Shown here: piece after piece, positions 1 through 64,000 of the stretch
Layout of the letters: each line of letters opens with the position of its first letter
Numbering within the stretch: the first letter of the stretch is position 1
Origin: an uncultured Paracoccaceae bacterium
GTDB taxonomy: Bacteria > Pseudomonadota > Alphaproteobacteria > Rhodobacterales > Rhodobacteraceae
DNA: 64,000 nucleotides
Assembly: GCA_947503775.1 (NCBI GenBank)
Contig: CANNFE010000007.1
Location: forward strand, 124,001 to 188,000
Direction of reading: 5' to 3'
The notes under the pieces: generated by a model
Told to the model about the DNA's origin: nothing
Database searches by the model: none
Seen by the model: the letters and a program-made list of their open reading frames with translations, nothing else
Made by a program: the position numbers and the translations under genes

Positions 1-891
1 CGTGCCACCCTCAAGGACAAAGGTCCTCACAGTATCAGGAAGCTGAAAATTGGCGATCGCGGCTGTCGCTTCCCCGGGAGAAAACGAGATCGCAAGGTCG
101 ATTTCCTCGTCTGCGATCAGTTGCAGCTGTCTTGGACCCGTTTGGGGGTAGGCGCGCCCTTCACGCCAAAGCGTGGGCGTAAGCTCTTCCATGAAGGTCC
201 AAAGCGGTTCAGTCGTTTCCGCATAATTCGCATCTGTGGCCGGCTCTGCCAGAGCGCCGGTGCTCTCGCTCAGATCGATGAGTGCCTGTTTCAGAAAGGT
301 CGTCCCAAGAAAATCCGGTGGCTGGGGGAAGGTAAAGCGGCCCGGGTTTTCCTGGCTCCAGGTCAGGATCTCTTCCATCGATCCAAGTGGGTCGGGCAGA
401 TCAGCGCTGTCATACATGAAAACGACCTGCGCCATTGCCCATGGGCTTTCATAACCATCCGTCGGAACTGTGAAATCCGTTCGAACCGTCTTGCCATCGA
501 CATCCACCAGATCCCAATTCGGAAGATCCTCTGCAAATGGACCATAAAGCAGCTCCGCGTCTTTCATGGCGGCAAAGTTCGCCCCATTGATCCAGATAAG
601 GTCGATCGCGCCGTCAGTGTCTTGGCCGGCCTGCTTTTCGGCCAGAACGCGGCTGACAGCCTCTCCGGTGTCGGTCAGCTTCACATGCTCGAGAGTGACC
701 CCATACTCCTCCGACACGCGCTCTCCGACCCAAGCGATGAAATCGTTCGTGGTCGTCGAACCGCCCCATGCATTCCAATAGACGGTCTGTCCCTTTGCGG
801 CCTCCAGAACGGCAGGCCAGTCCTCTGGCGCGGTCTGTGCGCCTGCTGCAAATGGAAGAAGGGCAATCAGAGCCGGTGCGATAGATTTCAT
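1..891 (-). CDS. ABC transporter substrate-binding protein, YnjB-like (partial, 3' end beyond window)
   Basis: The minus strand reads through 297 codons with no stop before the window edge, so the C-terminus is missing. The N-terminus (MKSIAPALIALLPFAAGAQ) is a typical signal peptide ending near residue 18, so the protein should be periplasmic. The mature part (QTVYWNAWGGSTTTNDF, later LIWINGANF and AMAQVVFMYDS) resembles the YnjB family of solute-binding proteins. The ATG lies 1 bp after the stop of the CDP-alcohol phosphatidyltransferase gene, so the two are co-transcribed. E. coli carries a YnjF phosphatidyltransferase in its ynjBCD cluster, which supports the match; permease and ATPase genes would be expected to the left. 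The substrate is unknown. Confidence 0.82.
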   Translation of the reverse strand, partial: MKSIAPALIALLPFAAGAQTAPEDWPAVLEAAKGQTVYWNAWGGSTTTNDFIAWVGERVSEEYGVTLEHVKLTDTGEAVSRVLAEKQAGQDTDGAIDLIWINGANFAAMKDAELLYGPFAEDLPNWDLVDVDGKTVRTDFTVPTDGYESPWAMAQVVFMYDSADLPDPLGSMEEILTWSQENPGRFTFPQPPDFLGTTFLKQALIDLSESTGALAEPATDANYAETTEPLWTFMEELTPTLWREGRAYPQTGPRQLQLIADEEIDLAISFSPGEATAAIANFQLPDTVRTFVLEGGT

Positions 892-892
892 G

Positions 893-1522
893 TCAGGTCC
901 CCAACTCGTCGCTGGACTGCGTGAAGATACGCCGTGCCAGCAGAATTCTTGATATGGCGGTGATGAAACAGAGCGTGCCAAAGATCCACGCCAAAACTGG
1001 AAACAATTCGGGGAAGAGGCACAGGAGAATGAAGAAAGCGATTGTCTCGGTTCCTTCGAGAAGCCCGCCCGTGAAATAGAGAGACTTCACACCGCGTGCA
1101 TCGGTTGTGATCTGCGCTTTCTCGGCGAGGATCGCGTAGCCGAGAAAGCTCGTGCCGTTGAAGTAGAAACTGGTGAGCAAAAAGGCTCCGGCGGCCCCGT
1201 TCGAGACGGGATCGCTTAGGACAAAAGCCAGCGGAATAGCACCGTAAAACAGAAAATCGCAGGCGATATCGAGATATCCGCCAAAATCGGTCCGCTTGCT
1301 GGCGCGGGCAACCGCCCCATCAAGCCCATCGGCCAAACGAGAGGTCAGAAGAGGGATCAGCGCCAGCCCGGTCTCCCCGATCGCGATCAGGGCTGCGGCG
1401 CCCAGGCCAAGGATCAGTCCGGCGAGCGTCACTTGATTTGCCGAGATGCCCTGTTTCGCAACAAGACGGCCAAGCGAGTTGAGCGGCGGGTCTATCAGTT
1501 TTCGGGCAGCAGCATCCAGCAT
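893..1522 (-). CDS. CDP-alcohol phosphatidyltransferase family membrane protein (YnjF-like)
   Basis: A 209-residue integral membrane protein with the CDP-alcohol phosphotransferase signature at residues 65-89: D65-x2-D68-G69-x2-A72-R73, then G81, D85 and D89. These aspartates bind Mg2+ and the CDP-lipid in this family. Hydrophobic segments before and after the motif fit a six-helix membrane enzyme. It would transfer a phosphatidyl or similar phospho-alcohol group at the inner membrane, but the acceptor cannot be read from sequence. It sits between a flavoprotein gene 132 bp upstream and the YnjB-like gene 1 bp downstream, so a phospholipid synthesis step is not the only possibility. PgsA or Pcs housekeeping roles are less likely given this context. 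Confidence 0.83.
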   Translation of the reverse strand: MLDAAARKLIDPPLNSLGRLVAKQGISANQVTLAGLILGLGAAALIAIGETGLALIPLLTSRLADGLDGAVARASKRTDFGGYLDIACDFLFYGAIPLAFVLSDPVSNGAAGAFLLTSFYFNGTSFLGYAILAEKAQITTDARGVKSLYFTGGLLEGTETIAFFILLCLFPELFPVLAWIFGTLCFITAISRILLARRIFTQSSDELGT

Positions 1523-1654
1523 GTATCGGGCTTTTCGTTTTCACCCTTTTCGGCCTTCACCCTTTCTAGCGCAATCAGCCTGACGCCATTGTGAGCGATA
1601 CGCATGTACCGGGCATTAGCTGAAAATCTACCCAACTGAAAAAGACTGGACCGT

Positions 1655-2977
1655 CTATCGCCTCCCGACGATTTCTTCGGCCAGTGTGGGATGAACGGCA
1701 GTTGCACGTGTCAGATCCTCGGTCGTGGTGCCTGCGGCCAGACAGGAAGCAATCCACGCGATCTCATCGGCAGCCGAATGACCGATAAGAACCGCCCCCT
1801 TGATCCGACCGGATGCGCTATCGCTGTTGATCTTGCCATAGACGTCGATAGCGCTTGCTGACAGGACGCCGCTGGACAGAGGGGTAGTTGATCCTTCGAT
1901 CACGCTGTCCTCTTTGAGATCTCCGACCTGAGCAATAGGCGGATAGAGGAATGTGGCAGAACTGACAAGATTGAGATCCGGGATCCGCGATCCTTCTCCA
2001 AAAAGGATCTCCGCCAGCGCCTCACCGTCCCGGGTTGCAACCGGCGTCAGAGGAAGCCGGTCGGCGACATCGCCTATCGCATGGATACCGGCGATGGATG
2101 TTTCGAGACGATCGTTCACGGCAAGCGCGCCGCTCTCGGCCTTCTCCAGATCCTGAGCCATCTCTCCTAGAGCATTGATATTAGGAGAACGTCCAACGGC
2201 GCAAAGGACGTGGCTGGCAATGTCCTGAGTTCCGTCGTCAAATTGCACCGCAATGCCGTCCGATGCCTTCGACAATGCCGTCGGCTCGACACCCAAATCG
2301 ATGTCGATGCCGCGCGATGCCAGTATATCCTGCGCATAACCGACAGCGGTCTGATCAAACTGCTCAAGAAGATGCTGCCCGGCATCCACAATTCGAACCT
2401 GCGAGCCCAGTGCACGAAAGATTGAGGCGAACTCGCATCCGATATATCCGCCCCCGATCACCAGAAGCCGCTTGGGTATTTCAGTCCATTCAAAGACGTC
2501 ACGGCTTGTCGAAAGAAGCTCCTTGCCAGGAATATCAAGAAGGATGGGCTCGCTTCCCGTGGCCAGAACGATCTTTTTGGCTGAGAGGATGCGATCGGCC
2601 ACCTTGACGCGTGAGCCGTCAAGGATGATTGCCTCGGACTGCACCAGGGTGACACCGCTGTCGTCCAAAGAAGAAGAGTAGCTATCCCGGATCGCCTCGA
2701 TCTTGCTGAAGATGCGCGTTTTGAGCGCCGGAAGATCGAATTGATCGGACGAGGTGCCAATGCCGGCCGCAGCGAGCTCGCCTGCCTCTTTCCAGGTCCG
2801 TCCGGCCTCCCACATCAGCTTTTTGGGAACGCATCCTCGGTTCACACAGGTGCCGCCCAGATGCTCCTTCTCTATTAGACAGACTTTCGCGCCTAGCGAT
2901 CCTGCTCTTGTTGCACAGGAAATCCCGGCAGACCCGCCACCGATTATCACAAGATCGAAAGTCTCATCTGCCGTCAT
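1655..2977 (-). CDS. FAD-dependent pyridine nucleotide-disulfide oxidoreductase (glutathione/mercuric reductase family)
   Basis: A 440-residue flavoprotein. The N-terminal FAD Rossmann motif is at residues 13-19 (GGGSAGI). The redox-active disulfide motif GGTCVNRGCVPKK has C44 and C49. A second dinucleotide fold carries LLVIGGGYIGCEF. The family's C-terminal HPTxxE motif (H429, E434) supplies the proton acceptor from the partner subunit, so it is probably a dimer. The fold is that of glutathione, mercuric and dihydrolipoyl reductases, but I see no N-terminal mercury-binding domain. Its position just upstream of the YnjF/YnjB-like genes on the same strand suggests a shared transcript. The true substrate is unknown; a glutathione reductase (gor-like) role is the main alternative. 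Confidence 0.85.
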   Translation of the reverse strand: MTADETFDLVIIGGGSAGISCATRAGSLGAKVCLIEKEHLGGTCVNRGCVPKKLMWEAGRTWKEAGELAAAGIGTSSDQFDLPALKTRIFSKIEAIRDSYSSSLDDSGVTLVQSEAIILDGSRVKVADRILSAKKIVLATGSEPILLDIPGKELLSTSRDVFEWTEIPKRLLVIGGGYIGCEFASIFRALGSQVRIVDAGQHLLEQFDQTAVGYAQDILASRGIDIDLGVEPTALSKASDGIAVQFDDGTQDIASHVLCAVGRSPNINALGEMAQDLEKAESGALAVNDRLETSIAGIHAIGDVADRLPLTPVATRDGEALAEILFGEGSRIPDLNLVSSATFLYPPIAQVGDLKEDSVIEGSTTPLSSGVLSASAIDVYGKINSDSASGRIKGAVLIGHSAADEIAWIASCLAAGTTTEDLTRATAVHPTLAEEIVGRR

Positions 2978-3110
2978 CTACCTATCCCTCTGAGATAATT
3001 TCGACCAGGCAGGGCAAACGCGATGCCTGCCTCGGAGGTTCCTATCTTGATGGAACTCGCTCTTTGGATCGCGCGTTTAAATTTAATGATCCGGACGGAA
3101 ATGCAGTCTC

Positions 3111-4688
3111 ATGACAAATGATACGAGTAAGATGACCCGCCGCGGGGATTGGCCCGCCGCGCCCGTCATCTACGAGATTTATCCCCGTTCTTTCAAAGAC
3201 ACGACCGGATCGGGCGAAGGCGATCTGCGCGGCGTCATGGAAGGGCTTGAGCACGTCGCCTCTCTTGGCGTTGACGCGATCTGGATCACGCCTTTCTTCG
3301 TGAGCCCTCATGTCGATGGCGGCTACGATGTTGCAGATCACCGGCAGATCGATCCGCGCTATGGAACAATGGCGGATTTCGATCGGCTTGTGACGCGCGC
3401 GCGTAATCTCGATCTCAAGGTGATGATCGATCAGGTGCTCAACCATACCAGCGATCAGCATCCATGGTTTCAGCGCGCAATCGACGGACAAGAGGACTAT
3501 GCCGAGCGTTACTTATGGGTCGATCCCAAACCCGACGGGACTGCGCCGAACAATTGGCTGTCGCAGTTTGGCCCGCCGGCCTGGACGTGGAACCACAAGC
3601 GGAGGCAATACTATTTTCACCAGTTTCTCACCTGCCAACCGTCGCTTAACCTGCGCAACGAGGCTGTGCAGGAAAAGCACCGCGCCGAGATCCAGTGCTG
3701 GCGGGATCGCGGGGTGGACGGGTTTCGCTTTGATGCCACGACATCCTATCTCTACGACACATCTCTGAAGGACAATCCACCCGCCTCTCAGGACGTACAG
3801 GACAAGGTTTCGGGAGAAAACTTCGTCCCGTACACATATCAGGATCACGTCTATGACATGCTTCCGGGCGATGGGGTCGATTACACTAAGAAGCTGAGAG
3901 ACTGGTCCGGCGAGGATGCGTTTCTCCTCGGAGAGGTCACATCAGGAAATCAGTCTGTCGAGCTTGCCGATCAGATGGTTGGACCTGACCAGCTCGATGC
4001 CTGCTACACGATCGATATGCCCGAAGGAAAAGGGACGCCAAAGGTCGTCGCCGACATCCTGTCCCGGCAGAGCAAATCAGCATCGGCCTGGTGGATGTCG
4101 AGCCATGATCAGCCTCGGCATGTCACCGCCGCAGGCGACGGATCGGACCGCGACGCGCGCCTCTTTGCGATGCAGTGCGCCGTTCTGCCGGGACCATGGA
4201 TGATTTATCAGGGCGAGGAACTGGCCCTGCCCCAACCCGACCTGACCAAGGGCGAGACAACCGATCCGCTTGATCTGCTCTATTGGCCAGACGGGCCGGG
4301 TCGCGAAGGTCCGCGCGTTCCGCTTCCATGGCACGAAGGCGCTGACAATTATGGCTTCACGTCCGGGACACCATGGCTGCCGATGCGGTGGCCACACGGC
4401 AAGGCCGTCATGCGTCAAAGCGAGGAGGGCGGTGTTGCCACTTTTTATCGGGAACTCCTCGATCTGCGGAAAAAGTATCGGCTCGGCGAAGGGCGCTGGA
4501 CGATCGAAGAGGCGACAGACGATCTGCTGATCATCATGCGAGAGACCCCGGCAGGACAGTTCCGCGCGATTTTCAATCACTCGCAAGAAGCGCATGATGG
4601 TAGGGTGGAGGCCAGTCAACGTCTCTTCTCAAGCGAAGAGGGCGACGGTCTTCCGGCGCGCTCCGGTATCTTGCTCGACCTCTCCTGA
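3111..4688 (+). CDS. GH13 alpha-glucosidase (alpha-amylase family)
   Basis: A 525-residue cytoplasmic glycoside hydrolase with no signal peptide. The family's (beta/alpha)8-barrel motifs are present: ALGVDAIWITPFF-type start of the barrel, GFRFDATTS with nucleophile D208, LLGEV with acid/base E275, and SSHDQPR with the third carboxylate D333. The N-terminal VIYEIYPRSFKD is typical of the oligo-1,6-glucosidase/AglA branch, which releases glucose from short alpha-glucosides. It lies 111 bp upstream of the glycerol transporter operon on the same strand and might be co-regulated with it. The assigned ATG has only a weak upstream purine stretch; a second in-frame ATG at 3132 is possible. The substrate (maltose, sucrose, trehalose or a glucosylated polyol) cannot be decided. 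Confidence 0.88.
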   Translation: MTNDTSKMTRRGDWPAAPVIYEIYPRSFKDTTGSGEGDLRGVMEGLEHVASLGVDAIWITPFFVSPHVDGGYDVADHRQIDPRYGTMADFDRLVTRARNLDLKVMIDQVLNHTSDQHPWFQRAIDGQEDYAERYLWVDPKPDGTAPNNWLSQFGPPAWTWNHKRRQYYFHQFLTCQPSLNLRNEAVQEKHRAEIQCWRDRGVDGFRFDATTSYLYDTSLKDNPPASQDVQDKVSGENFVPYTYQDHVYDMLPGDGVDYTKKLRDWSGEDAFLLGEVTSGNQSVELADQMVGPDQLDACYTIDMPEGKGTPKVVADILSRQSKSASAWWMSSHDQPRHVTAAGDGSDRDARLFAMQCAVLPGPWMIYQGEELALPQPDLTKGETTDPLDLLYWPDGPGREGPRVPLPWHEGADNYGFTSGTPWLPMRWPHGKAVMRQSEEGGVATFYRELLDLRKKYRLGEGRWTIEEATDDLLIIMRETPAGQFRAIFNHSQEAHDGRVEASQRLFSSEEGDGLPARSGILLDLS

Positions 4689-4799
4689 GATCCGGCAATC
4701 TCGCCAAGTGCTTCAAACTCTTGAACTCGACGGCGCTTTTGCATTGCGTCGATTTCCTCCTTGGACCTAAGATCAAGGCCCGGGCAGGGGAGGGCCGAG

Positions 4800-5888
4800 A
4801 TGACGTTGACACTCAAGAACGTGTCAAAGACCGTGGGAGCGCGAACCCACATCCACCCGACTGACCTCGAACTGCAGAGCGGAACCATGAATGTTTTGCT
4901 CGGCCCGACGCTGGCGGGGAAGACGTCTTTGATGCGTCTTATGGCGGGGCTTGACGTACCGACGACAGGGCAGATCCTCTGGCGCGGTGAGGACGTGACC
5001 GGCCAACGGGTGCAGGACCGTAAGGTCGCCATGGTGTATCAGCAGTTCATCAATTACCCCTCGATGACGGTCTACGACAATATCGCCTCTCCGATGAAGC
5101 TCATGAGACAATCGCGGAGTGAGATCGACAAGCGCGTCCGCGAAACGGCCGAGCTGATGCAGCTGACACCGATGCTGGATCGCAAACCACTGGAGCTTTC
5201 GGGCGGCCAGCAGCAACGCTGCGCCCTTGCCCGCGCACTGGTCAAGAATGCGGGTCTTGTGCTTCTGGACGAGCCCCTTGCCAACCTGGACTACAAATTA
5301 CGCGAAGAGCTTCGCGCCGAGATCCCCAAGATCTTCGAGGCGTCAGGCTCGATCTTTGTCTATGCCACGACCGAACCGGAGGAAGCGCTGCTTCTAGGCG
5401 GCAATACCGCGACACTCTGGGAAGGCCGCGTGACGCAGTTCGGACCGACCCCTTCGGTCTATCGCAAGCCAGTCGATGCGACGACGGCCCGTGTTTTCTC
5501 TGATCCACCAATGAATTTTCTGACCGTCAGCAAGGAAGGGAACGCGCTTTCCTTCGGGGATGGTCAAACTTCGCCCGTGCCTGCAGATCTGACTTCACTC
5601 GCCGATGGCGCCTATATGGCCGGCTTTCGGCCCAATCATCTTGAGCTGCACGCCCATGTATCCGACGCGATGACCTTCGAGACTCAGCTCGTTGTCACCG
5701 AAATTACGGGATCGGAAACCTTCGTTCACCTTGATCACCATGGCGAACGGTGGGTCGGCCTGATCCATGGTGTGCAGGATCTGACGCTGGGCCAGACGCT
5801 TCCCGTCTACCTCGACCCGTCCCATGTCTACATTTTCGGGACGGATGGCGCCCTTGTTTCTCCTGCTCCTTATGCGGAGGCCGCTTAG
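4800..5888 (+). CDS. glpS: glycerol ABC transporter ATP-binding protein GlpS
   Basis: A 362-residue ATPase. Walker A is GPTLAGKT (35-42), the signature is LSGGQQQR (133-140), and Walker B is LVLLDEP (153-159). A C-terminal TOBE/MalK-like domain follows. The start at 4800 is preferred over an in-frame ATG 39 bp upstream because GGGGAGGG precedes it closely. The gene order ATPase, ATPase, permease, permease, DUF2160 protein, solute-binding protein is the glpSTPQUV arrangement described in rhizobia for glycerol uptake. The two ATPases presumably form a heterodimer. No glpR, glpK or glpD is present in the window, so phosphorylation and oxidation must be encoded elsewhere. Confidence 0.88.
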   Translation: MTLTLKNVSKTVGARTHIHPTDLELQSGTMNVLLGPTLAGKTSLMRLMAGLDVPTTGQILWRGEDVTGQRVQDRKVAMVYQQFINYPSMTVYDNIASPMKLMRQSRSEIDKRVRETAELMQLTPMLDRKPLELSGGQQQRCALARALVKNAGLVLLDEPLANLDYKLREELRAEIPKIFEASGSIFVYATTEPEEALLLGGNTATLWEGRVTQFGPTPSVYRKPVDATTARVFSDPPMNFLTVSKEGNALSFGDGQTSPVPADLTSLADGAYMAGFRPNHLELHAHVSDAMTFETQLVVTEITGSETFVHLDHHGERWVGLIHGVQDLTLGQTLPVYLDPSHVYIFGTDGALVSPAPYAEAA

Positions 5889-6974
5889 ATGGCCAAGATC
5901 ACGCTCGACAACCTCGCCCATTCCTATCTCGATGCGCCGAAATCCGAGGAGGATTACGCGCTCAAAGAACTGAATCACGATTGGGCCGATGGCGAGGCCT
6001 ATGCGCTTCTCGGATCGTCCGGTTGCGGAAAGTCGACGCTCCTCAATATCATCTCAGGGCTTCTTCAGCCCAGCGAGGGTCGCGTTCTCTTCAATGATAT
6101 CGACGTCACACACGCCCCGACGGCCGATCGTAACATTGCGCAAGTCTTCCAGTTCCCGGTCGTCTACGACACGATGAGCGTGCGCGACAATCTCGCCTTC
6201 CCTTTGCGCAACCGCGGCGCGGAGCCGTCCTATATTGCCCAGCGCGTGAACGAGATCGCCCGCATGATCGGCATGGAAGCCGAGCTGGATCGCAAGGCCC
6301 GCGGACTGACCGCCGATGCCAAGCAAAAGATCAGTCTTGGGCGCGGAATGGTGCGCGAGGACGTCAACGCGCTGCTTTTCGATGAGCCGTTGACGGTGAT
6401 CGATCCGCATATGAAGTGGGAGCTGCGAACGCAGCTGAAATCGCTTCACCACGATTTTGGCCACACGATGATCTATGTCACCCATGACCAGACAGAAGCG
6501 CTGACATTCGCCGACAAGGTCGTTGTGATGTATGATGGCCGTGTGGTTCAGATCGGCACACCGCAAGAACTGTTCGAGCGTCCTGCGCATACCTTTGTTG
6601 GTTATTTCATCGGGTCCCCGGGGATGAACCTTCTGGATGCCGACATTAGCGGGCAAACCGCGACTGTTGCGGGCACTCCGATTGATCTGGGAACCGGCTA
6701 CGACGCAGTTTCCGGCAAGACCCAGATCGGCATCCGGCCCGAATTCGTTCACCTCTCCGCCAATGGTCAGGGACTGCCCGCCAAGGTGCAGAGGGTCGAG
6801 GATGTCGGTCGCCACAAGATCGTCCGGCTTGACGTCGCGGGCAAGGACCTGAGCGCCATCGTGTCGGAAGAGGACGGCATCCCGACCGATGCCAGCCACA
6901 TCACCTTTGATGCAGGCCATATCAATGTCTATGCCAATGACTGGCGGATCACCCCGTCTGGAAAGGCCGCCTGA
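5889..6974 (+). CDS. glpT: glycerol ABC transporter ATP-binding protein GlpT
   Basis: A 361-residue ABC ATPase that starts directly after the glpS stop. Walker A GSSGCGKST (42-50) and Walker B ALLFDEP (161-167) are intact. The region where the LSGGQ signature should lie reads LTADAKQK (140-147) and has no canonical signature. If it pairs with GlpS, only one of the two composite ATP sites would be formed by a canonical signature, as in other asymmetric ABC exporters and importers. A C-terminal regulatory TOBE-like domain is present. The stop overlaps the next start (TGATG), indicating translational coupling with glpP. Confidence 0.87.
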   Translation: MAKITLDNLAHSYLDAPKSEEDYALKELNHDWADGEAYALLGSSGCGKSTLLNIISGLLQPSEGRVLFNDIDVTHAPTADRNIAQVFQFPVVYDTMSVRDNLAFPLRNRGAEPSYIAQRVNEIARMIGMEAELDRKARGLTADAKQKISLGRGMVREDVNALLFDEPLTVIDPHMKWELRTQLKSLHHDFGHTMIYVTHDQTEALTFADKVVVMYDGRVVQIGTPQELFERPAHTFVGYFIGSPGMNLLDADISGQTATVAGTPIDLGTGYDAVSGKTQIGIRPEFVHLSANGQGLPAKVQRVEDVGRHKIVRLDVAGKDLSAIVSEEDGIPTDASHITFDAGHINVYANDWRITPSGKAA

Positions 6975-7846
6975 TGGAAAAAACCGTCAATCAAAAGGCC
7001 TGGTTCATGGTCCTGCCGGTGCTGGTGCTCGTGGCCTTCTCGGCGGTGATCCCGCTGATGACGGTGGTCAACTATTCGGTTCAGGACACGTTCGGAAACA
7101 ACCAGTTCTTCTGGGCAGGTCTCGAATGGTTCGAGGAAATGCTGTCGAGCGAGCGGATGTGGGCCGCCCTCAGACGGCAGCTCATCTTCTCGGCGATCAT
7201 CCTCGCCATTGAAATTCCGCTTGGGATCTTCATCGCTCTCAACATGCCGAAAAAGGGCTTCTGGGCGTCGTTCTGCCTTGTCGTGATGTCCCTGCCGCTC
7301 CTGATCCCATGGAACGTGGTCGGCACCATCTGGCAGATCTTCGGGCGCGTCGATATCGGCCTTCTGGGCTACACGCTCGACAAGCTCGGGGTCTCTTACA
7401 ACTATACGCAGGACTTCTTTGCCGCATGGGCCACCGTCATCGTGATGGATGTCTGGCACTGGACGTCACTGGTCGCCCTTCTGGCCTATGCCGGGCTCCA
7501 GTCGATCCCTGACGCCTACTATCAGGCGGCTAAGATCGATCAGGCCAGCCGCTGGAAGGTCTTCCGTTACATTGAACTGCCCAAGATGGCAGGCGTCTTG
7601 ATGATCGCGATCCTGCTCAGATTCATGGACAGCTTCATGATTTACACCGAGCCCTTCGTCGTCACCGGAGGCGGCCCCGGCAACGCGACGACTTTCCTGT
7701 CGATTGACCTTGTGAAGATGGCGCTGGGGCAGTTCGACCTCGGCCCGGCGGCCGCGTTCTCGATCATGTATTTCCTTGTGATCCTGCTGATCTCGTGGGT
7801 CTTCTACACGGTGATGACCAATCTCGACAAAAGGGATGGGGTATGA
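6974..7846 (+). CDS. glpP: glycerol ABC transporter permease GlpP
   Basis: A 290-residue inner-membrane permease with about six hydrophobic segments. The first starts at residue 11 (VLPVLVLVAFSAVIPLMTV). The ATPase-contacting EAA-like loop is AAKIDQASRWKVFRYIELP. It belongs to the MalF/UgpA-type binding-protein-dependent permeases and would form the channel with GlpQ. It overlaps glpT by one base and glpQ by four bases. Confidence 0.88.
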   Translation: MEKTVNQKAWFMVLPVLVLVAFSAVIPLMTVVNYSVQDTFGNNQFFWAGLEWFEEMLSSERMWAALRRQLIFSAIILAIEIPLGIFIALNMPKKGFWASFCLVVMSLPLLIPWNVVGTIWQIFGRVDIGLLGYTLDKLGVSYNYTQDFFAAWATVIVMDVWHWTSLVALLAYAGLQSIPDAYYQAAKIDQASRWKVFRYIELPKMAGVLMIAILLRFMDSFMIYTEPFVVTGGGPGNATTFLSIDLVKMALGQFDLGPAAAFSIMYFLVILLISWVFYTVMTNLDKRDGV

Positions 7847-8733
7847 CCGACACTGTGCAAGCCCCCGGCGCCGGTTCTCTGCCCGGCGATGTGACGGCAA
7901 GTCGTCCTCAGACCCGCGCCCGGCGCCGCTTCGTCCCCAAGGGAAGTGCGGTGGTGATGGCGCTCTACCTGCTCTTTCTGATGTTGCCGATTTACTGGCT
8001 CCTGAATATGAGCCTGAAGACCAACGCCGAGATCCTCGGCCAGTTCTCGCTCTGGCCGCGCAATCTGACCTTCGCCAATTACGAGAAGATCCTGACGGAT
8101 CCGTCCTGGTACATGGGATACGTCAATTCGCTAATTTATGTGGTCCTGAACACTATCATCAGCCTCGCCGTTGCCCTGCCCGCGGCCTACGCCTTCAGCC
8201 GCTACAGCTTCATGGGCGACAAGCATCTCTTTTTCTGGCTGCTAACGAACCGGATGGCGCCGCCTGCCGTCTTCGCGCTTCCGTTCTTCCAGCTTTACTC
8301 CGCTGTCGGTCTTTTCGATACGCATATTGCCGTGGCGCTGGCCCATTGCCTCTTCAACGTGCCTCTGGCGGTCTGGATCCTCGAAGGATTTATGCGGGGC
8401 GTTCCCAAGGAAATCGACGAGACTGCGTATATCGACGGCTACTCGTTCGGGCGCTTTTTCATCCGCATCTTCATGCCTCTTATCGCATCGGGCATCGGAG
8501 TGGCCGCCTTCTTCTGCTTCATGTTCAGCTGGGTGGAACTGCTGCTGTCGCGTACCTTGACTTCCGTGGATGCCAAGCCGATCGCAGCCACGATGACCCG
8601 CACCGTCTCGGCCTCTGGCCTCGACTGGGGCGTCCTCGCCGCCGCCGGTATGCTGACCATCGTGCCGGGAGCGCTCGTCATCTACTTCGTCCGAAACTAC
8701 ATCGCGAAGGGCTTTGCCCTAGGGAGAGTGTGA
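7843..8733 (+). CDS. glpQ: glycerol ABC transporter permease GlpQ
   Basis: A 296-residue MalG-type permease. The start at 7843 gives a 4-bp ATGA overlap with glpP and follows GGGATGGGG, so it is better than an in-frame start 48 bp upstream. The EAA-type loop is DETAYIDGYSFGRFFIRIF. Six hydrophobic helices are visible, preceded by a hydrophilic, proline-rich N-terminus of about 35 residues. The final base of the stop codon is the first base of the next gene (TGATG), so a small lipoprotein follows in tight coupling. Confidence 0.88.
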   Translation: MTDTVQAPGAGSLPGDVTASRPQTRARRRFVPKGSAVVMALYLLFLMLPIYWLLNMSLKTNAEILGQFSLWPRNLTFANYEKILTDPSWYMGYVNSLIYVVLNTIISLAVALPAAYAFSRYSFMGDKHLFFWLLTNRMAPPAVFALPFFQLYSAVGLFDTHIAVALAHCLFNVPLAVWILEGFMRGVPKEIDETAYIDGYSFGRFFIRIFMPLIASGIGVAAFFCFMFSWVELLLSRTLTSVDAKPIAATMTRTVSASGLDWGVLAAAGMLTIVPGALVIYFVRNYIAKGFALGRV

Positions 8734-8975
8734 TGCGTTGGTTGATCCTGCCTTTACAGTTCTCTGTCCTGCTCGGATGTGCTCCGGCGCCAGACATGAA
8801 TGTCGATCCATGTGCAAATCTTGAACAGGAGACGTTGCCAAGAACGATGAGATCCTTCGAAGTTATTCAGCGGGATGCCAACGGACTTGTCGCAGATTTC
8901 GTGATGGAGGATGAGCGAGTGGGTCGAGTGACCTGTAATCGGGCAAGCCGCGAGATTGATTTCGTGATAGGATAG
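8733..8975 (+). CDS. small predicted lipoprotein inside the glycerol transporter operon
   Basis: An 80-residue ORF starting at the ATG that overlaps the glpQ stop codon. Residues 1-16 (MRWLILPLQFSVLLGC) form a lipoprotein signal peptide with a lipobox-like LLGC and lipidation site C16. The mature part is about 65 residues and has two more cysteines (near CANLEQE and VTCNRAS) that could form a disulfide. I do not recognise the family. The next gene starts 12 bp downstream with its own AGGAGG site. The tight packing argues for a real gene acting at the inner or outer membrane with the transporter, but this role is inferred from position alone. Confidence 0.6.
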   Translation: MRWLILPLQFSVLLGCAPAPDMNVDPCANLEQETLPRTMRSFEVIQRDANGLVADFVMEDERVGRVTCNRASREIDFVIG

Positions 8976-8987
8976 GAGGATCACCTG

Positions 8988-9260
8988 ATGGATTGGATGG
9001 CCTGGACCTGGCCCACGGCAACCTTCTTTTTGACTATCGCGGCGCTTCTGATCGTCTTCACGGTCCTCGCCTTGCGCTATCCGGAAACCCCGCGCGTCGG
9101 CATTCTGCGGATCGAGACCACGCGCGGCGACCGGCTTTTTATCACGCTTCTGGGCAGCGCCTTCATCAATCTGGCCTGGCTCGGCTTGACGGATCTGCAT
9201 CAGCTTTGGGGCCTTGGCGTCAGCTTGGTCTTTGCCATTCTCGTGTTTCGCTTCGTCTGA
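8988..9260 (+). CDS. glpU: DUF2160 small membrane protein of the glycerol transporter (GlpU)
   Basis: A 90-residue protein with two or three hydrophobic helices (residues about 8-29, 48-64 and 70-88). This is the DUF2160 protein normally found between glpQ and glpV in alphaproteobacterial glycerol operons. A clear AGGAGG lies 6-8 bases before the ATG. Its exact role is unknown; it presumably belongs to or assists the inner-membrane complex. The position between permeases and binding protein matches the named operon. Confidence 0.85.
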   Translation: MDWMAWTWPTATFFLTIAALLIVFTVLALRYPETPRVGILRIETTRGDRLFITLLGSAFINLAWLGLTDLHQLWGLGVSLVFAILVFRFV

Positions 9261-9323
9261 TCGAAGCCAAGGCGTGCCGGGATCAACCCGGCCGAAATTA
9301 CGGTTCACCAAGGGAGGAACACC

Positions 9324-11039
9324 ATGAACCTAGCTCTGAGATCAACAACGGCGGTGGCACTGGCCTTCGCGGGGCTTCCGGCCTTTGCGGATATGGACGC
9401 CGCGCGCGCTTTTCTGGATGCCGAAATCGAACGCTCGGTCCTGTCTCGGGAGGAACAGGAAAATGAGATGCAGTGGTTCGTCGATGCCGCTGCCCCGTTC
9501 AGCGGGATGGAGATCAACGTCGTCTCCGAGACGATCACGACCCATGAATACGAAGCCAACGTTCTTGCCCCCGCTTTCACTGCGATTACCGGGATCACGG
9601 TCAATCACGACTTGATCGGCGAAGGCGACGTGGTCGAGAAGCTTCAGACCCAGATGCAGTCGGGCGAGAACATCTATGACGCCTATATCAACGACAGCGA
9701 CCTGATCGGGACCCACTGGCGCTACCAGCAGGCACGCAACCTGACTGACTGGATGGCGGGCGAAGGCGCGGATGTGACGAACCCGGGTCTGAACCTCGAT
9801 GATTTCATCGGCACCCAGTTCACCACCGGCCCGGACGGCAAGCTCTACCAGCTGCCTGACCAGCAATTCGCGAACCTCTACTGGTTCCGCTACGACTGGT
9901 TCACCGACGAAAAGAACATGGCGGATTTCGAGGCCGAGTATGGCTACTCGCTGGGCGTTCCGGTCAACTGGTCGGCCTATGAGGACATCGCCGCCTTCTT
10001 CACTGGACGCGATCTGAGCCATATGGGCGTCGATGGCGAAGTCTTCGGACATATGGATTACGGCAAGAAGGATCCGTCGCTGGGATGGCGCTTCACCGAT
10101 GCGTGGATGTCGATGGCCGGGATGGGCGATATCGGCGAACCGAATGGTCTGCCTGTCGATGAATGGGGTATCCGCGTGAACGAGAATTCACAGCCCGTGG
10201 GCTCCTGCGTCGAGCGGGGTGGGGCTACGAACTCTCCTGCGGCTGTCTATGCGATCGAGAAGTATACCGACTGGCTGCAGAACTACGCGCCGCCAGCGGC
10301 TGCCGGCATGACCTTCTCGGAATCCGGGCCGATCCCGTCACAGGGATCTATCGCGCAGCAGATGTTCTGGTACACCGCTTTCACCGCCGATATGGTGGGC
10401 GATGGTGCTGCTGCGGTGCTGAACGATGACGGCACGCCGCGTTGGCGCATGGCCCCGTCGCCGCATGGTGTCTACTGGGAAGACGGCATGAAGGTCGGCT
10501 ACCAGGATGCCGGATCATGGACGCTGATGGAATCGACCCCTGTAGACCGCGCCAAGGCCGCTTGGCTCTACGCGCAGTTCGTTACGTCCCAGACCGTGGA
10601 TGTCGAAAAATCCCATGCGGGCCTGACCTTCATCCGCGAAAGCACGATCCAGCATGACAGCTTCACGGAACGGGCGGACAAGCTCGGCGGTCTGATCGAA
10701 TTCTACCGCTCGCCTGCTCGTGTGGCGTGGTCGCCCACCGGCACAAATGTCCCGGACTATCCGAAGCTGGCACAGCTCTGGTGGCAGAACATCGGGGATG
10801 CGTCCTCGGGTGCGAAAACCGCTCAGGAAGCGCTGGACAGCCTTTGCGAAGAGCAAGAGCGCGTGCTCGAGCGCCTCGAGCGGGCGGGTGTCCAAGGCGA
10901 CCTTGGTCCTGTCATGAACGAGCCCCAAGAGGCTTCCTATTGGCTCGATCAGGACGGCTCGCCGAAAGCCAAGATCGAGAATGAGGACGAGGAACCGCAA
11001 ACCGTCGCTTATGACGAGCTGATCCAGTCCTGGCAGTAA
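9324..11039 (+). CDS. glpV: glycerol ABC transporter periplasmic binding protein GlpV
   Basis: A 571-residue secreted protein with a signal peptide that ends near residue 22 (AFAGLPAFA). It is longer than most group-1 sugar-binding proteins (about 400-450 residues), as is usual for this glycerol-binding branch. An AGGGAGGA ribosome site precedes the ATG. It closes the glpSTPQUV operon and is followed 11 bp later by a strong hairpin. Assignment rests on operon order plus overall family character; the ligand was not tested. Confidence 0.87.
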   Translation: MNLALRSTTAVALAFAGLPAFADMDAARAFLDAEIERSVLSREEQENEMQWFVDAAAPFSGMEINVVSETITTHEYEANVLAPAFTAITGITVNHDLIGEGDVVEKLQTQMQSGENIYDAYINDSDLIGTHWRYQQARNLTDWMAGEGADVTNPGLNLDDFIGTQFTTGPDGKLYQLPDQQFANLYWFRYDWFTDEKNMADFEAEYGYSLGVPVNWSAYEDIAAFFTGRDLSHMGVDGEVFGHMDYGKKDPSLGWRFTDAWMSMAGMGDIGEPNGLPVDEWGIRVNENSQPVGSCVERGGATNSPAAVYAIEKYTDWLQNYAPPAAAGMTFSESGPIPSQGSIAQQMFWYTAFTADMVGDGAAAVLNDDGTPRWRMAPSPHGVYWEDGMKVGYQDAGSWTLMESTPVDRAKAAWLYAQFVTSQTVDVEKSHAGLTFIRESTIQHDSFTERADKLGGLIEFYRSPARVAWSPTGTNVPDYPKLAQLWWQNIGDASSGAKTAQEALDSLCEEQERVLERLERAGVQGDLGPVMNEPQEASYWLDQDGSPKAKIENEDEEPQTVAYDELIQSWQ

Positions 11040-11050
11040 GCTACTGTCCG

Positions 11051-11074
11051 GGCCGGGGCGTTCGCGCCCCGGCC
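11051..11074. terminator. UUCG hairpin between glpV and the convergent SDR gene
   Basis: A perfect 10-bp stem (GGCCGGGGCG / CGCCCCGGCC) closed by a TTCG tetraloop starts 11 bp after the glpV stop. Its right arm reaches the stop codon of the convergent gene. There is no T-run after it, so termination strength is uncertain, but its position between two convergent stops fits a shared terminator. Confidence 0.7.
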
Positions 11075-12045
11075 TAACCCAAGATCAACCCGATCAGGAA
11101 CGCGAGCGCTGGGACGCCGAAGAACACCACTTTTCGTGCCAAGTCGGCATCTACGATTAATCCGTCTTCCGACGCACGATCCCCAAAGCTTCCCTCGGCG
11201 CGCGCCGGGTAGTCAGCCGGACTGAAGAGGTTGTCCTCCCGCTGGCCCTCCTCCTTGCGGTTGGACTTCTGGCTCTCCACCCCGTCATCGGCCAGCTTTC
11301 GGTCAAGCCAATCGGGCAAGACCATCGTTCCGAATACCAGCTTCAGAACCGATTTTCCGACCAGCAGTTCCCGCTCCTTCCCGGTCGCAGCCCGCATGAC
11401 AGCCCTAGCGGCAAAGTCGGGCGAAAAGATCGGTGGGGCTGGCTGCGGCTTTTTCTCCATTCTATTGCGCGCCCAGTCGAACTGAGGCGTGTTGATCGCC
11501 GGAAGCTGAACCAGTGCGATCGACACTTTGCTCTTTTGGCGCAGAAGCTCCGACCGGACGGAGCCCACAAACCCGTTGATCCCGTGCTTGGCCGCGCAAT
11601 AGGCCGATTGATAGGGCACAGGCCGATAGGCCAGCCCCGATCCGATGCAGACAATCCGCCCCTCGGTCATGACGTTCATCGCCGCCCGCGTCCCATTGAC
11701 CTGCCCGCCCAGCGTCGTGGCCGTGATCGCTTCGAACTCGTCCGCCGTCATTTCGTTGAAAGGCGAGAAGGTCGTCAGCATAGCCGCATTTACCCAAACG
11801 GAGGGGGCACCAAGCCGCTCGACAATCGCCTCGGCGGCGGCCTGGACGGCCTCTGCCTCGCTCACATCCACCGACTGACAGAAAATGTGATCGTCCCCCA
11901 GTTCGGCAGTCATTTGATCAAGGCGCGTCTGACCCCGTGCCATCACGCCGACCTTGTACCCCTTCTCCAGCAACGCGGTCACGGCGGCCCGCCCTACCCC
12001 TGCGCTGCCTCCGGCAACCACTGCAACCCGATCCGACTTTGCCAT
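11074..12045 (-). CDS. short-chain dehydrogenase/reductase with C-terminal membrane anchor
   Basis: A 323-residue SDR. The NAD(P)-binding glycine motif is AGGSAGVGRA (11-20), and the catalytic Tyr/Lys pair is in SAYCAAKHG. The last 20 residues (VVFFGVPALAFLIGLIL) form a single hydrophobic helix, so the enzyme is probably tethered to the membrane. The linker before it is rich in charged residues. It is divergent from otsB across about 190 bp. The substrate is unknown. Confidence 0.85.
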   Translation of the reverse strand: MAKSDRVAVVAGGSAGVGRAAVTALLEKGYKVGVMARGQTRLDQMTAELGDDHIFCQSVDVSEAEAVQAAAEAIVERLGAPSVWVNAAMLTTFSPFNEMTADEFEAITATTLGGQVNGTRAAMNVMTEGRIVCIGSGLAYRPVPYQSAYCAAKHGINGFVGSVRSELLRQKSKVSIALVQLPAINTPQFDWARNRMEKKPQPAPPIFSPDFAARAVMRAATGKERELLVGKSVLKLVFGTMVLPDWLDRKLADDGVESQKSNRKEEGQREDNLFSPADYPARAEGSFGDRASEDGLIVDADLARKVVFFGVPALAFLIGLILG

Positions 12046-12236
12046 CTTTCGTGCCCTTCCGAAGAGTGTTGCCGCTCAACAGGCGGTCTAAGCCATCAGT
12101 TCCGAAAGGGTGCCGAGCGCCTAATTTTTGCTCAGCAGATCAGAAGGCGCCTCTTTTCCAGCATCTGAAGGAAGATCCGTGGAACCTGGCCCTGAAACGA
12201 GTGTTTATTCTACATCCTCGGGCAGAGACTTTCGTA

Positions 12237-12989
12237 ATGACAACAGATCCAGATCCGGCATTTGCCGGACCAACCTTAGATCTGACTACCGCTTCTGTTT
12301 TCCTCGATTTTGACGGAACCCTCGTCGAGCTTGCAGACACTCCGGATAGTGTGTCCGTGCCGGACGATTTGCATGATTTGCTTCAAAACCTGTTCGATGC
12401 GTTATCTGGACGCCTTGCTCTCGTTTCGGGCCGCAAGATTTCGGACCTCGAAAGGTTTCTACCATCGTTTTCCGGACCAATGGCAGGAGGTCATGGCGCG
12501 GAACGACGTGTCGATGGCGAGTATTCAAAGCACCCCTTCTCGGGCTCGGAAGGCTACCATGCCATGATCTCGTCCTTGAAGAAGATCACGTCTGGTCATT
12601 CTGGATCGCTGCTTGAGGAAAAACCGACCGGTGCTGTCGTCCACTATCGGCAGGTCCCGGACAGGCGAGACGAAATCAAGGAGGCTCTCGCTCCGATCAT
12701 TGGCCGATACCCAGATCTTCAACTTCATCTTGCGAAGATGGCGTTCGAGATCAAGCCGTTGGACGTCGGGAAGGCCGATGCCACGCTGGATCTGTTCAAG
12801 CATCTTGGCGGAGCGGTTCCCGTCTTCATCGGAGACGACGCGACCGACGAACCGGCAATGGACGCCGTTCAGCGAAACGGAGGGTTTGGCATCAAGGTCG
12901 GCGAGGGCGATACCATTGCCCATCATCGCGCGCCAAACCCGGCAGCGATACGCGCACTTCTTCACTCCTGGCTCACGCCGCATCGGTAA
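12237..12989 (+). CDS. otsB: trehalose-6-phosphate phosphatase OtsB
   Basis: A 250-residue HAD-superfamily phosphatase. HAD motif I is FLDFDGTLVEL, with the nucleophile and acid/base aspartates as DxD. The C-terminal motif FIGDDATDEPAM supplies Mg2+ ligands. It removes phosphate from trehalose-6-phosphate. The ATG at 12237 was chosen because the longer in-frame extension reads into the divergent promoter region and lacks family sequence. otsA follows after 18 bp, so the pair forms an otsBA operon for synthesis of the compatible solute trehalose. Confidence 0.88.
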   Translation: MTTDPDPAFAGPTLDLTTASVFLDFDGTLVELADTPDSVSVPDDLHDLLQNLFDALSGRLALVSGRKISDLERFLPSFSGPMAGGHGAERRVDGEYSKHPFSGSEGYHAMISSLKKITSGHSGSLLEEKPTGAVVHYRQVPDRRDEIKEALAPIIGRYPDLQLHLAKMAFEIKPLDVGKADATLDLFKHLGGAVPVFIGDDATDEPAMDAVQRNGGFGIKVGEGDTIAHHRAPNPAAIRALLHSWLTPHR

Positions 12990-13007
12990 ATGTGATAGGA
13001 TCACTCC

Positions 13008-14387
13008 ATGGCAGGTCGCCTTATCGTCATCTCAAATCGCATTCCGCTTGGGGGTCCGCCATCCGGCGGTTTGGTGGTGGCATTACATGAATGCCTCGAC
13101 CAGATCGGGGGGATCTGGATTGGGTCTTCCGAGCAAACCGTTGAAACCCCTGCTGAGACATTCACAGAGCATAGTGAAGCATCCTACCAGAAGCTGACCT
13201 TCGATCTGACCGACGAGGACTACCGGACCTATTACTTGGGATATGCCAATGCCGTGCTATGGCCGTTATGCCATCGGCGCGGTGATCTGATCGATCTGCA
13301 GCAGGAATATCGGGACGGCTATTATCGGGTGAATGAGCGTCTGGCCCGGATGCTCGCAGCGATCGTCACGCCCAATGACCGTATCTGGGTTCAGGACTAT
13401 CACTTCTTCCCCCTGGCCCATACGCTACGCAAGCTTGGTGTTCGAGCGGCCATCGGTTTTTTCCTACATATTCCGTTCCCAACCCGAACGGATCTCGAGG
13501 CCCTGTCCGATCAAAGGGAATTTCTGGATTGGATCGCTGCGTTCGATCTGGTTGGTGTTCAAACCAAGGGGGATGTCGCAAGCTGTCTCGAAGTCTTTCG
13601 CGCAATGGGAGACGGCGAATTGCAGCTTGACGGAGCGATGCGGCATGGAAACCGGCGCTTTCACGTCCAGAGCTTCCCGATCGGGATCAACCCAGAAGGC
13701 TTCGCCTCCTCTGCCGGAGAGGAAGATGGCCGCGAAATTCTCAACTTGCGACCCAACGAGAAGCTTCTGATCGGGATCGATCGGCTGGATTACTCGAAAG
13801 GCCTGCCTAACAGGATGCGGGCCGTTGGTCAGTATCTCGATATGCGGGCGGCGGATGATCCCCGAGCGACTTTCCTTCAGATCGCACCGCCCACACGGGA
13901 AGGTTTGGCGGCTTACGAAGATATTCGGAACGAGCTTGAACAGATCTCAGGGGCTGAAAACGGAAAGCACTCCGATCTGGACTGGACCCCGATCCGCTAT
14001 ATCCATCAAATGGTCCCACGGCACCGGCTGGCCCCGATCCTTCGCGCCGCCGATGTCGGACTTGTAACCCCGATGGCAGACGGCATGAACCTTGTCGCCA
14101 AGGAGTTTGTCGCCGCCCAGGACGGGAATGATCCGGGGGTTCTCGTCCTATCGCGCTTTGCCGGCGCGGCAGAGCAGCTTGACGGCGCTTTGATCGTGAA
14201 CCCGTTCGATATCACGGAAATGGCGGAGGCGATCCAGATCGCCTTGGCCATGTCCTTGGACGAGAGAAGCGAGCGGCATGAACAACTGGCACGGTCGGTC
14301 TTTACTGAAACAATCGATCACTGGACCGAAACTTACCTGAACGCGTTTGACCGTGTTGTTCCAGTTTCCATGCCGCTCTCGGCCTGA
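13008..14387 (+). CDS. otsA: trehalose-6-phosphate synthase OtsA
   Basis: A 459-residue GT20 glycosyltransferase. The N-terminal sugar-binding segment is RLIVISNRIP, with GGLVVAL soon after. Other conserved pieces are WVQDYHF, IGFFLHIPFP, GIDRLDYSKG and the C-terminal DGMNLVAKEFVAAQ. It joins UDP-glucose to glucose-6-phosphate. Its partner otsB is 18 bp upstream. Glucosylglycerol-phosphate synthases share this fold, and a glycerol transporter lies nearby, so that alternative should be kept in mind, although the otsB partner favours trehalose. The stop is 2 bp from the stop of the convergent regulator gene. Confidence 0.88.
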   Translation: MAGRLIVISNRIPLGGPPSGGLVVALHECLDQIGGIWIGSSEQTVETPAETFTEHSEASYQKLTFDLTDEDYRTYYLGYANAVLWPLCHRRGDLIDLQQEYRDGYYRVNERLARMLAAIVTPNDRIWVQDYHFFPLAHTLRKLGVRAAIGFFLHIPFPTRTDLEALSDQREFLDWIAAFDLVGVQTKGDVASCLEVFRAMGDGELQLDGAMRHGNRRFHVQSFPIGINPEGFASSAGEEDGREILNLRPNEKLLIGIDRLDYSKGLPNRMRAVGQYLDMRAADDPRATFLQIAPPTREGLAAYEDIRNELEQISGAENGKHSDLDWTPIRYIHQMVPRHRLAPILRAADVGLVTPMADGMNLVAKEFVAAQDGNDPGVLVLSRFAGAAEQLDGALIVNPFDITEMAEAIQIALAMSLDERSERHEQLARSVFTETIDHWTETYLNAFDRVVPVSMPLSA

Positions 14388-14389
14388 GC

Positions 14390-14746
14390 TTAGCCGCTCG
14401 ACCGTCCCTCATTTGCGACCTCGGTGATTAGACCGGTGATCGCAGACTTCAGCGGCCCTCTGGGCAGCTGAGCCAGTGTAGCTGCTAGACGTGCGGTCTC
14501 ATCGTCGACCGGCGTCGGTTTGCAGCGACGACCCAACCCGTCGAAAAAATAGCTGACCGCGACTTCGCAGATCTGGGACAGCTCAAACAGGCGGCTTGCC
14601 GAAACGCGGTTCGCGCCTGTTTCGTACTTCTGCAACTGTTGAAACGATATGGACATGCGGGTCGCAAGGTCCGATTGAGAAAGCCCTCGCATCTGACGGA
14701 CTTCACGGATCTTGCGGCCAACATGGGTATCTACGGGATGGGGCAT
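14390..14746 (-). CDS. XRE-family helix-turn-helix regulator
   Basis: A 118-residue protein with a full HTH_3/Cro-CI domain (residues about 10-65: VGRKIREVRQMRGLSQSDLA followed by ISFQQLQKYETGANRVSAS). The remaining C-terminal half is short and has no known effector domain. The start at 14746 is preceded by AAAGG; a longer version starting at 14779 or 14812 lacks a ribosome site. Similar small XRE proteins are common in Rhodobacteraceae; the target genes are unknown. Confidence 0.8.
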   Translation of the reverse strand: MPHPVDTHVGRKIREVRQMRGLSQSDLATRMSISFQQLQKYETGANRVSASRLFELSQICEVAVSYFFDGLGRRCKPTPVDDETARLAATLAQLPRGPLKSAITGLITEVANEGRSSG

Positions 14747-14919
14747 CTGTAACCTTTGAATTTCACTTTCACCCACCATGAATGGTTGAGCGGGGGTCAG
14801 ACAATTCATCATTTCTGGCTAATTTTCGCACCCAAATACGACAGTGATGGATGATTTTTGTTCCCGTCGCCTTAGTTTTATGGTGAATAGTCCTTTAAGG
14901 CAGGCAGGGATATTGGTTC

Positions 14920-15801
14920 ATGGCACGACAACAGGGGGAAGCGATCCTATTCGAGCTGCTGCGCTCGTTTACCATGCTCGCCGAAACTCTGAACCTGTCG
15001 CGCACGGTGGAGCGCCTCGGGACGACCCGGCAGACCGTCCGTCGGCACCTCGTGATTCTCGAAGAACATATGGGCGGTCCTCTTTTCGAATTGGTGGACC
15101 GGGAATACCAACTGACCGAACGCGGCCGGAATGCTCTGAGAGAAGCCGAAGAGCTTCTCGCGCGCGGCGATGCGTGGCTGCGGAACCAGTCAGGACATAT
15201 CGACGGCCGCTATTTTCTTCGTTCAAACAACGAGAAAGACCAGCGCTACTTTCTCGAGCAACAGCCCCTTCGCCAACTCTGGACAGTGGACGCCCCGCTG
15301 CTGCAACAAAGCGTCCACGCGTGGGCCGAGGCAAAAGGAGAACTCGAGCATCCCGCTTTCGCTCCCATTCGCCCTTTTATCATGGTTTTCCGGCTACATG
15401 GAGAGGATTGGCTTTGCACCCATGTGGGGGAAAAGTCGTCCTTTGCCACGTGGTTTGGCTGGGAGTGGGAGCGGTCCATGATCGGTCGAGGGCTGGTCGA
15501 TTTTCCCGGTGGCCGAGGGTTCGCACGGCTCATGACGCAGCCGTTTCGCGAGGTTTACGAGACGGAAGGATTGCGGCTGGATCACATTCTGACGCATATC
15601 CCGCGAGATCCGAACGGCCCTCCTGCACCAATTGCATATCGCCGTCTTCTGCTCGGATGCCGCTTTCCCGATAGCAGCTTTGCTCTGGTCAGTGTGGTGG
15701 ATCGGACCCACGATCTAAAGATCGAAGGGGTCGAAAAATCGGATATCGAAGCGATGCCAAAGGACCTTGTCATGTCGATTGATCCCATGGAAGCGGCATA
15801 G
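14920..15801 (+). CDS. LysR-type HTH protein with an atypical C-terminal domain
   Basis: A 293-residue protein. Residues 5-65 look like a LysR winged helix (LRSFTMLAETLNLSRTVERL, TRQTVRRHLVILEEHMG, PLFELVDREYQLTERG). The remaining 230 residues do not read as the usual LysR periplasmic-binding-like effector domain. They are rich in Trp and Arg and contain FATWFGWEWERSMIG and ILTHIPRDPNG. I do not recognise that part. The next gene starts 8 bp downstream, so the two are probably co-expressed. It diverges from the XRE gene across about 170 bp. Confidence 0.7.
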   Translation: MARQQGEAILFELLRSFTMLAETLNLSRTVERLGTTRQTVRRHLVILEEHMGGPLFELVDREYQLTERGRNALREAEELLARGDAWLRNQSGHIDGRYFLRSNNEKDQRYFLEQQPLRQLWTVDAPLLQQSVHAWAEAKGELEHPAFAPIRPFIMVFRLHGEDWLCTHVGEKSSFATWFGWEWERSMIGRGLVDFPGGRGFARLMTQPFREVYETEGLRLDHILTHIPRDPNGPPAPIAYRRLLLGCRFPDSSFALVSVVDRTHDLKIEGVEKSDIEAMPKDLVMSIDPMEAA

Positions 15802-15808
15802 ATCCGGC

Positions 15809-16537
15809 ATGGCATTCCACCCCCCTCTTACCTATCCCGACGCGATCGAGACAACCTTCTCGGCGATTCAGTATGTGACGGGAATCAACGGCCTTCTGAA
15901 CGAGCAGGGAATCACCCTGGAACTGGGCTCGGATTTCACGAAATACACCCAATTGACCGGCAAAGCGCGCCCCGATCAGCCCGTCGGCCCACCTTTCGAT
16001 CATAGGTTGCACTACCTCACGGAAAGCAATTCGTTCTGGATCGTCGGACGCGATGAAACGGGACGTGTGGTCCATTGTCAGGCGATGAAAGCACTCGACC
16101 TGGCAGGCAGCCATCTTGCCGAGTTTCTGGCCGAACGCTATCTCGACTTTCCGCCAGCGGGTCTTGCCCTCGATCTTGCGTCCTCACGGTGCCATCCCGG
16201 TCCGATGGCGCATAAGATCACCGGGAAGGTCTGCTATCACGGGGATGTCTGGCTCGACACCTCCTATCGCGGCTCCGGCGTCTCGTCCCTTCTCGCCCGG
16301 CTCGCCTTGATCACATGTCTGCTTCACCTGCGGCCGGATCACATCTTTGCCTTCATGCCCGAAGGAATCGCATTTCGCGGCCTGACGGAGCGCGAGGGAT
16401 ATATGCATGCCGAACCCGGCATCCTAAGTTGGGCGCTGCTTGGCGGTGGAACCGTCGAGGGCTTCATGATTTCCGTTGGTCGGGACGATCTGCGCCAACT
16501 GCTTAGAATTCCGCCCCGGCGCCTCCTGAAACGGTAA
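15809..16537 (+). CDS. GNAT-like acyltransferase domain protein
   Basis: A 242-residue protein of uncertain family. Residues about 145-175 (VWLDTSYRGSGVSSLLARLA) resemble motif A of GNAT acetyltransferases (R-x2-G-V/A), which binds acyl-CoA. The rest is not clearly recognisable. It starts 8 bp after the LysR-like regulator gene and is probably translated from the same message. The substrate is unknown. A bidirectional hairpin separates it from the convergent hsp20 gene. Confidence 0.62.
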   Translation: MAFHPPLTYPDAIETTFSAIQYVTGINGLLNEQGITLELGSDFTKYTQLTGKARPDQPVGPPFDHRLHYLTESNSFWIVGRDETGRVVHCQAMKALDLAGSHLAEFLAERYLDFPPAGLALDLASSRCHPGPMAHKITGKVCYHGDVWLDTSYRGSGVSSLLARLALITCLLHLRPDHIFAFMPEGIAFRGLTEREGYMHAEPGILSWALLGGGTVEGFMISVGRDDLRQLLRIPPRRLLKR

Positions 16538-16549
16538 GGCGAACACATG

Positions 16550-16578
16550 AAAGCCGCCGAGGAAACCTCGACGGCTTT
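16550..16578. terminator. bidirectional terminator between the GNAT-like gene and hsp20
   Basis: AAAGCCG-c-CGAGG pairs with CCTCG-a-CGGCTTT around an AAA loop, giving a 12-bp stem with one mismatch. The A-run on the left and T-run on the right make it a rho-independent terminator in both directions, placed between two convergent stops. Confidence 0.8.
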
Positions 16579-16595
16579 GCCAAACGCGGTGCGAT

Positions 16596-17063
16596 CTAGT
16601 TGACGGCTTTGGCGTCGACGACATCCGTCTCCAGGCTCGGTGTGGAGGCGATTTCGATCCGGCGCGGCTTAAGTGCTTCGGGGATCTCGCGCTTCAGTTC
16701 GATATGAAGCATCCCATCGGCATGAGCGGCACCATTGACCGTCACGTGATCAGCAAGATGGAACCGACGCTCAAAGGCGCGGGTCGCGATCCCGCGATGA
16801 AGGAATGTCCGCTCTTGATCGTCTTCAGCCTTGCGCGCCGTGACGACAAGCGCCTTGTCCTTCACTTCGACGCTTAGATCCGCATCCGAGAAGCCTGCAA
16901 CGGCGATCGAGATACGATAGGCGTCATCACCAATCTTCTCGATATTGTAAGGGGGATAGGACGGCTGACTGACATCCGATGCCAGAACTCTGTCCATGAG
17001 GTTTGCGATCTGGTCGAAACCGACCGTGGACCGGTATAGCGGTGCAAAATCAAAAGTACGCAT
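16596..17063 (-). CDS. Hsp20 family small heat-shock protein (IbpA-like)
   Basis: A 155-residue alpha-crystallin-domain chaperone. The N-terminus MRTFDFAPLYRSTVGFD is the IbpA/HspA signature. The core contains YPPYNIEKIGDDAYRISIAVAGF, and FLHRGIATRAFERRFHLADHV lies in the beta-sandwich. It would hold unfolded proteins during stress. A sigma-32-like promoter lies about 100 bp upstream. The start at 17063 was chosen because the conserved family N-terminus begins there; the 32-codon upstream extension is non-conserved leader. Confidence 0.92.
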   Translation of the reverse strand: MRTFDFAPLYRSTVGFDQIANLMDRVLASDVSQPSYPPYNIEKIGDDAYRISIAVAGFSDADLSVEVKDKALVVTARKAEDDQERTFLHRGIATRAFERRFHLADHVTVNGAAHADGMLHIELKREIPEALKPRRIEIASTPSLETDVVDAKAVN

Positions 17064-17161
17064 GGAATCCTCCGTTGAGCGATACCTAGTTGGTGCGATC
17101 TTCCAAAAATGGACAGACCGGCAAGTAACACGGGACCCTCTTTGGCATCCCGATACCACTT

Positions 17162-17190
17162 ATTTGGGGAGGTTGCTTTTGCTTTTCAAC
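17162..17190 (-). promoter_or_regulatory. sigma-32 (RpoH)-like heat-shock promoter of hsp20
   Basis: On the minus strand TTGAAA (17184-17189) is followed after 14 bases by CCCCAAAT (17162-17169). This closely matches the RpoH consensus CTTGAAA-N13-15-CCCCATNT. It lies about 100 bp before the hsp20 start and in the correct orientation. Confidence 0.7.
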
Positions 17191-17205
17191 CTCTGAAGCG
17201 CACCG

Positions 17206-18018
17206 TCAGGGTTTGAGGAATTTCGCTCCGGTGTCAGAGCGATCTCCCGCTTCGATAAACCGCTGATCGCCCCCGATCCGGGCTGGTGCGATCGTCGCAA
17301 ACTCTGCCTTTAGCTCGGCCAACGGCTGCGCAAGAGAAGTACCCAGCGAGACTTTGCGCTCGTCCAGTTCGGCCATCGACGAGACGACCGAGACGATCCG
17401 TGCCACCCCGTTGCGAACGGAAAAGACAGGCGATCCGCTGGAGCCAAAATCGACACTGCATGTCATGACCAGAACGCCCAGACGAACGCCAAGAACTTCG
17501 CAGGTCTCTTGCAAGGTCGGATTGTCAGCGCGTCCTTTTCCGTAAGACACGACCCCAACCTCGTCTCCTCGGCCTGGTCGGGCATCTGTTCCGAACGGCC
17601 TGATCCGGCTGTTCCGAATAGGCTGATCAAGCTCCAGCAGCGCCAGGTCATGCGACACTTCGCGGCCAACGCCCGTATCAGGACGGTGAACGTAATCGGG
17701 ATGGGTCACCGCCCGTTTCACCCCGCGATAGGCACGCGCCTGGCCGCCCCTGAGACCTGCAAGAAACCGGATTTGAGAGATATCGACCAATTGCCCGTCA
17801 TCGCGATAAAGGCAGTGCGCCGCTGTCAGGACCTGATCGACTTCGACCAAGGCGCCGGTGCAAAAGCCCTTACCCAGAATATCAAGCCGGCCGACACCTT
17901 CCCAGCCGCGGCTCGCATCAGCGGTCTCGAGGCTTAGCAACACGGCATCTTCGGCGACAGAAGCCGTCGCTATAATGCAGCATAGAAATCCAGCAAATAA
18001 ACGTCCGAACATCGTCAC
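17206..18018 (-). CDS. secreted trypsin-like serine protease
   Basis: A 270-residue exported protein with a signal peptide (residues 1-22, ending ATASVAE). The catalytic triad is visible: H68 in LTAAHC, D124 in SHDLALLEL and S194 in GSSGSPVF. The active-site serine context is GSSGSP rather than GDSGGP, as in V8/trypsin_2-type proteases. Four cysteines could form two disulfides. It should act in the periplasm or outside. It is 130 bp downstream of glcF on the same strand but need not be part of that operon. Confidence 0.85.
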   Translation of the reverse strand: MTMFGRLFAGFLCCIIATASVAEDAVLLSLETADASRGWEGVGRLDILGKGFCTGALVEVDQVLTAAHCLYRDDGQLVDISQIRFLAGLRGGQARAYRGVKRAVTHPDYVHRPDTGVGREVSHDLALLELDQPIRNSRIRPFGTDARPGRGDEVGVVSYGKGRADNPTLQETCEVLGVRLGVLVMTCSVDFGSSGSPVFSVRNGVARIVSVVSSMAELDERKVSLGTSLAQPLAELKAEFATIAPARIGGDQRFIEAGDRSDTGAKFLKP

Positions 18019-18147
18019 CTATTCCCCAGTCGGACCGTAGATCGCCGTTACGGCAAAACTTTGGCGCCGTCGGATCCACCCCAGCCTTACCTTAAGGTCA
18101 GGCCGCTTCAAGATCCATCGCTTTCAGCGTTTTGGACTGTCGGTGCT

Positions 18148-19521
18148 TCAGACCGGATCAAGAGCAGGAGGACGCGGCCCCCCGGTCGCCCAATCGAGCA
18201 GCTCGACAGTATGAACAACAGGCGTTTCGGTTCCGCCCCCGATCTGCATCATGCAGCCGATATTCCCGGCGGCAATCACATCGGGTTTAGTCGCCTCGAG
18301 CGTCCGAACCTTCCGGTCCTTCAGTTGCGCAGAGATCTCGGGCTGCATCAGGTTGTAGGTGCCCGCCGATCCGCAGCAAAGATGGCTGTCGGCAGGTTCG
18401 ACCACCCGGAAGCCAGCAGATTTGAGCAGATCCTTGGGGTAGGTCTTGATCTGTTGGCCGTGCTGAAGCGAGCAGGCGGCATGATAGGCCACAGTCAGAT
18501 CGCTGCGAGCAGTCTGGCCTGTCTGATTATCGATCTGAGGTGCATCGGTTCCAGCGATCGCCACCCGCGCTTCGTTCACAGATGTTCCCGTCTCGCTTTG
18601 CGGCATCAGTTGCACCAAGAGCTCGCTCACATCCATTGCAAGGCCCGAGACGGCAGCGGCATCTTCGGCCCTTGCCGGGTCGGTCCTGAACATATGACCA
18701 TAGTCCTTGACTGTTGTGCCGCAGCCGCTGGTGTTGATCACGATCGCATCCAGCTCGCCCGCGCGATGTTCAGCCATCCAGGCATCGATATTCCGCGCCG
18801 CCGTGGCGTGGCTTTCATCGGTCTTGCCCATGTGGTGGACAAGTGCGCCGCAACAGCCCTGCCCCTTTGCTATGACAACATCGCATCCAAGTCGCGTCAG
18901 CAGCCGGATCGTCGCATCGTTGATATCCGTATTGAGCGCTCTCTGGGCACATCCCGTCATCAAGGCGACCCGTTTGCGACGCTCTCCCTCAGCCGGAAAT
19001 GTCTGCGGATCATCGTTGCGGCTGACCGGGGGGATCTGCCGCGGAGCCATTTCCAGCATCGCCCTCAAGCGCGGATCCGGCATCAAGCGGCGCAGCGGCC
19101 GGGCGATCTTTGCCCCTAGGAGCGCAACCCGGAACCGGCTCGGATAGGGCAAGATCCAAGCGAGGATCCTCCGAAGGGCCCGGTCATGCCAAGGGCGTTC
19201 ATAATGTTCTTCGATATAGGCCCGCGCATGATCGACAAGGTGCATGTAATGAACGCCCGACGGACAGGTCGTCATACAGGCCAGGCAGCTCAGGCAACGA
19301 TCTATGTGCTTGACGGTCTTCTCATCAGGCACGCGCTCGTTCTCGAGCATGTCCTTGATGAGGTAGATCCGGCCTCTGGGACTATCCAGCTCGTCTCCTA
19401 GAACCTGGTAGGTGGGGCAGGTCGCCGTGCAAAACCCGCAATGAACGCAAGACCGAAGGATCTCGTTCGAGCGGGCGATCGCGGGATCGTCCAGCTGGTC
19501 AGCCGTGAAAGTCGTTTTCAT
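18148..19521 (-). CDS. glcF: glycolate oxidase iron-sulfur subunit GlcF
   Basis: A 457-residue protein. It has two N-terminal [4Fe-4S] motifs (CVHCGFCTATCP and CLSCLACMTTCP) and two C-terminal CCG domains (GQGCCGALVHH and SHLCCGSAGTYN). It passes electrons from the flavin subunits GlcD/GlcE to the quinone pool. It overlaps glcE by 4 bp, so the three subunits are translationally coupled in the order glcD, glcE, glcF. Confidence 0.93.
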   Translation of the reverse strand: MKTTFTADQLDDPAIARSNEILRSCVHCGFCTATCPTYQVLGDELDSPRGRIYLIKDMLENERVPDEKTVKHIDRCLSCLACMTTCPSGVHYMHLVDHARAYIEEHYERPWHDRALRRILAWILPYPSRFRVALLGAKIARPLRRLMPDPRLRAMLEMAPRQIPPVSRNDDPQTFPAEGERRKRVALMTGCAQRALNTDINDATIRLLTRLGCDVVIAKGQGCCGALVHHMGKTDESHATAARNIDAWMAEHRAGELDAIVINTSGCGTTVKDYGHMFRTDPARAEDAAAVSGLAMDVSELLVQLMPQSETGTSVNEARVAIAGTDAPQIDNQTGQTARSDLTVAYHAACSLQHGQQIKTYPKDLLKSAGFRVVEPADSHLCCGSAGTYNLMQPEISAQLKDRKVRTLEATKPDVIAAGNIGCMMQIGGGTETPVVHTVELLDWATGGPRPPALDPV

Positions 19522-20702
19522 GCGTGCATAAGCCCAGGATTGAAGCGTCCATCCGGATCGAAGCGGGCGCGCAGTTGCCGCGAAAGACGCTCAACTGGCG
19601 CAGGCTGTGGATGAAACATGCCCAAGGTTTTCCGAGTGCTATCGCTTGCCCTGACAGGAGTTGCGTGACCGCGCAGATCCGGCAAAGAGGCCCTGAGATC
19701 GGATCCCGGCCTTGTCGCCAGCCAAATCAGCCCCCCGCCCCAATCGTAAAGCACCGAAGACGCGCTGGATCGAATGCCATCCGGCAAGGACGCAACGAGA
19801 CCCGGCGCATCCGAGGGCGTGACCGAAAGCTTCCAGACATCATCGGTCGTGCCATGGAAAGGACGGACATTTCGGATGTCAGACCAGCTTTGCGAGACAC
19901 TTTCCGGATCATCGTCGATATGGACCGCGCCGAACCGAGACAGAAGCTGCGTCAACTGGCCACAACGATAGCGAACGGAGGCCTCGAACCCTTCAAGGCG
20001 GATCGACGTCAGCGACTTGTCGGGGCTTGAAAGATGCGCCGCACCGGTCACGTCATAGGGCGAGCCAAGCGCGGCTGACAAAGCCTTGATCGCATCGACA
20101 TCCGCCAAATCCTCCAGCCGCACGGTCGCGGTCATTGCAGGAATGGGGAGCACCTTGAGCGATACCTCGGTCAAAACACCCAAAGTCCCGAAACTGCCCG
20201 CCATCAGCTTGACAAGGTCATAGCCCGTGACGTTCTTCATCACCCGGCCACCGTTTTTGACGATCGTTCCCGTTCCGTCGACAAACCGAACCCCCAAAAG
20301 CGCATCGCGGCACGCCCCCGCTTGGATCCGGCGCGGACCAGACCGACCGCCTGCAACAACGCCGCCAATCGTCGGCGCGCCATCCGTCCCAAGAAGCCCC
20401 CTGTAATCGATAGGCTCGAAAGCCAATCGTTGCCGTTCACCCTCGAGCAAGCCCTCGATTTCGGAGACCTGTGTTCCGGCTTGCACAACGATCGTGAGCG
20501 CTCCGGGTTCATAAAGCGTGACGCCAGAGAGGCCCGCAACCGACAGCTTGCGGTCCGTCTTGCAGCGCAATGCCTGCGTATCCCCACCAACGATCCGAAC
20601 AGGGCCTCGCAAGCTCTTTACCGCTTCACTCAGATCCTGCTCCGTCTGCGGCTCAAGATCAGCGGCGGCGGTAGGCGGCAGTTCAGCAACTGTCTCTGTC
20701 AT
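19518..20702 (-). CDS. glcE: glycolate oxidase subunit GlcE
   Basis: A 394-residue FAD-binding protein of the FAD_binding_4 (PCMH) type. Visible pieces are VRIVGGDTQA near the start and GTDGAPTIGGVVAGGRSGPR for FAD pyrophosphate binding. The ATG at 20702 overlaps the glcD stop (ATGA); the longer upstream extension lies inside glcD in another frame. It forms a heterotrimer with GlcD and GlcF. Confidence 0.92.
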   Translation of the reverse strand: MTETVAELPPTAAADLEPQTEQDLSEAVKSLRGPVRIVGGDTQALRCKTDRKLSVAGLSGVTLYEPGALTIVVQAGTQVSEIEGLLEGERQRLAFEPIDYRGLLGTDGAPTIGGVVAGGRSGPRRIQAGACRDALLGVRFVDGTGTIVKNGGRVMKNVTGYDLVKLMAGSFGTLGVLTEVSLKVLPIPAMTATVRLEDLADVDAIKALSAALGSPYDVTGAAHLSSPDKSLTSIRLEGFEASVRYRCGQLTQLLSRFGAVHIDDDPESVSQSWSDIRNVRPFHGTTDDVWKLSVTPSDAPGLVASLPDGIRSSASSVLYDWGGGLIWLATRPGSDLRASLPDLRGHATPVRASDSTRKTLGMFHPQPAPVERLSRQLRARFDPDGRFNPGLMHA

Positions 20703-22153
20703 TGCGCGGCAATGCTCGCACTGCGCCGATCCTGAGAGACCGCCAGAGGAAAGACCTTGGCCGGATTGAGAAGCCATTTGGGATCGAACACATCCTTCAC
20801 GGCCATCTGCGCCTCGAGATCCTCTGGCGCGAATTGGACATCCATCAGATCACGTTTTTCGATCCCGACGCCATGTTCGCCAGTCAGACAGCCGCCCGCC
20901 TCGACGCAGAGCTTCAGGATCTCGGCGCCCAAAGCCTCACAGGTCTCAAGCTGACCGTCGACATTGGCATCAAAGAGGATCAGCGGATGCATGTTGCCAT
21001 CGCCTGCGTGAAAGACATTCGCGACGTCCAAACCGAACTCCTTCGACAGCTCGGTGATCCGACCAAGAACGAATGCAAGCGACGAGACGGGGATCGTCCC
21101 ATCAAGGCACATATAATCGTTAATCTGCCCCATGGCGCCGAAGGCCGACTTGCGCCCCAGCCAGATCCGCCCGGCTTCGTCGGCATCGCGCGCCTCCCGT
21201 AGCTCGACCGGGTTATGACTGCGGGCTATCTCGGTGATGATCCCGAGCTGTTCGTCGATCTCTGCCTCGGACCCCTCGACCTCCACGATCAAGAGAGCCT
21301 CGCACATCGGATAGCCCGCCTTCGCGAAGGCCTCGCAGGCCTCGATACAGGGGCGGTCCATGAACTCGATCGCCACGGGCAGAACGCCCGCCTTGATGAT
21401 GTCGCTGACGACCTGCCCTGCGACGATAGAACTGTCATAGCCCATTAGAACCGGCCGCGCGCCTTCGGGCTTGCGCAGGATGCGAAGGGTCGCCTCGGTG
21501 ACAACGCCAAGCTGTCCTTCGGATCCGCAGATCAGCCCCAACAGATCATAGCCCGCCGGATCAAGATGCCCGCCGCCCAACTCGATCACGGTCCCATCCA
21601 TCTGAACCATGGTCACGCCCAGCAAATTATTCGTCGTCACGCCGTATTTCAGGCAATGCGCCCCGCCAGAATTCATCGCGATATTCCCGGCAATGGCGCA
21701 GGCAAGCTGAGACGATGGATCAGGCGCGTAAAAGAACCCATCGGCTTCGACCGCGCCGGTGACAGAGAGGTTCGTCCGCCCGGCCTGCACGCGGATAAGC
21801 CGGTTATCGTAGTCCGTCTCCAGCACGGCATTCATCCGAGCAATGCCAAGGATGACACTGTCTTCTGTCGGAAGCGCGCCTCCCGCAAGCGATGTGCCCG
21901 AACCGCGGGGGACGACGGGTACATTCATGTCGTGACAGATGCGCAATACCTGCGACACCTCCTCGGTCGAAGACGGGAGCACGACGCAAAGAGGCGGGCA
22001 CCGATAGGCTGTCAGCGCGTCGCATTCGTAGGCGCGGGTCTCGACCGGATCAGAGATAACCGCATCGCTCGGAAGAACGTCCTTTAAGGTCGCGACAAGG
22101 GACGCTTTTTTCAACAGAACCAACGGATCGGGGGCAGGCATCTCCATGATCAA
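20699..22153 (-). CDS. glcD: glycolate oxidase subunit GlcD
   Basis: A 484-residue FAD-linked oxidase. The FAD-binding segment is VPRGSGTSLAGGALP, and the C-terminal catalytic region includes VFHAGDGNMHP and LTGEHGVGIEKRD. It oxidises glycolate (and possibly D-lactate) to glyoxylate. In marine bacteria this uses phytoplankton-derived glycolate. No glcC regulator is adjacent. It is the first gene of the operon, with about 125 bp to the divergent secreted-protein gene. Confidence 0.92.
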   Translation of the reverse strand: MIMEMPAPDPLVLLKKASLVATLKDVLPSDAVISDPVETRAYECDALTAYRCPPLCVVLPSSTEEVSQVLRICHDMNVPVVPRGSGTSLAGGALPTEDSVILGIARMNAVLETDYDNRLIRVQAGRTNLSVTGAVEADGFFYAPDPSSQLACAIAGNIAMNSGGAHCLKYGVTTNNLLGVTMVQMDGTVIELGGGHLDPAGYDLLGLICGSEGQLGVVTEATLRILRKPEGARPVLMGYDSSIVAGQVVSDIIKAGVLPVAIEFMDRPCIEACEAFAKAGYPMCEALLIVEVEGSEAEIDEQLGIITEIARSHNPVELREARDADEAGRIWLGRKSAFGAMGQINDYMCLDGTIPVSSLAFVLGRITELSKEFGLDVANVFHAGDGNMHPLILFDANVDGQLETCEALGAEILKLCVEAGGCLTGEHGVGIEKRDLMDVQFAPEDLEAQMAVKDVFDPKWLLNPAKVFPLAVSQDRRSASIAAQ

Positions 22154-22278
22154 ACCTCTCTGTCGAATTTTTTAGCAATATAGAAAGACGCGCAGGTATC
22201 GGCAATTCGTTTCACCGTGGCCTTGCGACACACCCGATTGTGAAAGATCCTCCGGCAATCCTTCAGTATGGTTCGCTC

Positions 22279-22632
22279 ATGATCAGATTTCTCGTTCCCG
22301 CTCTCCTTCTGCCGATGTCCGTTTTTGCAGATCCCGTCACAATCGTTGCGGTCGAGGCAACGCCATCGGGCGATAGCTGGCGGTTCGATGTCACGCTCGA
22401 ACATCCCGATACCGGGTGGGATCACTACGCAGACGGCTGGGAAGTCTTGGCCGAAGACGGCACATCACTTGGTCTACGAGTGCTGCATCATCCCCACGAG
22501 AACGAGCAACCCTTCACCCGAAGCCTGTCCGGCGTCGTGATCCCAGAAGGCGCAAGCCGCGTGCAAATCCGCGCACGCTGCAATGTCGACGGCTGGGGAG
22601 AGCCGATTGTGTTCGACCTGCCAGTGAGTTAA
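22279..22632 (+). CDS. small secreted protein of unknown function
   Basis: A 117-residue protein with a clear signal peptide (MIRFLVPALLLPMSVFA, cleavage near residue 17). The mature domain of about 100 residues looks all-beta (VTIVAVEATPSGDSWRFDVT). It includes HPDTGWDHYADGWEV and two histidines in LHHPHEN that could bind metal. I do not recognise a named family with certainty. Its TAA stop overlaps the stop of the convergent gene at the palindrome TTAA. Confidence 0.75.
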   Translation: MIRFLVPALLLPMSVFADPVTIVAVEATPSGDSWRFDVTLEHPDTGWDHYADGWEVLAEDGTSLGLRVLHHPHENEQPFTRSLSGVVIPEGASRVQIRARCNVDGWGEPIVFDLPVS

Positions 22633-24698
22633 CTCCGACCTTCCCGGATCCAGGCACCAATAACAAACAGCCCGGACAGGATCAGCAAAAGCCAGGGCGG
22701 GACCAGCGAAAAGACCGTAAGATCCGCCGTTCTGAACGCATCGCGCGGCGTGACGCCGACCCAGCCGCGACCAGACGCAGCCCGGCCCGCACGCACATCA
22801 CGCACGGACGGAATGCCCGCTTCGACCAAGCGAACCGTTCCGCCGCGCATCTCCTCGGTCAACGGCTCAAGGATCTCGCCGGTCGAGATGGTTTCCTCGA
22901 ATTCTCGCGGGGCAGACGGACCAAGAGCGACGACCGTTCTCTCACTCCCGTCGGTGATCTGGTAAAGACCGATCTCGGGCGCTGTGAACCGCCCTTCGAA
23001 AAGACCGGGTCTAACCTCCTCCATCTCGAGAACCTGCTCCTGCCCATCCGCGCCCTGCCAGGTCGTCTCATCCAGTTCGGCTTCCATGGTCCGGCGGCGG
23101 ACGACAACATCAAGGCCATCGGCCTCTGCGCTGAAGGCTTCTTCCTCCAGCTCGGGCTCTTTCATCATCCAGTGTGCTAGCCGGCGCAGCAGCTCAAGCT
23201 GAGGGCCGCCGCCCTCGTAACCGCGGCTCCAAAGCCAGGCATGATCCGACGCAAGAAGCGCGACGCGGCCTTCACCGACGCGGTCCAACACGAGAAGCGG
23301 ACGCTCACCAACGCCCTGTAGAACGGTGGTGCCCGTCATATCGGCCAGTTCGATAAGCCGAAACCAGCGGCCCCAACCGGGCGCGCCATCATCTTCTTCC
23401 CCTTCGAAGCCTTGGGTCAGCCCTTCTGTGACGGGATGGCGTTCTCCCTCTTCGGTCAGGCGCGGTAGGAACCCCTGTTCCAGAACACGCGCTGTGGGTC
23501 GTGCAGGCAGGATCGACCCAAGCTCAGAGCGGTATAGACTATCGGCAGAGGCGAAATCGGGCCCTGCAGCGACCAGGACCGCTCCGCCCCGCTCGACATA
23601 GGCCCGTATGTTTTCAAAGTATTGCGGAAGCAAGATGCCGCGCCGTTTGTAGCGATCAAAGATGATCAGATCGAATTCATCGATCTTCTCCAGGAAAAGG
23701 TCCCGCGTTGGAAAGGCGATAAGGCTCAGCTCTTCGACGCGTACGCCATCTTCCTTTTCAGGCGGGCGCAGGATCGTGAAATGCACAAGATCGACAGAAC
23801 TGTCGGATTTCAGAAGATTGCGCCATGTCCGCTCACCCGGATGCGGCTCACCCGAGACAAGAAGGACCCGCAACCGGTCGCGCACTCCGTTGATTGAAAC
23901 GACGGCGACGTTGTTGCGATCCGTCAGCTCTCCTTCGATGGCGGGCGTCGTGAACTGGAGCACATTGCGCCCGCCATGGGGCAACGTCACAGGAAGCTGG
24001 ACATCCTGACCCAGCGGGACCTGAAATGTCATCGGAGGATTTTCATCGACCGTGATTGTCAGATCCGCCAACGTGCCGTCCGGCGCCTCTCCTTGATCCT
24101 CCACCCGGACGGTGAGATCGACCGGCTCTCCCAAAATGGCAAAGGCCGGCGCATTTTGGACGACAAGCCGGCGGTCCCAATCGTCCTCCTCTCCGGTCAG
24201 CAGGGTGTGAAACGGAGCCGGCAGATCGGGTGCCTGCTCAATGTCGTGAACCCGGCCATCGGTAATGGCCAGAATGCCCGCGATCCGCGCCCTGGGCTCT
24301 TCGGCGATTGCCTCATGCAAGGCCGCCATCAGCCGTGTGCCTTCGTCCCCTTCGCCATCGCCAACCTCCACGATCCGCAGCTGCGTATTGGGGCGCGCTT
24401 CAATCTCCCGGGTGAGTTGCTCCAGAGCGGCCTGGGTCTGCGCGGGGCGATCCGCGATCCGCTGGCTGGCAGAGCGATCGACCAGCAGCATCACGATATC
24501 CGAGAGCGGTGCCCGTTCTTCCTGCTGAAGCGATGGGTTGACCAAAGCCAGAACCAGCAAAGCCCCCGCAAGCCCCCGCAGCCACCAACCGCGCAATCCG
24601 CGCCAAAGCGCAACGCCGATGGCCAGCACTGCCACGCCAGCGACAAGATAAATCAGCGTCCATTCCAGAAGCGGATTGAAGATCAACGTTCCGGTCAT
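22629..24698 (-). CDS. membrane protein with VWA-like and glutamine-amidotransferase-like regions
   Basis: A 689-residue protein and the last gene of the MoxR operon. Two hydrophobic helices lie at residues about 13-50, and a single one is near the C-terminus (LTVFSLVPPWLLLILSGLFV). Between them, MLLVDRSASQ resembles a VWA metal-binding start. Later LRVLLVSGEPHPG and LIIFDRYKRRGI fit a class-I glutamine-amidotransferase-like fold without an obvious catalytic triad. Most of the protein is predicted periplasmic. It overlaps the DUF4159 gene by 4 bp (ATGA). The function of this operon is not established. Confidence 0.8.
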   Translation of the reverse strand: MTGTLIFNPLLEWTLIYLVAGVAVLAIGVALWRGLRGWWLRGLAGALLVLALVNPSLQQEERAPLSDIVMLLVDRSASQRIADRPAQTQAALEQLTREIEARPNTQLRIVEVGDGEGDEGTRLMAALHEAIAEEPRARIAGILAITDGRVHDIEQAPDLPAPFHTLLTGEEDDWDRRLVVQNAPAFAILGEPVDLTVRVEDQGEAPDGTLADLTITVDENPPMTFQVPLGQDVQLPVTLPHGGRNVLQFTTPAIEGELTDRNNVAVVSINGVRDRLRVLLVSGEPHPGERTWRNLLKSDSSVDLVHFTILRPPEKEDGVRVEELSLIAFPTRDLFLEKIDEFDLIIFDRYKRRGILLPQYFENIRAYVERGGAVLVAAGPDFASADSLYRSELGSILPARPTARVLEQGFLPRLTEEGERHPVTEGLTQGFEGEEDDGAPGWGRWFRLIELADMTGTTVLQGVGERPLLVLDRVGEGRVALLASDHAWLWSRGYEGGGPQLELLRRLAHWMMKEPELEEEAFSAEADGLDVVVRRRTMEAELDETTWQGADGQEQVLEMEEVRPGLFEGRFTAPEIGLYQITDGSERTVVALGPSAPREFEETISTGEILEPLTEEMRGGTVRLVEAGIPSVRDVRAGRAASGRGWVGVTPRDAFRTADLTVFSLVPPWLLLILSGLFVIGAWIREGRS

Positions 24699-27466
24699 TG
24701 GCCGAGCCTGTCGAGAAGATCGGGAACATGAACCTGATCGGATTTATAATTGCCGGTCAGCACATGCATGATCAGATTGACACCAAAGCGAAACGCAAAC
24801 TCCCGTTGCCTTTCGCCCGCTGCGCCGCGCCCAACCGGGAGCATCCAGTTGCCCCGCGCGCCAATCGCCCATGCAGAAGCCCAGTCATTGCCGCCGATCA
24901 CGACCGGCGTCACACCGTCATTGAGATTGCGGAACGGCATGCCCGGCGCGCGCTCTGCGTCAGGCGGGGAGGCTTCGACCCAGACATCGCGGCTTGTATA
25001 GCGGCCTGGAAACGCCTGGATGAGATAGAAGGTCCGCGTGAGAACATGGTCTTCCGGCACCGGCTCGAGCGGCGGGATATCCAAGGCGCGGGCGATGGCC
25101 TGCAATCTGCGCCCTTCCGGCGATCCGCTGCCAAATCCGGCGGTATCCGCATCGCGTGTGTCGAACAGGATCATGCCGCCGTTGCGCAGATACCGATTGA
25201 GCTTGCCGTAGGCCTCTCGCGACGGGAGTGGCTGATCTGCCGTTATCGGCCAATAAAGAAACGGAAAAAATGCAAGCTCATCGCGTTCGATATTGATTGC
25301 GATTGGCTCTCCGGGTTCGATCGACGTGCGGCTGAAAAGAACGTTAGAGAGCCCGCGAAGCCCGGCCTCGGCCACCTCATCGACACTTGGATCGCCCGTC
25401 AGGATATGCGCCAGAACAACTTCGCTCGTCGCGATCTGCGCCAGATTTTCTTCGCTTAACTCACCGCCCTGCTGCGCCTCTGCGCCGGGCGGGAACATCA
25501 GCAGAAGCGCGATCAGTGCCGCAATGCCCGATCTGGGCCCGCGCAGCCGCCCCGAGACCAGAAGCGAGGCCAGAATATCGACGGTCAGAAGGGCAAGCGC
25601 CATAGCGATTAGCAAACCTTTCAACGGCCGCTCCTGATCCAGGCTGGGACCTTCGACCGGAATACGGGCAGGCCAGAAGGCCGGAGACAGCTCGGTATCG
25701 GGCTTGATGACATTCACGGCGATCCGCGCCTCCTCGCCTGCATAAAGGCCCGGCGGCACCTCAGCCGAAAGTGTCCCCTCGGCCAGCACCTCGCCTTCGA
25801 CCCCGTTGAGCCGATCCGCCTCGTTGAGCTGCCCGAATGCGTCGAGCACCTCTTCGGGCGCCCATGTCGTCCCGGCCAGATCATCGACGGTCGGGCGTTC
25901 GGGCCGTGTGAGAACCGCCAACCTTTCCAGCATCTGCACGAAAAGACCCGAAAGCGGTAATGTCGTCCACTCAGCATTGGCCGTCACATGGAACAGCACA
26001 ACCTGACCGTCACCAAGGATCTTGCGTGTCACCAGGGGCGTGCCGTCCGTCAGTTCTGCGATGACCCGCTCGTCAAGCTCCGGACCGGGTTCTGCAACGA
26101 CCTGCGCCGAGACGACAACGTCGTCAGGTACGCTCAGCCCATAAAACGGAGAGTCCTCGTCAAAGGGCGCTAGCGCCTTGGGCTCTCCCCAACTCATGGC
26201 GCCTCCGACAGTGCGTCCACCAGCGCGCAGCCGAACCGGCATAAGGGGATCTTCTTCCCCGCGGCTGACATCGCTTGCGGCCAGCCGGGGACCGGCAAAG
26301 CGCAAAAGCATTCCGCCCTCTTCAACCCAGCCTGACAGAACGTCGATTTCGTTCGGCGACAGCGTCGCCACATCGGCCAGAACGATGACATCCGGCGCGG
26401 CGATCAGCAGATCATCCAGCGCGCCTTCAAGAATATCGGCGGTCGGCACCAGCGCCTGCCGGACATAATGCAACGGCGAGAGAAGATCGACCTCTTCGCG
26501 CTCTTCGCGGCCCGCGATCAAAGCGACTTCCCGGCGCTTCAACGCATCATCCGTCAGGCTGACGGCTGCCGCCGACCGCACCCCGTCAAGCTGGAACCGG
26601 CTGATCCTGTTGCGCAATTCCGGAGGCAGCGTCAAAGCGACATCAAGCGTTCTGGCTGCAGGTTCGAATTCGGTTTCGATCTGCGCAAGGTTGCGTTCCA
26701 CCCCCGCAGGATCAAGTCCGAATGCCTGGACGGTCACGGCGCCGGGACCTGCACCCGACGATCTGCTGACCGTCATTTCGATCTGGCCATCGGCGAATGT
26801 CGCAGGTCCGAGCCCCAGAACGGGGCGAGGAGTTTGATATACGAAGACATCGCCTTTTGTCTCGAGCGCCTGCAGAGCCGGCTCGCGGGTCTCCCTCTCA
26901 AGCCCATCCGAGAACCAGAACGTGTCGAATGGTCCCTCCATGCCCTCAATCCAGTCCAGCAAGGCCTCGCTATCCGGCTCGAACGGCTGCGGCGCCAGCG
27001 ATGGCAGACGGCTCATCCAGCTTTCGGCAGGCTGCATCGTCAGATCCGGCTCGAGATCCGTCGTCACGGCAATCGCCACCGGGCGGCCCCGGCGGGCAGC
27101 ATCATCAAGAAGTGCCGATGTGCGCTCCATCCGGCGCGGCCAGTCGCGGGCATCCGCCCATGTTCCATCAAGAAGCACCAGAAGAGGACCGTCGCCCGAC
27201 CGCTGCTCTTGCGGATTAAGGACCGGTCCGGCAAATCCGACGATGATCGCGGCGGCGGCAAGCAGGCGGAGCAGCAGGAGCCACCACGGCGTGCGATCAC
27301 TTTGGCTTTCGCGGTCCTTGAGGCCCAGCAAAAGCGCGACCCCAGGAAACCGGCGGCGGATCGGCGCGGGTGGAACGGCCCGGAGCAAGATCCACAGGAT
27401 CGGCAGAACGATCAGGCCAAGAAGCAGCCAGGGCGCAGTAAAACCAAGGGGTCCAAGTGTCCACAT
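24695..27466 (-). CDS. DUF4159 / BatA N-terminal-domain membrane protein
   Basis: A 923-residue membrane protein. The N-terminal BatA-like segment (APWLLLGLIVLPILWILLRA) and a second helix (LLLLRLLAAAAIIVGFA) are followed by a VWA-like domain. A further helix sits at LLIAMALALLTVDILASLL. The C-terminal 250 residues are the DUF4159 domain, containing FPFLYWPITADQPLPS and NGGMILFDTRDAD. I chose the ATG at 27466 because it overlaps the DUF58 stop by 4 bp (ATGA), as at all other junctions here; an upstream ATG at 27499 lies inside DUF58. Confidence 0.85.
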   Translation of the reverse strand: MWTLGPLGFTAPWLLLGLIVLPILWILLRAVPPAPIRRRFPGVALLLGLKDRESQSDRTPWWLLLLRLLAAAAIIVGFAGPVLNPQEQRSGDGPLLVLLDGTWADARDWPRRMERTSALLDDAARRGRPVAIAVTTDLEPDLTMQPAESWMSRLPSLAPQPFEPDSEALLDWIEGMEGPFDTFWFSDGLERETREPALQALETKGDVFVYQTPRPVLGLGPATFADGQIEMTVSRSSGAGPGAVTVQAFGLDPAGVERNLAQIETEFEPAARTLDVALTLPPELRNRISRFQLDGVRSAAAVSLTDDALKRREVALIAGREEREEVDLLSPLHYVRQALVPTADILEGALDDLLIAAPDVIVLADVATLSPNEIDVLSGWVEEGGMLLRFAGPRLAASDVSRGEEDPLMPVRLRAGGRTVGGAMSWGEPKALAPFDEDSPFYGLSVPDDVVVSAQVVAEPGPELDERVIAELTDGTPLVTRKILGDGQVVLFHVTANAEWTTLPLSGLFVQMLERLAVLTRPERPTVDDLAGTTWAPEEVLDAFGQLNEADRLNGVEGEVLAEGTLSAEVPPGLYAGEEARIAVNVIKPDTELSPAFWPARIPVEGPSLDQERPLKGLLIAMALALLTVDILASLLVSGRLRGPRSGIAALIALLLMFPPGAEAQQGGELSEENLAQIATSEVVLAHILTGDPSVDEVAEAGLRGLSNVLFSRTSIEPGEPIAINIERDELAFFPFLYWPITADQPLPSREAYGKLNRYLRNGGMILFDTRDADTAGFGSGSPEGRRLQAIARALDIPPLEPVPEDHVLTRTFYLIQAFPGRYTSRDVWVEASPPDAERAPGMPFRNLNDGVTPVVIGGNDWASAWAIGARGNWMLPVGRGAAGERQREFAFRFGVNLIMHVLTGNYKSDQVHVPDLLDRLGQ

Positions 27467-28338
27467 CAGGTGTGCCGCCCAAGCGCGCCATGCAGCCAAA
27501 GAAGGGCTGCCGCTGCACTTTGCGAGGTGTGATGGGTCGAAAGCTGCCAGCCGGTGCGGTGCGCGAGATCGGCCAGGTGACCCTTTCGCTCGGCCAGACG
27601 CTCGAGATAGCGGTCCCTGAGGTCTCCGGCCTTCAGGGTCTCGTGTTGCAGGCCGCCTCTCATGCTTTCAAAGATCGTGCGACCGTCAAAGGGGAACGCC
27701 TCTTCCTGAGGGTCAAGCACCTGAAGAAGAACGCCGCGCACACCGCGATCAGCAGCGTCGGTCAAAGCGGTCTCGGCCTCGGCGATGTCGCCCAGAAAGT
27801 CCGAGACAAAAACGGCGCGGCTATGGGGCAGCATACCGCGTGCAATCGGTGCGCCGTATTCCGCTTCGTCCTCGTCCGACAGGGCGCTTGCAAGGCGCAT
27901 AAGCTGCATCTGTCCTGCGCGTGCGGGCAGATCGAACCCGGTAAGGCCGACACGCTCTCCGCCTCGAAAGAGCAGGATCGCGGCGGCCAGACCAATGAGG
28001 CGGGCGCGATTGGCCTTTGTCGGAATGTTCTTGTCTGAACTGAACCCCATCGATGCCGACCGGTCGATCCACATCATCACCGACTGGGCAATCTGCCATT
28101 CCTTCTCGCGGACGAAATGCGCATCCGCGCGGGCCGACCGACGCCAGTCGATATTGCGCGCCTCATCCGTCGGTTGCGCGGGGCGGTACTGCCAGAAAGC
28201 GTCGCCCATCCCCGCGCGGCGGCGGCCATGCTCGCCCAGAAGAACGGTCGTCGCGAGATGCTCTGCCTCTGCCAGAAGGGGCGGGAAGGCACTGGCGGCA
28301 TCGGATGCCTCGGCGCGGAGAGCCTCGGGTGTCGTCAC
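27466..28338 (-). CDS. DUF58 domain protein
   Basis: A 290-residue protein of the DUF58 family. The conserved DUF58 core is FWQYRPAQPTDEARNIDWRRSARAD, followed by MMWIDRSASMGFSS, which resembles a VWA MIDAS (DxSxS). DUF58 proteins regularly pair with MoxR ATPases, which probably remodel or load them. It has no signal peptide and no strong membrane helix. Both ends overlap their neighbours by 1-4 bp. Confidence 0.88.
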   Translation of the reverse strand: MTTPEALRAEASDAASAFPPLLAEAEHLATTVLLGEHGRRRAGMGDAFWQYRPAQPTDEARNIDWRRSARADAHFVREKEWQIAQSVMMWIDRSASMGFSSDKNIPTKANRARLIGLAAAILLFRGGERVGLTGFDLPARAGQMQLMRLASALSDEDEAEYGAPIARGMLPHSRAVFVSDFLGDIAEAETALTDAADRGVRGVLLQVLDPQEEAFPFDGRTIFESMRGGLQHETLKAGDLRDRYLERLAERKGHLADLAHRTGWQLSTHHTSQSAAAALLWLHGALGRHT

Positions 28339-29342
28339 GCGGCGGCCTGGACCCGGAGGCTGCTGGTCGCGACCTGCTCGATCACGTTCGTCAGACGCTC
28401 CCCGCGAGCGCGGGCGGCGAAGCTGAGTGCCATGCGGTGTTCAAGGACCGGAACGGCCATCGCCATGATATCTTCGGGCGACGGCGCGAGGCGACCGTTC
28501 AGCAACGCCTCGGCGCGGACGGTGAGCATCAGCGCCTGCGCGGCGCGGGGGCCAGGCCCCCAACTCACAGTCTCGCGGACGATATCGGGTGCGGAGGGAT
28601 CCTCGGGGCGGCAGGCGCGCACGAGATCGAGGATCATCTCGACGATGGCATCCCCGACCGGCATGCGGCGTAAAAGCGCTTGTGCCGCAAGGAGTTCCGG
28701 GGCGGTAAACACCTCGGTCGAGACATCCTCGGAGCTGCCGGTTGTGGCCAGCAGGATGTCCCGCTCGGTCGAGCGATCCGGGTAGGGCACGTCGATCTGA
28801 ACGAGGAATCGGTCAAGCTGCGCTTCGGGGAGCGGGTAGGTCCCCTCCTGCTCGATCGGGTTCTGGGTTGCCAGAACGTGGAAGGGCACGCCGAGGGGGC
28901 GGTGCTGGCCGGCGATCGTGACTTCCTTTTCCTGCATGGCCTGAAGCAAGGCCGACTGGGTGCGGGGGCTGGCGCGGTTGATCTCGTCGGCCATCAGAAG
29001 CTGACAGAAAATCGGGCCTTCGATGAACCGGAAGGCGCGGCTTCCGTCATCCGCGGTCTCCAAGACTTCAGAGCCGAGGATATCGGCGGGCATCAGATCA
29101 GGAGTGAACTGGATGCGGTTCCCGTTCAAGCCCATCACCGTGCTAAGGGTCTCAACAAGCCGGGTTTTTCCCAGGCCTGGCAAACCGATCAGAAGCGCGT
29201 GACCGCCGCCCAGCATGGAGGCCAGCACCAGTTCGACCACCCTGTTCTGCCCGATGAAACGGCGCGAAATGCTCTGCTTGGCCTGGTTCAGGCGGTCGCC
29301 GAGCGCCTCGATCTCGGGCACCAGAGTGGTGTCTTCGGTCAT
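28335..29342 (-). CDS. MoxR-family AAA+ ATPase
   Basis: A 335-residue MoxR ATPase. Walker A is GLPGLGKTR, Walker B is LLMADEINRASP and the sensor region is FHVLATQNPIEQEGTYPLPE. The AAA lid domain follows. It starts the four-gene operon MoxR, DUF58, DUF4159, amidotransferase-like. The start at 29342 gives the usual MoxR length; the open frame upstream to 29909 runs into the divergent DUF1285 gene and has no family features. MoxR proteins act as chaperones for metal insertion or complex assembly; the client here is unknown. Confidence 0.92.
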   Translation of the reverse strand: MTEDTTLVPEIEALGDRLNQAKQSISRRFIGQNRVVELVLASMLGGGHALLIGLPGLGKTRLVETLSTVMGLNGNRIQFTPDLMPADILGSEVLETADDGSRAFRFIEGPIFCQLLMADEINRASPRTQSALLQAMQEKEVTIAGQHRPLGVPFHVLATQNPIEQEGTYPLPEAQLDRFLVQIDVPYPDRSTERDILLATTGSSEDVSTEVFTAPELLAAQALLRRMPVGDAIVEMILDLVRACRPEDPSAPDIVRETVSWGPGPRAAQALMLTVRAEALLNGRLAPSPEDIMAMAVPVLEHRMALSFAARARGERLTNVIEQVATSSLRVQAAA

Positions 29343-29414
29343 GGGCTTCCTCTCCAACAGGTCTATGTAAATATAGGATCGACAGTTAAGCCTTGGTAGG
29401 AAATTGGCAATCGG

Positions 29415-30005
29415 ATGACCAGACAAGACGATGTGAATAGACCGGATGCCGAAGGACTGGCGGCGTCTGCTCGAAAGGCGAGCGGAAAAGGGCCGCCTCC
29501 GGTGCATCTTTGGGATCCGCCGTTTTGCGGGGATCTGGACATGCGGATCGCGCGTGACGGGACCTGGTTTTATCAGGGAACGCCTATTGGACGAGAGGGG
29601 CTCGTCCGGCTTTTTTCCAGCATTATCAAGAAGGAAGGGGACGACTACTTTTTGGTGACGCCGGTCGAGAAGGTCGGGATTGTTGTCGAGGATGCCCCTT
29701 TCGTGGCGATCGATTTTCAGGAAACGGCGGACGGTCTGCTTTTTGAGACGAATGTCGGCGACCGTGCGCTGGCTGGACCGGATCATGCGATCCGGATCGC
29801 GCGGGATGGGCCGGAGGGAGAGCCGTCCCCCTATATTCACATCCGGGCCAACCTCGAGGCGCTTATCGACCGTAAGTCCTTCTATAGATTGATAGATATC
29901 GGAGAGCATCGCGACGTGGACGGCACCGAATGGTTCGGGATCGCGTCAGGGGATAGCTTTTTTCGGGTCATGGCCAGCGCGGACCTCAAGGCGGCTTCGG
30001 CCTGA
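29415..30005 (+). CDS. DUF1285 domain protein
   Basis: A 196-residue protein of the DUF1285 family, recognised from CGDLDMRIARDGTWFYQGTP and GREGLVRLFSSIIKKEGDDYFLVTP. It has no signal peptide and no helix long enough to span a membrane, so it is probably cytoplasmic. It starts 72 bp from and divergent to the MoxR operon. The function is not established. Confidence 0.87.
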   Translation: MTRQDDVNRPDAEGLAASARKASGKGPPPVHLWDPPFCGDLDMRIARDGTWFYQGTPIGREGLVRLFSSIIKKEGDDYFLVTPVEKVGIVVEDAPFVAIDFQETADGLLFETNVGDRALAGPDHAIRIARDGPEGEPSPYIHIRANLEALIDRKSFYRLIDIGEHRDVDGTEWFGIASGDSFFRVMASADLKAASA

Positions 30006-30344
30006 TTTGCGGCCATACGCGCGGATCTGCCGCAGATCGGGCGGGGCCTCTTGATAGTGTCTTGCTCGGCCGTATCCGGGCGGGAGAGAATCAATCGTTA
30101 ACGCAGGATCTGCGGCGAAATCGGGCCTGCGGCATCCGGGCGGCATTTGGTCGGCATCCGGGAGGAGGCAAATCGCGGCCATACCCTGATGAACGGGGCG
30201 AACGGTCCGTCTTCGCGCAACACCCGTGAACAGTAACCAAGACGGGACCGCGATTGTGGAATTTTGCGAAAGAGCGATGTGCGCCTGCTGCACTTGCAAC
30301 GCGGCGGTGCCGCATCCTAGTTGGAAAGACGAGAAGGACCGGCC
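30006..30344. other. intergenic region without a recognisable gene
   Basis: About 339 bp between DUF1285 and DUF2798. Open frames here are short and lack codon signal or a ribosome site. The motif GGCATCCGGG recurs in near-identical form three times between about 30070 and 30165 without an obvious hairpin. GAGAAGGA just before 30345 is the ribosome site of the next gene. I see no convincing tRNA or riboswitch. Confidence 0.5.
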
Positions 30345-30590
30345 ATGATCCCTGCCCGATATTCCAACATCCTCTTTAGCCTGATCCTGTCGGGGCTGAT
30401 GTCATTCATCGTCTCGGGTATCGCGACGTTTCGGGCGGTCGGTGCGGTGGACGGCTTTGTCGGGCTCTGGTTCGGCGCGTGGCTTGCTGCCTGGCTGGTG
30501 GCGTTTCCCGCGGTTCTGGTTGTCGCGCCGGTGACGCGCAAAATCGTGGGGTGGCTCGTGAAACCCGAAGCGCACAAACCAAGTACCTGA
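30345..30590 (+). CDS. DUF2798 small membrane protein
   Basis: An 81-residue protein with two transmembrane helices (residues about 8-30 and 40-62), containing FSLILSGLMSFIVSGIATFR. This matches the DUF2798 family of small inner-membrane proteins. GAGAAGGA sits about 8 bases before the ATG and favours this start over an in-frame ATG 24 bp upstream. The function is unknown. Confidence 0.8.
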   Translation: MIPARYSNILFSLILSGLMSFIVSGIATFRAVGAVDGFVGLWFGAWLAAWLVAFPAVLVVAPVTRKIVGWLVKPEAHKPST

Positions 30591-30658
30591 CAGCACGCTG
30601 TCAGGAGGGGTATGATTGAGTGATGGGGTTCCTCTCATCCAACACCCGGAGACCCAAG

Positions 30659-31036
30659 ATGGCCTTTATACCGACCGACACCGTTTGCTGGACCGAGATT
30701 CCCGTCAGGGATCTAGACGCCTCTACCGCGTTCTATAAAACCGTGTTCGACTGGGAGATGCAGCGGGTCGATGAAGAGCCGAACCCGACGGTGTTCTTCA
30801 AACCGGATATGGATGAGGCCGGGATATCGGGCCATCTTTATCCCGGCACCCCGTCCGAGAACGGACCGACGATCCATCTGGTTGTGCCGGACAGCCTGAG
30901 CGCCGCGAAGGATCGCTGCACGGCGGCCGGGGGCAAGGTGATCGGCGACGATGTCGAGATCCCGGCGGGTAAATTCTGCTATGCCAACGATCCTGACGGC
31001 AACTCCATCGGCCTTTTCGAGCGAAGCGGTCAATGA
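30659..31036 (+). CDS. VOC (glyoxalase/bleomycin resistance) family protein
   Basis: A 125-residue vicinal-oxygen-chelate fold protein (CWTEIPVRDLDASTAFYKTV near the N-terminus and FCYANDPDGNSIGLFE at the C-terminal end). Family members bind a metal and act on glutathione adducts or dioxygenase substrates. It overlaps the YafY-like regulator gene by 4 bp (ATGA), so the pair is translationally coupled. The start at 30659 follows a GGAGA site. Confidence 0.85.
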   Translation: MAFIPTDTVCWTEIPVRDLDASTAFYKTVFDWEMQRVDEEPNPTVFFKPDMDEAGISGHLYPGTPSENGPTIHLVVPDSLSAAKDRCTAAGGKVIGDDVEIPAGKFCYANDPDGNSIGLFERSGQ

Positions 31037-31782
31037 GGCGGGCGGATCGCCTCTTTCGGCTGGTGGATCTGCTGCGCGGCGGGGACCTGATGACGGCCGA
31101 GGTGCTGGCCGATCAGCTCGAAGTGTCGGTTCGCACGGTCTATCGCGACATGGCCGATCTGATGGCCAATGGCGTGCCGATCACCGGAGAGGCGGGGGTC
31201 GGCTATGTCATGGGCGGCGGATGGGATCTGCCACCGATGATGTTTACCGAGGACGAGATCGTCGCGCTGGTCGGCGGAGCCCGGATGATCCGGGCCTGGG
31301 GCGGCACGGAGATGGCGGCGGGCGCGGATGCCGCGCTCAAGAAGATCGCGGCGGTTCTGCCGGCGGATGCAAAGAGAAGGATCGATGGAGTGCATGTTCA
31401 TGCGATGCGGATGCCGCGCCAGACGCCCGAGATGGCCGCGGCCCTCGATCGGATCGAGACGGCGACCGAGGGGCGGCAGCGGTTGCGCTTTGGCTATCGT
31501 GACGAGGCCGGGGCGAGGTCGAACCGCACGGTGCGCCCCTTGGGTCTGTGGTTCTGGGGGCAAGTCTGGACGCTTGTTGGCTGGTGCGAGCTGCGGGAGG
31601 ATTTCCGCATGTTCCGCGTCGACAGGATGTCGGGTCTGAGCGCCGGAGGGGTCTTCCGTCTGGAGCCGGGTCAGACCTTGCGGGATTTTCGGTTGCAGCA
31701 GATGAGCGGGTGCGAGGAGCAAGAGGCCCCGGCGCGAGGCCGGGGCGAGAACGCGCCAAAGCCAAACGGGCTTGGGGCCTGA
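31033..31782 (+). CDS. YafY-type HTH/WYL transcriptional regulator
   Basis: A 249-residue protein. Its N-terminal HTH_11 domain (RLFRLVDLLRGGDLMTAEVL, LEVSVRTVYRDMADL) is joined to a WYL-type effector domain (about residues 140-225, with RPLGLWFWGQVWTLVGWCEL). WYL domains bind ligands, including nucleic acids in some phage-defence regulators, but this YafY-like architecture is a common general regulator. It is coupled to the VOC gene and may regulate it. Confidence 0.87.
   Translation: MRRADRLFRLVDLLRGGDLMTAEVLADQLEVSVRTVYRDMADLMANGVPITGEAGVGYVMGGGWDLPPMMFTEDEIVALVGGARMIRAWGGTEMAAGADAALKKIAAVLPADAKRRIDGVHVHAMRMPRQTPEMAAALDRIETATEGRQRLRFGYRDEAGARSNRTVRPLGLWFWGQVWTLVGWCELREDFRMFRVDRMSGLSAGGVFRLEPGQTLRDFRLQQMSGCEEQEAPARGRGENAPKPNGLGA
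31726..31746. terminator. possible terminator hairpin at the 3' end of the YafY-like gene
   Basis: GCCCCGG and CCGGGGC form a 7-bp GC stem around a CGCGAGG loop, in the last 60 bp of the coding region and before the convergent PAS gene. There is no T-run, so the role is tentative. Confidence 0.35.
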
Positions 31783-32184
31783 TCAGAGGGGTGCGGCGGC
31801 GCGCTGGGCGCTGACATCGGCGAAGATGGCGAGCTGCTCTCCTCCGCGGGCGCCGGAGCGTCCCCCCATCCCGCGCGCCGCGATCCAGAGCGGAGGCTCG
31901 GCCCCGCGGTCGATGCGAAACTCGAAGCTGTAGGGGCCGTCTTCGGCGGCCGATCGCTCCCAGGCGTCAATGGCCGCGGGACGATCCTCGGCCAGGATGG
32001 CGTCCCAGAGCATGTCGAGCGTGACGATGGGATCCTCGATCCGCCAGAACTTGCGGCTGAGGCTGTCGAGCCAGACTTCCTGGGAGTCGGGGTTCCATGA
32101 CCAGAGGGCGACATTGCCCATATGGATGGCCGCCTCGAAATCGGCGAGCGTGAAGGGGAAATCGGGGTCTGAGATCTGAATCAT
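31783..32184 (-). CDS. PAS-domain protein
   Basis: A 133-residue protein that looks like a single PAS_3-type domain (GNVALWSWNPDSQEVWLD, SFEFRIDRGAEPPLWIAARG). It has no kinase, GGDEF or HTH module, so it would be a stand-alone sensor or a partner of another protein. It is downstream of polA on the same strand (87 bp). Ligand and partner are unknown. Confidence 0.75.
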   Translation of the reverse strand: MIQISDPDFPFTLADFEAAIHMGNVALWSWNPDSQEVWLDSLSRKFWRIEDPIVTLDMLWDAILAEDRPAAIDAWERSAAEDGPYSFEFRIDRGAEPPLWIAARGMGGRSGARGGEQLAIFADVSAQRAAAPL

Positions 32185-32271
32185 CGGCGCTCAGTTGCAT
32201 GCCACGCGCGATCGGGCAAGTCCTGTGATATGTCGCAGTTTAAGCACTGGATGGATTGCTTGGCGGGCCGA

Positions 32272-35073
32272 TCAGTGCGCCTCGGCCCAGTTGGGGCCGC
32301 GCCCGGTATCAACGGTGAGCGGGACATCAAGGGTAAGGACGGGTTTGTGCGCCTCTTCCATGACGTCGCGGGCCTTGGCAATCAGCGCGTCCTCGTGGCC
32401 CTCTTCGACCTCGAAGAGCAGCTCGTCATGCACCTGGAGCAGCATTTTGGCGGGAAGGTCCGCGATCGCGTCGTCCATCCGGATCATCGCGCGGCGGATG
32501 ACGTCGGCGGCGGTGCCCTGGATCGGCGCGTTGATCGCGGCGCGGCGGGCGAAGCCTGCGGTCGGGCCCTTGGCGCCGATCTCGGGCGTGTGGATCTTGC
32601 GGCCGAAGAGCGTCTGGACGTAGCCGTTCTCCTTGGCGAATGCCGTGGTCTCGGACATGTAGTCCTTGATCCCTGGGAAGCGGTCGAAATAACGGTCGAT
32701 GAAGCCCTGCGCCTCGTCGCGGGGGATGCGCAGGTTGCGGGCGAGGCCGAAGCCCGAAATGCCGTAGATCACGCCGAAATTGATCGCCTTGGCGCGGCGG
32801 CGGATCTCGGGCGTCATGTCATCCAGCGGGACGTCGAACATCTCGGAGGCGGTGGTGGCGTGGATGTCTTCGCCGTCGCGGAAGGCTTTCTCCATGGCAG
32901 GGATATCGGCGAACTGGGTGAGGATCCGCAGCTCGATCTGGGAATAGTCGAGCGCGACGAGGGTCTTGCCCTCCTCGGCGATGAAGGCCTGGCGGATGCG
33001 GCGGCCTTCCTCGGTGCGGATCGGGATATTCTGAAGGTTGGGATCGGTCGAGGCGAGGCGGCCGGTATTGGCGCCCGCGATGGAATAGGAGGTGTGGACG
33101 CGGCCCGTCTCGGCGTTGATATGGTCCTGCAGGGCGTCGGTATAGGTCGATTTGAGTTTGCTCACCTGCCGCCAGTCGAGGACGCGGCCCGGCAGGTCGT
33201 GTTCTGTCGCCAGATCCTCGAGGATATCGGCGCCGGTGGCATAGGCGCCGGTCTTGCCTTTCTTGCCGCCGGGCAGGTTCAGCTTGTCGAAGAGGATCTC
33301 TCCGAGCTGTTTGGGGGAGCCGACCTTGAAGTCCTCGCCCGCCAGTTCGTGGATCTCTTCCTCGAGCTGGACCATCTTTTGCGCGAAGGCCGAGGACATC
33401 TGCTGCAGGACGTGGCGGTCGACCTTGACGCCGGCCATCTCCATCCGGGCGAGGACGGGAATGAGGGGGCGCTCGAGCGTCTCGTAGACGGTCGTGACCT
33501 GCTTGCGGTGAAGCTGCGGCTTGAAGCTGTGCCAGAGGCGCAGGGTGATGTCGGCATCCTCGGCGGCGTATTTGGTGGCCTTCTCGATGGGGACGCGGTC
33601 GAAAGTGATTTGGTTTTTGCCGCTGCCGATCAGCTCCTTGATGGGGACGGGGATGTGGCTGAGATAGCGCTCGGACAGGGTGTCCATCCCGTGATTGTGC
33701 AGACCGGCATTGAGCGCGTAGCTCATCAGCATCGTGTCATCGATGGGAGCCACGTCGATGCCAAGGCGGGCGAGGATCTTGGCGTCGTATTTCATGTTTT
33801 GACCGATCTTGAGGATCGAGGGATCCTCGAGGACGGGTTTGAGCAGGGCGAGCGCGTCGTCCAGCGGCATCTGGCCGTCGGCGAGGCCTTCTTCGGAGAA
33901 GAGGTCATCCTCGGCGCTTTTCTTGTGGATGAGCGGCAGATAGGCCGCCTGCCCCGGCTGAACGCTGAGACAGACGCCAACGAGGTCGGCTGTCATCTCG
34001 TTCAGGCCCGTCGTTTCGGTGTCGACGGCGACATAGCCGCGCTCGTAGATCCGGTCGATCCAGGTTTGCAGGCCTGCGGCGTCGGTGATCGTCTCGTAGG
34101 CGTCATGATCGAAAGGGGGCTGTTCGACCTCGTCCGGTTCGGCCCCGGCGGGGTTGGTGTCGGGCAAGGCAGGCGCTTCGACGCCCAGATGATCGGAGAT
34201 CCGTTTGACGATGGTGCGGAACTCCATCTCTTGCAGGAAGCCCAGCAGGACCTCGGGATCGGGGTCGCGGACCTCCAGATCGTCCAGGGTGAAGTCGAGC
34301 GGCGTCTCCTCGTCAAGCTGGACGAGCTTTTTGGAAAGGCGGATCTGGTCGGCGTGGTCGATCAGGGTCTGGCGGCGCTTGGGCTGTTTGATCTCCTCGG
34401 CGCGGTCCAGAAGATCCTCGAGCGAGCCGAACTCGTTGATAAGAAGCGCTGCCGTCTTGACGCCGATGCCGGGGGCGCCTGGAACGTTGTCGACGCTGTC
34501 GCCCGCGAGTGCCTGCACATCCACGACCTTTTCGGGGCCGACGCCGAACTTGGCCTCGACGCCCTCGCGGTCGATGACGCTGTTCTTCATCTGGTCGAAC
34601 ATTTGCACGCCATCGCCGACGAGTTGCATCAGGTCCTTGTCGGAGGAGACGATGGTGCAGGTCCCGCCCGCGGCGCGGGCCTGAACGGCGAGGGTCGCGA
34701 TCATGTCGTCGGCCTCGTAGCCCTCCATCTCTTTGCAGGCGATGTTGAAGGCCTCAGTGGCGCGGCGCGTGAGCGGGATCTGGGGGCGCAGATCCTCGGG
34801 CATCTCGGAGCGGTTGGCCTTGTACTGGTCGTACATGTCGTTGCGGAAGGTGTGCGAGCCCTTGTCGAAGATCACAGCCAGATGGGTCGGCGGTTCGACC
34901 CCCGGATTCCCCTCGATGTACTTTTGCAGCATGTTGCAAAAGCCCGAGACGGCGCCGATGGGCAGGCCGTCCGATTTACGGGTCAGCGGCGGGAGCGCGT
35001 GGAAGGCCCGGAAGATAAACGCCGATCCGTCGATCAGATGCAGATGACAGCCTTTGCCGAATCGCGTTGTCAT
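32272..35073 (-). CDS. polA: DNA polymerase I
   Basis: A 933-residue DNA polymerase I. The 5'-nuclease domain occupies about residues 8-300 (HLHLIDGSAFIFRAFHALPP). The 3'-5' exonuclease has its DxE pair in AVDTETTGL. The polymerase domain has ALDYSQIELR (motif A), RRRAKAINFGVIYG (motif B) and QVHDELLFEV (motif C). All three activities therefore look intact. It fills gaps in repair and removes Okazaki primers. The ATG at 35073 was chosen over 35100 because the conserved N-terminus begins there. The antisense strand carries a 968-codon open frame that is a composition artefact. Confidence 0.95.
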   Translation of the reverse strand: MTTRFGKGCHLHLIDGSAFIFRAFHALPPLTRKSDGLPIGAVSGFCNMLQKYIEGNPGVEPPTHLAVIFDKGSHTFRNDMYDQYKANRSEMPEDLRPQIPLTRRATEAFNIACKEMEGYEADDMIATLAVQARAAGGTCTIVSSDKDLMQLVGDGVQMFDQMKNSVIDREGVEAKFGVGPEKVVDVQALAGDSVDNVPGAPGIGVKTAALLINEFGSLEDLLDRAEEIKQPKRRQTLIDHADQIRLSKKLVQLDEETPLDFTLDDLEVRDPDPEVLLGFLQEMEFRTIVKRISDHLGVEAPALPDTNPAGAEPDEVEQPPFDHDAYETITDAAGLQTWIDRIYERGYVAVDTETTGLNEMTADLVGVCLSVQPGQAAYLPLIHKKSAEDDLFSEEGLADGQMPLDDALALLKPVLEDPSILKIGQNMKYDAKILARLGIDVAPIDDTMLMSYALNAGLHNHGMDTLSERYLSHIPVPIKELIGSGKNQITFDRVPIEKATKYAAEDADITLRLWHSFKPQLHRKQVTTVYETLERPLIPVLARMEMAGVKVDRHVLQQMSSAFAQKMVQLEEEIHELAGEDFKVGSPKQLGEILFDKLNLPGGKKGKTGAYATGADILEDLATEHDLPGRVLDWRQVSKLKSTYTDALQDHINAETGRVHTSYSIAGANTGRLASTDPNLQNIPIRTEEGRRIRQAFIAEEGKTLVALDYSQIELRILTQFADIPAMEKAFRDGEDIHATTASEMFDVPLDDMTPEIRRRAKAINFGVIYGISGFGLARNLRIPRDEAQGFIDRYFDRFPGIKDYMSETTAFAKENGYVQTLFGRKIHTPEIGAKGPTAGFARRAAINAPIQGTAADVIRRAMIRMDDAIADLPAKMLLQVHDELLFEVEEGHEDALIAKARDVMEEAHKPVLTLDVPLTVDTGRGPNWAEAH

Positions 35074-35232
35074 GAAAATTCCTTTCACACAGTCATACAA
35101 ACTGACACGCCTAAACGCGGATCACCATACGTCTGAAGGACTTGGAGGATCTTCCGTGTCGCTGCTTTCATGCTTGCGTCGCGGTCAGATCCAACCATTA
35201 TCTCGGGATCAAATTTTGCTATGGAATAATAG

Positions 35233-35667
35233 ATGCCTTTAAAACGAAAGCTTTTGCTCTCCACTCTCGCCGTACTAGCCCTGACGGCTTGTACAACAAC
35301 GGAAATCGCTTCGGTCTCGCAAAATCAGTTTGTGGTCTCAACAACGGGCGCCCCTGCCTGCGACGCTGATGCTGTCTTAGTTGTAGCACAACAAATGGCT
35401 GCGGTAGAGACTTTGCGTCGTGGTTTTGATCGGTTCACCGTGCTAGACTCAGATACGACGGCAAGGGACCGGACATCGAGCGTGCCGGTCGTCTACGGGG
35501 GTATCGTAACTTCCTCACCACTAAACTCGACGGAAATGACTGCTGAGCTTTCAGTTATTGCGGGTCGAGGCAATCAGGCCACCTCTGCAAACTGGTTCGA
35601 CGCAAAGCAGGTTCTCGGTCCTGAGTGGCAGCGTCGTGTAAGGTCCGGTGTGAATAGCTGCAGCTAG
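35233..35667 (+). CDS. predicted lipoprotein, unknown function
   Basis: A 144-residue protein with a lipoprotein signal (MPLKRKLLLSTLAVLALTAC) and lipidation site C20 in the lipobox LTAC. The mature part includes APACDADAVLVVAQQMAAVE. The gene's base composition is visibly lower in GC than its neighbours. I do not recognise the family. It is divergent from polA. Confidence 0.7.
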   Translation: MPLKRKLLLSTLAVLALTACTTTEIASVSQNQFVVSTTGAPACDADAVLVVAQQMAAVETLRRGFDRFTVLDSDTTARDRTSSVPVVYGGIVTSSPLNSTEMTAELSVIAGRGNQATSANWFDAKQVLGPEWQRRVRSGVNSCS

Positions 35668-35794
35668 AAACATGGCCTCCTGGCGGGACGCATTCCACCG
35701 TAAATACCATCGTCGCACTTAGGTAAATTTTGCTAAACGTTTTCTTAACTTTTAGTTGAGTAGGGTGACGAAGCTTTTTGGGAAGGAAGCTTTG

Positions 35795-35941
35795 ATGGTT
35801 TTGTTTTTGTTCTTCGCCGTGCTGGGCGTTGTCGCATGGGTTGCCGTTCGGCAGCCGTCAAATGTCGTGATCGAGATGCCCGTAGCGCGCAAGCGACAGG
35901 GTGAGCGCGTATGGCGTTGGGGTCCACGCGCCAAGGCGTAG
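35795..35941 (+). CDS. small single-span membrane protein (candidate)
   Basis: A 48-codon ORF starting at an ATG preceded by GGAAGGAAG at the right distance. Residues 1-17 (MVLFLFFAVLGVVAWVA) are a strong hydrophobic segment and the tail is very basic (ARKRQGERVWRWGPRAKA). An AT-rich stretch lies just upstream. Its last 84 bp overlap the convergent DUF2459 gene, which lowers confidence. A longer version from a TTG at 35756 is also open. Confidence 0.4.
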   Translation: MVLFLFFAVLGVVAWVAVRQPSNVVIEMPVARKRQGERVWRWGPRAKA

Positions 35942-36568
35942 ACCGGCGGCGCGCAAGCTCGCTCCGACCCAGGCGTTGCAGGTATAAAGCGCGCTGAACC
36001 GGTCCTGTCCGTAAAAAAAGCGGTCAGTGGTCGTGAAGCCGGGGCTGTCATGGGCAATGGGCGCGCCAGAGGGATCGCGGGTCAGATCGGCGAGGATGAC
36101 GGTCGTCAGGCGGTCCAGCTCGTCTGCGGTGATGCGGACTTCCTTGAGCCCGGGATGAGGCCCGAGTGGGCCGTAGACGTCGATCCTGAGAACGCCGCCA
36201 TCGCCGAAGATCCCGCGCAGGGTCGCGCGCAAGGACAGATCGCTCCAGGTGGGGGTCGTGGTGTAGAAATCGAGCCCGCCCCAGCCGACGGCGATCCATT
36301 CAACCCGGTCCCAGCTGATCGGCACACCCGCGGCTTCGGCAAAGGCGAAGCGGGTGCGGATCTGGGGCGTGGCGGGCAGCAGGATATCAGCATGAACAAG
36401 GCTCGAGGCGACGAGAATCGTCTCAGTCCGCAGACCGGTCGCGGTCGGGGCCGTCTCTCCCGGGATCAGCGCACCGGGGATCGCGAGCGCCAGCCACAGC
36501 AGCGGTGCGGCCAGTGCGAGGAGCGCGATGCGCCATAAGCGGCGCGGCTTGAGGACGGTGTCAGTCAG
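35858..36568 (-). CDS. DUF2459 (TIGR02117) family protein, probable CTG start
   Basis: The C-terminal two thirds (GVPISWDRVEWIAVGWGGLD, TTTDRFFYGQDRFSALYTCN) match DUF2459 proteins. Reading further upstream in the same frame without stops gives RRLWRIALLALAAPLLWLAL, a membrane helix expected at the N-terminus of this family. No ATG, GTG or TTG exists before that helix. The first usable in-frame codon is CTG at 36568, a few bases from the stop of the upstream FAH gene, which would suit coupled translation. The alternative GTG at 36325 would delete the helix. Length from CTG is 236 residues, the family size. Confidence 0.65.
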   Translation of the reverse strand: MTDTVLKPRRLWRIALLALAAPLLWLALAIPGALIPGETAPTATGLRTETILVASSLVHADILLPATPQIRTRFAFAEAAGVPISWDRVEWIAVGWGGLDFYTTTPTWSDLSLRATLRGIFGDGGVLRIDVYGPLGPHPGLKEVRITADELDRLTTVILADLTRDPSGAPIAHDSPGFTTTDRFFYGQDRFSALYTCNAWVGASLRAAGLRLGAWTPTPYALTLSLARYGHLDHDI

Positions 36569-37406
36569 GGACGGTCTCGCAGAGTTGCTCTCCGAGCCCG
36601 TCGATGCCGATGCGAACGGTCTGGCCGGGTGTCAGGAAGACGGGATCGGGCTTGATCCCCGCGCCGACGCCCGCAGGCGTGCCGGTTGCGATGATATCGC
36701 CGGGATGGAGCGCCATGAACTGGCTGAGATAGGCGATCGTTTTGGCCACCGGATGGACCATGTCGGCGGTCGTGCCGTCCTGCCGCATCGTGCCGTCCAC
36801 GTCGGTCCAGAGGCGGAGGTTTTGCGGATCGGCAACCTCGTCCCTGGTGACGAGCCACGGGCCGAGCGGCGCGAAGCTGTCGCAGCTTTTGCCCTTGGTG
36901 AACTGGCCGCCGCGTTCGTTCTGGAAGGCGCGTTCTGAGACGTCGTTCATGACGGTGAAGCCCGCGATATGGTCCATCGCCTGCGCGTCGGTGATGTATT
37001 TGGCATGGGTGCCGATCACGACGGCGAGCTCGACCTCCCAGTCTGTTTTCTCGGATGTGCGGGGGATGCGGATCTCGTCATTGGGACCTGATAGGGCCGA
37101 GGTCGCTTTGAGGAAGATCATCGGCTCATCAGGTGCAGGGCGGCCGGTTTCGGCGGCGTGATCTGCGTAGTTGAGACCGATGCAGACGATCTTGCCCGGA
37201 TCGCCGACGGGCGGGCCGAGGCGCGTGCCCTGCGGGACGAGCGGGAGCTTCGATGTTTCGAGCGCGGCCAGATGGGCGAGCGCATCGGGCGACAGCGCCT
37301 CTCCGGTGAGGTCGGTGACATGGTCGGAGAGATCGCGCCAGACGCCCTCGGCATCGATCAGGCCCGGGCGTTCCTCGCCGGGTTGTCCGTATCTGATGAG
37401 TTTCAC
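36561..37406 (-). CDS. fumarylacetoacetate hydrolase (FAH) family protein
   Basis: A 281-residue FAH-superfamily enzyme. Conserved pieces are KIVCIGLNYADHAAETG, DWEVELAVVIG (metal ligands E/D), FTVMNDVSERAFQ and IIATGTPAGVG. Members of this size include 2-hydroxyhepta-2,4-diene-1,7-dioate isomerases, ureidoglycolate lyase-like enzymes and oxaloacetate tautomerases/decarboxylases. The exact reaction is uncertain. It is separate from the homogentisate FAH gene at 43940 and shows no catabolic partners next to it. Confidence 0.85.
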   Translation of the reverse strand: MKLIRYGQPGEERPGLIDAEGVWRDLSDHVTDLTGEALSPDALAHLAALETSKLPLVPQGTRLGPPVGDPGKIVCIGLNYADHAAETGRPAPDEPMIFLKATSALSGPNDEIRIPRTSEKTDWEVELAVVIGTHAKYITDAQAMDHIAGFTVMNDVSERAFQNERGGQFTKGKSCDSFAPLGPWLVTRDEVADPQNLRLWTDVDGTMRQDGTTADMVHPVAKTIAYLSQFMALHPGDIIATGTPAGVGAGIKPDPVFLTPGQTVRIGIDGLGEQLCETVPD

Positions 37407-37470
37407 CGCGCGTCTCCCTTGGTCGTGATTGGCGCGACTATGGCCGCGCGGGCGCGGCTTGGAAAGCCTC

Positions 37471-38298
37471 TCAGACGGCCGCGCGGCGGGTCCGGCGGGC
37501 GCTGCGGATGAAGGCGGCGATGAAGGCCGCGGTCATCAGCAGGATGATCGTGGGCGCAGGCGCGCTGTCGAGCCAGAAGGACAGGTAGACGCCGAGCAGG
37601 CTGGCGCTGAGCGTGAGCGCGGTGGCGACGATCAGCATCGCGTCGAAGCGGCGCGTCAGCAGGAAGGCGGTGGCGCCGGGGGCGATCAGAAGGCCGATGG
37701 TCAGGATGAGGCCGACGGCGGCGAGCGTGGCGACGATGGTGAGCGACAGAAGCGCGAGCAGGCCGTAGTGGAGCCAGCGGGTCCGCAAGCCGAGGGCGCG
37801 GGCCTGGGCGGGATCGAAGGAGTTGAGCAGCAGGTCCTTGCGCAAGACGATCAGGGCGGTCGTCACGATCAGGGCCACGATGCCGCTGGTCCAAAGGTCT
37901 GCGGGAGAGACGCCGAGGAGATTGCCGAAGAGGATGTGGTCGAGATGCAGGTCGGTTTCGATCTGCGTGTAGAGGACGAGGCCGAGGCCGAACATGCCGG
38001 AGAAGACGACGCCCATGACGGTATCCTCTTTCACGCGACTTTGCTCGGAGAGGTAGCCCGTGGCGAGCGCGCAGGTCATGCCTGCTGCGAAGGCGCCGAT
38101 CAGCAGCGGGATGCCGGCGATATAGGCGAGCACGATGCCCGGCAGGACTGCATGGCTGACCGCATCGCCCATCAGGGACCAGCCGCGCAGGACCAGAAAG
38201 CAAGAGAGCAATGCCGAAGGTAGCGCGATGATCGCGGCCATTAGGAAGGCCTCTTGCATGGAGACGAGCTGGAACGGGAAGAGCAGCGTTTCGATCAT
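37471..38298 (-). CDS. sitD: metal ABC transporter permease SitD
   Basis: A 275-residue ABC-3 family (manganese/zinc/iron) permease with seven to eight hydrophobic helices and the motif LLSCFLVLRGWSLMGDAVSH. It overlaps sitC by 4 bp. With SitC it forms the channel of the sitABCD metal importer. Confidence 0.8.
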   Translation of the reverse strand: MIETLLFPFQLVSMQEAFLMAAIIALPSALLSCFLVLRGWSLMGDAVSHAVLPGIVLAYIAGIPLLIGAFAAGMTCALATGYLSEQSRVKEDTVMGVVFSGMFGLGLVLYTQIETDLHLDHILFGNLLGVSPADLWTSGIVALIVTTALIVLRKDLLLNSFDPAQARALGLRTRWLHYGLLALLSLTIVATLAAVGLILTIGLLIAPGATAFLLTRRFDAMLIVATALTLSASLLGVYLSFWLDSAPAPTIILLMTAAFIAAFIRSARRTRRAAV

Positions 38299-39146
38299 TC
38301 CAGCGCTTCCCTCATGCGGCGGCGCGCGGCGAGGCGGCCGTGTTTGGGCGCCCAGATGAAGGCGGCGAGGAAGAGCAGCGTTTGCAGGCAGACGATGATA
38401 CCGCCGGTCGCTCCGTCGAGGAAGAACGACAGGTAGGCGCCGACGGCGCAGGTCACCGTGCCGAAGCCGAGGCTGAGCGCGATCAGGCGCGGGAAGCGGT
38501 CTGTCAACAGGTAGGCGGTGGCTCCGGGGGTCACGACAAGTGCGATCACAAGGAAGGCGCCGACGGTCTGCAATGCGGCGACGCAGGAGGCGGCGAGCAG
38601 GGTGAAGAAGATCGCGCGCAGAAGGCGGGGGTTCAGGCCGATGGATCTCGCGTGGTTTTCGTCGAAGAAGGCGACCATCAGATCCTTCCAGAGGACGGTG
38701 AGAGCGGCCAGAGAGACGGCTCCGATCAGGGCCAGTTGCAGCGTGTCCCCCGGAGAGATGGCGAGGATGTTGCCAAGGATGATCGTCTGCACATCGATGG
38801 GCACGGGCGAGACGGAGACCATGAAGAGGCCAAGGCCGAAGAAGGAGGTGAAGATCAGACCGATGATCGCGTCCTGTTTGAGGCCGGTCCGCTCCTGCAG
38901 GAAGAGCATGGCGCCTGCGGCGAGGCCGCCTGCAAGAAACGCGCCGACGGCGAAGGGCAGGCCGAGCATGTAGGCACCCGCGACGCCCGGCACGATGGAA
39001 TGGGAGAGCGCGTCCCCGATCAGCGACCAGCCCTTGAGCATAAGGAAGGCGGAGAGAAACCCGCAGACGCCGCCGACAAGGGCCGAGACCCAGATGGCGT
39101 TGGTCATGTAGCCGTAGGTGAAGGGGGTGAGGAGCGTGTCGATCAT
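38295..39146 (-). CDS. sitC: metal ABC transporter permease SitC
   Basis: A 283-residue ABC-3 family permease; the motif LSAFLMLKGWSLIGDALSH parallels that of SitD. About eight helices. It overlaps sitD by 4 bp but is 276 bp from sitB, unlike the other tight junctions; that gap holds a strong hairpin array that could lower permease expression relative to binding protein and ATPase. Confidence 0.8.
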   Translation of the reverse strand: MIDTLLTPFTYGYMTNAIWVSALVGGVCGFLSAFLMLKGWSLIGDALSHSIVPGVAGAYMLGLPFAVGAFLAGGLAAGAMLFLQERTGLKQDAIIGLIFTSFFGLGLFMVSVSPVPIDVQTIILGNILAISPGDTLQLALIGAVSLAALTVLWKDLMVAFFDENHARSIGLNPRLLRAIFFTLLAASCVAALQTVGAFLVIALVVTPGATAYLLTDRFPRLIALSLGFGTVTCAVGAYLSFFLDGATGGIIVCLQTLLFLAAFIWAPKHGRLAARRRMREALE

Positions 39147-39193
39147 GGGGCTACGGCCCGCTTTAGGTCGCTAGCTGTGCCGTTGAATGAGGA

Positions 39194-39336
39194 GGGTCGC
39201 GCCTGACCCTGGGAGGGCGGAAATAACCTTGAAGCCGAGGGTACGCTCGAAAGCATAGATGTCGTTTCATTTCCGAATGACATCGCCAAGCGCCCTCCCG
39301 TGGGGAGGGTCGGGCGCGACCCGGCGTGCCGCCGGG
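39194..39336. repeat. GC-rich inverted-repeat/hairpin array between sitB and sitC
   Basis: A left arm at 39194-39219 (GGGTCGCGCCTGACCCT, then GGGAGGGCG) is complementary, with a few mismatches, to the right arm at 39291-39322. The right arm itself forms a perfect 7-bp hairpin (CCCTCCC gtg GGGAGGG, 39293-39309). A second hairpin follows (CCCGGC gtgcc GCCGGG, 39320-39336). No ORF is supported here. It may act in mRNA processing, partial termination or as a REP-like element. Confidence 0.6.
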
Positions 39337-39422
39337 CCTGACGGATGGACGGTGTTTCGCTCAGTGTCCGATCCGGCGGGATATTTGTGTCGGGTTCGGG
39401 GCGAGAGCACATAGCCAAGCCG

Positions 39423-40307
39423 TTACTCACGCGGGTCATCATCGTAGATGACGAAGGGGCGTTCGTCGTCGGTGATGACGCGGATCTGGCGCGGGTCGTC
39501 GTCATCGTGCAGGTCGTCTCCGCCGAGGACGAAATGGCGCAGGACGCCTCCGAAGGCGCGTTCGAGATTGGCGCGGGTGAAGACCTCGGAGGTGAGGCCG
39601 TGGGCGAGAACGGTTCCTTTCACCAGGATCGTACGGTCACAGAACTCTGGCACCGAGCCGAGATTGTGGGTTGAGACCAGCATGACGCGGCCTTCGTCTC
39701 GCAGCTCTCCCAGAAGCTTGGTGATCTCCTCTTCGGTGGAGACGTCGACGCCGGTGAAGGGCTCGTCGAGCAGGATCACGCGCGCATCCTGCGCGAGCGC
39801 ACGGGCGAGAAAGACGCGCTTGCGCTGGCCGCCCGAAAGCTCTCCGATCTGGCGGGTGCGGAAGCCGTCCATGCCGACGCGGGCGAGCGCCTGGGCGACG
39901 GCGGCGCGGTCGGCTTCCTTGGGGCGGCGCAGCAGGCCCATATGGCCGTAACGACCCATCATCACGACATCCTCGACAAGGACGGGGAAGGACCAGTCCA
40001 CCTCTTCCGATTGCGGCACATAGGCGACCTCGTTCGCCTTGAGCGCCTCGCGGGCAGGCCGGCCGAGGACGGTGATCTCGCCTTTCGCGACCGGCACGAA
40101 GCCCATGATCGCCTTGAAGAGTGTCGATTTGCCCGCGCCGTTCACGCCGACAAGGGCGGTGATCGTGCCGGTGGGGATCTCAAAGCTCGCCTCGCGCAGG
40201 GCGGTGGTTCCGTTGCGGTAGGTTACCGTCACGTCGCGGGCGAAGACGCCGCTGGTGGTCTGGTCCGCTCTGGCTGGGGCGGACGCCCTGGCGTCGAGGG
40301 ACGCCAT
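39423..40307 (-). CDS. sitB: metal ABC transporter ATP-binding protein SitB
   Basis: A 294-residue ATPase. Walker A is GVNGAGKST, the signature is ELSGGQRKRVF and Walker B is VILLDEPFTGVD. The N-terminal 25 residues are an Ala-rich hydrophilic extension. The start at 40307 lies one base after the sitA stop; the longer start at 40349 lies inside sitA. Confidence 0.85.
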   Translation of the reverse strand: MASLDARASAPARADQTTSGVFARDVTVTYRNGTTALREASFEIPTGTITALVGVNGAGKSTLFKAIMGFVPVAKGEITVLGRPAREALKANEVAYVPQSEEVDWSFPVLVEDVVMMGRYGHMGLLRRPKEADRAAVAQALARVGMDGFRTRQIGELSGGQRKRVFLARALAQDARVILLDEPFTGVDVSTEEEITKLLGELRDEGRVMLVSTHNLGSVPEFCDRTILVKGTVLAHGLTSEVFTRANLERAFGGVLRHFVLGGDDLHDDDDPRQIRVITDDERPFVIYDDDPRE

Positions 40308-40308
40308 G

Positions 40309-41187
40309 CTACCCGCCCAGCCCGTCTGCAATGGTCTCGGACGTGACACGCAGTAGGTCGAGATAGGTCGGCACGGGGCCGTCCGCTTCGGTCAGGCTGT
40401 CGACATAGAGCACGCCGCCAAAGGCCGCGCCGGTTTCGCGAGCGACCTGCTCGGCTGGATCGTTGTTGACGGTGCTCTCGCAGAAGACGGCAGGGACGCT
40501 GCGCTCGCGCACGCCGTCGATGACGCGGCGAACCTGCTGGGGGGTGCCGACCTGATCGGCGTTCATCGGCCAGAGATAGAGCTCCTCCAGCCCGAAATCG
40601 CGGGCCAGGTAGGAGAAAGCGCCTTCGCAGGTGACAAGGGTGCGCGCATCTTCCGGCAAGGCGGTGATGCGGTCGCGCAGGGGTCCGATGGTCGCGCGCA
40701 GCTCGTCTTTATAGGCCTCGGCATTGGCGGCATAGGTCCCCGCGTTGCCTGGATCGGCCTCGGAGAAGGCGTCGCGGATATTGTCCACGTAGATCAGCGC
40801 GTTATCGAGGCTCATCCAGGCATGGGGATTGGTGCGGCCCTCGTAGCTGCCCGAGCCGATGGCGATGGGATCGATCCCCTCGCTGACCGTGACGGAGGGG
40901 ATGTCGCCCAGATTATCGAGGAACTGCTCGAACCACAGCTCGAGGTTCAGCCCGTTCCAGAGGATAAGGTCGGCATCCTGCGCGCGCACCAGATCGCGGG
41001 GCGTGGGCTGGTAGCCGTGGATCTCGGACCCCGGACGGGTGATCGAGACGACCTCGGCGGCGTCTCCGGCCACGTTTTGCGCGATGTCGGCGATGACGGT
41101 GAAGGTCGTGACCGCCTTGAGGCGGTCCTGCGCGCTTGCCGCAGAGGCGGTCAGTCCGAGGAGAAGAGCGAAGGCGAGGCGCAGCAT
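40309..41187 (-). CDS. sitA: manganese/iron-type metal-binding periplasmic protein SitA
   Basis: A 292-residue cluster A-I binding protein with a signal peptide (MLRLAFALLLGLTASAASA). Expected metal ligands are visible: H in EIHGYQPTPRDL, H in TNPHAWMSL, E in CEGAFSYLA and D in YVDSL. There is no long His-rich loop, which favours Mn/Fe over Zn. The family is SitA/MntC/PsaA-like. A Fur-type operator lies 63 bp upstream. The start at 41187 begins the signal peptide; the upstream extension is leader. Confidence 0.85.
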   Translation of the reverse strand: MLRLAFALLLGLTASAASAQDRLKAVTTFTVIADIAQNVAGDAAEVVSITRPGSEIHGYQPTPRDLVRAQDADLILWNGLNLELWFEQFLDNLGDIPSVTVSEGIDPIAIGSGSYEGRTNPHAWMSLDNALIYVDNIRDAFSEADPGNAGTYAANAEAYKDELRATIGPLRDRITALPEDARTLVTCEGAFSYLARDFGLEELYLWPMNADQVGTPQQVRRVIDGVRERSVPAVFCESTVNNDPAEQVARETGAAFGGVLYVDSLTEADGPVPTYLDLLRVTSETIADGLGG

Positions 41188-41249
41188 GGGGAAGATTCCG
41201 TTGGTTGTTTCGCGGCAACCTATGTGGATTTCGCCCCCTGTCAATGCAA

Positions 41250-41266
41250 TTGCGACTTATTCTCAA
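41250..41266 (-). promoter_or_regulatory. Fur-family (Fur/Mur) operator candidate upstream of sitA
   Basis: On the minus strand TTGAGA-ATAAG-TCGCAA is a 17-bp imperfect palindrome (5 of 6 arm bases pair), in an AT-rich context just upstream of sitA. Its form resembles Fur-superfamily boxes; Mur is the usual manganese regulator of sit operons in this group. Proof would need a binding assay. Confidence 0.5.
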
Positions 41267-41276
41267 CTAAGAGTGA

Positions 41277-43217
41277 TCACGAGGAGGCCTTCTTGGACGG
41301 CTCCGTCTCCTCCTCGTTGGCCTCGATGTCGCGGGGGCGCGGAGGGGTCCAGGCGCGGCCGATCCAGTCGGTATAGTCGGGGCTGTCCTGCTGCATCGCT
41401 TCGTCCTGCTCGCGCATCAGCTCTCGGGCGCGCTGGACGTAGGCGCTGTTCTCGTGGCTTGGCGTGTCGGGATCGTAGAGATCGGCCATGCGCCGCATCG
41501 CGTGCTGGTCGCGGGCGACGAAGTCCTTCACCTTCCGCTCGGCATCGAAGGGATGCCATTCCAGCGCCTCGAGCGCGGAGCGTCCGCCGCGCACGGCGCT
41601 GTCGAACGTGTCGCGGATGATATCGCGGCAGCCTGCGGCCCAAAGCTCATAGACGTGGTTGCGATCGCGCGCGCGGGCAGTGACATGGACATGCGGGAAG
41701 TGATCGACGATGTAGCGGACCAGCTCGGTCGTCTGGTGCGGATCGTCGATGGCCACCACGATCAGGCGCGCCTGATCGATCCCGGCGGCATGGAGCAGAT
41801 CGGGCCGGGTCGGATCGCCGTAGAAGACGCGGAAGCCGAAGGCGCGCAGTACCTCCAGATGGCCGATGGCATTATCGAGAACCACGGTCTTGTAGCCTGC
41901 CGAGGTCAGGATCCGGTTGATGACACCGCCGAAGCGGCCATGCCCCGCAATGATGACCGGGCCGTCGGCGTCGATCTCGTCCGGCTCAAGCTCTTGCGCG
42001 GCGGAGAAGCGGGGGGCGATGAGCTTGTCGTAGGCCAAAAAGAGCAACGGTGTGAGCAGCATCGAGAGCGCCACGATCAGCAGAAGGCGGTCGGCGATCG
42101 CATCGGGCAGGATCGCGTTGCCGGTGGCGAAGCTGAGCAGGACGAAGCCAAATTCTCCGGCCTGTGCGAGCGAGAGGGCAAAGAGCCACTTGTCCGCACC
42201 CTGCATCTTGAAGAGCAGCGCCAGCCCCCAGAGGATCGCGAATTTCAGCGCGATCAGGCCAAGGGTCAGCCCGACGATGACGAGCAGATTCTCGGACAGC
42301 ATTCCGAAATCGATCCCGGCGCCGACGGTGATGAAAAAGAGACCGAGGAGCAGTCCCCGGAATGGCTCGAGATCGGCCTCAAGCTCGTGCCGGTATTCGG
42401 AATTGGCGAGGACCACGCCAGCCAGGAACGATCCCAGCGCGGGTGAAAGGCCGACGAGCGTCATCAGAACGGTGATCCCGACGACGATGGTCAGGGCCGT
42501 GGCGGTAAAGAGCTCGCGCAGATTGGCGCGGGCGACGAAGCCAAAGACGGGCCGCGTCAGGAAGTTGCCGACCAGGATGACTGCTGCGATCGCGCCCAGG
42601 GTCAGGCCCGCCCTGCCCCATCCGGAGAGCCCCTCGATCCAGGCGTCGAGCGCCGAAAGCCCGCCGTGATCGTCCCCATGGGCGGCGGCCTCGCCCATCA
42701 GCTCGGGCATGGCGAGAAGCGGCAGGAAGGCGAGCATCGGGATGACGGCGATATCCTGCGTCAGCAGCACCGAAAAGGAGGATTGCCCGCCATCGGAGCG
42801 CAAGAGCCCCTTTTCGGTCAGGGTCTGCAGCACGATGGCCGTCGACGAAAGGGACAGAACGGCGCCGATGGCCAAGGAGATCTTCCAGGGCTGGCCCAGC
42901 GCCATGGCGATGGCCATCACGATGCCGAGCGTGCCCAGAACCTGAAGCCCGCCCAAGCCCAGCAGCTTGGTTCGCATTTGCCACAGGACCTTGGGTTCCA
43001 GCTCCAGCCCGATCAGGAAAAGCATCACGACGACGCCGAACTCGGCGAAATGCTGGATCTCGACCACATCGACATCGAGGACGCCCAGAACCGGCGAGAG
43101 CGCGATGCCCGCGATCAGATAGCCCAGCACCGATCCCAGACCGAGCCGCGCGGCGACCGGCACGGCGATGACCCCGGCCACCAGAAAGAGCAGCGCGAGT
43201 TCGAGAAGCTCGGTCAT
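41277..43217 (-). CDS. CPA2-type potassium/proton antiporter KefB/KefC-like
   Basis: A 646-residue protein. The N-terminal Na/H exchanger domain of about 12 helices (start LLELALLFLVAGVIAVPVAA) is followed by an RCK/TrkA-N domain (VIIAGHGRFGGVINRIL, residues about 425-530). A basic-acidic tail follows. Such proteins expel K+ during electrophile stress under glutathione control. The gene overlaps the kefF-like ancillary gene by 4 bp, as in kefFC of E. coli. Confidence 0.87.
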   Translation of the reverse strand: MTELLELALLFLVAGVIAVPVAARLGLGSVLGYLIAGIALSPVLGVLDVDVVEIQHFAEFGVVVMLFLIGLELEPKVLWQMRTKLLGLGGLQVLGTLGIVMAIAMALGQPWKISLAIGAVLSLSSTAIVLQTLTEKGLLRSDGGQSSFSVLLTQDIAVIPMLAFLPLLAMPELMGEAAAHGDDHGGLSALDAWIEGLSGWGRAGLTLGAIAAVILVGNFLTRPVFGFVARANLRELFTATALTIVVGITVLMTLVGLSPALGSFLAGVVLANSEYRHELEADLEPFRGLLLGLFFITVGAGIDFGMLSENLLVIVGLTLGLIALKFAILWGLALLFKMQGADKWLFALSLAQAGEFGFVLLSFATGNAILPDAIADRLLLIVALSMLLTPLLFLAYDKLIAPRFSAAQELEPDEIDADGPVIIAGHGRFGGVINRILTSAGYKTVVLDNAIGHLEVLRAFGFRVFYGDPTRPDLLHAAGIDQARLIVVAIDDPHQTTELVRYIVDHFPHVHVTARARDRNHVYELWAAGCRDIIRDTFDSAVRGGRSALEALEWHPFDAERKVKDFVARDQHAMRRMADLYDPDTPSHENSAYVQRARELMREQDEAMQQDSPDYTDWIGRAWTPPRPRDIEANEEETEPSKKASS

Positions 43218-43816
43218 GACGCCGCCTCGCCCAGCCGCAGGGTATCGGCCGTCAGGATATCCGCATTGCCGGTCTGCAGCCGATCATCGCGCAAGGCTTC
43301 CAGCAGCGCCGCATATCCGCGCGCATGCTCGGCCACATCGGTGTCGCGGTCGGCTTCGATAGAGCCATAAAGAACGTAAGGTGGCAGGAACTCCATCTTG
43401 CACAGATGCGCCGTCTGCTCGAGCGGGGTCAGAAGAGTGCGAAGACCGAACCGATTATAGCCGCTTTCCGAATAGGATCCTTCGGGGCCGCCTGCCGTGA
43501 GCGCCAGGATCATCCGCTTGCCGGCAAGCTGCGTGCCGCCCTCGCCATAGGCAAAGCCGTGCTCGAGCACCAGATCGATCCAGTCCTTGAGAAGCGCCGG
43601 AACGGAATACCAGAAGAAGGGAAATTGCAGAACGATCGTGTCGTGATCGATCAGGCGATCCTGCTCGCGCTCCACATCAATGCCGTAGCGGGGATAGTCG
43701 GCATAAAGATCGACGCGGGTGATGCCGCCTACCTTCGCCGCCTCGCGGACCATCGCGCGGTTGACCTTGGAATAGCGCTGCCCGGGATGCGCGAGATAGA
43801 CGATCACATCAGACAT
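43214..43816 (-). CDS. KefF-like NAD(P)H oxidoreductase, ancillary to the potassium antiporter
   Basis: A 200-residue flavodoxin-fold quinone reductase. Typical pieces are VIVYLAHPGQRYSKVNRAMV, LQFPFFWYSVPALLKDWIDL and LALTAGGPEGSYS. KefF enzymes detoxify quinones and activate KefC. The start at 43816 was chosen over 43876 because the flavodoxin fold begins there. It overlaps the antiporter gene by 4 bp. Confidence 0.83.
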   Translation of the reverse strand: MSDVIVYLAHPGQRYSKVNRAMVREAAKVGGITRVDLYADYPRYGIDVEREQDRLIDHDTIVLQFPFFWYSVPALLKDWIDLVLEHGFAYGEGGTQLAGKRMILALTAGGPEGSYSESGYNRFGLRTLLTPLEQTAHLCKMEFLPPYVLYGSIEADRDTDVAEHARGYAALLEALRDDRLQTGNADILTADTLRLGEAAS

Positions 43817-43882
43817 GGAGCCTTTGCCCACAACTTCACCTGCATCAACTGATGACAGGATCGCCGCCGAAGTCAAAGGCGG

Positions 43883-43938
43883 GCCGGGACGGCGGGAGGG
43901 TGATGCCGCGCCAGCGGCGAGGGCTCCCCCCGTCCGGC
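43883..43938 (-). terminator. GC-rich hairpin downstream of the homogentisate operon
   Basis: GCCGGGACGGCGGGAG (43883-43898) pairs with CTCCCCCCGTCCGGC (43924-43938) with a few bulges, and the loop contains a further perfect stem GCCGC-gcca-GCGGC. It starts 2 bp after the FAH stop in the direction of transcription. No T-run follows. Confidence 0.5.
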
Positions 43939-43939
43939 G

Positions 43940-44899
43940 TCAGGCCGGAACGACCGTCTGCTCGATCGCTCCAAAGATCAAACGGCCGGCCTCATCCTCC
44001 ATCCAGATCCGCACCTGGTCGCCGGGCCGCAGGAACGGGGTCTTCGGCGCGCCCTCCTCGATGGTTTCGATCATCCGCTGCTCGGCAATGCAGGAATAGC
44101 CGGCCCCGCCCCGGGAGACCGGCTTGCCCGGACCTTCCGGGCTGGCATTCGACACGGTGCCCGAACCGACGATCGTGCCCGCCGGAAGATCCCGGGTGCG
44201 CGCCGCATGGACGATCAGCTCGGCAAAGTCGAATTGCATCCCGACGCCCGCATCCGCGCGCCCGAAAGGCTCTGCGTTCAGATCGACATGCAGGACGCCG
44301 GAAAGCCGCCCGTCGGACCAGCCCGGCAGGCCGTCTGGCGTCACGGCCACCGGGGAAAAAGCCGTCGGCGGTTTGGATTGCACGAAGCCGAACCCCTTGG
44401 AGAGCTCGCCCGGGATCAGAAGGCGTAGCGAGATATCGTTGATGAGACAGACCAGCCGGATCGCGTCCATGGCCTGCCCGCGCGTGGCCCCTTGCGGAAC
44501 CGGCCCGGTGATCACCGCGATCTCCGCCTCGAAATCCGTGCCCCAGTCCGGATCACTGAGGATCGGCGCCTGCGCCGCCAGACAGGGCGCAGAGCATCCC
44601 TGATACATCAATGGATCGCTCCAGAGCCGCTCGGGCATCTCGGCCCCGCGCGCCCGGCGCACCAGTTCCACATGGTTGAGATAGGCCGATCCGTCGAGGA
44701 ATTGTGGCGCCCTTGGCAGCGGCGCGAGCGCCTCTCCCGGATCGAAGGGCGCGGCGGCCGGATCGGGCAGCTCCGCCTCTTCCCAGCCGTCCAGCAGATG
44801 TTGCAGGGACAGCCCCGCGCGGGCAGAGCTCGCCAGATCCTCCGAGACCGTCACAAGCGTGCCGTCGGGCGTGCCATTGTCTAGCGTTGCAACTTTCAT
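43940..44899 (-). CDS. FAH-family hydrolase of the homogentisate pathway
   Basis: A 319-residue FAH-family enzyme and the last gene of the hmgA operon. Conserved features include DWGTDFEAEIAVITGP, LINDISLRLLIP, GFGFVQSKPPTAFSPVAV and GTIVGSGTVSN. In the pathway it would cleave fumaryl- or maleylacetoacetate to acetoacetate and fumarate (or maleate). It is shorter than the animal enzyme (about 420 residues), as is common in these bacteria. No maleylacetoacetate isomerase gene lies next to it. The start at 44899 overlaps the preceding MBL-fold gene by 4 bp. Confidence 0.85.
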   Translation of the reverse strand: MKVATLDNGTPDGTLVTVSEDLASSARAGLSLQHLLDGWEEAELPDPAAAPFDPGEALAPLPRAPQFLDGSAYLNHVELVRRARGAEMPERLWSDPLMYQGCSAPCLAAQAPILSDPDWGTDFEAEIAVITGPVPQGATRGQAMDAIRLVCLINDISLRLLIPGELSKGFGFVQSKPPTAFSPVAVTPDGLPGWSDGRLSGVLHVDLNAEPFGRADAGVGMQFDFAELIVHAARTRDLPAGTIVGSGTVSNASPEGPGKPVSRGGAGYSCIAEQRMIETIEEGAPKTPFLRPGDQVRIWMEDEAGRLIFGAIEQTVVPA

Positions 44900-45756
44900 G
44901 ATCCGCGCTCCATCACCATTCCGTCTGTGCCCACCGTGACCGGCCCTCCGGGCCAGGCCGCCTGCGCCGCCGCCTGCCACTCCGCCAGGCCGAAACCCGG
45001 CAGATCGCAAGGCACGAGGTGGTTGAGCACAAGCTGCCGCGCCCCCGCCTCTTGCGCGATGTGGATCGCATCCTCAATCGGCGTGTGGCTGGCCAGCAGA
45101 TGCGCCTTCAGCCGCCCGGCATTGCCCACCCGGGCGCAAAGCGCGTCGACGCCCGCCATCAGCATCGCCTCGTGCACGAGGATATCGGCGCCGCGCGCGA
45201 ACTCAATCAGGGGCGGGAACGGGGCCGTATCCGCGCTGAAGACAACCGACCAGCCCGGCACCTCAAAGCGCAACGCGAAGCAATCCGTCACCGGCGGATG
45301 AGCCACCCGCAGGGCAAAGGCGGTGCAGCCCTCCAGATCAAGCGCCCCTTCGGCGATCTGCCGGCACTGCACCAAATCCGTGAGCGGCGGACGCCCCTCA
45401 TCGGCGATCCGCAGATCGATGTCGAACCGCATCGCGGCGCAAAAGCTGTCCCAATAATCGCGGATCCCGGGCGGCCCCCAGATCTTGACCGGGCTTTTCA
45501 GCCCTGTCGTCCAGGCGGTGTGCAAGAGCGCCCCCAGTTCCAGTACGTGATCGGAATGCAGATGCGTGATCAGGATCGTGCCCAGATCGGCCAGATCCAG
45601 CCCCGCCTCCACGAGACCGCGCGTGACGCCAAGCCCGCAATCGATCACATAAGGGCGCCCCTCCATGACCAGCAGATGCGAGGTCGGGTTCGGCCCGCCC
45701 GCCCGGATCGCGGGGCCGCCTTTCGTTCCAAGCAGAACCAGACGGTCGCTCAGCAT
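44896..45756 (-). CDS. metallo-beta-lactamase-fold hydrolase in the homogentisate operon
   Basis: A 286-residue MBL-fold enzyme. The metal-binding motif is THLHSDH (HxHxDH). Further ligands are the D in FSADTAPF and the H in LLASHTPIEDAI. The layout is that of RNase Z/arylsulfatase-like MBL hydrolases. It lies between hmgA and the FAH gene on one transcript, so it may act on a lactone or thioester of the aromatic pathway or replace a missing step; that is inference from context. Confidence 0.82.
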   Translation of the reverse strand: MLSDRLVLLGTKGGPAIRAGGPNPTSHLLVMEGRPYVIDCGLGVTRGLVEAGLDLADLGTILITHLHSDHVLELGALLHTAWTTGLKSPVKIWGPPGIRDYWDSFCAAMRFDIDLRIADEGRPPLTDLVQCRQIAEGALDLEGCTAFALRVAHPPVTDCFALRFEVPGWSVVFSADTAPFPPLIEFARGADILVHEAMLMAGVDALCARVGNAGRLKAHLLASHTPIEDAIHIAQEAGARQLVLNHLVPCDLPGFGLAEWQAAAQAAWPGGPVTVGTDGMVMERGS

Positions 45757-45810
45757 GCGCGGCGTCTCTTCATCCCGGGCTTCATCTGGCCAAAAATATG
45801 CAAAATCCCG

Positions 45811-47166
45811 TCACTTCACCCCAGGAGAGCCGTCGAATTTCTTCTCCAGCCCGTCCCAGCACTCGACATAGTCGTCCTGAAGCGGCGCCTCCTCGGCGGC
45901 AAAGCGTGTCAGATGCTGCGGAAAGCGGGTCTCGAACATGAAGGACATCGTATCGGCCAGCTTCTCGGGCTGCAGATAGGCCTGTGAGGCGTGTTCGAAG
46001 GCAGGCCCGTCCGGCCCATGGGGCAGCATCATGTTGTGCAGGCTGATCCCGCCGGGCACGAAGCCCTTGGGCTTGGCGTCATAGATGCCGTGAATGTTGC
46101 CCATCAGCTCGGACATGATGTTCTTGTGATACCAGGGCGGGCGGAACGTGTGCTCGGCGACGGTCCAACGGTCTCGGAAAAGGACGAAATCGATATTGGC
46201 TGTCCCCTCGACGCCCGAGGGCGCCGTCAGCACGGTAAAGATCGACGGATCGGGGTGATCGAAAAGCATCGCGCCGACCGGAGAGAACGTCCGCAGATCG
46301 TATTTGCAGGGCGCGTAGTTCCCATGCCAGGCGACCACGTCCAAAGGCGAATGGTCGATCTCGGTGACATGGAACTGACCGCACCATTTGATGGTGATCC
46401 GGCTCGGGGTCTCGCGGTCCTCGAAGGCGGCGACGGGGGTCTTGAAATCGCGCGGATTGGCCAGGCAGTTGGCGCCGATCGGGCCGCGACTGGGCAGATC
46501 GAACTTGGCGCCGTAATTCTCGCAGACAAAGCCGCGGGCCGGCCCCTCCAGCACCTCGGCGCGGAACACCATGCCCCGGGGCAGGATCGCGATCTCCTGC
46601 GGCTCGACATCCATCACCCCCATCTCGGTATGAAACCGCAGCCGCCCGGCCTGCGGCACGACGAGAAGCTCGCTATCGGCGGAGTAGAAGTAGTCGTCCA
46701 CCATCGAGGCGGTGGCCAGATAGACATGCGCCGCCATCCCGACCTGCATATTCACGTCGCCTGCCGTCGTCATCGTGCGCATTCCGGTGAGGAAGGTCAG
46801 CTCGTCATCCGGGACAGGAACCGGGTCCCAGCGGTACTGGCCCAGAGAGATCACGTCCTCCACCACATGCGGGGCGGTCTTCCAGCCGGGAATGCCCGTC
46901 TTGACCCAGCGCGACTGATGACGGACCGACGGCCTGATCCGGTAACACCAGGTGCGTTCGTTCTGGCCCCGCGGTGCCGTGAAGGGCGTGCCGGAAAGCT
47001 GCTCGGCATAAAGACCGTAGGCGCATTTCTGTGGGGAATTCTGACCCTGCGGCAGGGCTTCTTCCAGCGCTTCGGTCTCGAAATCGTTGCCAAAGCCGGG
47101 CATGTAGGTTGCTGGCGGGCCGGTTCGAGCCGATGTTTCGGGATCCGGGGCGTTCTGGACGTTCAT
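45811..47166 (-). CDS. hmgA: homogentisate 1,2-dioxygenase
   Basis: A 451-residue Fe(II) ring-cleaving dioxygenase. Iron ligands lie in [14 protein letters not shown] (His and Glu) and LPHGPDG (His). [18 protein letters not shown] near the N-terminus is family-typical. It opens homogentisate, the intermediate of tyrosine and phenylalanine breakdown, to maleylacetoacetate. It is the first gene of the operon hmgA, MBL, FAH. Confidence 0.94.
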
Positions 47167-47221
47167 TGCAACCTCCCTGTCGCACCATCAGGATACCCGC
47201 GCTGTGCCCGGCAGCAAGGGG

Positions 47222-47298
47222 CACGATCTTCTAGAAGATCGTGGATCCCAAAATCTTCGTCGAAGATTTTGAAGATCAGAATTTTCTAGAAAATTCTG
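47222..47298. repeat. three tandem 21/22-bp palindromes upstream of hmgA
   Basis: Palindrome A 47222-47243 has arms CACGATCTTCT / AGAAGATCGTG (perfect). B 47250-47270 has 10-bp arms AAAATCTTCG / CGAAGATTTT around one T. C 47277-47298 has arms CAGAATTTTCT / AGAAAATTCTG (perfect). They are 6 bp apart, between the divergent genes hmgA and tpa. The same family recurs at 59899 and 63220. Whether they act as DNA sites or RNA hairpins is open. Confidence 0.85.
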
Positions 47299-47415
47299 CC
47301 CCGCTCAGAAGGCCGTCTTCGTCAAAATCAAACGCCTGCTCAAAAACGCCGCCTTGCCACATAGAGCGATCTGCGCCACGCTTTCTCATCACGATCCAGA
47401 CAGGGAGCTTTCGCC

Positions 47416-48798
47416 ATGACTTTGCCGTTCAATGATCCGTCCGCCATCGTCGAAGCGGACCGGGCCCATGTCTGGCACCATCTGATCCAGCACAAACCTT
47501 TCGAGACAGCCGATCCCCGGATCATCGTTGAAGGCAAGGGCATGCGTGTCTGGGACATCACTGGCAAGGAGCATATCGATGCCATGTCGGGCGGCGTCTG
47601 GACAGTCAATGTAGGCTATGGGCGCGAGCGCATCGCCAATGCCGTGCGAGACCAGCTGATCAAGCTCAACTTCTTTGCAGGCGCGGCCGGAACGGTCCCC
47701 GGCTCGCAATTCGCCGAGCGGCTGATCTCGAAGATGCCGGGCCTGAGCCGGGTTTACTACGCCAATAGCGGATCGGAGGCGAATGAGAAGGGCTTCAAGA
47801 TGGTCCGCCAGATCGCCCATAAGGTCCATGGCGGCAAGAAGTGGAAGATCCTCTATCGCGACCGCGACTATCACGGCACGACGATGGGTGCTCTTGCCGC
47901 GGGCGGGCAGGACGAGCGCAATGCGCAATACGGCCCCTTCGCCCCCGGCTTTGTGCGCGTGCCCCACTGCATCGAATATCGCGCCCATGAACTGGGACTC
48001 GAGCCCGGCCCGGGCTTCGGCGTCGCCGCCGCCAACCTCATCGAGGAGGTCATCCTGCGCGAGGGCCCCGATACCGTCGGCGCGATCTGCCTTGAGCCGG
48101 TCACGGCGGGCGGCGGCGTCGTGCCTCCGCCAGAGGGCTATTGGGACCGCGTGCAGGAGATCTGCCGCCAATACGATATCCTGCTGCATATCGACGAGGT
48201 CGTCTGCGGGATCGGGCGGACCGGCGCGTGGTTCGGCTATCAGCATTACGGGATCGAGCCGGATATCGTGACGATGGCCAAGGGTGTGGCCTCGGGCTAT
48301 GCCGCGATTTCCTGCTGCGTGACGACCGAGGCCGTGTTCGAGCAGTTCAAGGATGACAGCGATCCGATGAGCTATTTCCGGGATATCTCGACCTTTGGCG
48401 GCTGCACGGCGGGGCCTGCCGCCGCGCTCGAGAACATGGCGATCATCGAGGAGGAGAACCTTCTTGAGAACACCGTGCGGATGGAAGAGCGGCTTGTCGC
48501 GGGTCTGAACGGGCTGGCCGAGCGGCATGCGGCGATCGGGCAGGTGCGCGGCAAGGGTCTGTTTCAGGGCGCCGAGCTGGTCAAGGACCGCGAGACCAAG
48601 GAGCCGCTAGGCGAAAAGGAGGTCGGCGCGATCCTGGCCGATTGCATGGCGCAGGGGGTCATCGTGGGGGCGACAAACCGGTCGGTTCCAGGGCGCAATA
48701 ATACGCTGTGCCTGTCGCCCGCGCTGATTGCGACTGCCGATGATATCGATCAGATCGTGAAGGCGATCGATGGCGCCCTGACGCGGCTGCTATCGTAA
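47416..48798 (+). CDS. tpa: taurine-pyruvate aminotransferase (class III aminotransferase)
   Basis: A 460-residue PLP enzyme of class III. Recognisable pieces are WHHLIQHKPFE at the N-terminus, VYYANSGSEANEKGFKMVRQ, YRDRDYHGTTMGALAAGGQD, HIDEVVCGIGRTGAWFG and VTMAKGVASGYA, whose lysine binds PLP. The overall pattern is that of Tpa, which converts taurine and pyruvate to sulfoacetaldehyde and alanine. No tauABC or xsc is in the window, but a sulfite dehydrogenase-type operon is 3.5 kb away. An omega-amino acid aminotransferase role is the main alternative. CAGGGAGC precedes the ATG. Confidence 0.8.
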   Translation: MTLPFNDPSAIVEADRAHVWHHLIQHKPFETADPRIIVEGKGMRVWDITGKEHIDAMSGGVWTVNVGYGRERIANAVRDQLIKLNFFAGAAGTVPGSQFAERLISKMPGLSRVYYANSGSEANEKGFKMVRQIAHKVHGGKKWKILYRDRDYHGTTMGALAAGGQDERNAQYGPFAPGFVRVPHCIEYRAHELGLEPGPGFGVAAANLIEEVILREGPDTVGAICLEPVTAGGGVVPPPEGYWDRVQEICRQYDILLHIDEVVCGIGRTGAWFGYQHYGIEPDIVTMAKGVASGYAAISCCVTTEAVFEQFKDDSDPMSYFRDISTFGGCTAGPAAALENMAIIEEENLLENTVRMEERLVAGLNGLAERHAAIGQVRGKGLFQGAELVKDRETKEPLGEKEVGAILADCMAQGVIVGATNRSVPGRNNTLCLSPALIATADDIDQIVKAIDGALTRLLS

Positions 48799-48892
48799 CG
48801 TTGCGTATCTTTTAGCGAGACCGCAGGACATCGAAGACACGCCATGGTAGATTAGTCGAGCCGATTTCGCGGCGCTATAGTGAGGTTATCCA

Positions 48893-50062
48893 ATGGCAGA
48901 CGCACTTTTGGGCGGGATCGTCATCAACGAGGTTCTCGTTGATCCCAACGGGTCGCAGAACGAGTTCGATACCGACGGCAATGGATCAGCCCGCAATACC
49001 GACGAGTTTGTCGAGCTTTTCAATACGTCGGACAGCGCCATCGACATTTCGGGCGTCCAGCTTTTCGATCCCGCCCAGGGCAGCTGGTTCACCTTTCCTG
49101 ATGGAACAGTCCTGCAATCGGGAGGGCGCGCTGTTGTCGTCGCCGGTGTTCAGAACGGTGGCAGCCTTCCTGCCGTCGGTCCGGGCGATCTTGCCTTTGA
49201 TGCCGGGCGCAACAATGCAGTTCTGACCAATACCAGCGACACGATCGGTGTCTACGATCCGGGGTCCAACACCTATATCGAAGCCGATTACAATGGCGGC
49301 GCGTCGCGCGCGATAAGCTATCCGAGAAACGCGGAGCAGATCGGGACAGGGGACGATCTTGGCTCCGATATCGACGGCTTCTCGATTCAGCGAAACCCGG
49401 ACGGATCGGATACGCTCGTCAACGACGCGACGCCGACGCCGGGCACTCGCAATTTGTGTTTCACACAAAATACTGTTTTCGAGACGCCGGATGGACCGTG
49501 CGCCATCGAGAGCTTGCGCCCCGGGGATCTGCTGACGACGCGGGATCGCGGGTCTGAACCGATCCGCTGGATCTGGAGCGGCACGCATGAACCGGAGGCC
49601 ATCGCCGCCAATCCGGCGCTGAACGCGATCCGGATCGCCAAGGGGGCTTTGGGTCCGAACGTGCCGTCCCGGGATATCCGGGTGTCGCGTCATCACCGCA
49701 TTCTGCTGTCATCGAGGATTGCGGCGCGGGTCTTTGGTTTGAGCGAGGTGCTTGTGCCTGCGAAGGATCTGCTGGCCATTCCGGGGGTCGAGATCGCTCA
49801 GATCGACGGGCCGCTCACCTACTATCATATCCTGATGAGCCGCCATGAGGTGCTTTTTGCCAATGGTCTGGCGGCGGAGAGCCTTTTTCTTGGTGACGAA
49901 ACCGTCAAGACGATCCCGCCCGAGGCGCTGGAGGAGATCCGGCTTTTGCTGGGATCCGACCCCATTCCGCAGCCTGCGCGATTGCTGGCCAAGGGGCGCA
50001 AGGCCCGCAATCTGGTGGACCGGCATATCCGGCATGGGCGTCCGTTTCTCGAGCTGTCCTGA
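48893..50062 (+). CDS. lamin-tail domain / Hint domain protein
   Basis: A 389-residue protein. Residues about 8-135 form a lamin-tail (LTD) beta-sandwich (VINEVLVDPNGSQNEFDTDG, DEFVELFNTSDSAIDISGVQ). Residues 189 to about 340 form a Hint domain beginning at C189 (CFTQNTVFETPDGPCAIESL) with VSRHHRILL. Hint domains can cleave the chain before the initiating Cys, as in hedgehog and BIL proteins. No canonical signal peptide is present, so type I secretion is possible. No classical C-terminal His-Asn is apparent, so full splicing is unlikely. Confidence 0.8.
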   Translation: MADALLGGIVINEVLVDPNGSQNEFDTDGNGSARNTDEFVELFNTSDSAIDISGVQLFDPAQGSWFTFPDGTVLQSGGRAVVVAGVQNGGSLPAVGPGDLAFDAGRNNAVLTNTSDTIGVYDPGSNTYIEADYNGGASRAISYPRNAEQIGTGDDLGSDIDGFSIQRNPDGSDTLVNDATPTPGTRNLCFTQNTVFETPDGPCAIESLRPGDLLTTRDRGSEPIRWIWSGTHEPEAIAANPALNAIRIAKGALGPNVPSRDIRVSRHHRILLSSRIAARVFGLSEVLVPAKDLLAIPGVEIAQIDGPLTYYHILMSRHEVLFANGLAAESLFLGDETVKTIPPEALEEIRLLLGSDPIPQPARLLAKGRKARNLVDRHIRHGRPFLELS

Positions 50063-50074
50063 GGCGAAGTCTTT

Positions 50075-51760
50075 TCAGAAGCCCGATAACGCGACGCCCT
50101 GCTCCAGCTTTTCGATCAAAGGCTCGCTGCGAGCCCAGAAACGCAGCCCGCCCAAGGGATCTCCGTCGAAGATGTCGCGGTTTTCGGCAATCGTTTCGGC
50201 GCAGGTTCCGGTCTTGTCCAGTTGTTCGGCAAAGGCGGCGACAGCGACGATAAACCCGCAATTGTTGCGATCCTCGCTCGCCATGAGTTCTTGGCTGTGG
50301 GTCAGGGCCGCCTCGTATTCGTCCGCCATCAGCGCCGAGATCAGGGGCGCCACGAAGTACCACGCGGCCGGCTGCGCCGTCAGGGATAGCGCGCGCGCAG
50401 AGAGATCGTCCGCGTCGCCGCATCGGCCATAGAGGCAATTGAAGAGAGCGAGATCCGCCATGTGCTGGGGATCTGCGGGGTTGAGCGCCATGGAGCGGCG
50501 AAAGCTTTCGAGCGCGGCCTCTTCGCGGCCGTTGACCCATTGGACCAGACCCAGGTGGGTATGCGCAAAATCGCTGCCTGGAGAGGCCTGCACCGCATCG
50601 AGGGCGAGCGACAGAGCGCGGGCGCGCCGCCCCTCCAGATTGCCGGGCTGATAAAAGCCGCGCGACCGATCGGTCGAAAGCGCCAGGATCCAGGCCCTGG
50701 CTGCCATGGCCGAGGCGTTGCCGGGTTCGTCGCGAATGATCCGGTCGAGGCAGGCGCTGGCCACTCCGGCGCCCTTGTCCGAGCCGCGCTGCACCCATGA
50801 GGCGTAGCGCAGCAGGCAGGTATAGCTGTCGACGCCCTGATCTTCGTTGAGCCCGATCCCGTCGCCAAGCTCGTCCAGCACATCCTGCCCGATGGCCCCG
50901 AGCGGCTGTCCGACCTCTGCGGAGATCCGCGCGGACATATCCGTCAGCAGATCACTGTAGCTGCTTTGCCCCAGACGGGAGACATCGCGGTCGCGCCAGA
51001 GCGCGACATTGCTGTCGGCGCGGCGGAGCGATGTGGAGATCGACATGGCCGCATCGTTGCTGAGGATCGAGCCCGAGAGCAGGTAGTCGACCTCGAGATT
51101 CTCGGGCACATAGAGCAGCCGTCCTTCGACCGAGCGCAACTCGGCCGGATCGTAGATGGTGAAGACCCGCATCGTCTGAAAACGCCACAGATCCGAGGCG
51201 ATCTGGTGCTGGATCCCGGTGCCCAGAAAGTCGAGCCGCTCCTCTCCGGTCAGATTGGCGAAGGGCAGAATGCCGGTGATCGGCCGCTCGGACGGGGGGA
51301 TGGCGGAGGCTCCGGTGCGGTAAAGCACGAAGAGGCTGGCCGCGATGACGCCCACAAGGAGCGCGGCGGTTACGGCCACGCGCCGCGGGTCGAAGCGCGA
51401 GAACGATGTCTTGGCGCTCTGGGTTTTGACCTTGGAGAATCGCAACGCATAGCTGCGCTGGGGCAGCTCGATCCGGATCGGATCATCGGCCCCTTCCGCC
51501 TTGGCGTCCTGTTCGAGCGACTTGCGCAATCGCGCCATGGCGACTCGGACGATCGGATCGGTCGAGGGATCGAAATCATCGCCCCGCTCGAAGACGTCGA
51601 ATGCAATGGCGTAGGGCGTCAGCTCGCGCCCCGCGATGGACGCCTCGCCGAGGTATTTCAAAAGGCCCGTGCTTCTGTCCGACCGGGAGATTGCGGGTCG
51701 ATCCAGGATACGCGCCAAGGCTGCGCGCTGTTCGCTTTCCGTCACGGACAAAGGGGCCAC
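50075..51760 (-). CDS. TPR protein with membrane-anchored CadC/adenylate-cyclase-like N-terminal region
   Basis: A protein of about 560 residues. The N-terminus (TESEQRAALARILDRPAISR, then FDPSTDPIVRVAMARLRKSL) is a domain found in alphaproteobacterial TPR or adenylate-cyclase-type proteins. A single membrane helix follows (VAVTAALLVGVIAASLFVLY), then a FlgO/TolB-like region and a C-terminal helical TPR half. There is no cyclase domain. The GTG at 51760 is preferred because TATAAA, which looks like a -10 element 17 bp from TTACCG, lies just upstream of it; a GTG at 51802 is also in frame. Confidence 0.75.
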   Translation of the reverse strand: MAPLSVTESEQRAALARILDRPAISRSDRSTGLLKYLGEASIAGRELTPYAIAFDVFERGDDFDPSTDPIVRVAMARLRKSLEQDAKAEGADDPIRIELPQRSYALRFSKVKTQSAKTSFSRFDPRRVAVTAALLVGVIAASLFVLYRTGASAIPPSERPITGILPFANLTGEERLDFLGTGIQHQIASDLWRFQTMRVFTIYDPAELRSVEGRLLYVPENLEVDYLLSGSILSNDAAMSISTSLRRADSNVALWRDRDVSRLGQSSYSDLLTDMSARISAEVGQPLGAIGQDVLDELGDGIGLNEDQGVDSYTCLLRYASWVQRGSDKGAGVASACLDRIIRDEPGNASAMAARAWILALSTDRSRGFYQPGNLEGRRARALSLALDAVQASPGSDFAHTHLGLVQWVNGREEAALESFRRSMALNPADPQHMADLALFNCLYGRCGDADDLSARALSLTAQPAAWYFVAPLISALMADEYEAALTHSQELMASEDRNNCGFIVAVAAFAEQLDKTGTCAETIAENRDIFDGDPLGGLRFWARSEPLIEKLEQGVALSGF

Positions 51761-51803
51761 TCCGTCATCTCTCTGACCTTTATAGACCGAAATTTTTGTC
51801 ACG

Positions 51804-51815
51804 GTAACGCGTTAC
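51804..51815. promoter_or_regulatory. 12-bp palindrome in the divergent promoter region
   Basis: GTAACGCGTTAC is a perfect palindrome between the divergent TPR gene and the LuxR-type gene. On the minus strand it overlaps a candidate -35 (TTACCG) 17 bp from TATAAA. It could be a site for the adjacent regulator, but this is only positional inference. Confidence 0.4.
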
Positions 51816-51896
51816 ATGGCCGCTCGTATCGCCCGTTACTTCCAGCCATCGAGGCAGCGGCCTATCGGGCAGCACCGTCCAGTCAGGAGATCCGCG

Positions 51897-52226
51897 ATGC
51901 AACCCGCTTTCAAGACCGCTGCACCTTCCCCCCGAGCCTGTCGTATTCAACCGGCTTTCGCGCCGCGCCGCCCGGTGCCCGCCACGTCCGTTCCCTTGCC
52001 CGAGCCTGGCAAGGTTCAGGACTTTGGCCGCCTTGCCCCGCGCGAAATCGAGGTGCTGACCTGGATCGCCTTTGGCAAAAGCAACACGGTCATCGCCGAG
52101 ATCCTGGGGATTTCGATCCACACCGTCGACACGCTGTGCCGCCGGGCGATGCGCAAGTTCGAAACGTCGAGCCGCACAACCGCAGCGGTGCGCGCCGCGC
52201 AGATGGGTCTGCTGCCCCGGGTCTGA
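51897..52226 (+). CDS. stand-alone LuxR-type HTH regulator
   Basis: A 109-residue protein consisting of a 45-residue proline-rich leader and a GerE/LuxR helix-turn-helix (LAPREIEVLTWIAFGKSNTV, IAEILGISIHTVDTLCRRAM). It has no receiver or autoinducer domain. The ATG at 51897 is chosen because AGGAG sits 7 bases before it; an in-frame start at 51816 lies in the promoter region. Its divergent position suggests that it regulates the TPR gene or the downstream soe operon. Confidence 0.75.
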   Translation: MQPAFKTAAPSPRACRIQPAFAPRRPVPATSVPLPEPGKVQDFGRLAPREIEVLTWIAFGKSNTVIAEILGISIHTVDTLCRRAMRKFETSSRTTAAVRAAQMGLLPRV

Positions 52227-52317
52227 GAGCTGCCGCCGCGCAGATGACGCGTTTCCCTCGGCGAAGCGTCGCTTTTGCATCTCGCATCGGGGCGGGAAAT
52301 CTGGTCTGCTGCCAGTG

Positions 52318-55131
52318 ATGACACAGCCCGCCCTCGACACCTCGCCCCCCGTTTCGGACGAGGTGCGCCAGACAACCTGCTACATGTGTGCCTGCCGCTG
52401 CGGGATCAATGTCCATCTCAAGGACGGCGCGGTCGCTTATATCGAGGGCAATCGCGATCACCCGGTCAATCGCGGCGTGCTCTGCGCCAAGGGGGCGGCC
52501 GGGATCATGCAGCACAATTCGCCCGCCCGCCTACGCGCGCCGCTGCGCCGCACCGGGCCGCGCGGATCGGGCGAGTTCGAAGAGATCACCTGGGATGAGG
52601 CGCTCGAGACGGCGGTGTCCTGGATGGCACCCCTGCGCGAGACGGCGCCCGAGAAGCTGGCCTTCTTCACCGGGCGCGATCAGTCGCAAAGCTTTACGAG
52701 CTTCTGGGCGCAGTCCTTCGGCACGCCCAACTATGCGGCCCATGGCGGCTTTTGCTCGGTCAATATGGCGGCGGCCGGGATCTCGACCATGGGCGGCGCC
52801 TTCTGGGAGTTCGGGCAGCCCGACTGGGAGCGCGCTAAGCTGTTCCTGATCTTCGGCGTGGCCGAGGATCACGACAGCAACCCGATCAAGATGGGGATCG
52901 GGAAGCTCAAGGCGCGGGGTGCGCGGGTGATCGGGGTGAACCCAATCCGGACGGGCTATAATGCCGTGGCCGATGACTGGTTCGGGATTACCCCCGGCAC
53001 GGACGGGCTGCTGATCACGGCGCTGATCCACGAGCTGATGAAGGCCGGGCAGATCGATCTGGACTATCTTGCTCGCTTCACCAACGCGCCCTGCCTCGTC
53101 GATGCGCGCGAAGGGGCGACGAACGGCTTGCTGCTCAAGGATGGCGAGGGGCGGGCCTTGGTCGTCGACCGGCGCACCGGCAGCCTCGCGCCCTGGGACG
53201 GCAAGGGGGTCGAACCGGATCTGGCGCCCGGCAAGACGCTGAGCGGGACGAAGCATCGGACCGTCCTTGATCATATGGCCGAGCATTTCCTCGATCCCGC
53301 CCATGCGCCCGAGGCGGTGGCGGAGCGGACGGGACTTCCGGCAGAGCGGATCCGCGCCCTCGCCGCGCTGCTGGCCAGAACGGCGTTCGAGGATCCGATC
53401 GTCTTGGACCGGCCCTGGACGGATTTTCGCGGCCACCGGCACGAGACGATGATCGGGCGGCCCATCGCGATGCATGCGATGCGCGGGATCTCGGCCCATT
53501 CCAACGGGTTCCAGACCTGCCGCGCCCTGCACATCCTGCAGATCCTGCTGGGGACGGTCGAAGTGCCCGGCGGCTTCCGGTTCAAGCCGCCCTATCCCAA
53601 ACCGATGACGGCCCATCCCAAGCCGCATGCCAAATGCGAGCCGGGTCAGCCGCTTGGCGGGCCTCATCTGGGCTTTCCGCACGGTCCCGAGGATCTGGCG
53701 CTCACACCCGACGGCGATCCGATCCGCATCGACAAGGCCTTTACCTGGGACAACCCGCTTTCGGCCCACGGCCTGATGCATATGGTGATCGCCAATGCCC
53801 ATGCGGGCGATCCCTACAAGATCGACACGCTGTTCCTCTACATGGCGAACATGGCGTGGAACTCGTCGATGAACACGCGCGCGGTGATGGATATGCTGTC
53901 CGATACGGAGGCGGATGGCAGCTACAAGATCCCGCATATCATCTATTCGGACGCCTATTCCTCGGAGATGGTCGCCTATGCCGATCTGATCCTGCCGGAT
54001 ACGACCTATCTGGAGAGGCATGATTGCATCTCATTGCTCGACCGGCCGATCTGCGAGGCGGATGCGGTGGCCGATGCGATCCGTTGGCCGGTGGTCGAGC
54101 CGGACCGCGACGTGCGGGGGTTTCAATCGGTTCTGGTCGATTTGGCGAACCGAATGGGGCTGCCCGGCTTTACCCATGAGGATGGCACCGCGAAATATGC
54201 CGACTATGCCGATTACATGGTCCATCATATGCGCCGTCCGGGGATCGGGCCACTTGCGGGTTGGCGGGCGGGCGAGGCCGGGTCCGGAGGACGCGGCGAG
54301 TCCCGGCCCGACCAACTCGAAAAATATATCGAGAACGGCGGCTTCTGGATGGAGCATGTCCCGGAGGATGCGGCCTTTTTCAAACCCTGGAACACCGCCT
54401 ATCAGGACTGGGCCGTCGCCAAGGGCTTTTACGACAGCCCGCAGCCCTACATCTTCAACCTCTGGCTCGAGCCCATGCGCCGGTTCCAGCTGGCCGCCGA
54501 GGGGCATGGCACCCGGCACCCCCCCGATCACCTGCGCGAGCAGATCCGGACCCATCTGACGCCCCTGCCGCATTGGCATGCGCCTCTGTCTGACGGCCTG
54601 ACGGATCCCGCTGCCTATCCGATCCATGCCCTCACGCAGCGCCCGATGGCGATGTACCACTCATGGGGCAGTCAGAATGCGTGGCTGCGGCAAATCCACG
54701 GGCGCAATCCGCTTTATGTGCCGACGGCGCTGATGGCGCTTCATGCCCTGACCGATGGCGATTGGGTGACGCTCACCTCCCCTCATGGGCAGATTACGGT
54801 GCCTGTTGCCCATATGGCCGCGCTGAACCCGCATACGGTCTGGACCTGGAATGCCATCGGCAAGCGGAAGGGGGCCTGGGCGCTCGATGAGGATGCGCCC
54901 GAAGCGACCAAGGGCTTTCTGCTCAACCATCTCATTCACGAGCTTCTTCCGCCGCGCGGGGATGGCCTCAGATGGTCGAATTCGGATCCCGTGACAGGCC
55001 AGGCGGCCTGGTTCGATCTGCGCGTGCGGATGGAAAAGACCGCTGCCCCGGCCGAGACGCTCCCGCAGACGGGCCGGCAGGCATCGCCCGTGCCGGACGC
55101 GCCCAGGCGCCTTGCGTGGAGCGTTCGATGA
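52318..55131 (+). CDS. soeA: sulfite dehydrogenase (quinone) molybdoprotein subunit SoeA
   Basis: A 937-residue molybdopterin (bis-MGD) enzyme of the DMSO reductase family. The N-terminal [4Fe-4S] site is C21-x2-C24-x3-C28 ... C56. GGFCSVNMAAAGI carries C146 where the family places a Mo ligand. There is no twin-arginine signal, so it faces the cytoplasm, as established for SoeA but not for periplasmic DmsA. FeS and membrane subunits follow. It would oxidise sulfite to sulfate and feed electrons to quinone. An unusual segment at residues about 648-667 is encoded by a GC-rich repeat that also occurs elsewhere in this operon. Confidence 0.8.
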   Translation: MTQPALDTSPPVSDEVRQTTCYMCACRCGINVHLKDGAVAYIEGNRDHPVNRGVLCAKGAAGIMQHNSPARLRAPLRRTGPRGSGEFEEITWDEALETAVSWMAPLRETAPEKLAFFTGRDQSQSFTSFWAQSFGTPNYAAHGGFCSVNMAAAGISTMGGAFWEFGQPDWERAKLFLIFGVAEDHDSNPIKMGIGKLKARGARVIGVNPIRTGYNAVADDWFGITPGTDGLLITALIHELMKAGQIDLDYLARFTNAPCLVDAREGATNGLLLKDGEGRALVVDRRTGSLAPWDGKGVEPDLAPGKTLSGTKHRTVLDHMAEHFLDPAHAPEAVAERTGLPAERIRALAALLARTAFEDPIVLDRPWTDFRGHRHETMIGRPIAMHAMRGISAHSNGFQTCRALHILQILLGTVEVPGGFRFKPPYPKPMTAHPKPHAKCEPGQPLGGPHLGFPHGPEDLALTPDGDPIRIDKAFTWDNPLSAHGLMHMVIANAHAGDPYKIDTLFLYMANMAWNSSMNTRAVMDMLSDTEADGSYKIPHIIYSDAYSSEMVAYADLILPDTTYLERHDCISLLDRPICEADAVADAIRWPVVEPDRDVRGFQSVLVDLANRMGLPGFTHEDGTAKYADYADYMVHHMRRPGIGPLAGWRAGEAGSGGRGESRPDQLEKYIENGGFWMEHVPEDAAFFKPWNTAYQDWAVAKGFYDSPQPYIFNLWLEPMRRFQLAAEGHGTRHPPDHLREQIRTHLTPLPHWHAPLSDGLTDPAAYPIHALTQRPMAMYHSWGSQNAWLRQIHGRNPLYVPTALMALHALTDGDWVTLTSPHGQITVPVAHMAALNPHTVWTWNAIGKRKGAWALDEDAPEATKGFLLNHLIHELLPPRGDGLRWSNSDPVTGQAAWFDLRVRMEKTAAPAETLPQTGRQASPVPDAPRRLAWSVR
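54258..54310. repeat. GC-rich hairpin repeat, copy 1, inside soeA
   Basis: A segment of about 50 bp contains GGGCGGGCGAGGCC and ACGCGGCGAGTCCCG, both shared with a second copy at 56966-57016. The outer bases (GGGC...GCCC) and the inner TCC-gga-GGA can pair. It lies in frame in soeA and encodes a Gly/Arg-rich segment (GWRAGEAGSGGRGESRPDQ). Confidence 0.6.
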
Positions 55132-55159
55132 CCCCCTTCCCCGATCAGGATCCGCAGCC

Positions 55160-56197
55160 ATGAACATCGATCTGCTCAAACGCTTGTGCGAAACCCCCGG
55201 CGTGCCCGGCCATGAGGCCCGTGTCCGCGATCTTATCAAAGGCGAGATCGATGGTCTTTTCGATCATGTGGAGACCGACCCGATGGGCTCGCTCCTGTGC
55301 CGACGCGACGCCGCGGAGGGCACCGAGAAACCGATCCGCATCATGCTTCTCTGCCATATGGACGAGATCGGGTTTCTCGTCAGCCATATCACCGAGACGG
55401 GCTTTGTCCATGTTCTGCCGGTCGGGGGCTTCGATCCGCGCAATCTCTTCTCCCGCCGCGTCCTGATCGCGGCCCGGGACGGAGATCTGAAGGCGGTGAT
55501 GAACCCGGCCGGTCCCCCAGTTCACATCGCGTCGAAAGACGACGTGAAGAAAGTGCCGGACCCGCATGAGTTTTTCCTCGATACCGGGTTGGGCAAAGCC
55601 GCCAAGGACAAGGTGCGCGTGGGCGACATGGTCGTCATGGACGAGCCGCTGATCGAAATGGGCGAGCGCATCGTTTCCAAAGCGATGGACAACCGCATCG
55701 CCTGCTGGCTGGGGATCGAGGCGATCCGGGGGCTGGGCAATCATAGGGGCGCGGCCGAGATCCACGTTGTCTTCACCGCGCAGGAGGAGGTCGGTCTGCG
55801 CGGCGCGCGCACCTCATCCTATGCGGTCAAGCCCAATATCGGGATCGGCATCGATGTGACGCTGGCCTGCGATACGCCCGGCGTGCCCGAACACGACCGC
55901 ACGACCGAGCTGGGCAAGGGCTTTGGTCTGCATCTGCGCGATGGCAGCTTCATCTCGGACACGGCTTTGGTCGACGAGATCGAGGCGCTGGCCACCCGCG
56001 AGAAGATCCCGTTCCAGCGGACGATGCTGCGATCGGGCGGCCAGGACGGAGCGGCCGCGCAGCAGGCCGCCGCGGGAGCCCGCGCGGTGGGCATCGTCGT
56101 CGGCACCCGCTATATCCACACTGTGACCGAGATGATTGACCGCACCGACCTTCAGGCCGCGCGCGATATCCTCGTGGCTTATCTCAAAGAGACCTGA
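55160..56197 (+). CDS. M42-family metallopeptidase inside the soe operon
   Basis: A 345-residue co-catalytic metal aminopeptidase of family M42 (glutamyl/deblocking aminopeptidase, cellulase M-like). Metal and catalytic residues are visible in LLCHMDEIGF (His, Asp), SKAMDNRIA (Asp), FTAQEEVGLRG (Glu-Glu) and GTRYIHTVTEM (His). It lies 28 bp after soeA and its stop overlaps the soeB start (TGATG), so it is translated with the sulfite dehydrogenase. A role in that complex is not known; it may simply be carried along. The start at 55160 is the family start; upstream codons belong to the soeA end region. Confidence 0.85.
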   Translation: MNIDLLKRLCETPGVPGHEARVRDLIKGEIDGLFDHVETDPMGSLLCRRDAAEGTEKPIRIMLLCHMDEIGFLVSHITETGFVHVLPVGGFDPRNLFSRRVLIAARDGDLKAVMNPAGPPVHIASKDDVKKVPDPHEFFLDTGLGKAAKDKVRVGDMVVMDEPLIEMGERIVSKAMDNRIACWLGIEAIRGLGNHRGAAEIHVVFTAQEEVGLRGARTSSYAVKPNIGIGIDVTLACDTPGVPEHDRTTELGKGFGLHLRDGSFISDTALVDEIEALATREKIPFQRTMLRSGGQDGAAAQQAAAGARAVGIVVGTRYIHTVTEMIDRTDLQAARDILVAYLKET

Positions 56198-56952
56198 TGA
56201 CCCAGCTGCCGCCGCCCTCCGACGTGAAACTCGGCCTCGTGATCGATCTCGATACCTGTGTCGGCTGTCATGCCTGCGTGACGGCGTGCAAAGGGTGGAA
56301 CACGGAGAATTACGGCGCCCCCCTGTCGGATACCGATCCCTACGGCGCCGAGCCGTCGGGGACGTTTCTGAACCGAATCCACTCCTACGAGGTGCAGCCT
56401 GAGGATGGAGCGGCACAGCTTGTGCATTTCCCGAAGAGCTGCCTGCATTGCGAGGATGCGCCCTGCGTGACTGTCTGCCCGACCGGCGCCAGTTACAAGC
56501 GCGCCGAGGACGGGATCGTGCTGGTCAATGAAAGCGCATGTATCGGTTGCGGTCTCTGCGCCTGGGCCTGCCCCTATGGCGCGCGCGAGAAGGATCCGGC
56601 CGAGGGCGTGATGAAGAAATGTACACTCTGCGTCGACCGGATCTACAACGAGAACCTGCCGGAAGAAGACCGCGTCCCTGCCTGCGTGCGGACCTGTCCG
56701 GCGGGCGCGCGGCATTTCGGCGATCTGGGGGATCCGGGCAGCGACGTGTCCCGTCTGGTGGCCGAACGCGGCGGGATCGATCTGATGCCCGAACAAGGGA
56801 CGAAACCCGTCAACCAGTACCTGCCGCCGCGGCCCAAGGACACGGATCTCGACGTGCTCGCGCCGCTTCTGGCCCCGGTTGCGGAAACCCCGCAGGGCTT
56901 TTTGGGCTGGCTCGACAAGACCCTTTCCAAACTGCCGGGATCGGCCCAATGA
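56197..56952 (+). CDS. soeB: sulfite dehydrogenase iron-sulfur subunit SoeB
   Basis: A 251-residue ferredoxin-like subunit (DmsB/NrfC type). Four cysteine clusters are visible: CVGCHACVTACKGWN, CLHCEDAPCVTVCP, CIGCGLCAWACPYGA and CTLCVDRIYNENLP with a later CVRTCPAGA. They fit four [4Fe-4S] centres passing electrons from SoeA to the membrane subunit. There is no Tat signal. It overlaps the M42 gene by one base and is followed after 75 bp by soeC. Confidence 0.88.
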   Translation: MTQLPPPSDVKLGLVIDLDTCVGCHACVTACKGWNTENYGAPLSDTDPYGAEPSGTFLNRIHSYEVQPEDGAAQLVHFPKSCLHCEDAPCVTVCPTGASYKRAEDGIVLVNESACIGCGLCAWACPYGAREKDPAEGVMKKCTLCVDRIYNENLPEEDRVPACVRTCPAGARHFGDLGDPGSDVSRLVAERGGIDLMPEQGTKPVNQYLPPRPKDTDLDVLAPLLAPVAETPQGFLGWLDKTLSKLPGSAQ

Positions 56953-56965
56953 CCGGCCGCGCCCC

Positions 56966-57016
56966 GGGTCGGTGGGCGGGCGAGGCCGCGGCACGCGGCG
57001 AGTCCCGCCCCGCCGG
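56966..57016. repeat. GC-rich hairpin repeat, copy 2, between soeB and soeC
   Basis: Shares GGGCGGGCGAGGCC and ACGCGGCGAGTCCCG with copy 1 at 54258-54310. Here GGCGGG pairs with CCCGCC and the inner CCGCG pairs with CGCGG around gca, giving a two-part stem. The inner part differs from copy 1, but both copies remain able to pair. Confidence 0.6.
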
Positions 57017-57027
57017 CCGAGACTGAT

Positions 57028-57915
57028 ATGCATCCCGCCCCGTCCATCATCCTGTTCTCCACCCTCTCGGGCCTCGGCTTTGGCCTGTTGGCTTTTCTCG
57101 GGGTCGGAGCGCCCGCGCCGATGGGCCGGATCGCCCTCGTCTTCTATGCCATCGGCTTTACGCTCGCGGTCGGAGGTCTGATCTCCTCGACCTTCCATCT
57201 GGGCCGCCCGGAACGCGCCTGGCGCGCCTTCACCCAATGGCGCACCAGCTGGCTCTCTCGGGAAGGCTGCATCGCCGTGGCCGCCCTGATGGTCATGGGC
57301 CTTACGGCCATTGCGCAGATCTTCTTCGGCACACGTCTCCCGTTTCTCGGTTGGATCGGGGCGGCTCTTTGCCTGGCCACCGTCTTCTCGACTTCGATGA
57401 TCTACGCGAGCCTCAGGACCGTCCCCCGTTGGCACGATCCGACGACGCCTGCCCTGTTTCTCGGCTGGTCCATCGCGGGCGGTGCGCTGCTGGCGGCGCA
57501 TACAGTGCTGGCCGGCGGTCTTCTTCTTGTCGCTCTGGTCATCCAGATCGTCCATTGGCTGCGCGGGGACAGTGCCCTGCGCCGGTCCGGCACCACTCTG
57601 GCCACGGCCACGGGCCTGACCGGAGGCGCGCTGCGCAGCTTCGAGCCGCCCCATACCGGCGGCAATTACCTCACGCACGAGATGGTCTTTCAGATCGGGC
57701 GCAAGCACGCGCGCAATCTGCGGATCATCGGCGCGGCGCTTGCAGGCGCGCTTCCTGCCGGATTGCTGTTGCTGGCGCCTGCCGGACATGTGACCGCTGG
57801 CCTCGCTGTGCTGAGCCACCTCGCGGGTCTCGTTGTCACCCGGTGGCTCTTTTTCGCAGAAGCCGAACATGTCGTCGGCCTCTATTACGGAGCGCATCAG
57901 GGCAAGACCGCATGA
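57028..57915 (+). CDS. soeC: sulfite dehydrogenase membrane anchor subunit SoeC
   Basis: A 295-residue DmsC-family membrane protein with about eight helices (first: IILFSTLSGLGFGLLAFLGV). It carries QWRTSWLSREG and a C-terminal GNYLTHEMVFQIGR. It would anchor SoeAB on the cytoplasmic face and reduce quinone. It overlaps the first NTF2-type gene by 4 bp (ATGA), so the NTF2 genes are co-translated with it. Confidence 0.82.
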   Translation: MHPAPSIILFSTLSGLGFGLLAFLGVGAPAPMGRIALVFYAIGFTLAVGGLISSTFHLGRPERAWRAFTQWRTSWLSREGCIAVAALMVMGLTAIAQIFFGTRLPFLGWIGAALCLATVFSTSMIYASLRTVPRWHDPTTPALFLGWSIAGGALLAAHTVLAGGLLLVALVIQIVHWLRGDSALRRSGTTLATATGLTGGALRSFEPPHTGGNYLTHEMVFQIGRKHARNLRIIGAALAGALPAGLLLLAPAGHVTAGLAVLSHLAGLVVTRWLFFAEAEHVVGLYYGAHQGKTA

Positions 57916-58895
57916 GCTTTGTCTCCGGTTTCGATGCGAAATGGACCGATCAGGCCGACTACGTCCTCGGGATCACCCGCGCCATCTGGGAGGATCGCGG
58001 GGTCCACTCTCTTCATGACTATTACGGCAAGGAGCTGATCGTCCGCTCCCCTGCGGGGATCGTCAAAGGCAATGACGGGATCATCGCCGCGACGCTTGCG
58101 ACGCTGGCCGAATTTCCCGATCGGAAGCTGCTGGGCGAGGACGTTATCTGGCATATGACGGGGGAGGAGAGTTTCCTGTCCTCGCATCGCCTTTATTGCA
58201 CGGCGACCCATACCGGCGCGGGCGTCTATGGCGCGCCGACGGGCCGACGTCTGGCCTACCGGATCCTCGCCGACTGCTTTTGCCGTGCGGACGGTGTCCA
58301 TGACGAATGGCTGGTCCGCGATCAGGGCGCCATCGTCGCACAGATGGGCCAGCGGATCCCCGACTGGACGCGCGCTCTGATCGCCCGCGAGGGCGGGCCG
58401 GAGCATTGCGTCCAACCGTTCCGCCCCGCGATCGACCTGCCGGGCCCCTATACCGGGATCGGAAATGACGACGCATGGGGCCGGCGTCTCGAGCAGATCC
58501 TGACCGAGGCCATGGCGGGCGATTTCGCCGCGTTTGAGCGCGGCTACGACCGGGCCGCCCGATCCTGCTATCCGGGTCATGCGACCGCCCGCGGTCCCCG
58601 CGGCGCTGCCGATTTCTGGCTTTCGCTGCGCAGCGCCCTGCCCTCCGGCACGTTCCGGATCCATCACCGGATCGGATGCGCGGACCCTCAGATGCCGCCC
58701 CGGGCCGCGATCCGCTGGTCGCTGGACGGTCTTCATGACGGCTATGGCCGCTTCGGGCCACCGAGCGGTGCTCAAATCCACATCATGGGGATCACACATG
58801 CGGAATTTACGCCGAAAAATCTTAAACTGGAATGGACTCTGATCGACGATACGGCAATCTGGAAACAGATTTTGCTGTCGACTGGAGACCTTTGA
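57912..58895 (+). CDS. protein with two NTF2/SnoaL-like halves (paralogue 1)
   Basis: A 327-residue protein without a signal peptide. Residues about 5-150 (TRAIWEDRGVHSLHDYYGKE, HRLYCTATHTGAGVYGAPTG) and about 165-327 (GFAAFERGYDRAA-type start, then SGAQIHIMGITHAEFT) each look like an NTF2/SnoaL-like cone fold. This fold hosts ketosteroid isomerases, cyclases and ring-cleaving hydrolases. The reaction is unknown. The gene starts inside the soeC stop (ATGA) and is followed after 1 bp by a related gene. Confidence 0.7.
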   Translation: MSFVSGFDAKWTDQADYVLGITRAIWEDRGVHSLHDYYGKELIVRSPAGIVKGNDGIIAATLATLAEFPDRKLLGEDVIWHMTGEESFLSSHRLYCTATHTGAGVYGAPTGRRLAYRILADCFCRADGVHDEWLVRDQGAIVAQMGQRIPDWTRALIAREGGPEHCVQPFRPAIDLPGPYTGIGNDDAWGRRLEQILTEAMAGDFAAFERGYDRAARSCYPGHATARGPRGAADFWLSLRSALPSGTFRIHHRIGCADPQMPPRAAIRWSLDGLHDGYGRFGPPSGAQIHIMGITHAEFTPKNLKLEWTLIDDTAIWKQILLSTGDL

Positions 58896-58896
58896 C

Positions 58897-59883
58897 ATGC
58901 TCGATATCGATCTGCCGCAATCGGGTCTGCGCGAGGACATCCGGTATGGTCTGGACCGTCTTTTCAGAGATCCGGCGGATGCCGACATCCTGGCCGAAGA
59001 CGCCGTCTTCGATCTGGCCTGGCCCCTGCCCCAGACCATAGGGCGGGCCTCGATCCGGCAGACCTTCATGGAGCCTTTGCACGCTGCTTTTACGGGTCTG
59101 CACCGGCGGGATCTGATGTTCATCGGCGGCGAGAATATCCGCGCCGAAGGCGGCTACTGGTGCGCGGCGGTCACTCACTATGTCGGCAATTTCGATGCGC
59201 CGCTCTGGGGCATCTCGCCATCCCGCAAGCTTGCCTTTCTGCGCGCCGGAGAGTTCTTTCGCATCGAAAACGGCCAGATCGTCAAGGCCCGGATCATTTT
59301 CGATCTGCCCGACCTGATGCGCCAGATCGGCCGCGCGCCGCTGCCGTCGCTGGGCAACGAGATTACGTTTCCCGCGCCTGCGACACAGGACGGGCTTTGT
59401 CCCGATCCGGCGGGCGGCGCGGCGGCGCTGACGCTGGTCGAGCGGATGCTGGCAAGCCTTCACGTCTTTGATCCCAGGACGATGACCTCACCCGAACAGA
59501 CCGGAGAGCACGGCACCTGGGCCGATGACATGATGTGGTACGGCCCCGGCGGGATCGGATCGAGCTATCTCTGGGACGGTTTCGTGAAGGACCACCGGGA
59601 GGCGTTTCTGACTGCCTTTCCCGACCGGAAGGGCGGCAACCACTACTGCCGGATCGGCGATGGGGCCTATGCCGCCGTGTCCGGCTGGCCGTCGATGACC
59701 ATGACCCATCGGGGGGATTATCTTGGCGTACCCGCGACAGGAAAATCGCTGACCCTGCGCGTGATGGATTTCTATCGGACCGCATCGGGCCGGATCGCCG
59801 AAAACTGGGTGCTTCTGGATTACGGGGAGCTGTTCGATCAGATGGGCATCAACCTCATCGAACGGTCAGAAGCCCTGCGCTGA
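58897..59883 (+). CDS. protein with two NTF2/SnoaL-like halves (paralogue 2)
   Basis: A 328-residue protein with the same two-half NTF2/SnoaL-like layout (AFTGLHRRDLMFIGGENIRA and FFRIENGQIVKARIIFDLPD in half one; DDMMWYGPGGIGSSYLWDGF and VMDFYRTASGRIAENWVLLD in half two). It starts 1 bp after the first paralogue, so they are co-translated. Its stop is 15 bp before a 22-bp palindrome that separates it from the convergent ATPase gene. The substrate is unknown. Confidence 0.75.
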   Translation: MLDIDLPQSGLREDIRYGLDRLFRDPADADILAEDAVFDLAWPLPQTIGRASIRQTFMEPLHAAFTGLHRRDLMFIGGENIRAEGGYWCAAVTHYVGNFDAPLWGISPSRKLAFLRAGEFFRIENGQIVKARIIFDLPDLMRQIGRAPLPSLGNEITFPAPATQDGLCPDPAGGAAALTLVERMLASLHVFDPRTMTSPEQTGEHGTWADDMMWYGPGGIGSSYLWDGFVKDHREAFLTAFPDRKGGNHYCRIGDGAYAAVSGWPSMTMTHRGDYLGVPATGKSLTLRVMDFYRTASGRIAENWVLLDYGELFDQMGINLIERSEALR

Positions 59884-59898
59884 CATCACCGCGGGGGT

Positions 59899-59920
59899 CA
59901 GAATTTTCTAGAAGATTTTG
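59899..59920. terminator. 22-bp palindrome between convergent genes
   Basis: Arms CAGAATTTTCT and AGAAGATTTTG pair along all 11 positions if two G-U pairs are allowed, with the CTAG centre shared by the other members of the family (47222, 63220). Its place between two convergent stops, 15 and 4 bp away, fits a bidirectional terminator-like role. Confidence 0.55.
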
Positions 59921-59924
59921 GCAC

Positions 59925-60983
59925 CTAGCGGATCCGGTGGCCGGTTTCGGCATCAAAGAGATAGGCCTGTTCGGGGTCGACCGTGAGGCCGACCATCTCG
60001 CCCTCTTTCGAGCGGATGTCGCCCCGCTCTTCGACGACGATCTTCTCGCCGCTCTGTCCGATTAGGTGGACATAGGACACCCCGCCTAGGCTTTCAGCAA
60101 GATCCACGCGGTGGCTGTCTCCTGCGCGATCGACGCCCAGATGTTCGGGCCGTAGTCCCAGATCGACCGCCCGGCGGCTGTCGGCGGCCGCGAAGCTGAA
60201 AGGCACGGGCGCCGCGAGACCCGGCGTATGGACCGCGCCGTCGTAAAGCTCTCCGCGCAGAAAGTTCATCGCGGGCGATCCGATGAAACCGCCGACGAAC
60301 TTGTTGTCGGGATCGCGGTACAGATCCATCGGCGCGCCGACCTGCTCGATCCGGCCTGCGCGCAGCACGACGATCTTGTCGGCCAGCGTCATCGCCTCGA
60401 CCTGATCGTGGGTGACGTAGATCATCGTCGCGCCGATCTCCTTGTGGAGGCGTGCGATCTCGACCCGCATCTCCACGCGCAGTTCAGCGTCGAGGTTCGA
60501 GAGCGGCTCGTCGAAGAGGAACACTTCAGGGCCGCGCACGATCGCGCGTCCGATGGAGACCCTTTGCCGCTGACCGCCCGAGAGCGCCGCCGGTTTGCGC
60601 TTGAGATACTCGTCGAGCTTGAGGATCCGGCTCGCCTCAAAGACCTTGCTGTCGATCTCGGCCTTGGGATGGCCGTTCATCTTGAGCCCGAAGCCCATAT
60701 TCTGCTCGACCGTCATATGCGGATAAAGCGCGTAGGTCTGGAAGACCATCGCCACGCCGCGCTCGGAGGGATCCATGCGGGTGACATCCCGTTCGCCGAT
60801 GCGGATCGAGCCATCCGTTGTTTCCTCGAGCCCCGCGACCATACGCAAAAGCGTGGACTTGCCGCAGCCTGAAGGGCCAACGAAGACGCAGAATTCCCCA
60901 TGCTCGATCTGCAGATCGATCCCGTGGATCACCTGCGTTTCGCCGTATTTCTTGATCACATCGCCCAGAACGACACCCGACAT
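59925..60983 (-). CDS. sugar ABC transporter ATP-binding protein (UgpC/MsmX/MalK type)
   Basis: A 352-residue ATPase. Walker A is GPSGCGKST, the signature is LSGGQRQR and Walker B is VFLFDEPLSNLD. A MalK-like TOBE regulatory domain occupies the last 110 residues. It lies 6 bp downstream of the IclR gene on the same strand. Together with the divergent binding protein and permease it forms one importer split over two transcripts. The substrate is unknown. Confidence 0.87.
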   Translation of the reverse strand: MSGVVLGDVIKKYGETQVIHGIDLQIEHGEFCVFVGPSGCGKSTLLRMVAGLEETTDGSIRIGERDVTRMDPSERGVAMVFQTYALYPHMTVEQNMGFGLKMNGHPKAEIDSKVFEASRILKLDEYLKRKPAALSGGQRQRVSIGRAIVRGPEVFLFDEPLSNLDAELRVEMRVEIARLHKEIGATMIYVTHDQVEAMTLADKIVVLRAGRIEQVGAPMDLYRDPDNKFVGGFIGSPAMNFLRGELYDGAVHTPGLAAPVPFSFAAADSRRAVDLGLRPEHLGVDRAGDSHRVDLAESLGGVSYVHLIGQSGEKIVVEERGDIRSKEGEMVGLTVDPEQAYLFDAETGHRIR

Positions 60984-60989
60984 GGCCTT

Positions 60990-61799
60990 CTACCTCCCTT
61001 TCGCCTCGACCGGCCCCTCGACCGGCCGGTCCGGAAACCGCCAGTGCTGCGCCTCTTCCGAGATCGCTTTCGCCGCCGCCTTGATGCGGGGCACATATCC
61101 TTCGAGCGCCGCCAAATTGGTCCGCGCCGTCGTGCCCGTCACCGAAAGCGCGCCCAAAAGCCGCCCGCGCGGCGTCAGGACCGGCACGGCGACGCAGATG
61201 ATCCCCGGCTCATGCTCTTCGCGGTCGAAGCCGTAGCCATGCCGCCGGATTTCGGCCAGTTCCGAGCGCATGGAAGTCTCGTCCGCAAGGGTGGCGGGCG
61301 TGAAGCGGTGAAAGCTTTGCTGCGGTAGCACCCGCGCAAGATCGGCGTCCGGCAGATGTGCCAGCATCGCCTTGCCAACGCCGGTGCAGTAGGCGGGGCC
61401 CACCTTGCCCGATTGCGAATACATCTCCACCGGTTCGGCGGCGTTGCGCTTGTCGACATAGAGCACGTGGCCCCCGTCGAGCTGTGCGAGGTGCACGGTC
61501 TCGCCAACCTCGCGGCTCAGCGTCTCGAGATGTGGCCGCGCGATCGGGGCGAGCGAGGATTGCGCCCAGGCCGCGTGGGCCAGCCGCACCAGCCGGATGC
61601 CGGGGCTATAGACACCCCGGTCTGGCTCGTAGGCCAGCATCTCCTGGCTGGTGAGGGTCTGAAGCAGGCGGTAGAGCGTCGCCTTGGGAAGGTCCGAGCC
61701 CTCCAGAAGCTCGGAAAACCGCACGGGACGGCCAAAGCCCGCCACCTGGTCGAGCACGCCAAGGGCCTTGCCTACGGTCCCGTCCCCGCGTCCGGTCAT
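60990..61799 (-). CDS. IclR-family transcriptional regulator
   Basis: A 269-residue protein. It has an N-terminal HTH_IclR domain (VGKALGVLDQVAGFGRPVRF and SDLPKATLYRLLQTLTSQEM) and a C-terminal IclR effector domain containing GKAMLAHLPDAD and GIICVAVPVLTPRGRLLGAL. AAGGGAGGA precedes the start at 61799. It sits between the ATPase and the divergent binding-protein gene, so it most likely controls this transporter. Confidence 0.9.
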   Translation of the reverse strand: MTGRGDGTVGKALGVLDQVAGFGRPVRFSELLEGSDLPKATLYRLLQTLTSQEMLAYEPDRGVYSPGIRLVRLAHAAWAQSSLAPIARPHLETLSREVGETVHLAQLDGGHVLYVDKRNAAEPVEMYSQSGKVGPAYCTGVGKAMLAHLPDADLARVLPQQSFHRFTPATLADETSMRSELAEIRRHGYGFDREEHEPGIICVAVPVLTPRGRLLGALSVTGTTARTNLAALEGYVPRIKAAAKAISEEAQHWRFPDRPVEGPVEAKGR

Positions 61800-61884
61800 T
61801 TGTCCTCCCTTGGGCCGGATCTGTGTCCGCCACCTGTTGACAAGCATGGGTGAGTCGGGGTGTCATTTCAATATCCAAAACCAA

Positions 61885-61901
61885 GTTCCAAATAATGGAA
61901 C
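61885..61901. promoter_or_regulatory. 17-bp palindrome, likely IclR operator
   Basis: GTTCCA-AATAA-TGGAAC is perfect in both 6-base arms and lies about 85 bp upstream of the IclR start and 27 bp before the binding-protein start. IclR-family sites are typically short palindromes of TTCCA/TGGAA type, which fits. Confidence 0.6.
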
Positions 61902-61927
61902 TGAATGGGATGCAAAGGGAGGAACCA

Positions 61928-63184
61928 ATGTCATCCATTCTCAAGGGTGCGGCGCTGGCCGTGCTGATGGGCTCGTCCGCCTTCGCGGCAGGCCATTCCG
62001 AGCCGCTGACCGGCGATCTTACGATCTTTCTCGACACCTCCAACCCCGCGCCGCGCGCGACGATGGAAGAGATGATCGGCCGCTTCCAGGAGATGCATCC
62101 CGATCTCAATATCGAGACCACGATCATCGACCGCGAGGCCTACAAGACTCAGATCCGCAACTTCCTGACCGCCAGTGCGCCCGATGTCGCGACCTGGTAT
62201 GCCGCCAACCGGATGCGTCCTTACGTGGATGCGGGCCTCTTCGAGGATGTCTCAGACCTGTGGGCCGAGCCTGAAATCGCCGAGAACCTCGCCTCCACCA
62301 AGGGCGCGATGACGATCGACGACAAGCAATGGGGCGTGCCCTACACCTATTATCAGTGGGGCGTTTATTACCGCGAAGATATCTTCAACGAGCTTGGCCT
62401 CGAAGAGCCGACGACCTGGGAGGAAGAGAAGGCCAACTGCCAGGCGATCATCGACTCGGGCCGCAAGTGCTACACGATCGGCACCAAGTTCCTGTGGACC
62501 GCCGGCGGCTGGTTCGACTACCTGAACATGCGCACCAACGGGTTCGATTTCCATATGGCGCTGACCCAGGGCGAGGTGGAATGGACCGATGACCGCGTCC
62601 GCCAGACCTTCGCCAACTGGCGCGAACTGATCGATATGGGTGCCTTTATCGACAATCACCAGACCTATAGCTGGCAGGAGGCCCTGCCCTTCATGGTGAG
62701 CGGTGAGGCGACGGCCTATCTGATGGGCAACTTCGCCGTGGCGCCGCTGCGGGAGGCCGGGCTGGGCGAGGATCAACTCGACTTCTATCAGTTCGTGCAG
62801 ATCAACCCCGATGTCGAGCTGTCCGAGGATGCCCCCACTGACACCTTCCACATCCCGGCCAATGCCGAGAACAAGGACAATGCCCGCGCCTTCCTGCGCT
62901 TCGTGGTCTCGGCAGAGAACCAGACGATCATCAATGGGGGCGACGCTCTGGGCCAGCTTCCGGTGAATGCGGCCTCCTCCGTGGATGATGACGAGATGCT
63001 GCAGCAGGGCTTTGAGATGCTGTCCTCGAATTCTCCGGGCGGGGTGGCGCAGTTCTTTGACCGCGACGCGCCGGCCGAGATGGCGTCGGTTGCGATGGAA
63101 GGCTTCCAAGAGTTCATGGTTTTCCCCGATAACCTCGATGATATCCTGAGCCGCCTCGAGCAGGCGCGTCAGCGGATTTACTGA
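61928..63184 (+). CDS. sugar ABC transporter substrate-binding protein
   Basis: A 418-residue group-1 extracellular binding protein. The signal peptide ends near residue 21 (MGSSAFAAG). The fold is visible in GDLTIFLDTSNPAPRATMEE, WGVPYTYYQWGVYYREDIFN and VSGEATAYLMGNFAVAPLRE. An AAAGGGAGGA ribosome site precedes the ATG; an in-frame start at 61850 lies in the operator region. It is followed by a strong hairpin and then the permease gene, a usual way to express binding protein in excess. Confidence 0.87.
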   Translation: MSSILKGAALAVLMGSSAFAAGHSEPLTGDLTIFLDTSNPAPRATMEEMIGRFQEMHPDLNIETTIIDREAYKTQIRNFLTASAPDVATWYAANRMRPYVDAGLFEDVSDLWAEPEIAENLASTKGAMTIDDKQWGVPYTYYQWGVYYREDIFNELGLEEPTTWEEEKANCQAIIDSGRKCYTIGTKFLWTAGGWFDYLNMRTNGFDFHMALTQGEVEWTDDRVRQTFANWRELIDMGAFIDNHQTYSWQEALPFMVSGEATAYLMGNFAVAPLREAGLGEDQLDFYQFVQINPDVELSEDAPTDTFHIPANAENKDNARAFLRFVVSAENQTIINGGDALGQLPVNAASSVDDDEMLQQGFEMLSSNSPGGVAQFFDRDAPAEMASVAMEGFQEFMVFPDNLDDILSRLEQARQRIY

Positions 63185-63191
63185 CCGCTCT

Positions 63192-63217
63192 GCCACGGCG
63201 CCTTCGGGTGCCGTGGC
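63192..63217 (+). terminator. UUCG hairpin after the binding-protein gene
   Basis: GCCACGGCGCC pairs with GGTGCCGTGGC around a TTCG loop (11 bp, one G-T wobble), starting 8 bp after the stop. With no T-run it probably acts as a partial terminator or 3'-end stabiliser between binding protein and permease. Confidence 0.65.
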
Positions 63218-63219
63218 GC

Positions 63220-63296
63220 CAAAATCTTCTAGAAGATTTTGCCTTCGCAGATTTTTCTAGAAAAATCTGGCCCAGCGAATTTTTCAGAAAATTCGC
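63220..63296. repeat. three tandem 22-bp palindromes between binding protein and permease genes
   Basis: Palindrome 1 (63220-63241) has arms CAAAATCTTCT / AGAAGATTTTG, perfect. Palindrome 2 (63248-63269) has arms CAGATTTTTCT / AGAAAAATCTG, perfect. Palindrome 3 (63275-63296) has arms GCGAATTTTTC / AGAAAATTCGC with a mismatch and a wobble at the centre. Gaps are 6 and 5 bp. Same family as at 47222 and 59899. Confidence 0.85.
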
Positions 63297-63321
63297 GCCC
63301 TGACCGAACCGGAGCCGCCCC

Positions 63322-64000
63322 ATGACCGTCTCCCCCGCCGTTCCGACAGACCGCTACGTCCCGCCCCGCGGCTGGTACAAGCGCAACGAGATCCGCGTGA
63401 CGCCCTGGCTCTTTCTTGCGCCTGGGATCCTGTTCTTTCTGTTCTACGTGATCTTCCCCGTCTTCCAGAGCTTCAATCTGTCACTGTATAAGTGGGACGG
63501 ACTTGGAGAGGCCGAATATGTGGGCCTGCGCAACTACCAGGAACTGGCCACCGACCGCGCCTTCGAGACCTCGCTCTGGAACAATCTCAAATGGCTGCTG
63601 CTCTACCTGCTGGCCATTCCTGCCGGGCTCTTCATCGCGCTCTTCCTGAACCAGACCGTCACCGGCATCCGACTTTACAAGTCGCTTTTCTTCTTTCCAT
63701 TCGTGATTTCCCAGGTCGTTGTCGGCCTTGTCTTCACCTGGTTTTACGATCCGACCTTCGGTCTTCTGAACACGATCCTCGGCTGGTTCGGAGCGGGCCC
63801 CATTGCCGTTCTCGGCGATCCGACGCTGGCCACCTATGGGATCATCGCCGCCGGTCTTTGGCCGCAGACGGCCTACTGCATGATCCTCTATCTAACGGGC
63901 CTTAATGCCGTCGATCCCGAGCAGGTCGAGGCTGCGCGCCTTGATGGGGCAAAGGGATGGCGGATGCTGTGGTACGTCATCATCCCGCAGCTCAAGCCCG
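63322..64000 (+). CDS. sugar ABC transporter permease (MalF/UgpA type, partial, runs off the window)
   Basis: 226 codons are visible. After a hydrophilic N-terminus (about 30 residues) several hydrophobic helices follow (LFLAPGILFFLFYVIFPVFQ and LLLYLLAIPAGLFIALFL). The EAA-type loop begins with VEAARLDGAKGWRMLWYVII just before the edge. A GGAG site precedes the ATG. A second permease gene is expected beyond the window. Confidence 0.85.
   Translation, partial: MTVSPAVPTDRYVPPRGWYKRNEIRVTPWLFLAPGILFFLFYVIFPVFQSFNLSLYKWDGLGEAEYVGLRNYQELATDRAFETSLWNNLKWLLLYLLAIPAGLFIALFLNQTVTGIRLYKSLFFFPFVISQVVVGLVFTWFYDPTFGLLNTILGWFGAGPIAVLGDPTLATYGIIAAGLWPQTAYCMILYLTGLNAVDPEQVEAARLDGAKGWRMLWYVIIPQLKP

Follow-up and report, generated by a model that had tools for sequence, protein, structure and literature searches.

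A tandem palindromic repeat of the Rhodobacteraceae, REP/BIME-like in kind and placed mostly just past stop codons

What kind of element are three AT-rich palindromes that stand in a row between two genes of a GC-rich genome, and what might they do there? The Rhodobacteraceae, to which this uncultured bacterium belongs, are abundant marine bacteria with genetic models among them. The window (the whole stretch of DNA analysed, 64,000 nucleotides long) carries such a row at 47222-47298, which an initial annotation had described as 21- and 22-bp palindromes, two of them perfect over 22 bp, lying 6 bp apart between hmgA and tpa.

The palindromes of the window

The three palindromes are found where they had been placed, and the names of both neighbours agree with the proteins that these genes encode, as listed here with their coordinates in the window:

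45811..47166, minus strand: homogentisate 1,2-dioxygenase (HgmA_N, HgmA_C), flanking gene
47222..47243, no strand: unit 1, perfect palindrome of 22 bp with a TTCTAGAA core (CTAG centre)
47249..47271, no strand: unit 2, palindrome of 23 bp with a TTCGTCGAA core, one central base unpaired
47277..47298, no strand: unit 3, perfect palindrome of 22 bp with a TTCTAGAA core
47416..48798, plus strand: class-III aminotransferase (the tpa of the earlier description), flanking gene

All three units are perfect, not two, at 22, 23 and 22 bp. The 22-bp lengths stand, while the supposed 21-bp unit is 23 bp long, an outer C/G pair having been omitted from it. Likewise, the spacing of 6 and 6 bp holds if the middle unit is taken as 21 bp, but at its full 23 bp the gaps are 5 and 5 bp. 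The flanking genes are divergent, and the triple thus does not lie between gene ends, which makes it an atypical member of the family described below. A covariance model (R1), built partly from copies of this genome but without the pair at 47249-47298, matches that pair at 58.4 bits. In the predicted minimum-energy RNA fold, units 1 and 3 pair with each other and enclose unit 2 (-38.7 kcal/mol) instead of giving three separate hairpins, a pairing that may or may not form during RNA synthesis. The view that no named element matches is borne out, with an Rfam search of the window returning 0 families at the gathering score and no description of this repeat family found in open-licence papers.

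The window holds a second cluster and a solitary unit:

59899..59920, no strand: solo hybrid unit where two gene ends converge, 23.5 bits with R1
61850..63184, plus strand: ABC solute-binding protein SBP_bac_1, upstream of the second cluster, start uncertain
63193..63216, plus strand: GC-rich hairpin in the gap from the stop of the SBP_bac_1 gene to the second cluster, seen by eye, positions counted by hand
63220..63241, no strand: second cluster, unit 1, perfect palindrome of 22 bp
63248..63269, no strand: second cluster, unit 2, perfect palindrome of 22 bp
63275..63296, no strand: second cluster, unit 3, 9-bp arms with a loop of 4 nt
63322..63999, plus strand: ABC permease BPD_transp_1, downstream of the second cluster, cut by the window end

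The second triple (63220-63296) sits inside a likely operon that runs from the SBP_bac_1 gene to the permease gene. In the solo unit the left half matches one unit type and the right half the other, and it is probably the deletion scar of a twin cluster, the deletion having presumably passed through the common TTCTAGAA core.

Abundance and build of the repeat

How often such palindromes occur was counted in an 864-kb sample of this genome, put together from the window and from stretches of three contigs (400 kb from contig 1 and 200 kb from each of contigs 2 and 5). With a GC content of at most 50%, arms of at least 9 and loops of at most 5, the sample contains 40 AT-rich palindromes, whereas its three third-order Markov copies have 1, 3 and 5. 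Among the even-centred ones, 19 of 23 carry TTCTAGAA. When the TTCTAGAA octamer itself was taken as the starting point, 22 copies were found in the sample, and all 7 flanking pairs are formed in 19 of these 22; none of the 19 fully paired units falls in a called gene. The remaining three are a slipped unit in a cluster, the solo unit of the window and one in-gene copy with 2 of 7 pairs. Chance frequency and a mainly coding location, the two outcomes that had been named beforehand as speaking against a real element, are therefore not what the genome displays. The tandem pattern TTCTAGAA-N14-24-TTCTAGAA occurs at 20 places in this genome and its reversed control at 0, a strict-pattern scan of the genome contigs returned one locus, and the weak pattern matches C18 and C23 have no cluster at either.

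We catalogued 28 clusters in this genome, with units in twos or threes; those outside the 864-kb sample were picked by sequence pattern and not by position, and C1:224984, one of them, differs in its cores. The model matched one more cluster, at C2:391761, which stands outside the 28. Units are about 20-26 bp long and mostly AT-rich, the whole element measures about 45-110 bp, and spacers of 5 or 6 bp separate 36 of 47 neighbouring unit pairs (own clusters together with seven loci elsewhere). In this genome, 0 of 41 pairs of adjacent perfect units are identical, with shuffles averaging 3.4 (122 of 5000 as few), and the arms of neighbouring units are more unlike than those of shuffled neighbours (1 of 5000 as high).

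Pairing is kept while the arms change. Thirty-one twins were aligned, 25 of them own and 6 taken from other genomes, with units preselected for at most one mismatch. Standard pairs fill 99.6% of the 557 pair cells, and there are 123 two-sided changes, compared with a mean of 34 in shuffles, and 1 one-sided change. Since this set was preselected for pairing, the fair test is the octamer-first count given above (19 of 22 fully paired). Selection for pairing, as the initial annotation had proposed from constant length and changing arms, accords with both counts. Its corollary, that no one sequence is selected, holds less well, as pairing is not all that is kept: the TTCTAGAA core is preserved, and so is the order of the half-arms (about 10-11 bp), which mostly consist of a purine run followed by a pyrimidine run, both here and in seven other genera, less strictly in two of the genomes (G065 and G081). 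A binding site for a single regulator is ruled out, with arms and cores varying within and between genomes.

The unit hairpins are weak, averaging -7.5 kcal/mol over 72 units of this genome. The flanks of this genome's clusters are rich in G to the left and in C to the right. An outer GC stem closing the element is nevertheless rejected, since shuffled flank partners paired at least as well as the real ones in 480 of 500 trials for this genome and in 69 of 500 for G186, the best of 8 groups. In the corresponding test for a MITE, no copy-specific outer (terminal) inverted repeat was found. Nor do the loops show a clear sense-strand bias, TCTGGA occurring 17 times and TCCAGA 11 times among 68 asymmetric centres between co-directional gene pairs, so that the loops do not favour RNA over DNA as the level at which the repeat acts.

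Placement and turnover across the family

The clusters of this genome are placed at gene ends. Of the 28, 25 follow a stop codon at a distance of at most 40 bp; the three others are the reported divergent copy and two more. The flanking genes are convergent at 10 clusters, co-directional at 16 and divergent at 2. In the unbiased sample 9 of 10 clusters are near a stop, compared with 7.8% expected for a uniform intergenic position or 33% for a uniform gap. The suggestion that copies would be found at 3′ ends therefore holds, as far as gene ends go, for 25 of the 28 clusters, although not for the very copy that gave rise to it. Eight genomes were searched in depth and 60 sites were read in seven of them; in these seven other genera, 54 of the 60 sites, which represent the top of the model ranking and not a random draw, lie at most 40 bp after a stop, and one of the six non-conforming sites (L236) is a chance palindrome that a script picked inside a gene. 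Across 100 adjacent gene ends of the eight genomes (taken from a simple gene caller, except on annotated plasmids), stop and cluster are a median of 6.5 nt apart, and at 48 of them the distance is 5 nt or less, overlaps included.

At these ends a U-tract after the cluster is absent (0-2 T in the next 8 nt at 82 of the 100), and a classical terminator follows within 120 nt at 1 of the 100. Classical terminators are also rare at other gene ends of this genome (13 of 417 in a strict test). With stems that are mostly AT-rich and no unpaired T-run, the repeat is ruled out as a classical intrinsic terminator.

At E ≤ 0.01 the twin covariance model matches at least 44 of 197 family genera, our own included, and at E ≤ 0.001 at least 37 of 197; the former is probably an undercount, R1 having been trained mainly on the style of this genome and the number of candidates taken per genome having been limited. 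The family is taken here as Rhodobacteraceae in the wide sense (Ruegeria is filed by NCBI under Roseobacteraceae), and the matched genomes would belong to it judging by their named relatives. In a survey of 289 genomes of the class, at least 4 of them from the family, 2 matched at E ≤ 0.001, both in the family, and none outside it. Arm sequences are specific to each genus, as is, in part, the build: G186 has three 24-bp units at most sites, G104 mostly three units, G065 and G081 two units, and G111, G005 and G067 two units 0-5 nt apart. Unbiased stretches hold 0 AT-rich palindromes in 140 kb of G065, 6 in 140 kb of G104 and 2 in 120 kb of G013, compared with 0-1 in Markov copies, and few of these are tandem; the model matches 20 times in G065 and 40 times in G104. 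The first 100 kb of the Ruegeria pomeroyi DSS-3 megaplasmid carry two twins, one downstream of nqrF and the other in the gcvT-gcvH gap, and 50 kb each of named plasmids of Ruegeria TM1040, Dinoroseobacter shibae and Paracoccus denitrificans carry no clear twin, from which it follows that density varies. Ruegeria pomeroyi DSS-3 is cultured, and the questions of mRNA ends and mobility raised below are testable in it. Two stretches of NC_006569 were singled out, 30745-30859 and 53014-53133.

Sites occupied in one genome can be empty in its relatives. No tandem AT-rich palindromes occur within 1.5 kb of hmgA in ten relatives of the family with a clear orthologue (75-81% identity), and 3 of the 10 have a single shorter palindrome in this region. 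The gcvT-gcvH twin is common to R. pomeroyi and G031, whose GcvH proteins are 96% identical. At this one locus, on which the evidence for arm conservation between species is based, 38 of 38 arm bases are the same by hand count, both loops differ, and 8 of 47 bases differ in the 3′ flank. The gcvT-gcvH gap is only 17-18 nt in Ruegeria SCSIO 43209, AD91A, R. conchae and Phaeobacter inhibens, 65 nt and without a twin in Aliiroseovarius, and free of palindromes in G038 and G004. These two and G031 make up the 3 of 30 gcvH loci that were anchored and read (L277 filled, L278 and L299 without palindromes). In the corresponding stretch of G031 the twin that follows nqrF in R. pomeroyi is missing, and three other Ruegeria and a Leisingera have, by eye, a terminator-like hairpin after nqrF without a twin. 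A GC hairpin, again by eye, precedes the twin at both R. pomeroyi sites, with no T-run at nqrF. In one case the repeat lies inside a gene: at 1680-1729 of L016, from a Rhodobacteraceae MAG (UBA10424), a twin is contained in frame within XdhC, where three homologues are without about 31 residues, an insertion longer than the twin itself.

As a separate observation on the hmgA region, GTTGCA/TTTGCAAC-like motifs lie upstream of the gene in five relatives (L254, L258, L260, L261 and L262) and are possibly an operator of the homogentisate genes.

Kinship with known repeats and possible function

The repeat is a short palindromic intergenic repeat, REP/BIME-like but not REP proper. REP elements are described as dispersed palindromes of 20-40 bp, often grouped, mostly between genes and sometimes inside them (PMC3733652), and the repeat shares with the GTAG class of REP/BIME its palindrome size, its many copies and its extragenic position. 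In contrast to that class, its units are nearly all perfectly symmetric with arms that vary within the genome, and neither the tag nor the transposase is found: the 6-nt flanks of 68 perfect units of this genome contain GTAG in 4 cases and CTAC in 1, and no match to the Y1/RAYT transposase (PF01797) was detected in this draft (99% complete), with the control positive in 5 of 14 genomes. CGTC repeats are apparently without a dedicated transposase (PMC3733652), and RPE are about 150 bp long with many integrations in genes (PMC10969869). Both are short palindromic repeats, and one clear in-frame insertion, the XdhC copy of L016, may recall them; unlike them, the present repeat has no CGTC tag (2 of 68 units with CGTC and 3 of 68 with GACG in the 6-nt flanks), is about 45-110 bp long and is mostly intergenic. 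Tag and transposase thus rule out classical REP or RPE. If the repeat is mobile, it is a family of palindromic repeats that lacks both the customary transposase and the tag, and the enzyme that moves it can be sought.

Other comparisons are looser. Short intergenic repeats include CIR of Caulobacter and RIME of rhizobia. Together with MITEs, these resemble the present repeat in being short, non-autonomous, mostly intergenic and lineage-specific (CIR and RIME by description only), and the difference from MITEs is the lack of a copy-specific terminal inverted repeat. In low-GC firmicutes AT-rich stem-loops occur near stop codons, and that study, covering 40 genomes, states that such AT-rich structures are missing from other bacteria (PMC1590033). 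One unit type here has a comparable A-run at its 5′ foot and T-run at its 3′ foot, in contrast occurring in a GC-rich host, in tandem rows of 2-3 units and with no unpaired T-tract. Inverted repeats after stop codons have been reported in general (PMC13155455; PMC6060812), and in Rhodobacter sphaeroides the PNPase-dependent 3′ ends yielded no motif (PMC7866481). A term search found no mention of Rhodobacter, Paracoccus, Roseobacter or Ruegeria in the main text of PMC3733652, nor of Rhodobacter in the MITE review PMC10969869.

Class and placement are observed; what the repeat does is something we infer. We tentatively favour, at somewhat short of an even chance, a dispersed, non-autonomous, REP/BIME-like repeat of the Rhodobacteraceae whose rows of hairpins would shield the 3′ ends of mRNAs from exonucleases. 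Copies would spread as non-autonomous DNA moved by some enzyme (no mobilising enzyme was found for the repeat) and would survive mainly where insertion is harmless or useful, that is, just past stop codons. There they would be transcribed as a row of hairpins that hinders 3′-to-5′ exonucleases, and this barrier would set the 3′ end and lifetime of the upstream message. Such a barrier would work on either strand, the palindromes being symmetric as DNA. In its favour are the placement just past stop codons, the pairing kept through two-sided changes, the copies in likely operons, the lack of a U-tract, the arms shared at gcvT-gcvH and the in-frame XdhC copy. Against it count the weakness of the unit hairpins, the loops without a clear strand bias, the absence from G031 of the other R. 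pomeroyi twin, and, for the reported triple, the predicted fold and the divergent genes. Stabilisation of mRNA is one of the roles hypothesised for REP (PMC3733652). If the hairpins do define mRNA ends, they mark operon structure and unequal expression in a way that can be seen in the sequence.

The main rival to the exonuclease barrier is weak bidirectional termination, in which the tandem hairpins would be non-canonical terminators that halt RNA polymerase themselves or show Rho where the end lies. We consider it rather unlikely. It would account for the convergent genes that flank 10 of 28 clusters here and 26 of 60 sites elsewhere, for the scarcity of classical terminators in this genome (the 13 of 417 gene ends), and for units of the CAAAATC..GATTTTG type, with an A-run and a T-run at the foot, which recall those of firmicutes (PMC1590033). 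The nqrF comparison, where the R. pomeroyi twin stands in place of the terminator-like hairpin of three other Ruegeria and a Leisingera, points to some role in termination and fits this rival better than the barrier. However, no unpaired U-tract lies downstream, and in two genera (L130 and L132, both outside the 100 ends scored for terminators) a classical GC hairpin with a T-run directly follows the twin by eye. Copies also lie within likely operons, between the genes of a solute-binding protein and its permease here and between gcvT and gcvH in Ruegeria pomeroyi, which argues against full termination.

Two further readings were weighed. In the first, a purely selfish repeat, copying or template-directed correction would keep the pairing, and 3′ placement would reflect purging elsewhere. 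The relatives without tandem palindromes near hmgA, the short gcvT-gcvH gaps without a twin, the in-frame XdhC copy, the mixed units and the scar are all consistent with this, yet the stop-to-cluster median of 6.5 nt seems closer than mere avoidance of genes would call for, the arms at the one shared site are unchanged while flanks and loops vary, and neighbouring units differ from each other beyond chance (a level reached by 1 of 5000 shuffles), so that we regard it as quite improbable. More doubtful still is an element that acts as DNA at 3′ or convergent regions, as a cruciform, as curved DNA or as an array that binds protein; it might serve in supercoiling, another hypothesised REP role (PMC3733652). 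Perfect units with almost no G-U pairs (the single one-sided change in 557 cells of the preselected set), the purine-run/pyrimidine-run half-arms of about 10-11 bp kept across genera and loops without clear strand bias suit it, but cores and arms that vary between genera speak against one binding protein, and placement is tied to stop codons and not to intergenic DNA generally. These readings overlap, and their probabilities need not sum to one.

A broader proposal, which we think unlikely, is that the repeat is a gene-end element of a new type, family-wide and without a RAYT-type transposase. Its genus-specific spellings would follow a shared code (a purine and then a pyrimidine run, mirrored, in 2-3 unlike tandem units), in which sequence drifts and strand-symmetric pairing is enforced, as the hairpins would serve both strands as a general 3′-end signal, at some ends replacing a classical terminator.

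Other sequences of the same genome were noted in passing. Palindromes of 23 bp with a TCCACTGGA centre lie at C1:336939-336961, C1:337027-337049 and C5:190286-190308, two of them 65 bp apart, and are possibly another repeat family. At C2:176322-176339 stands ATGTTTCACGTGAAACAT, which resembles the consensus of a ParB parS site.
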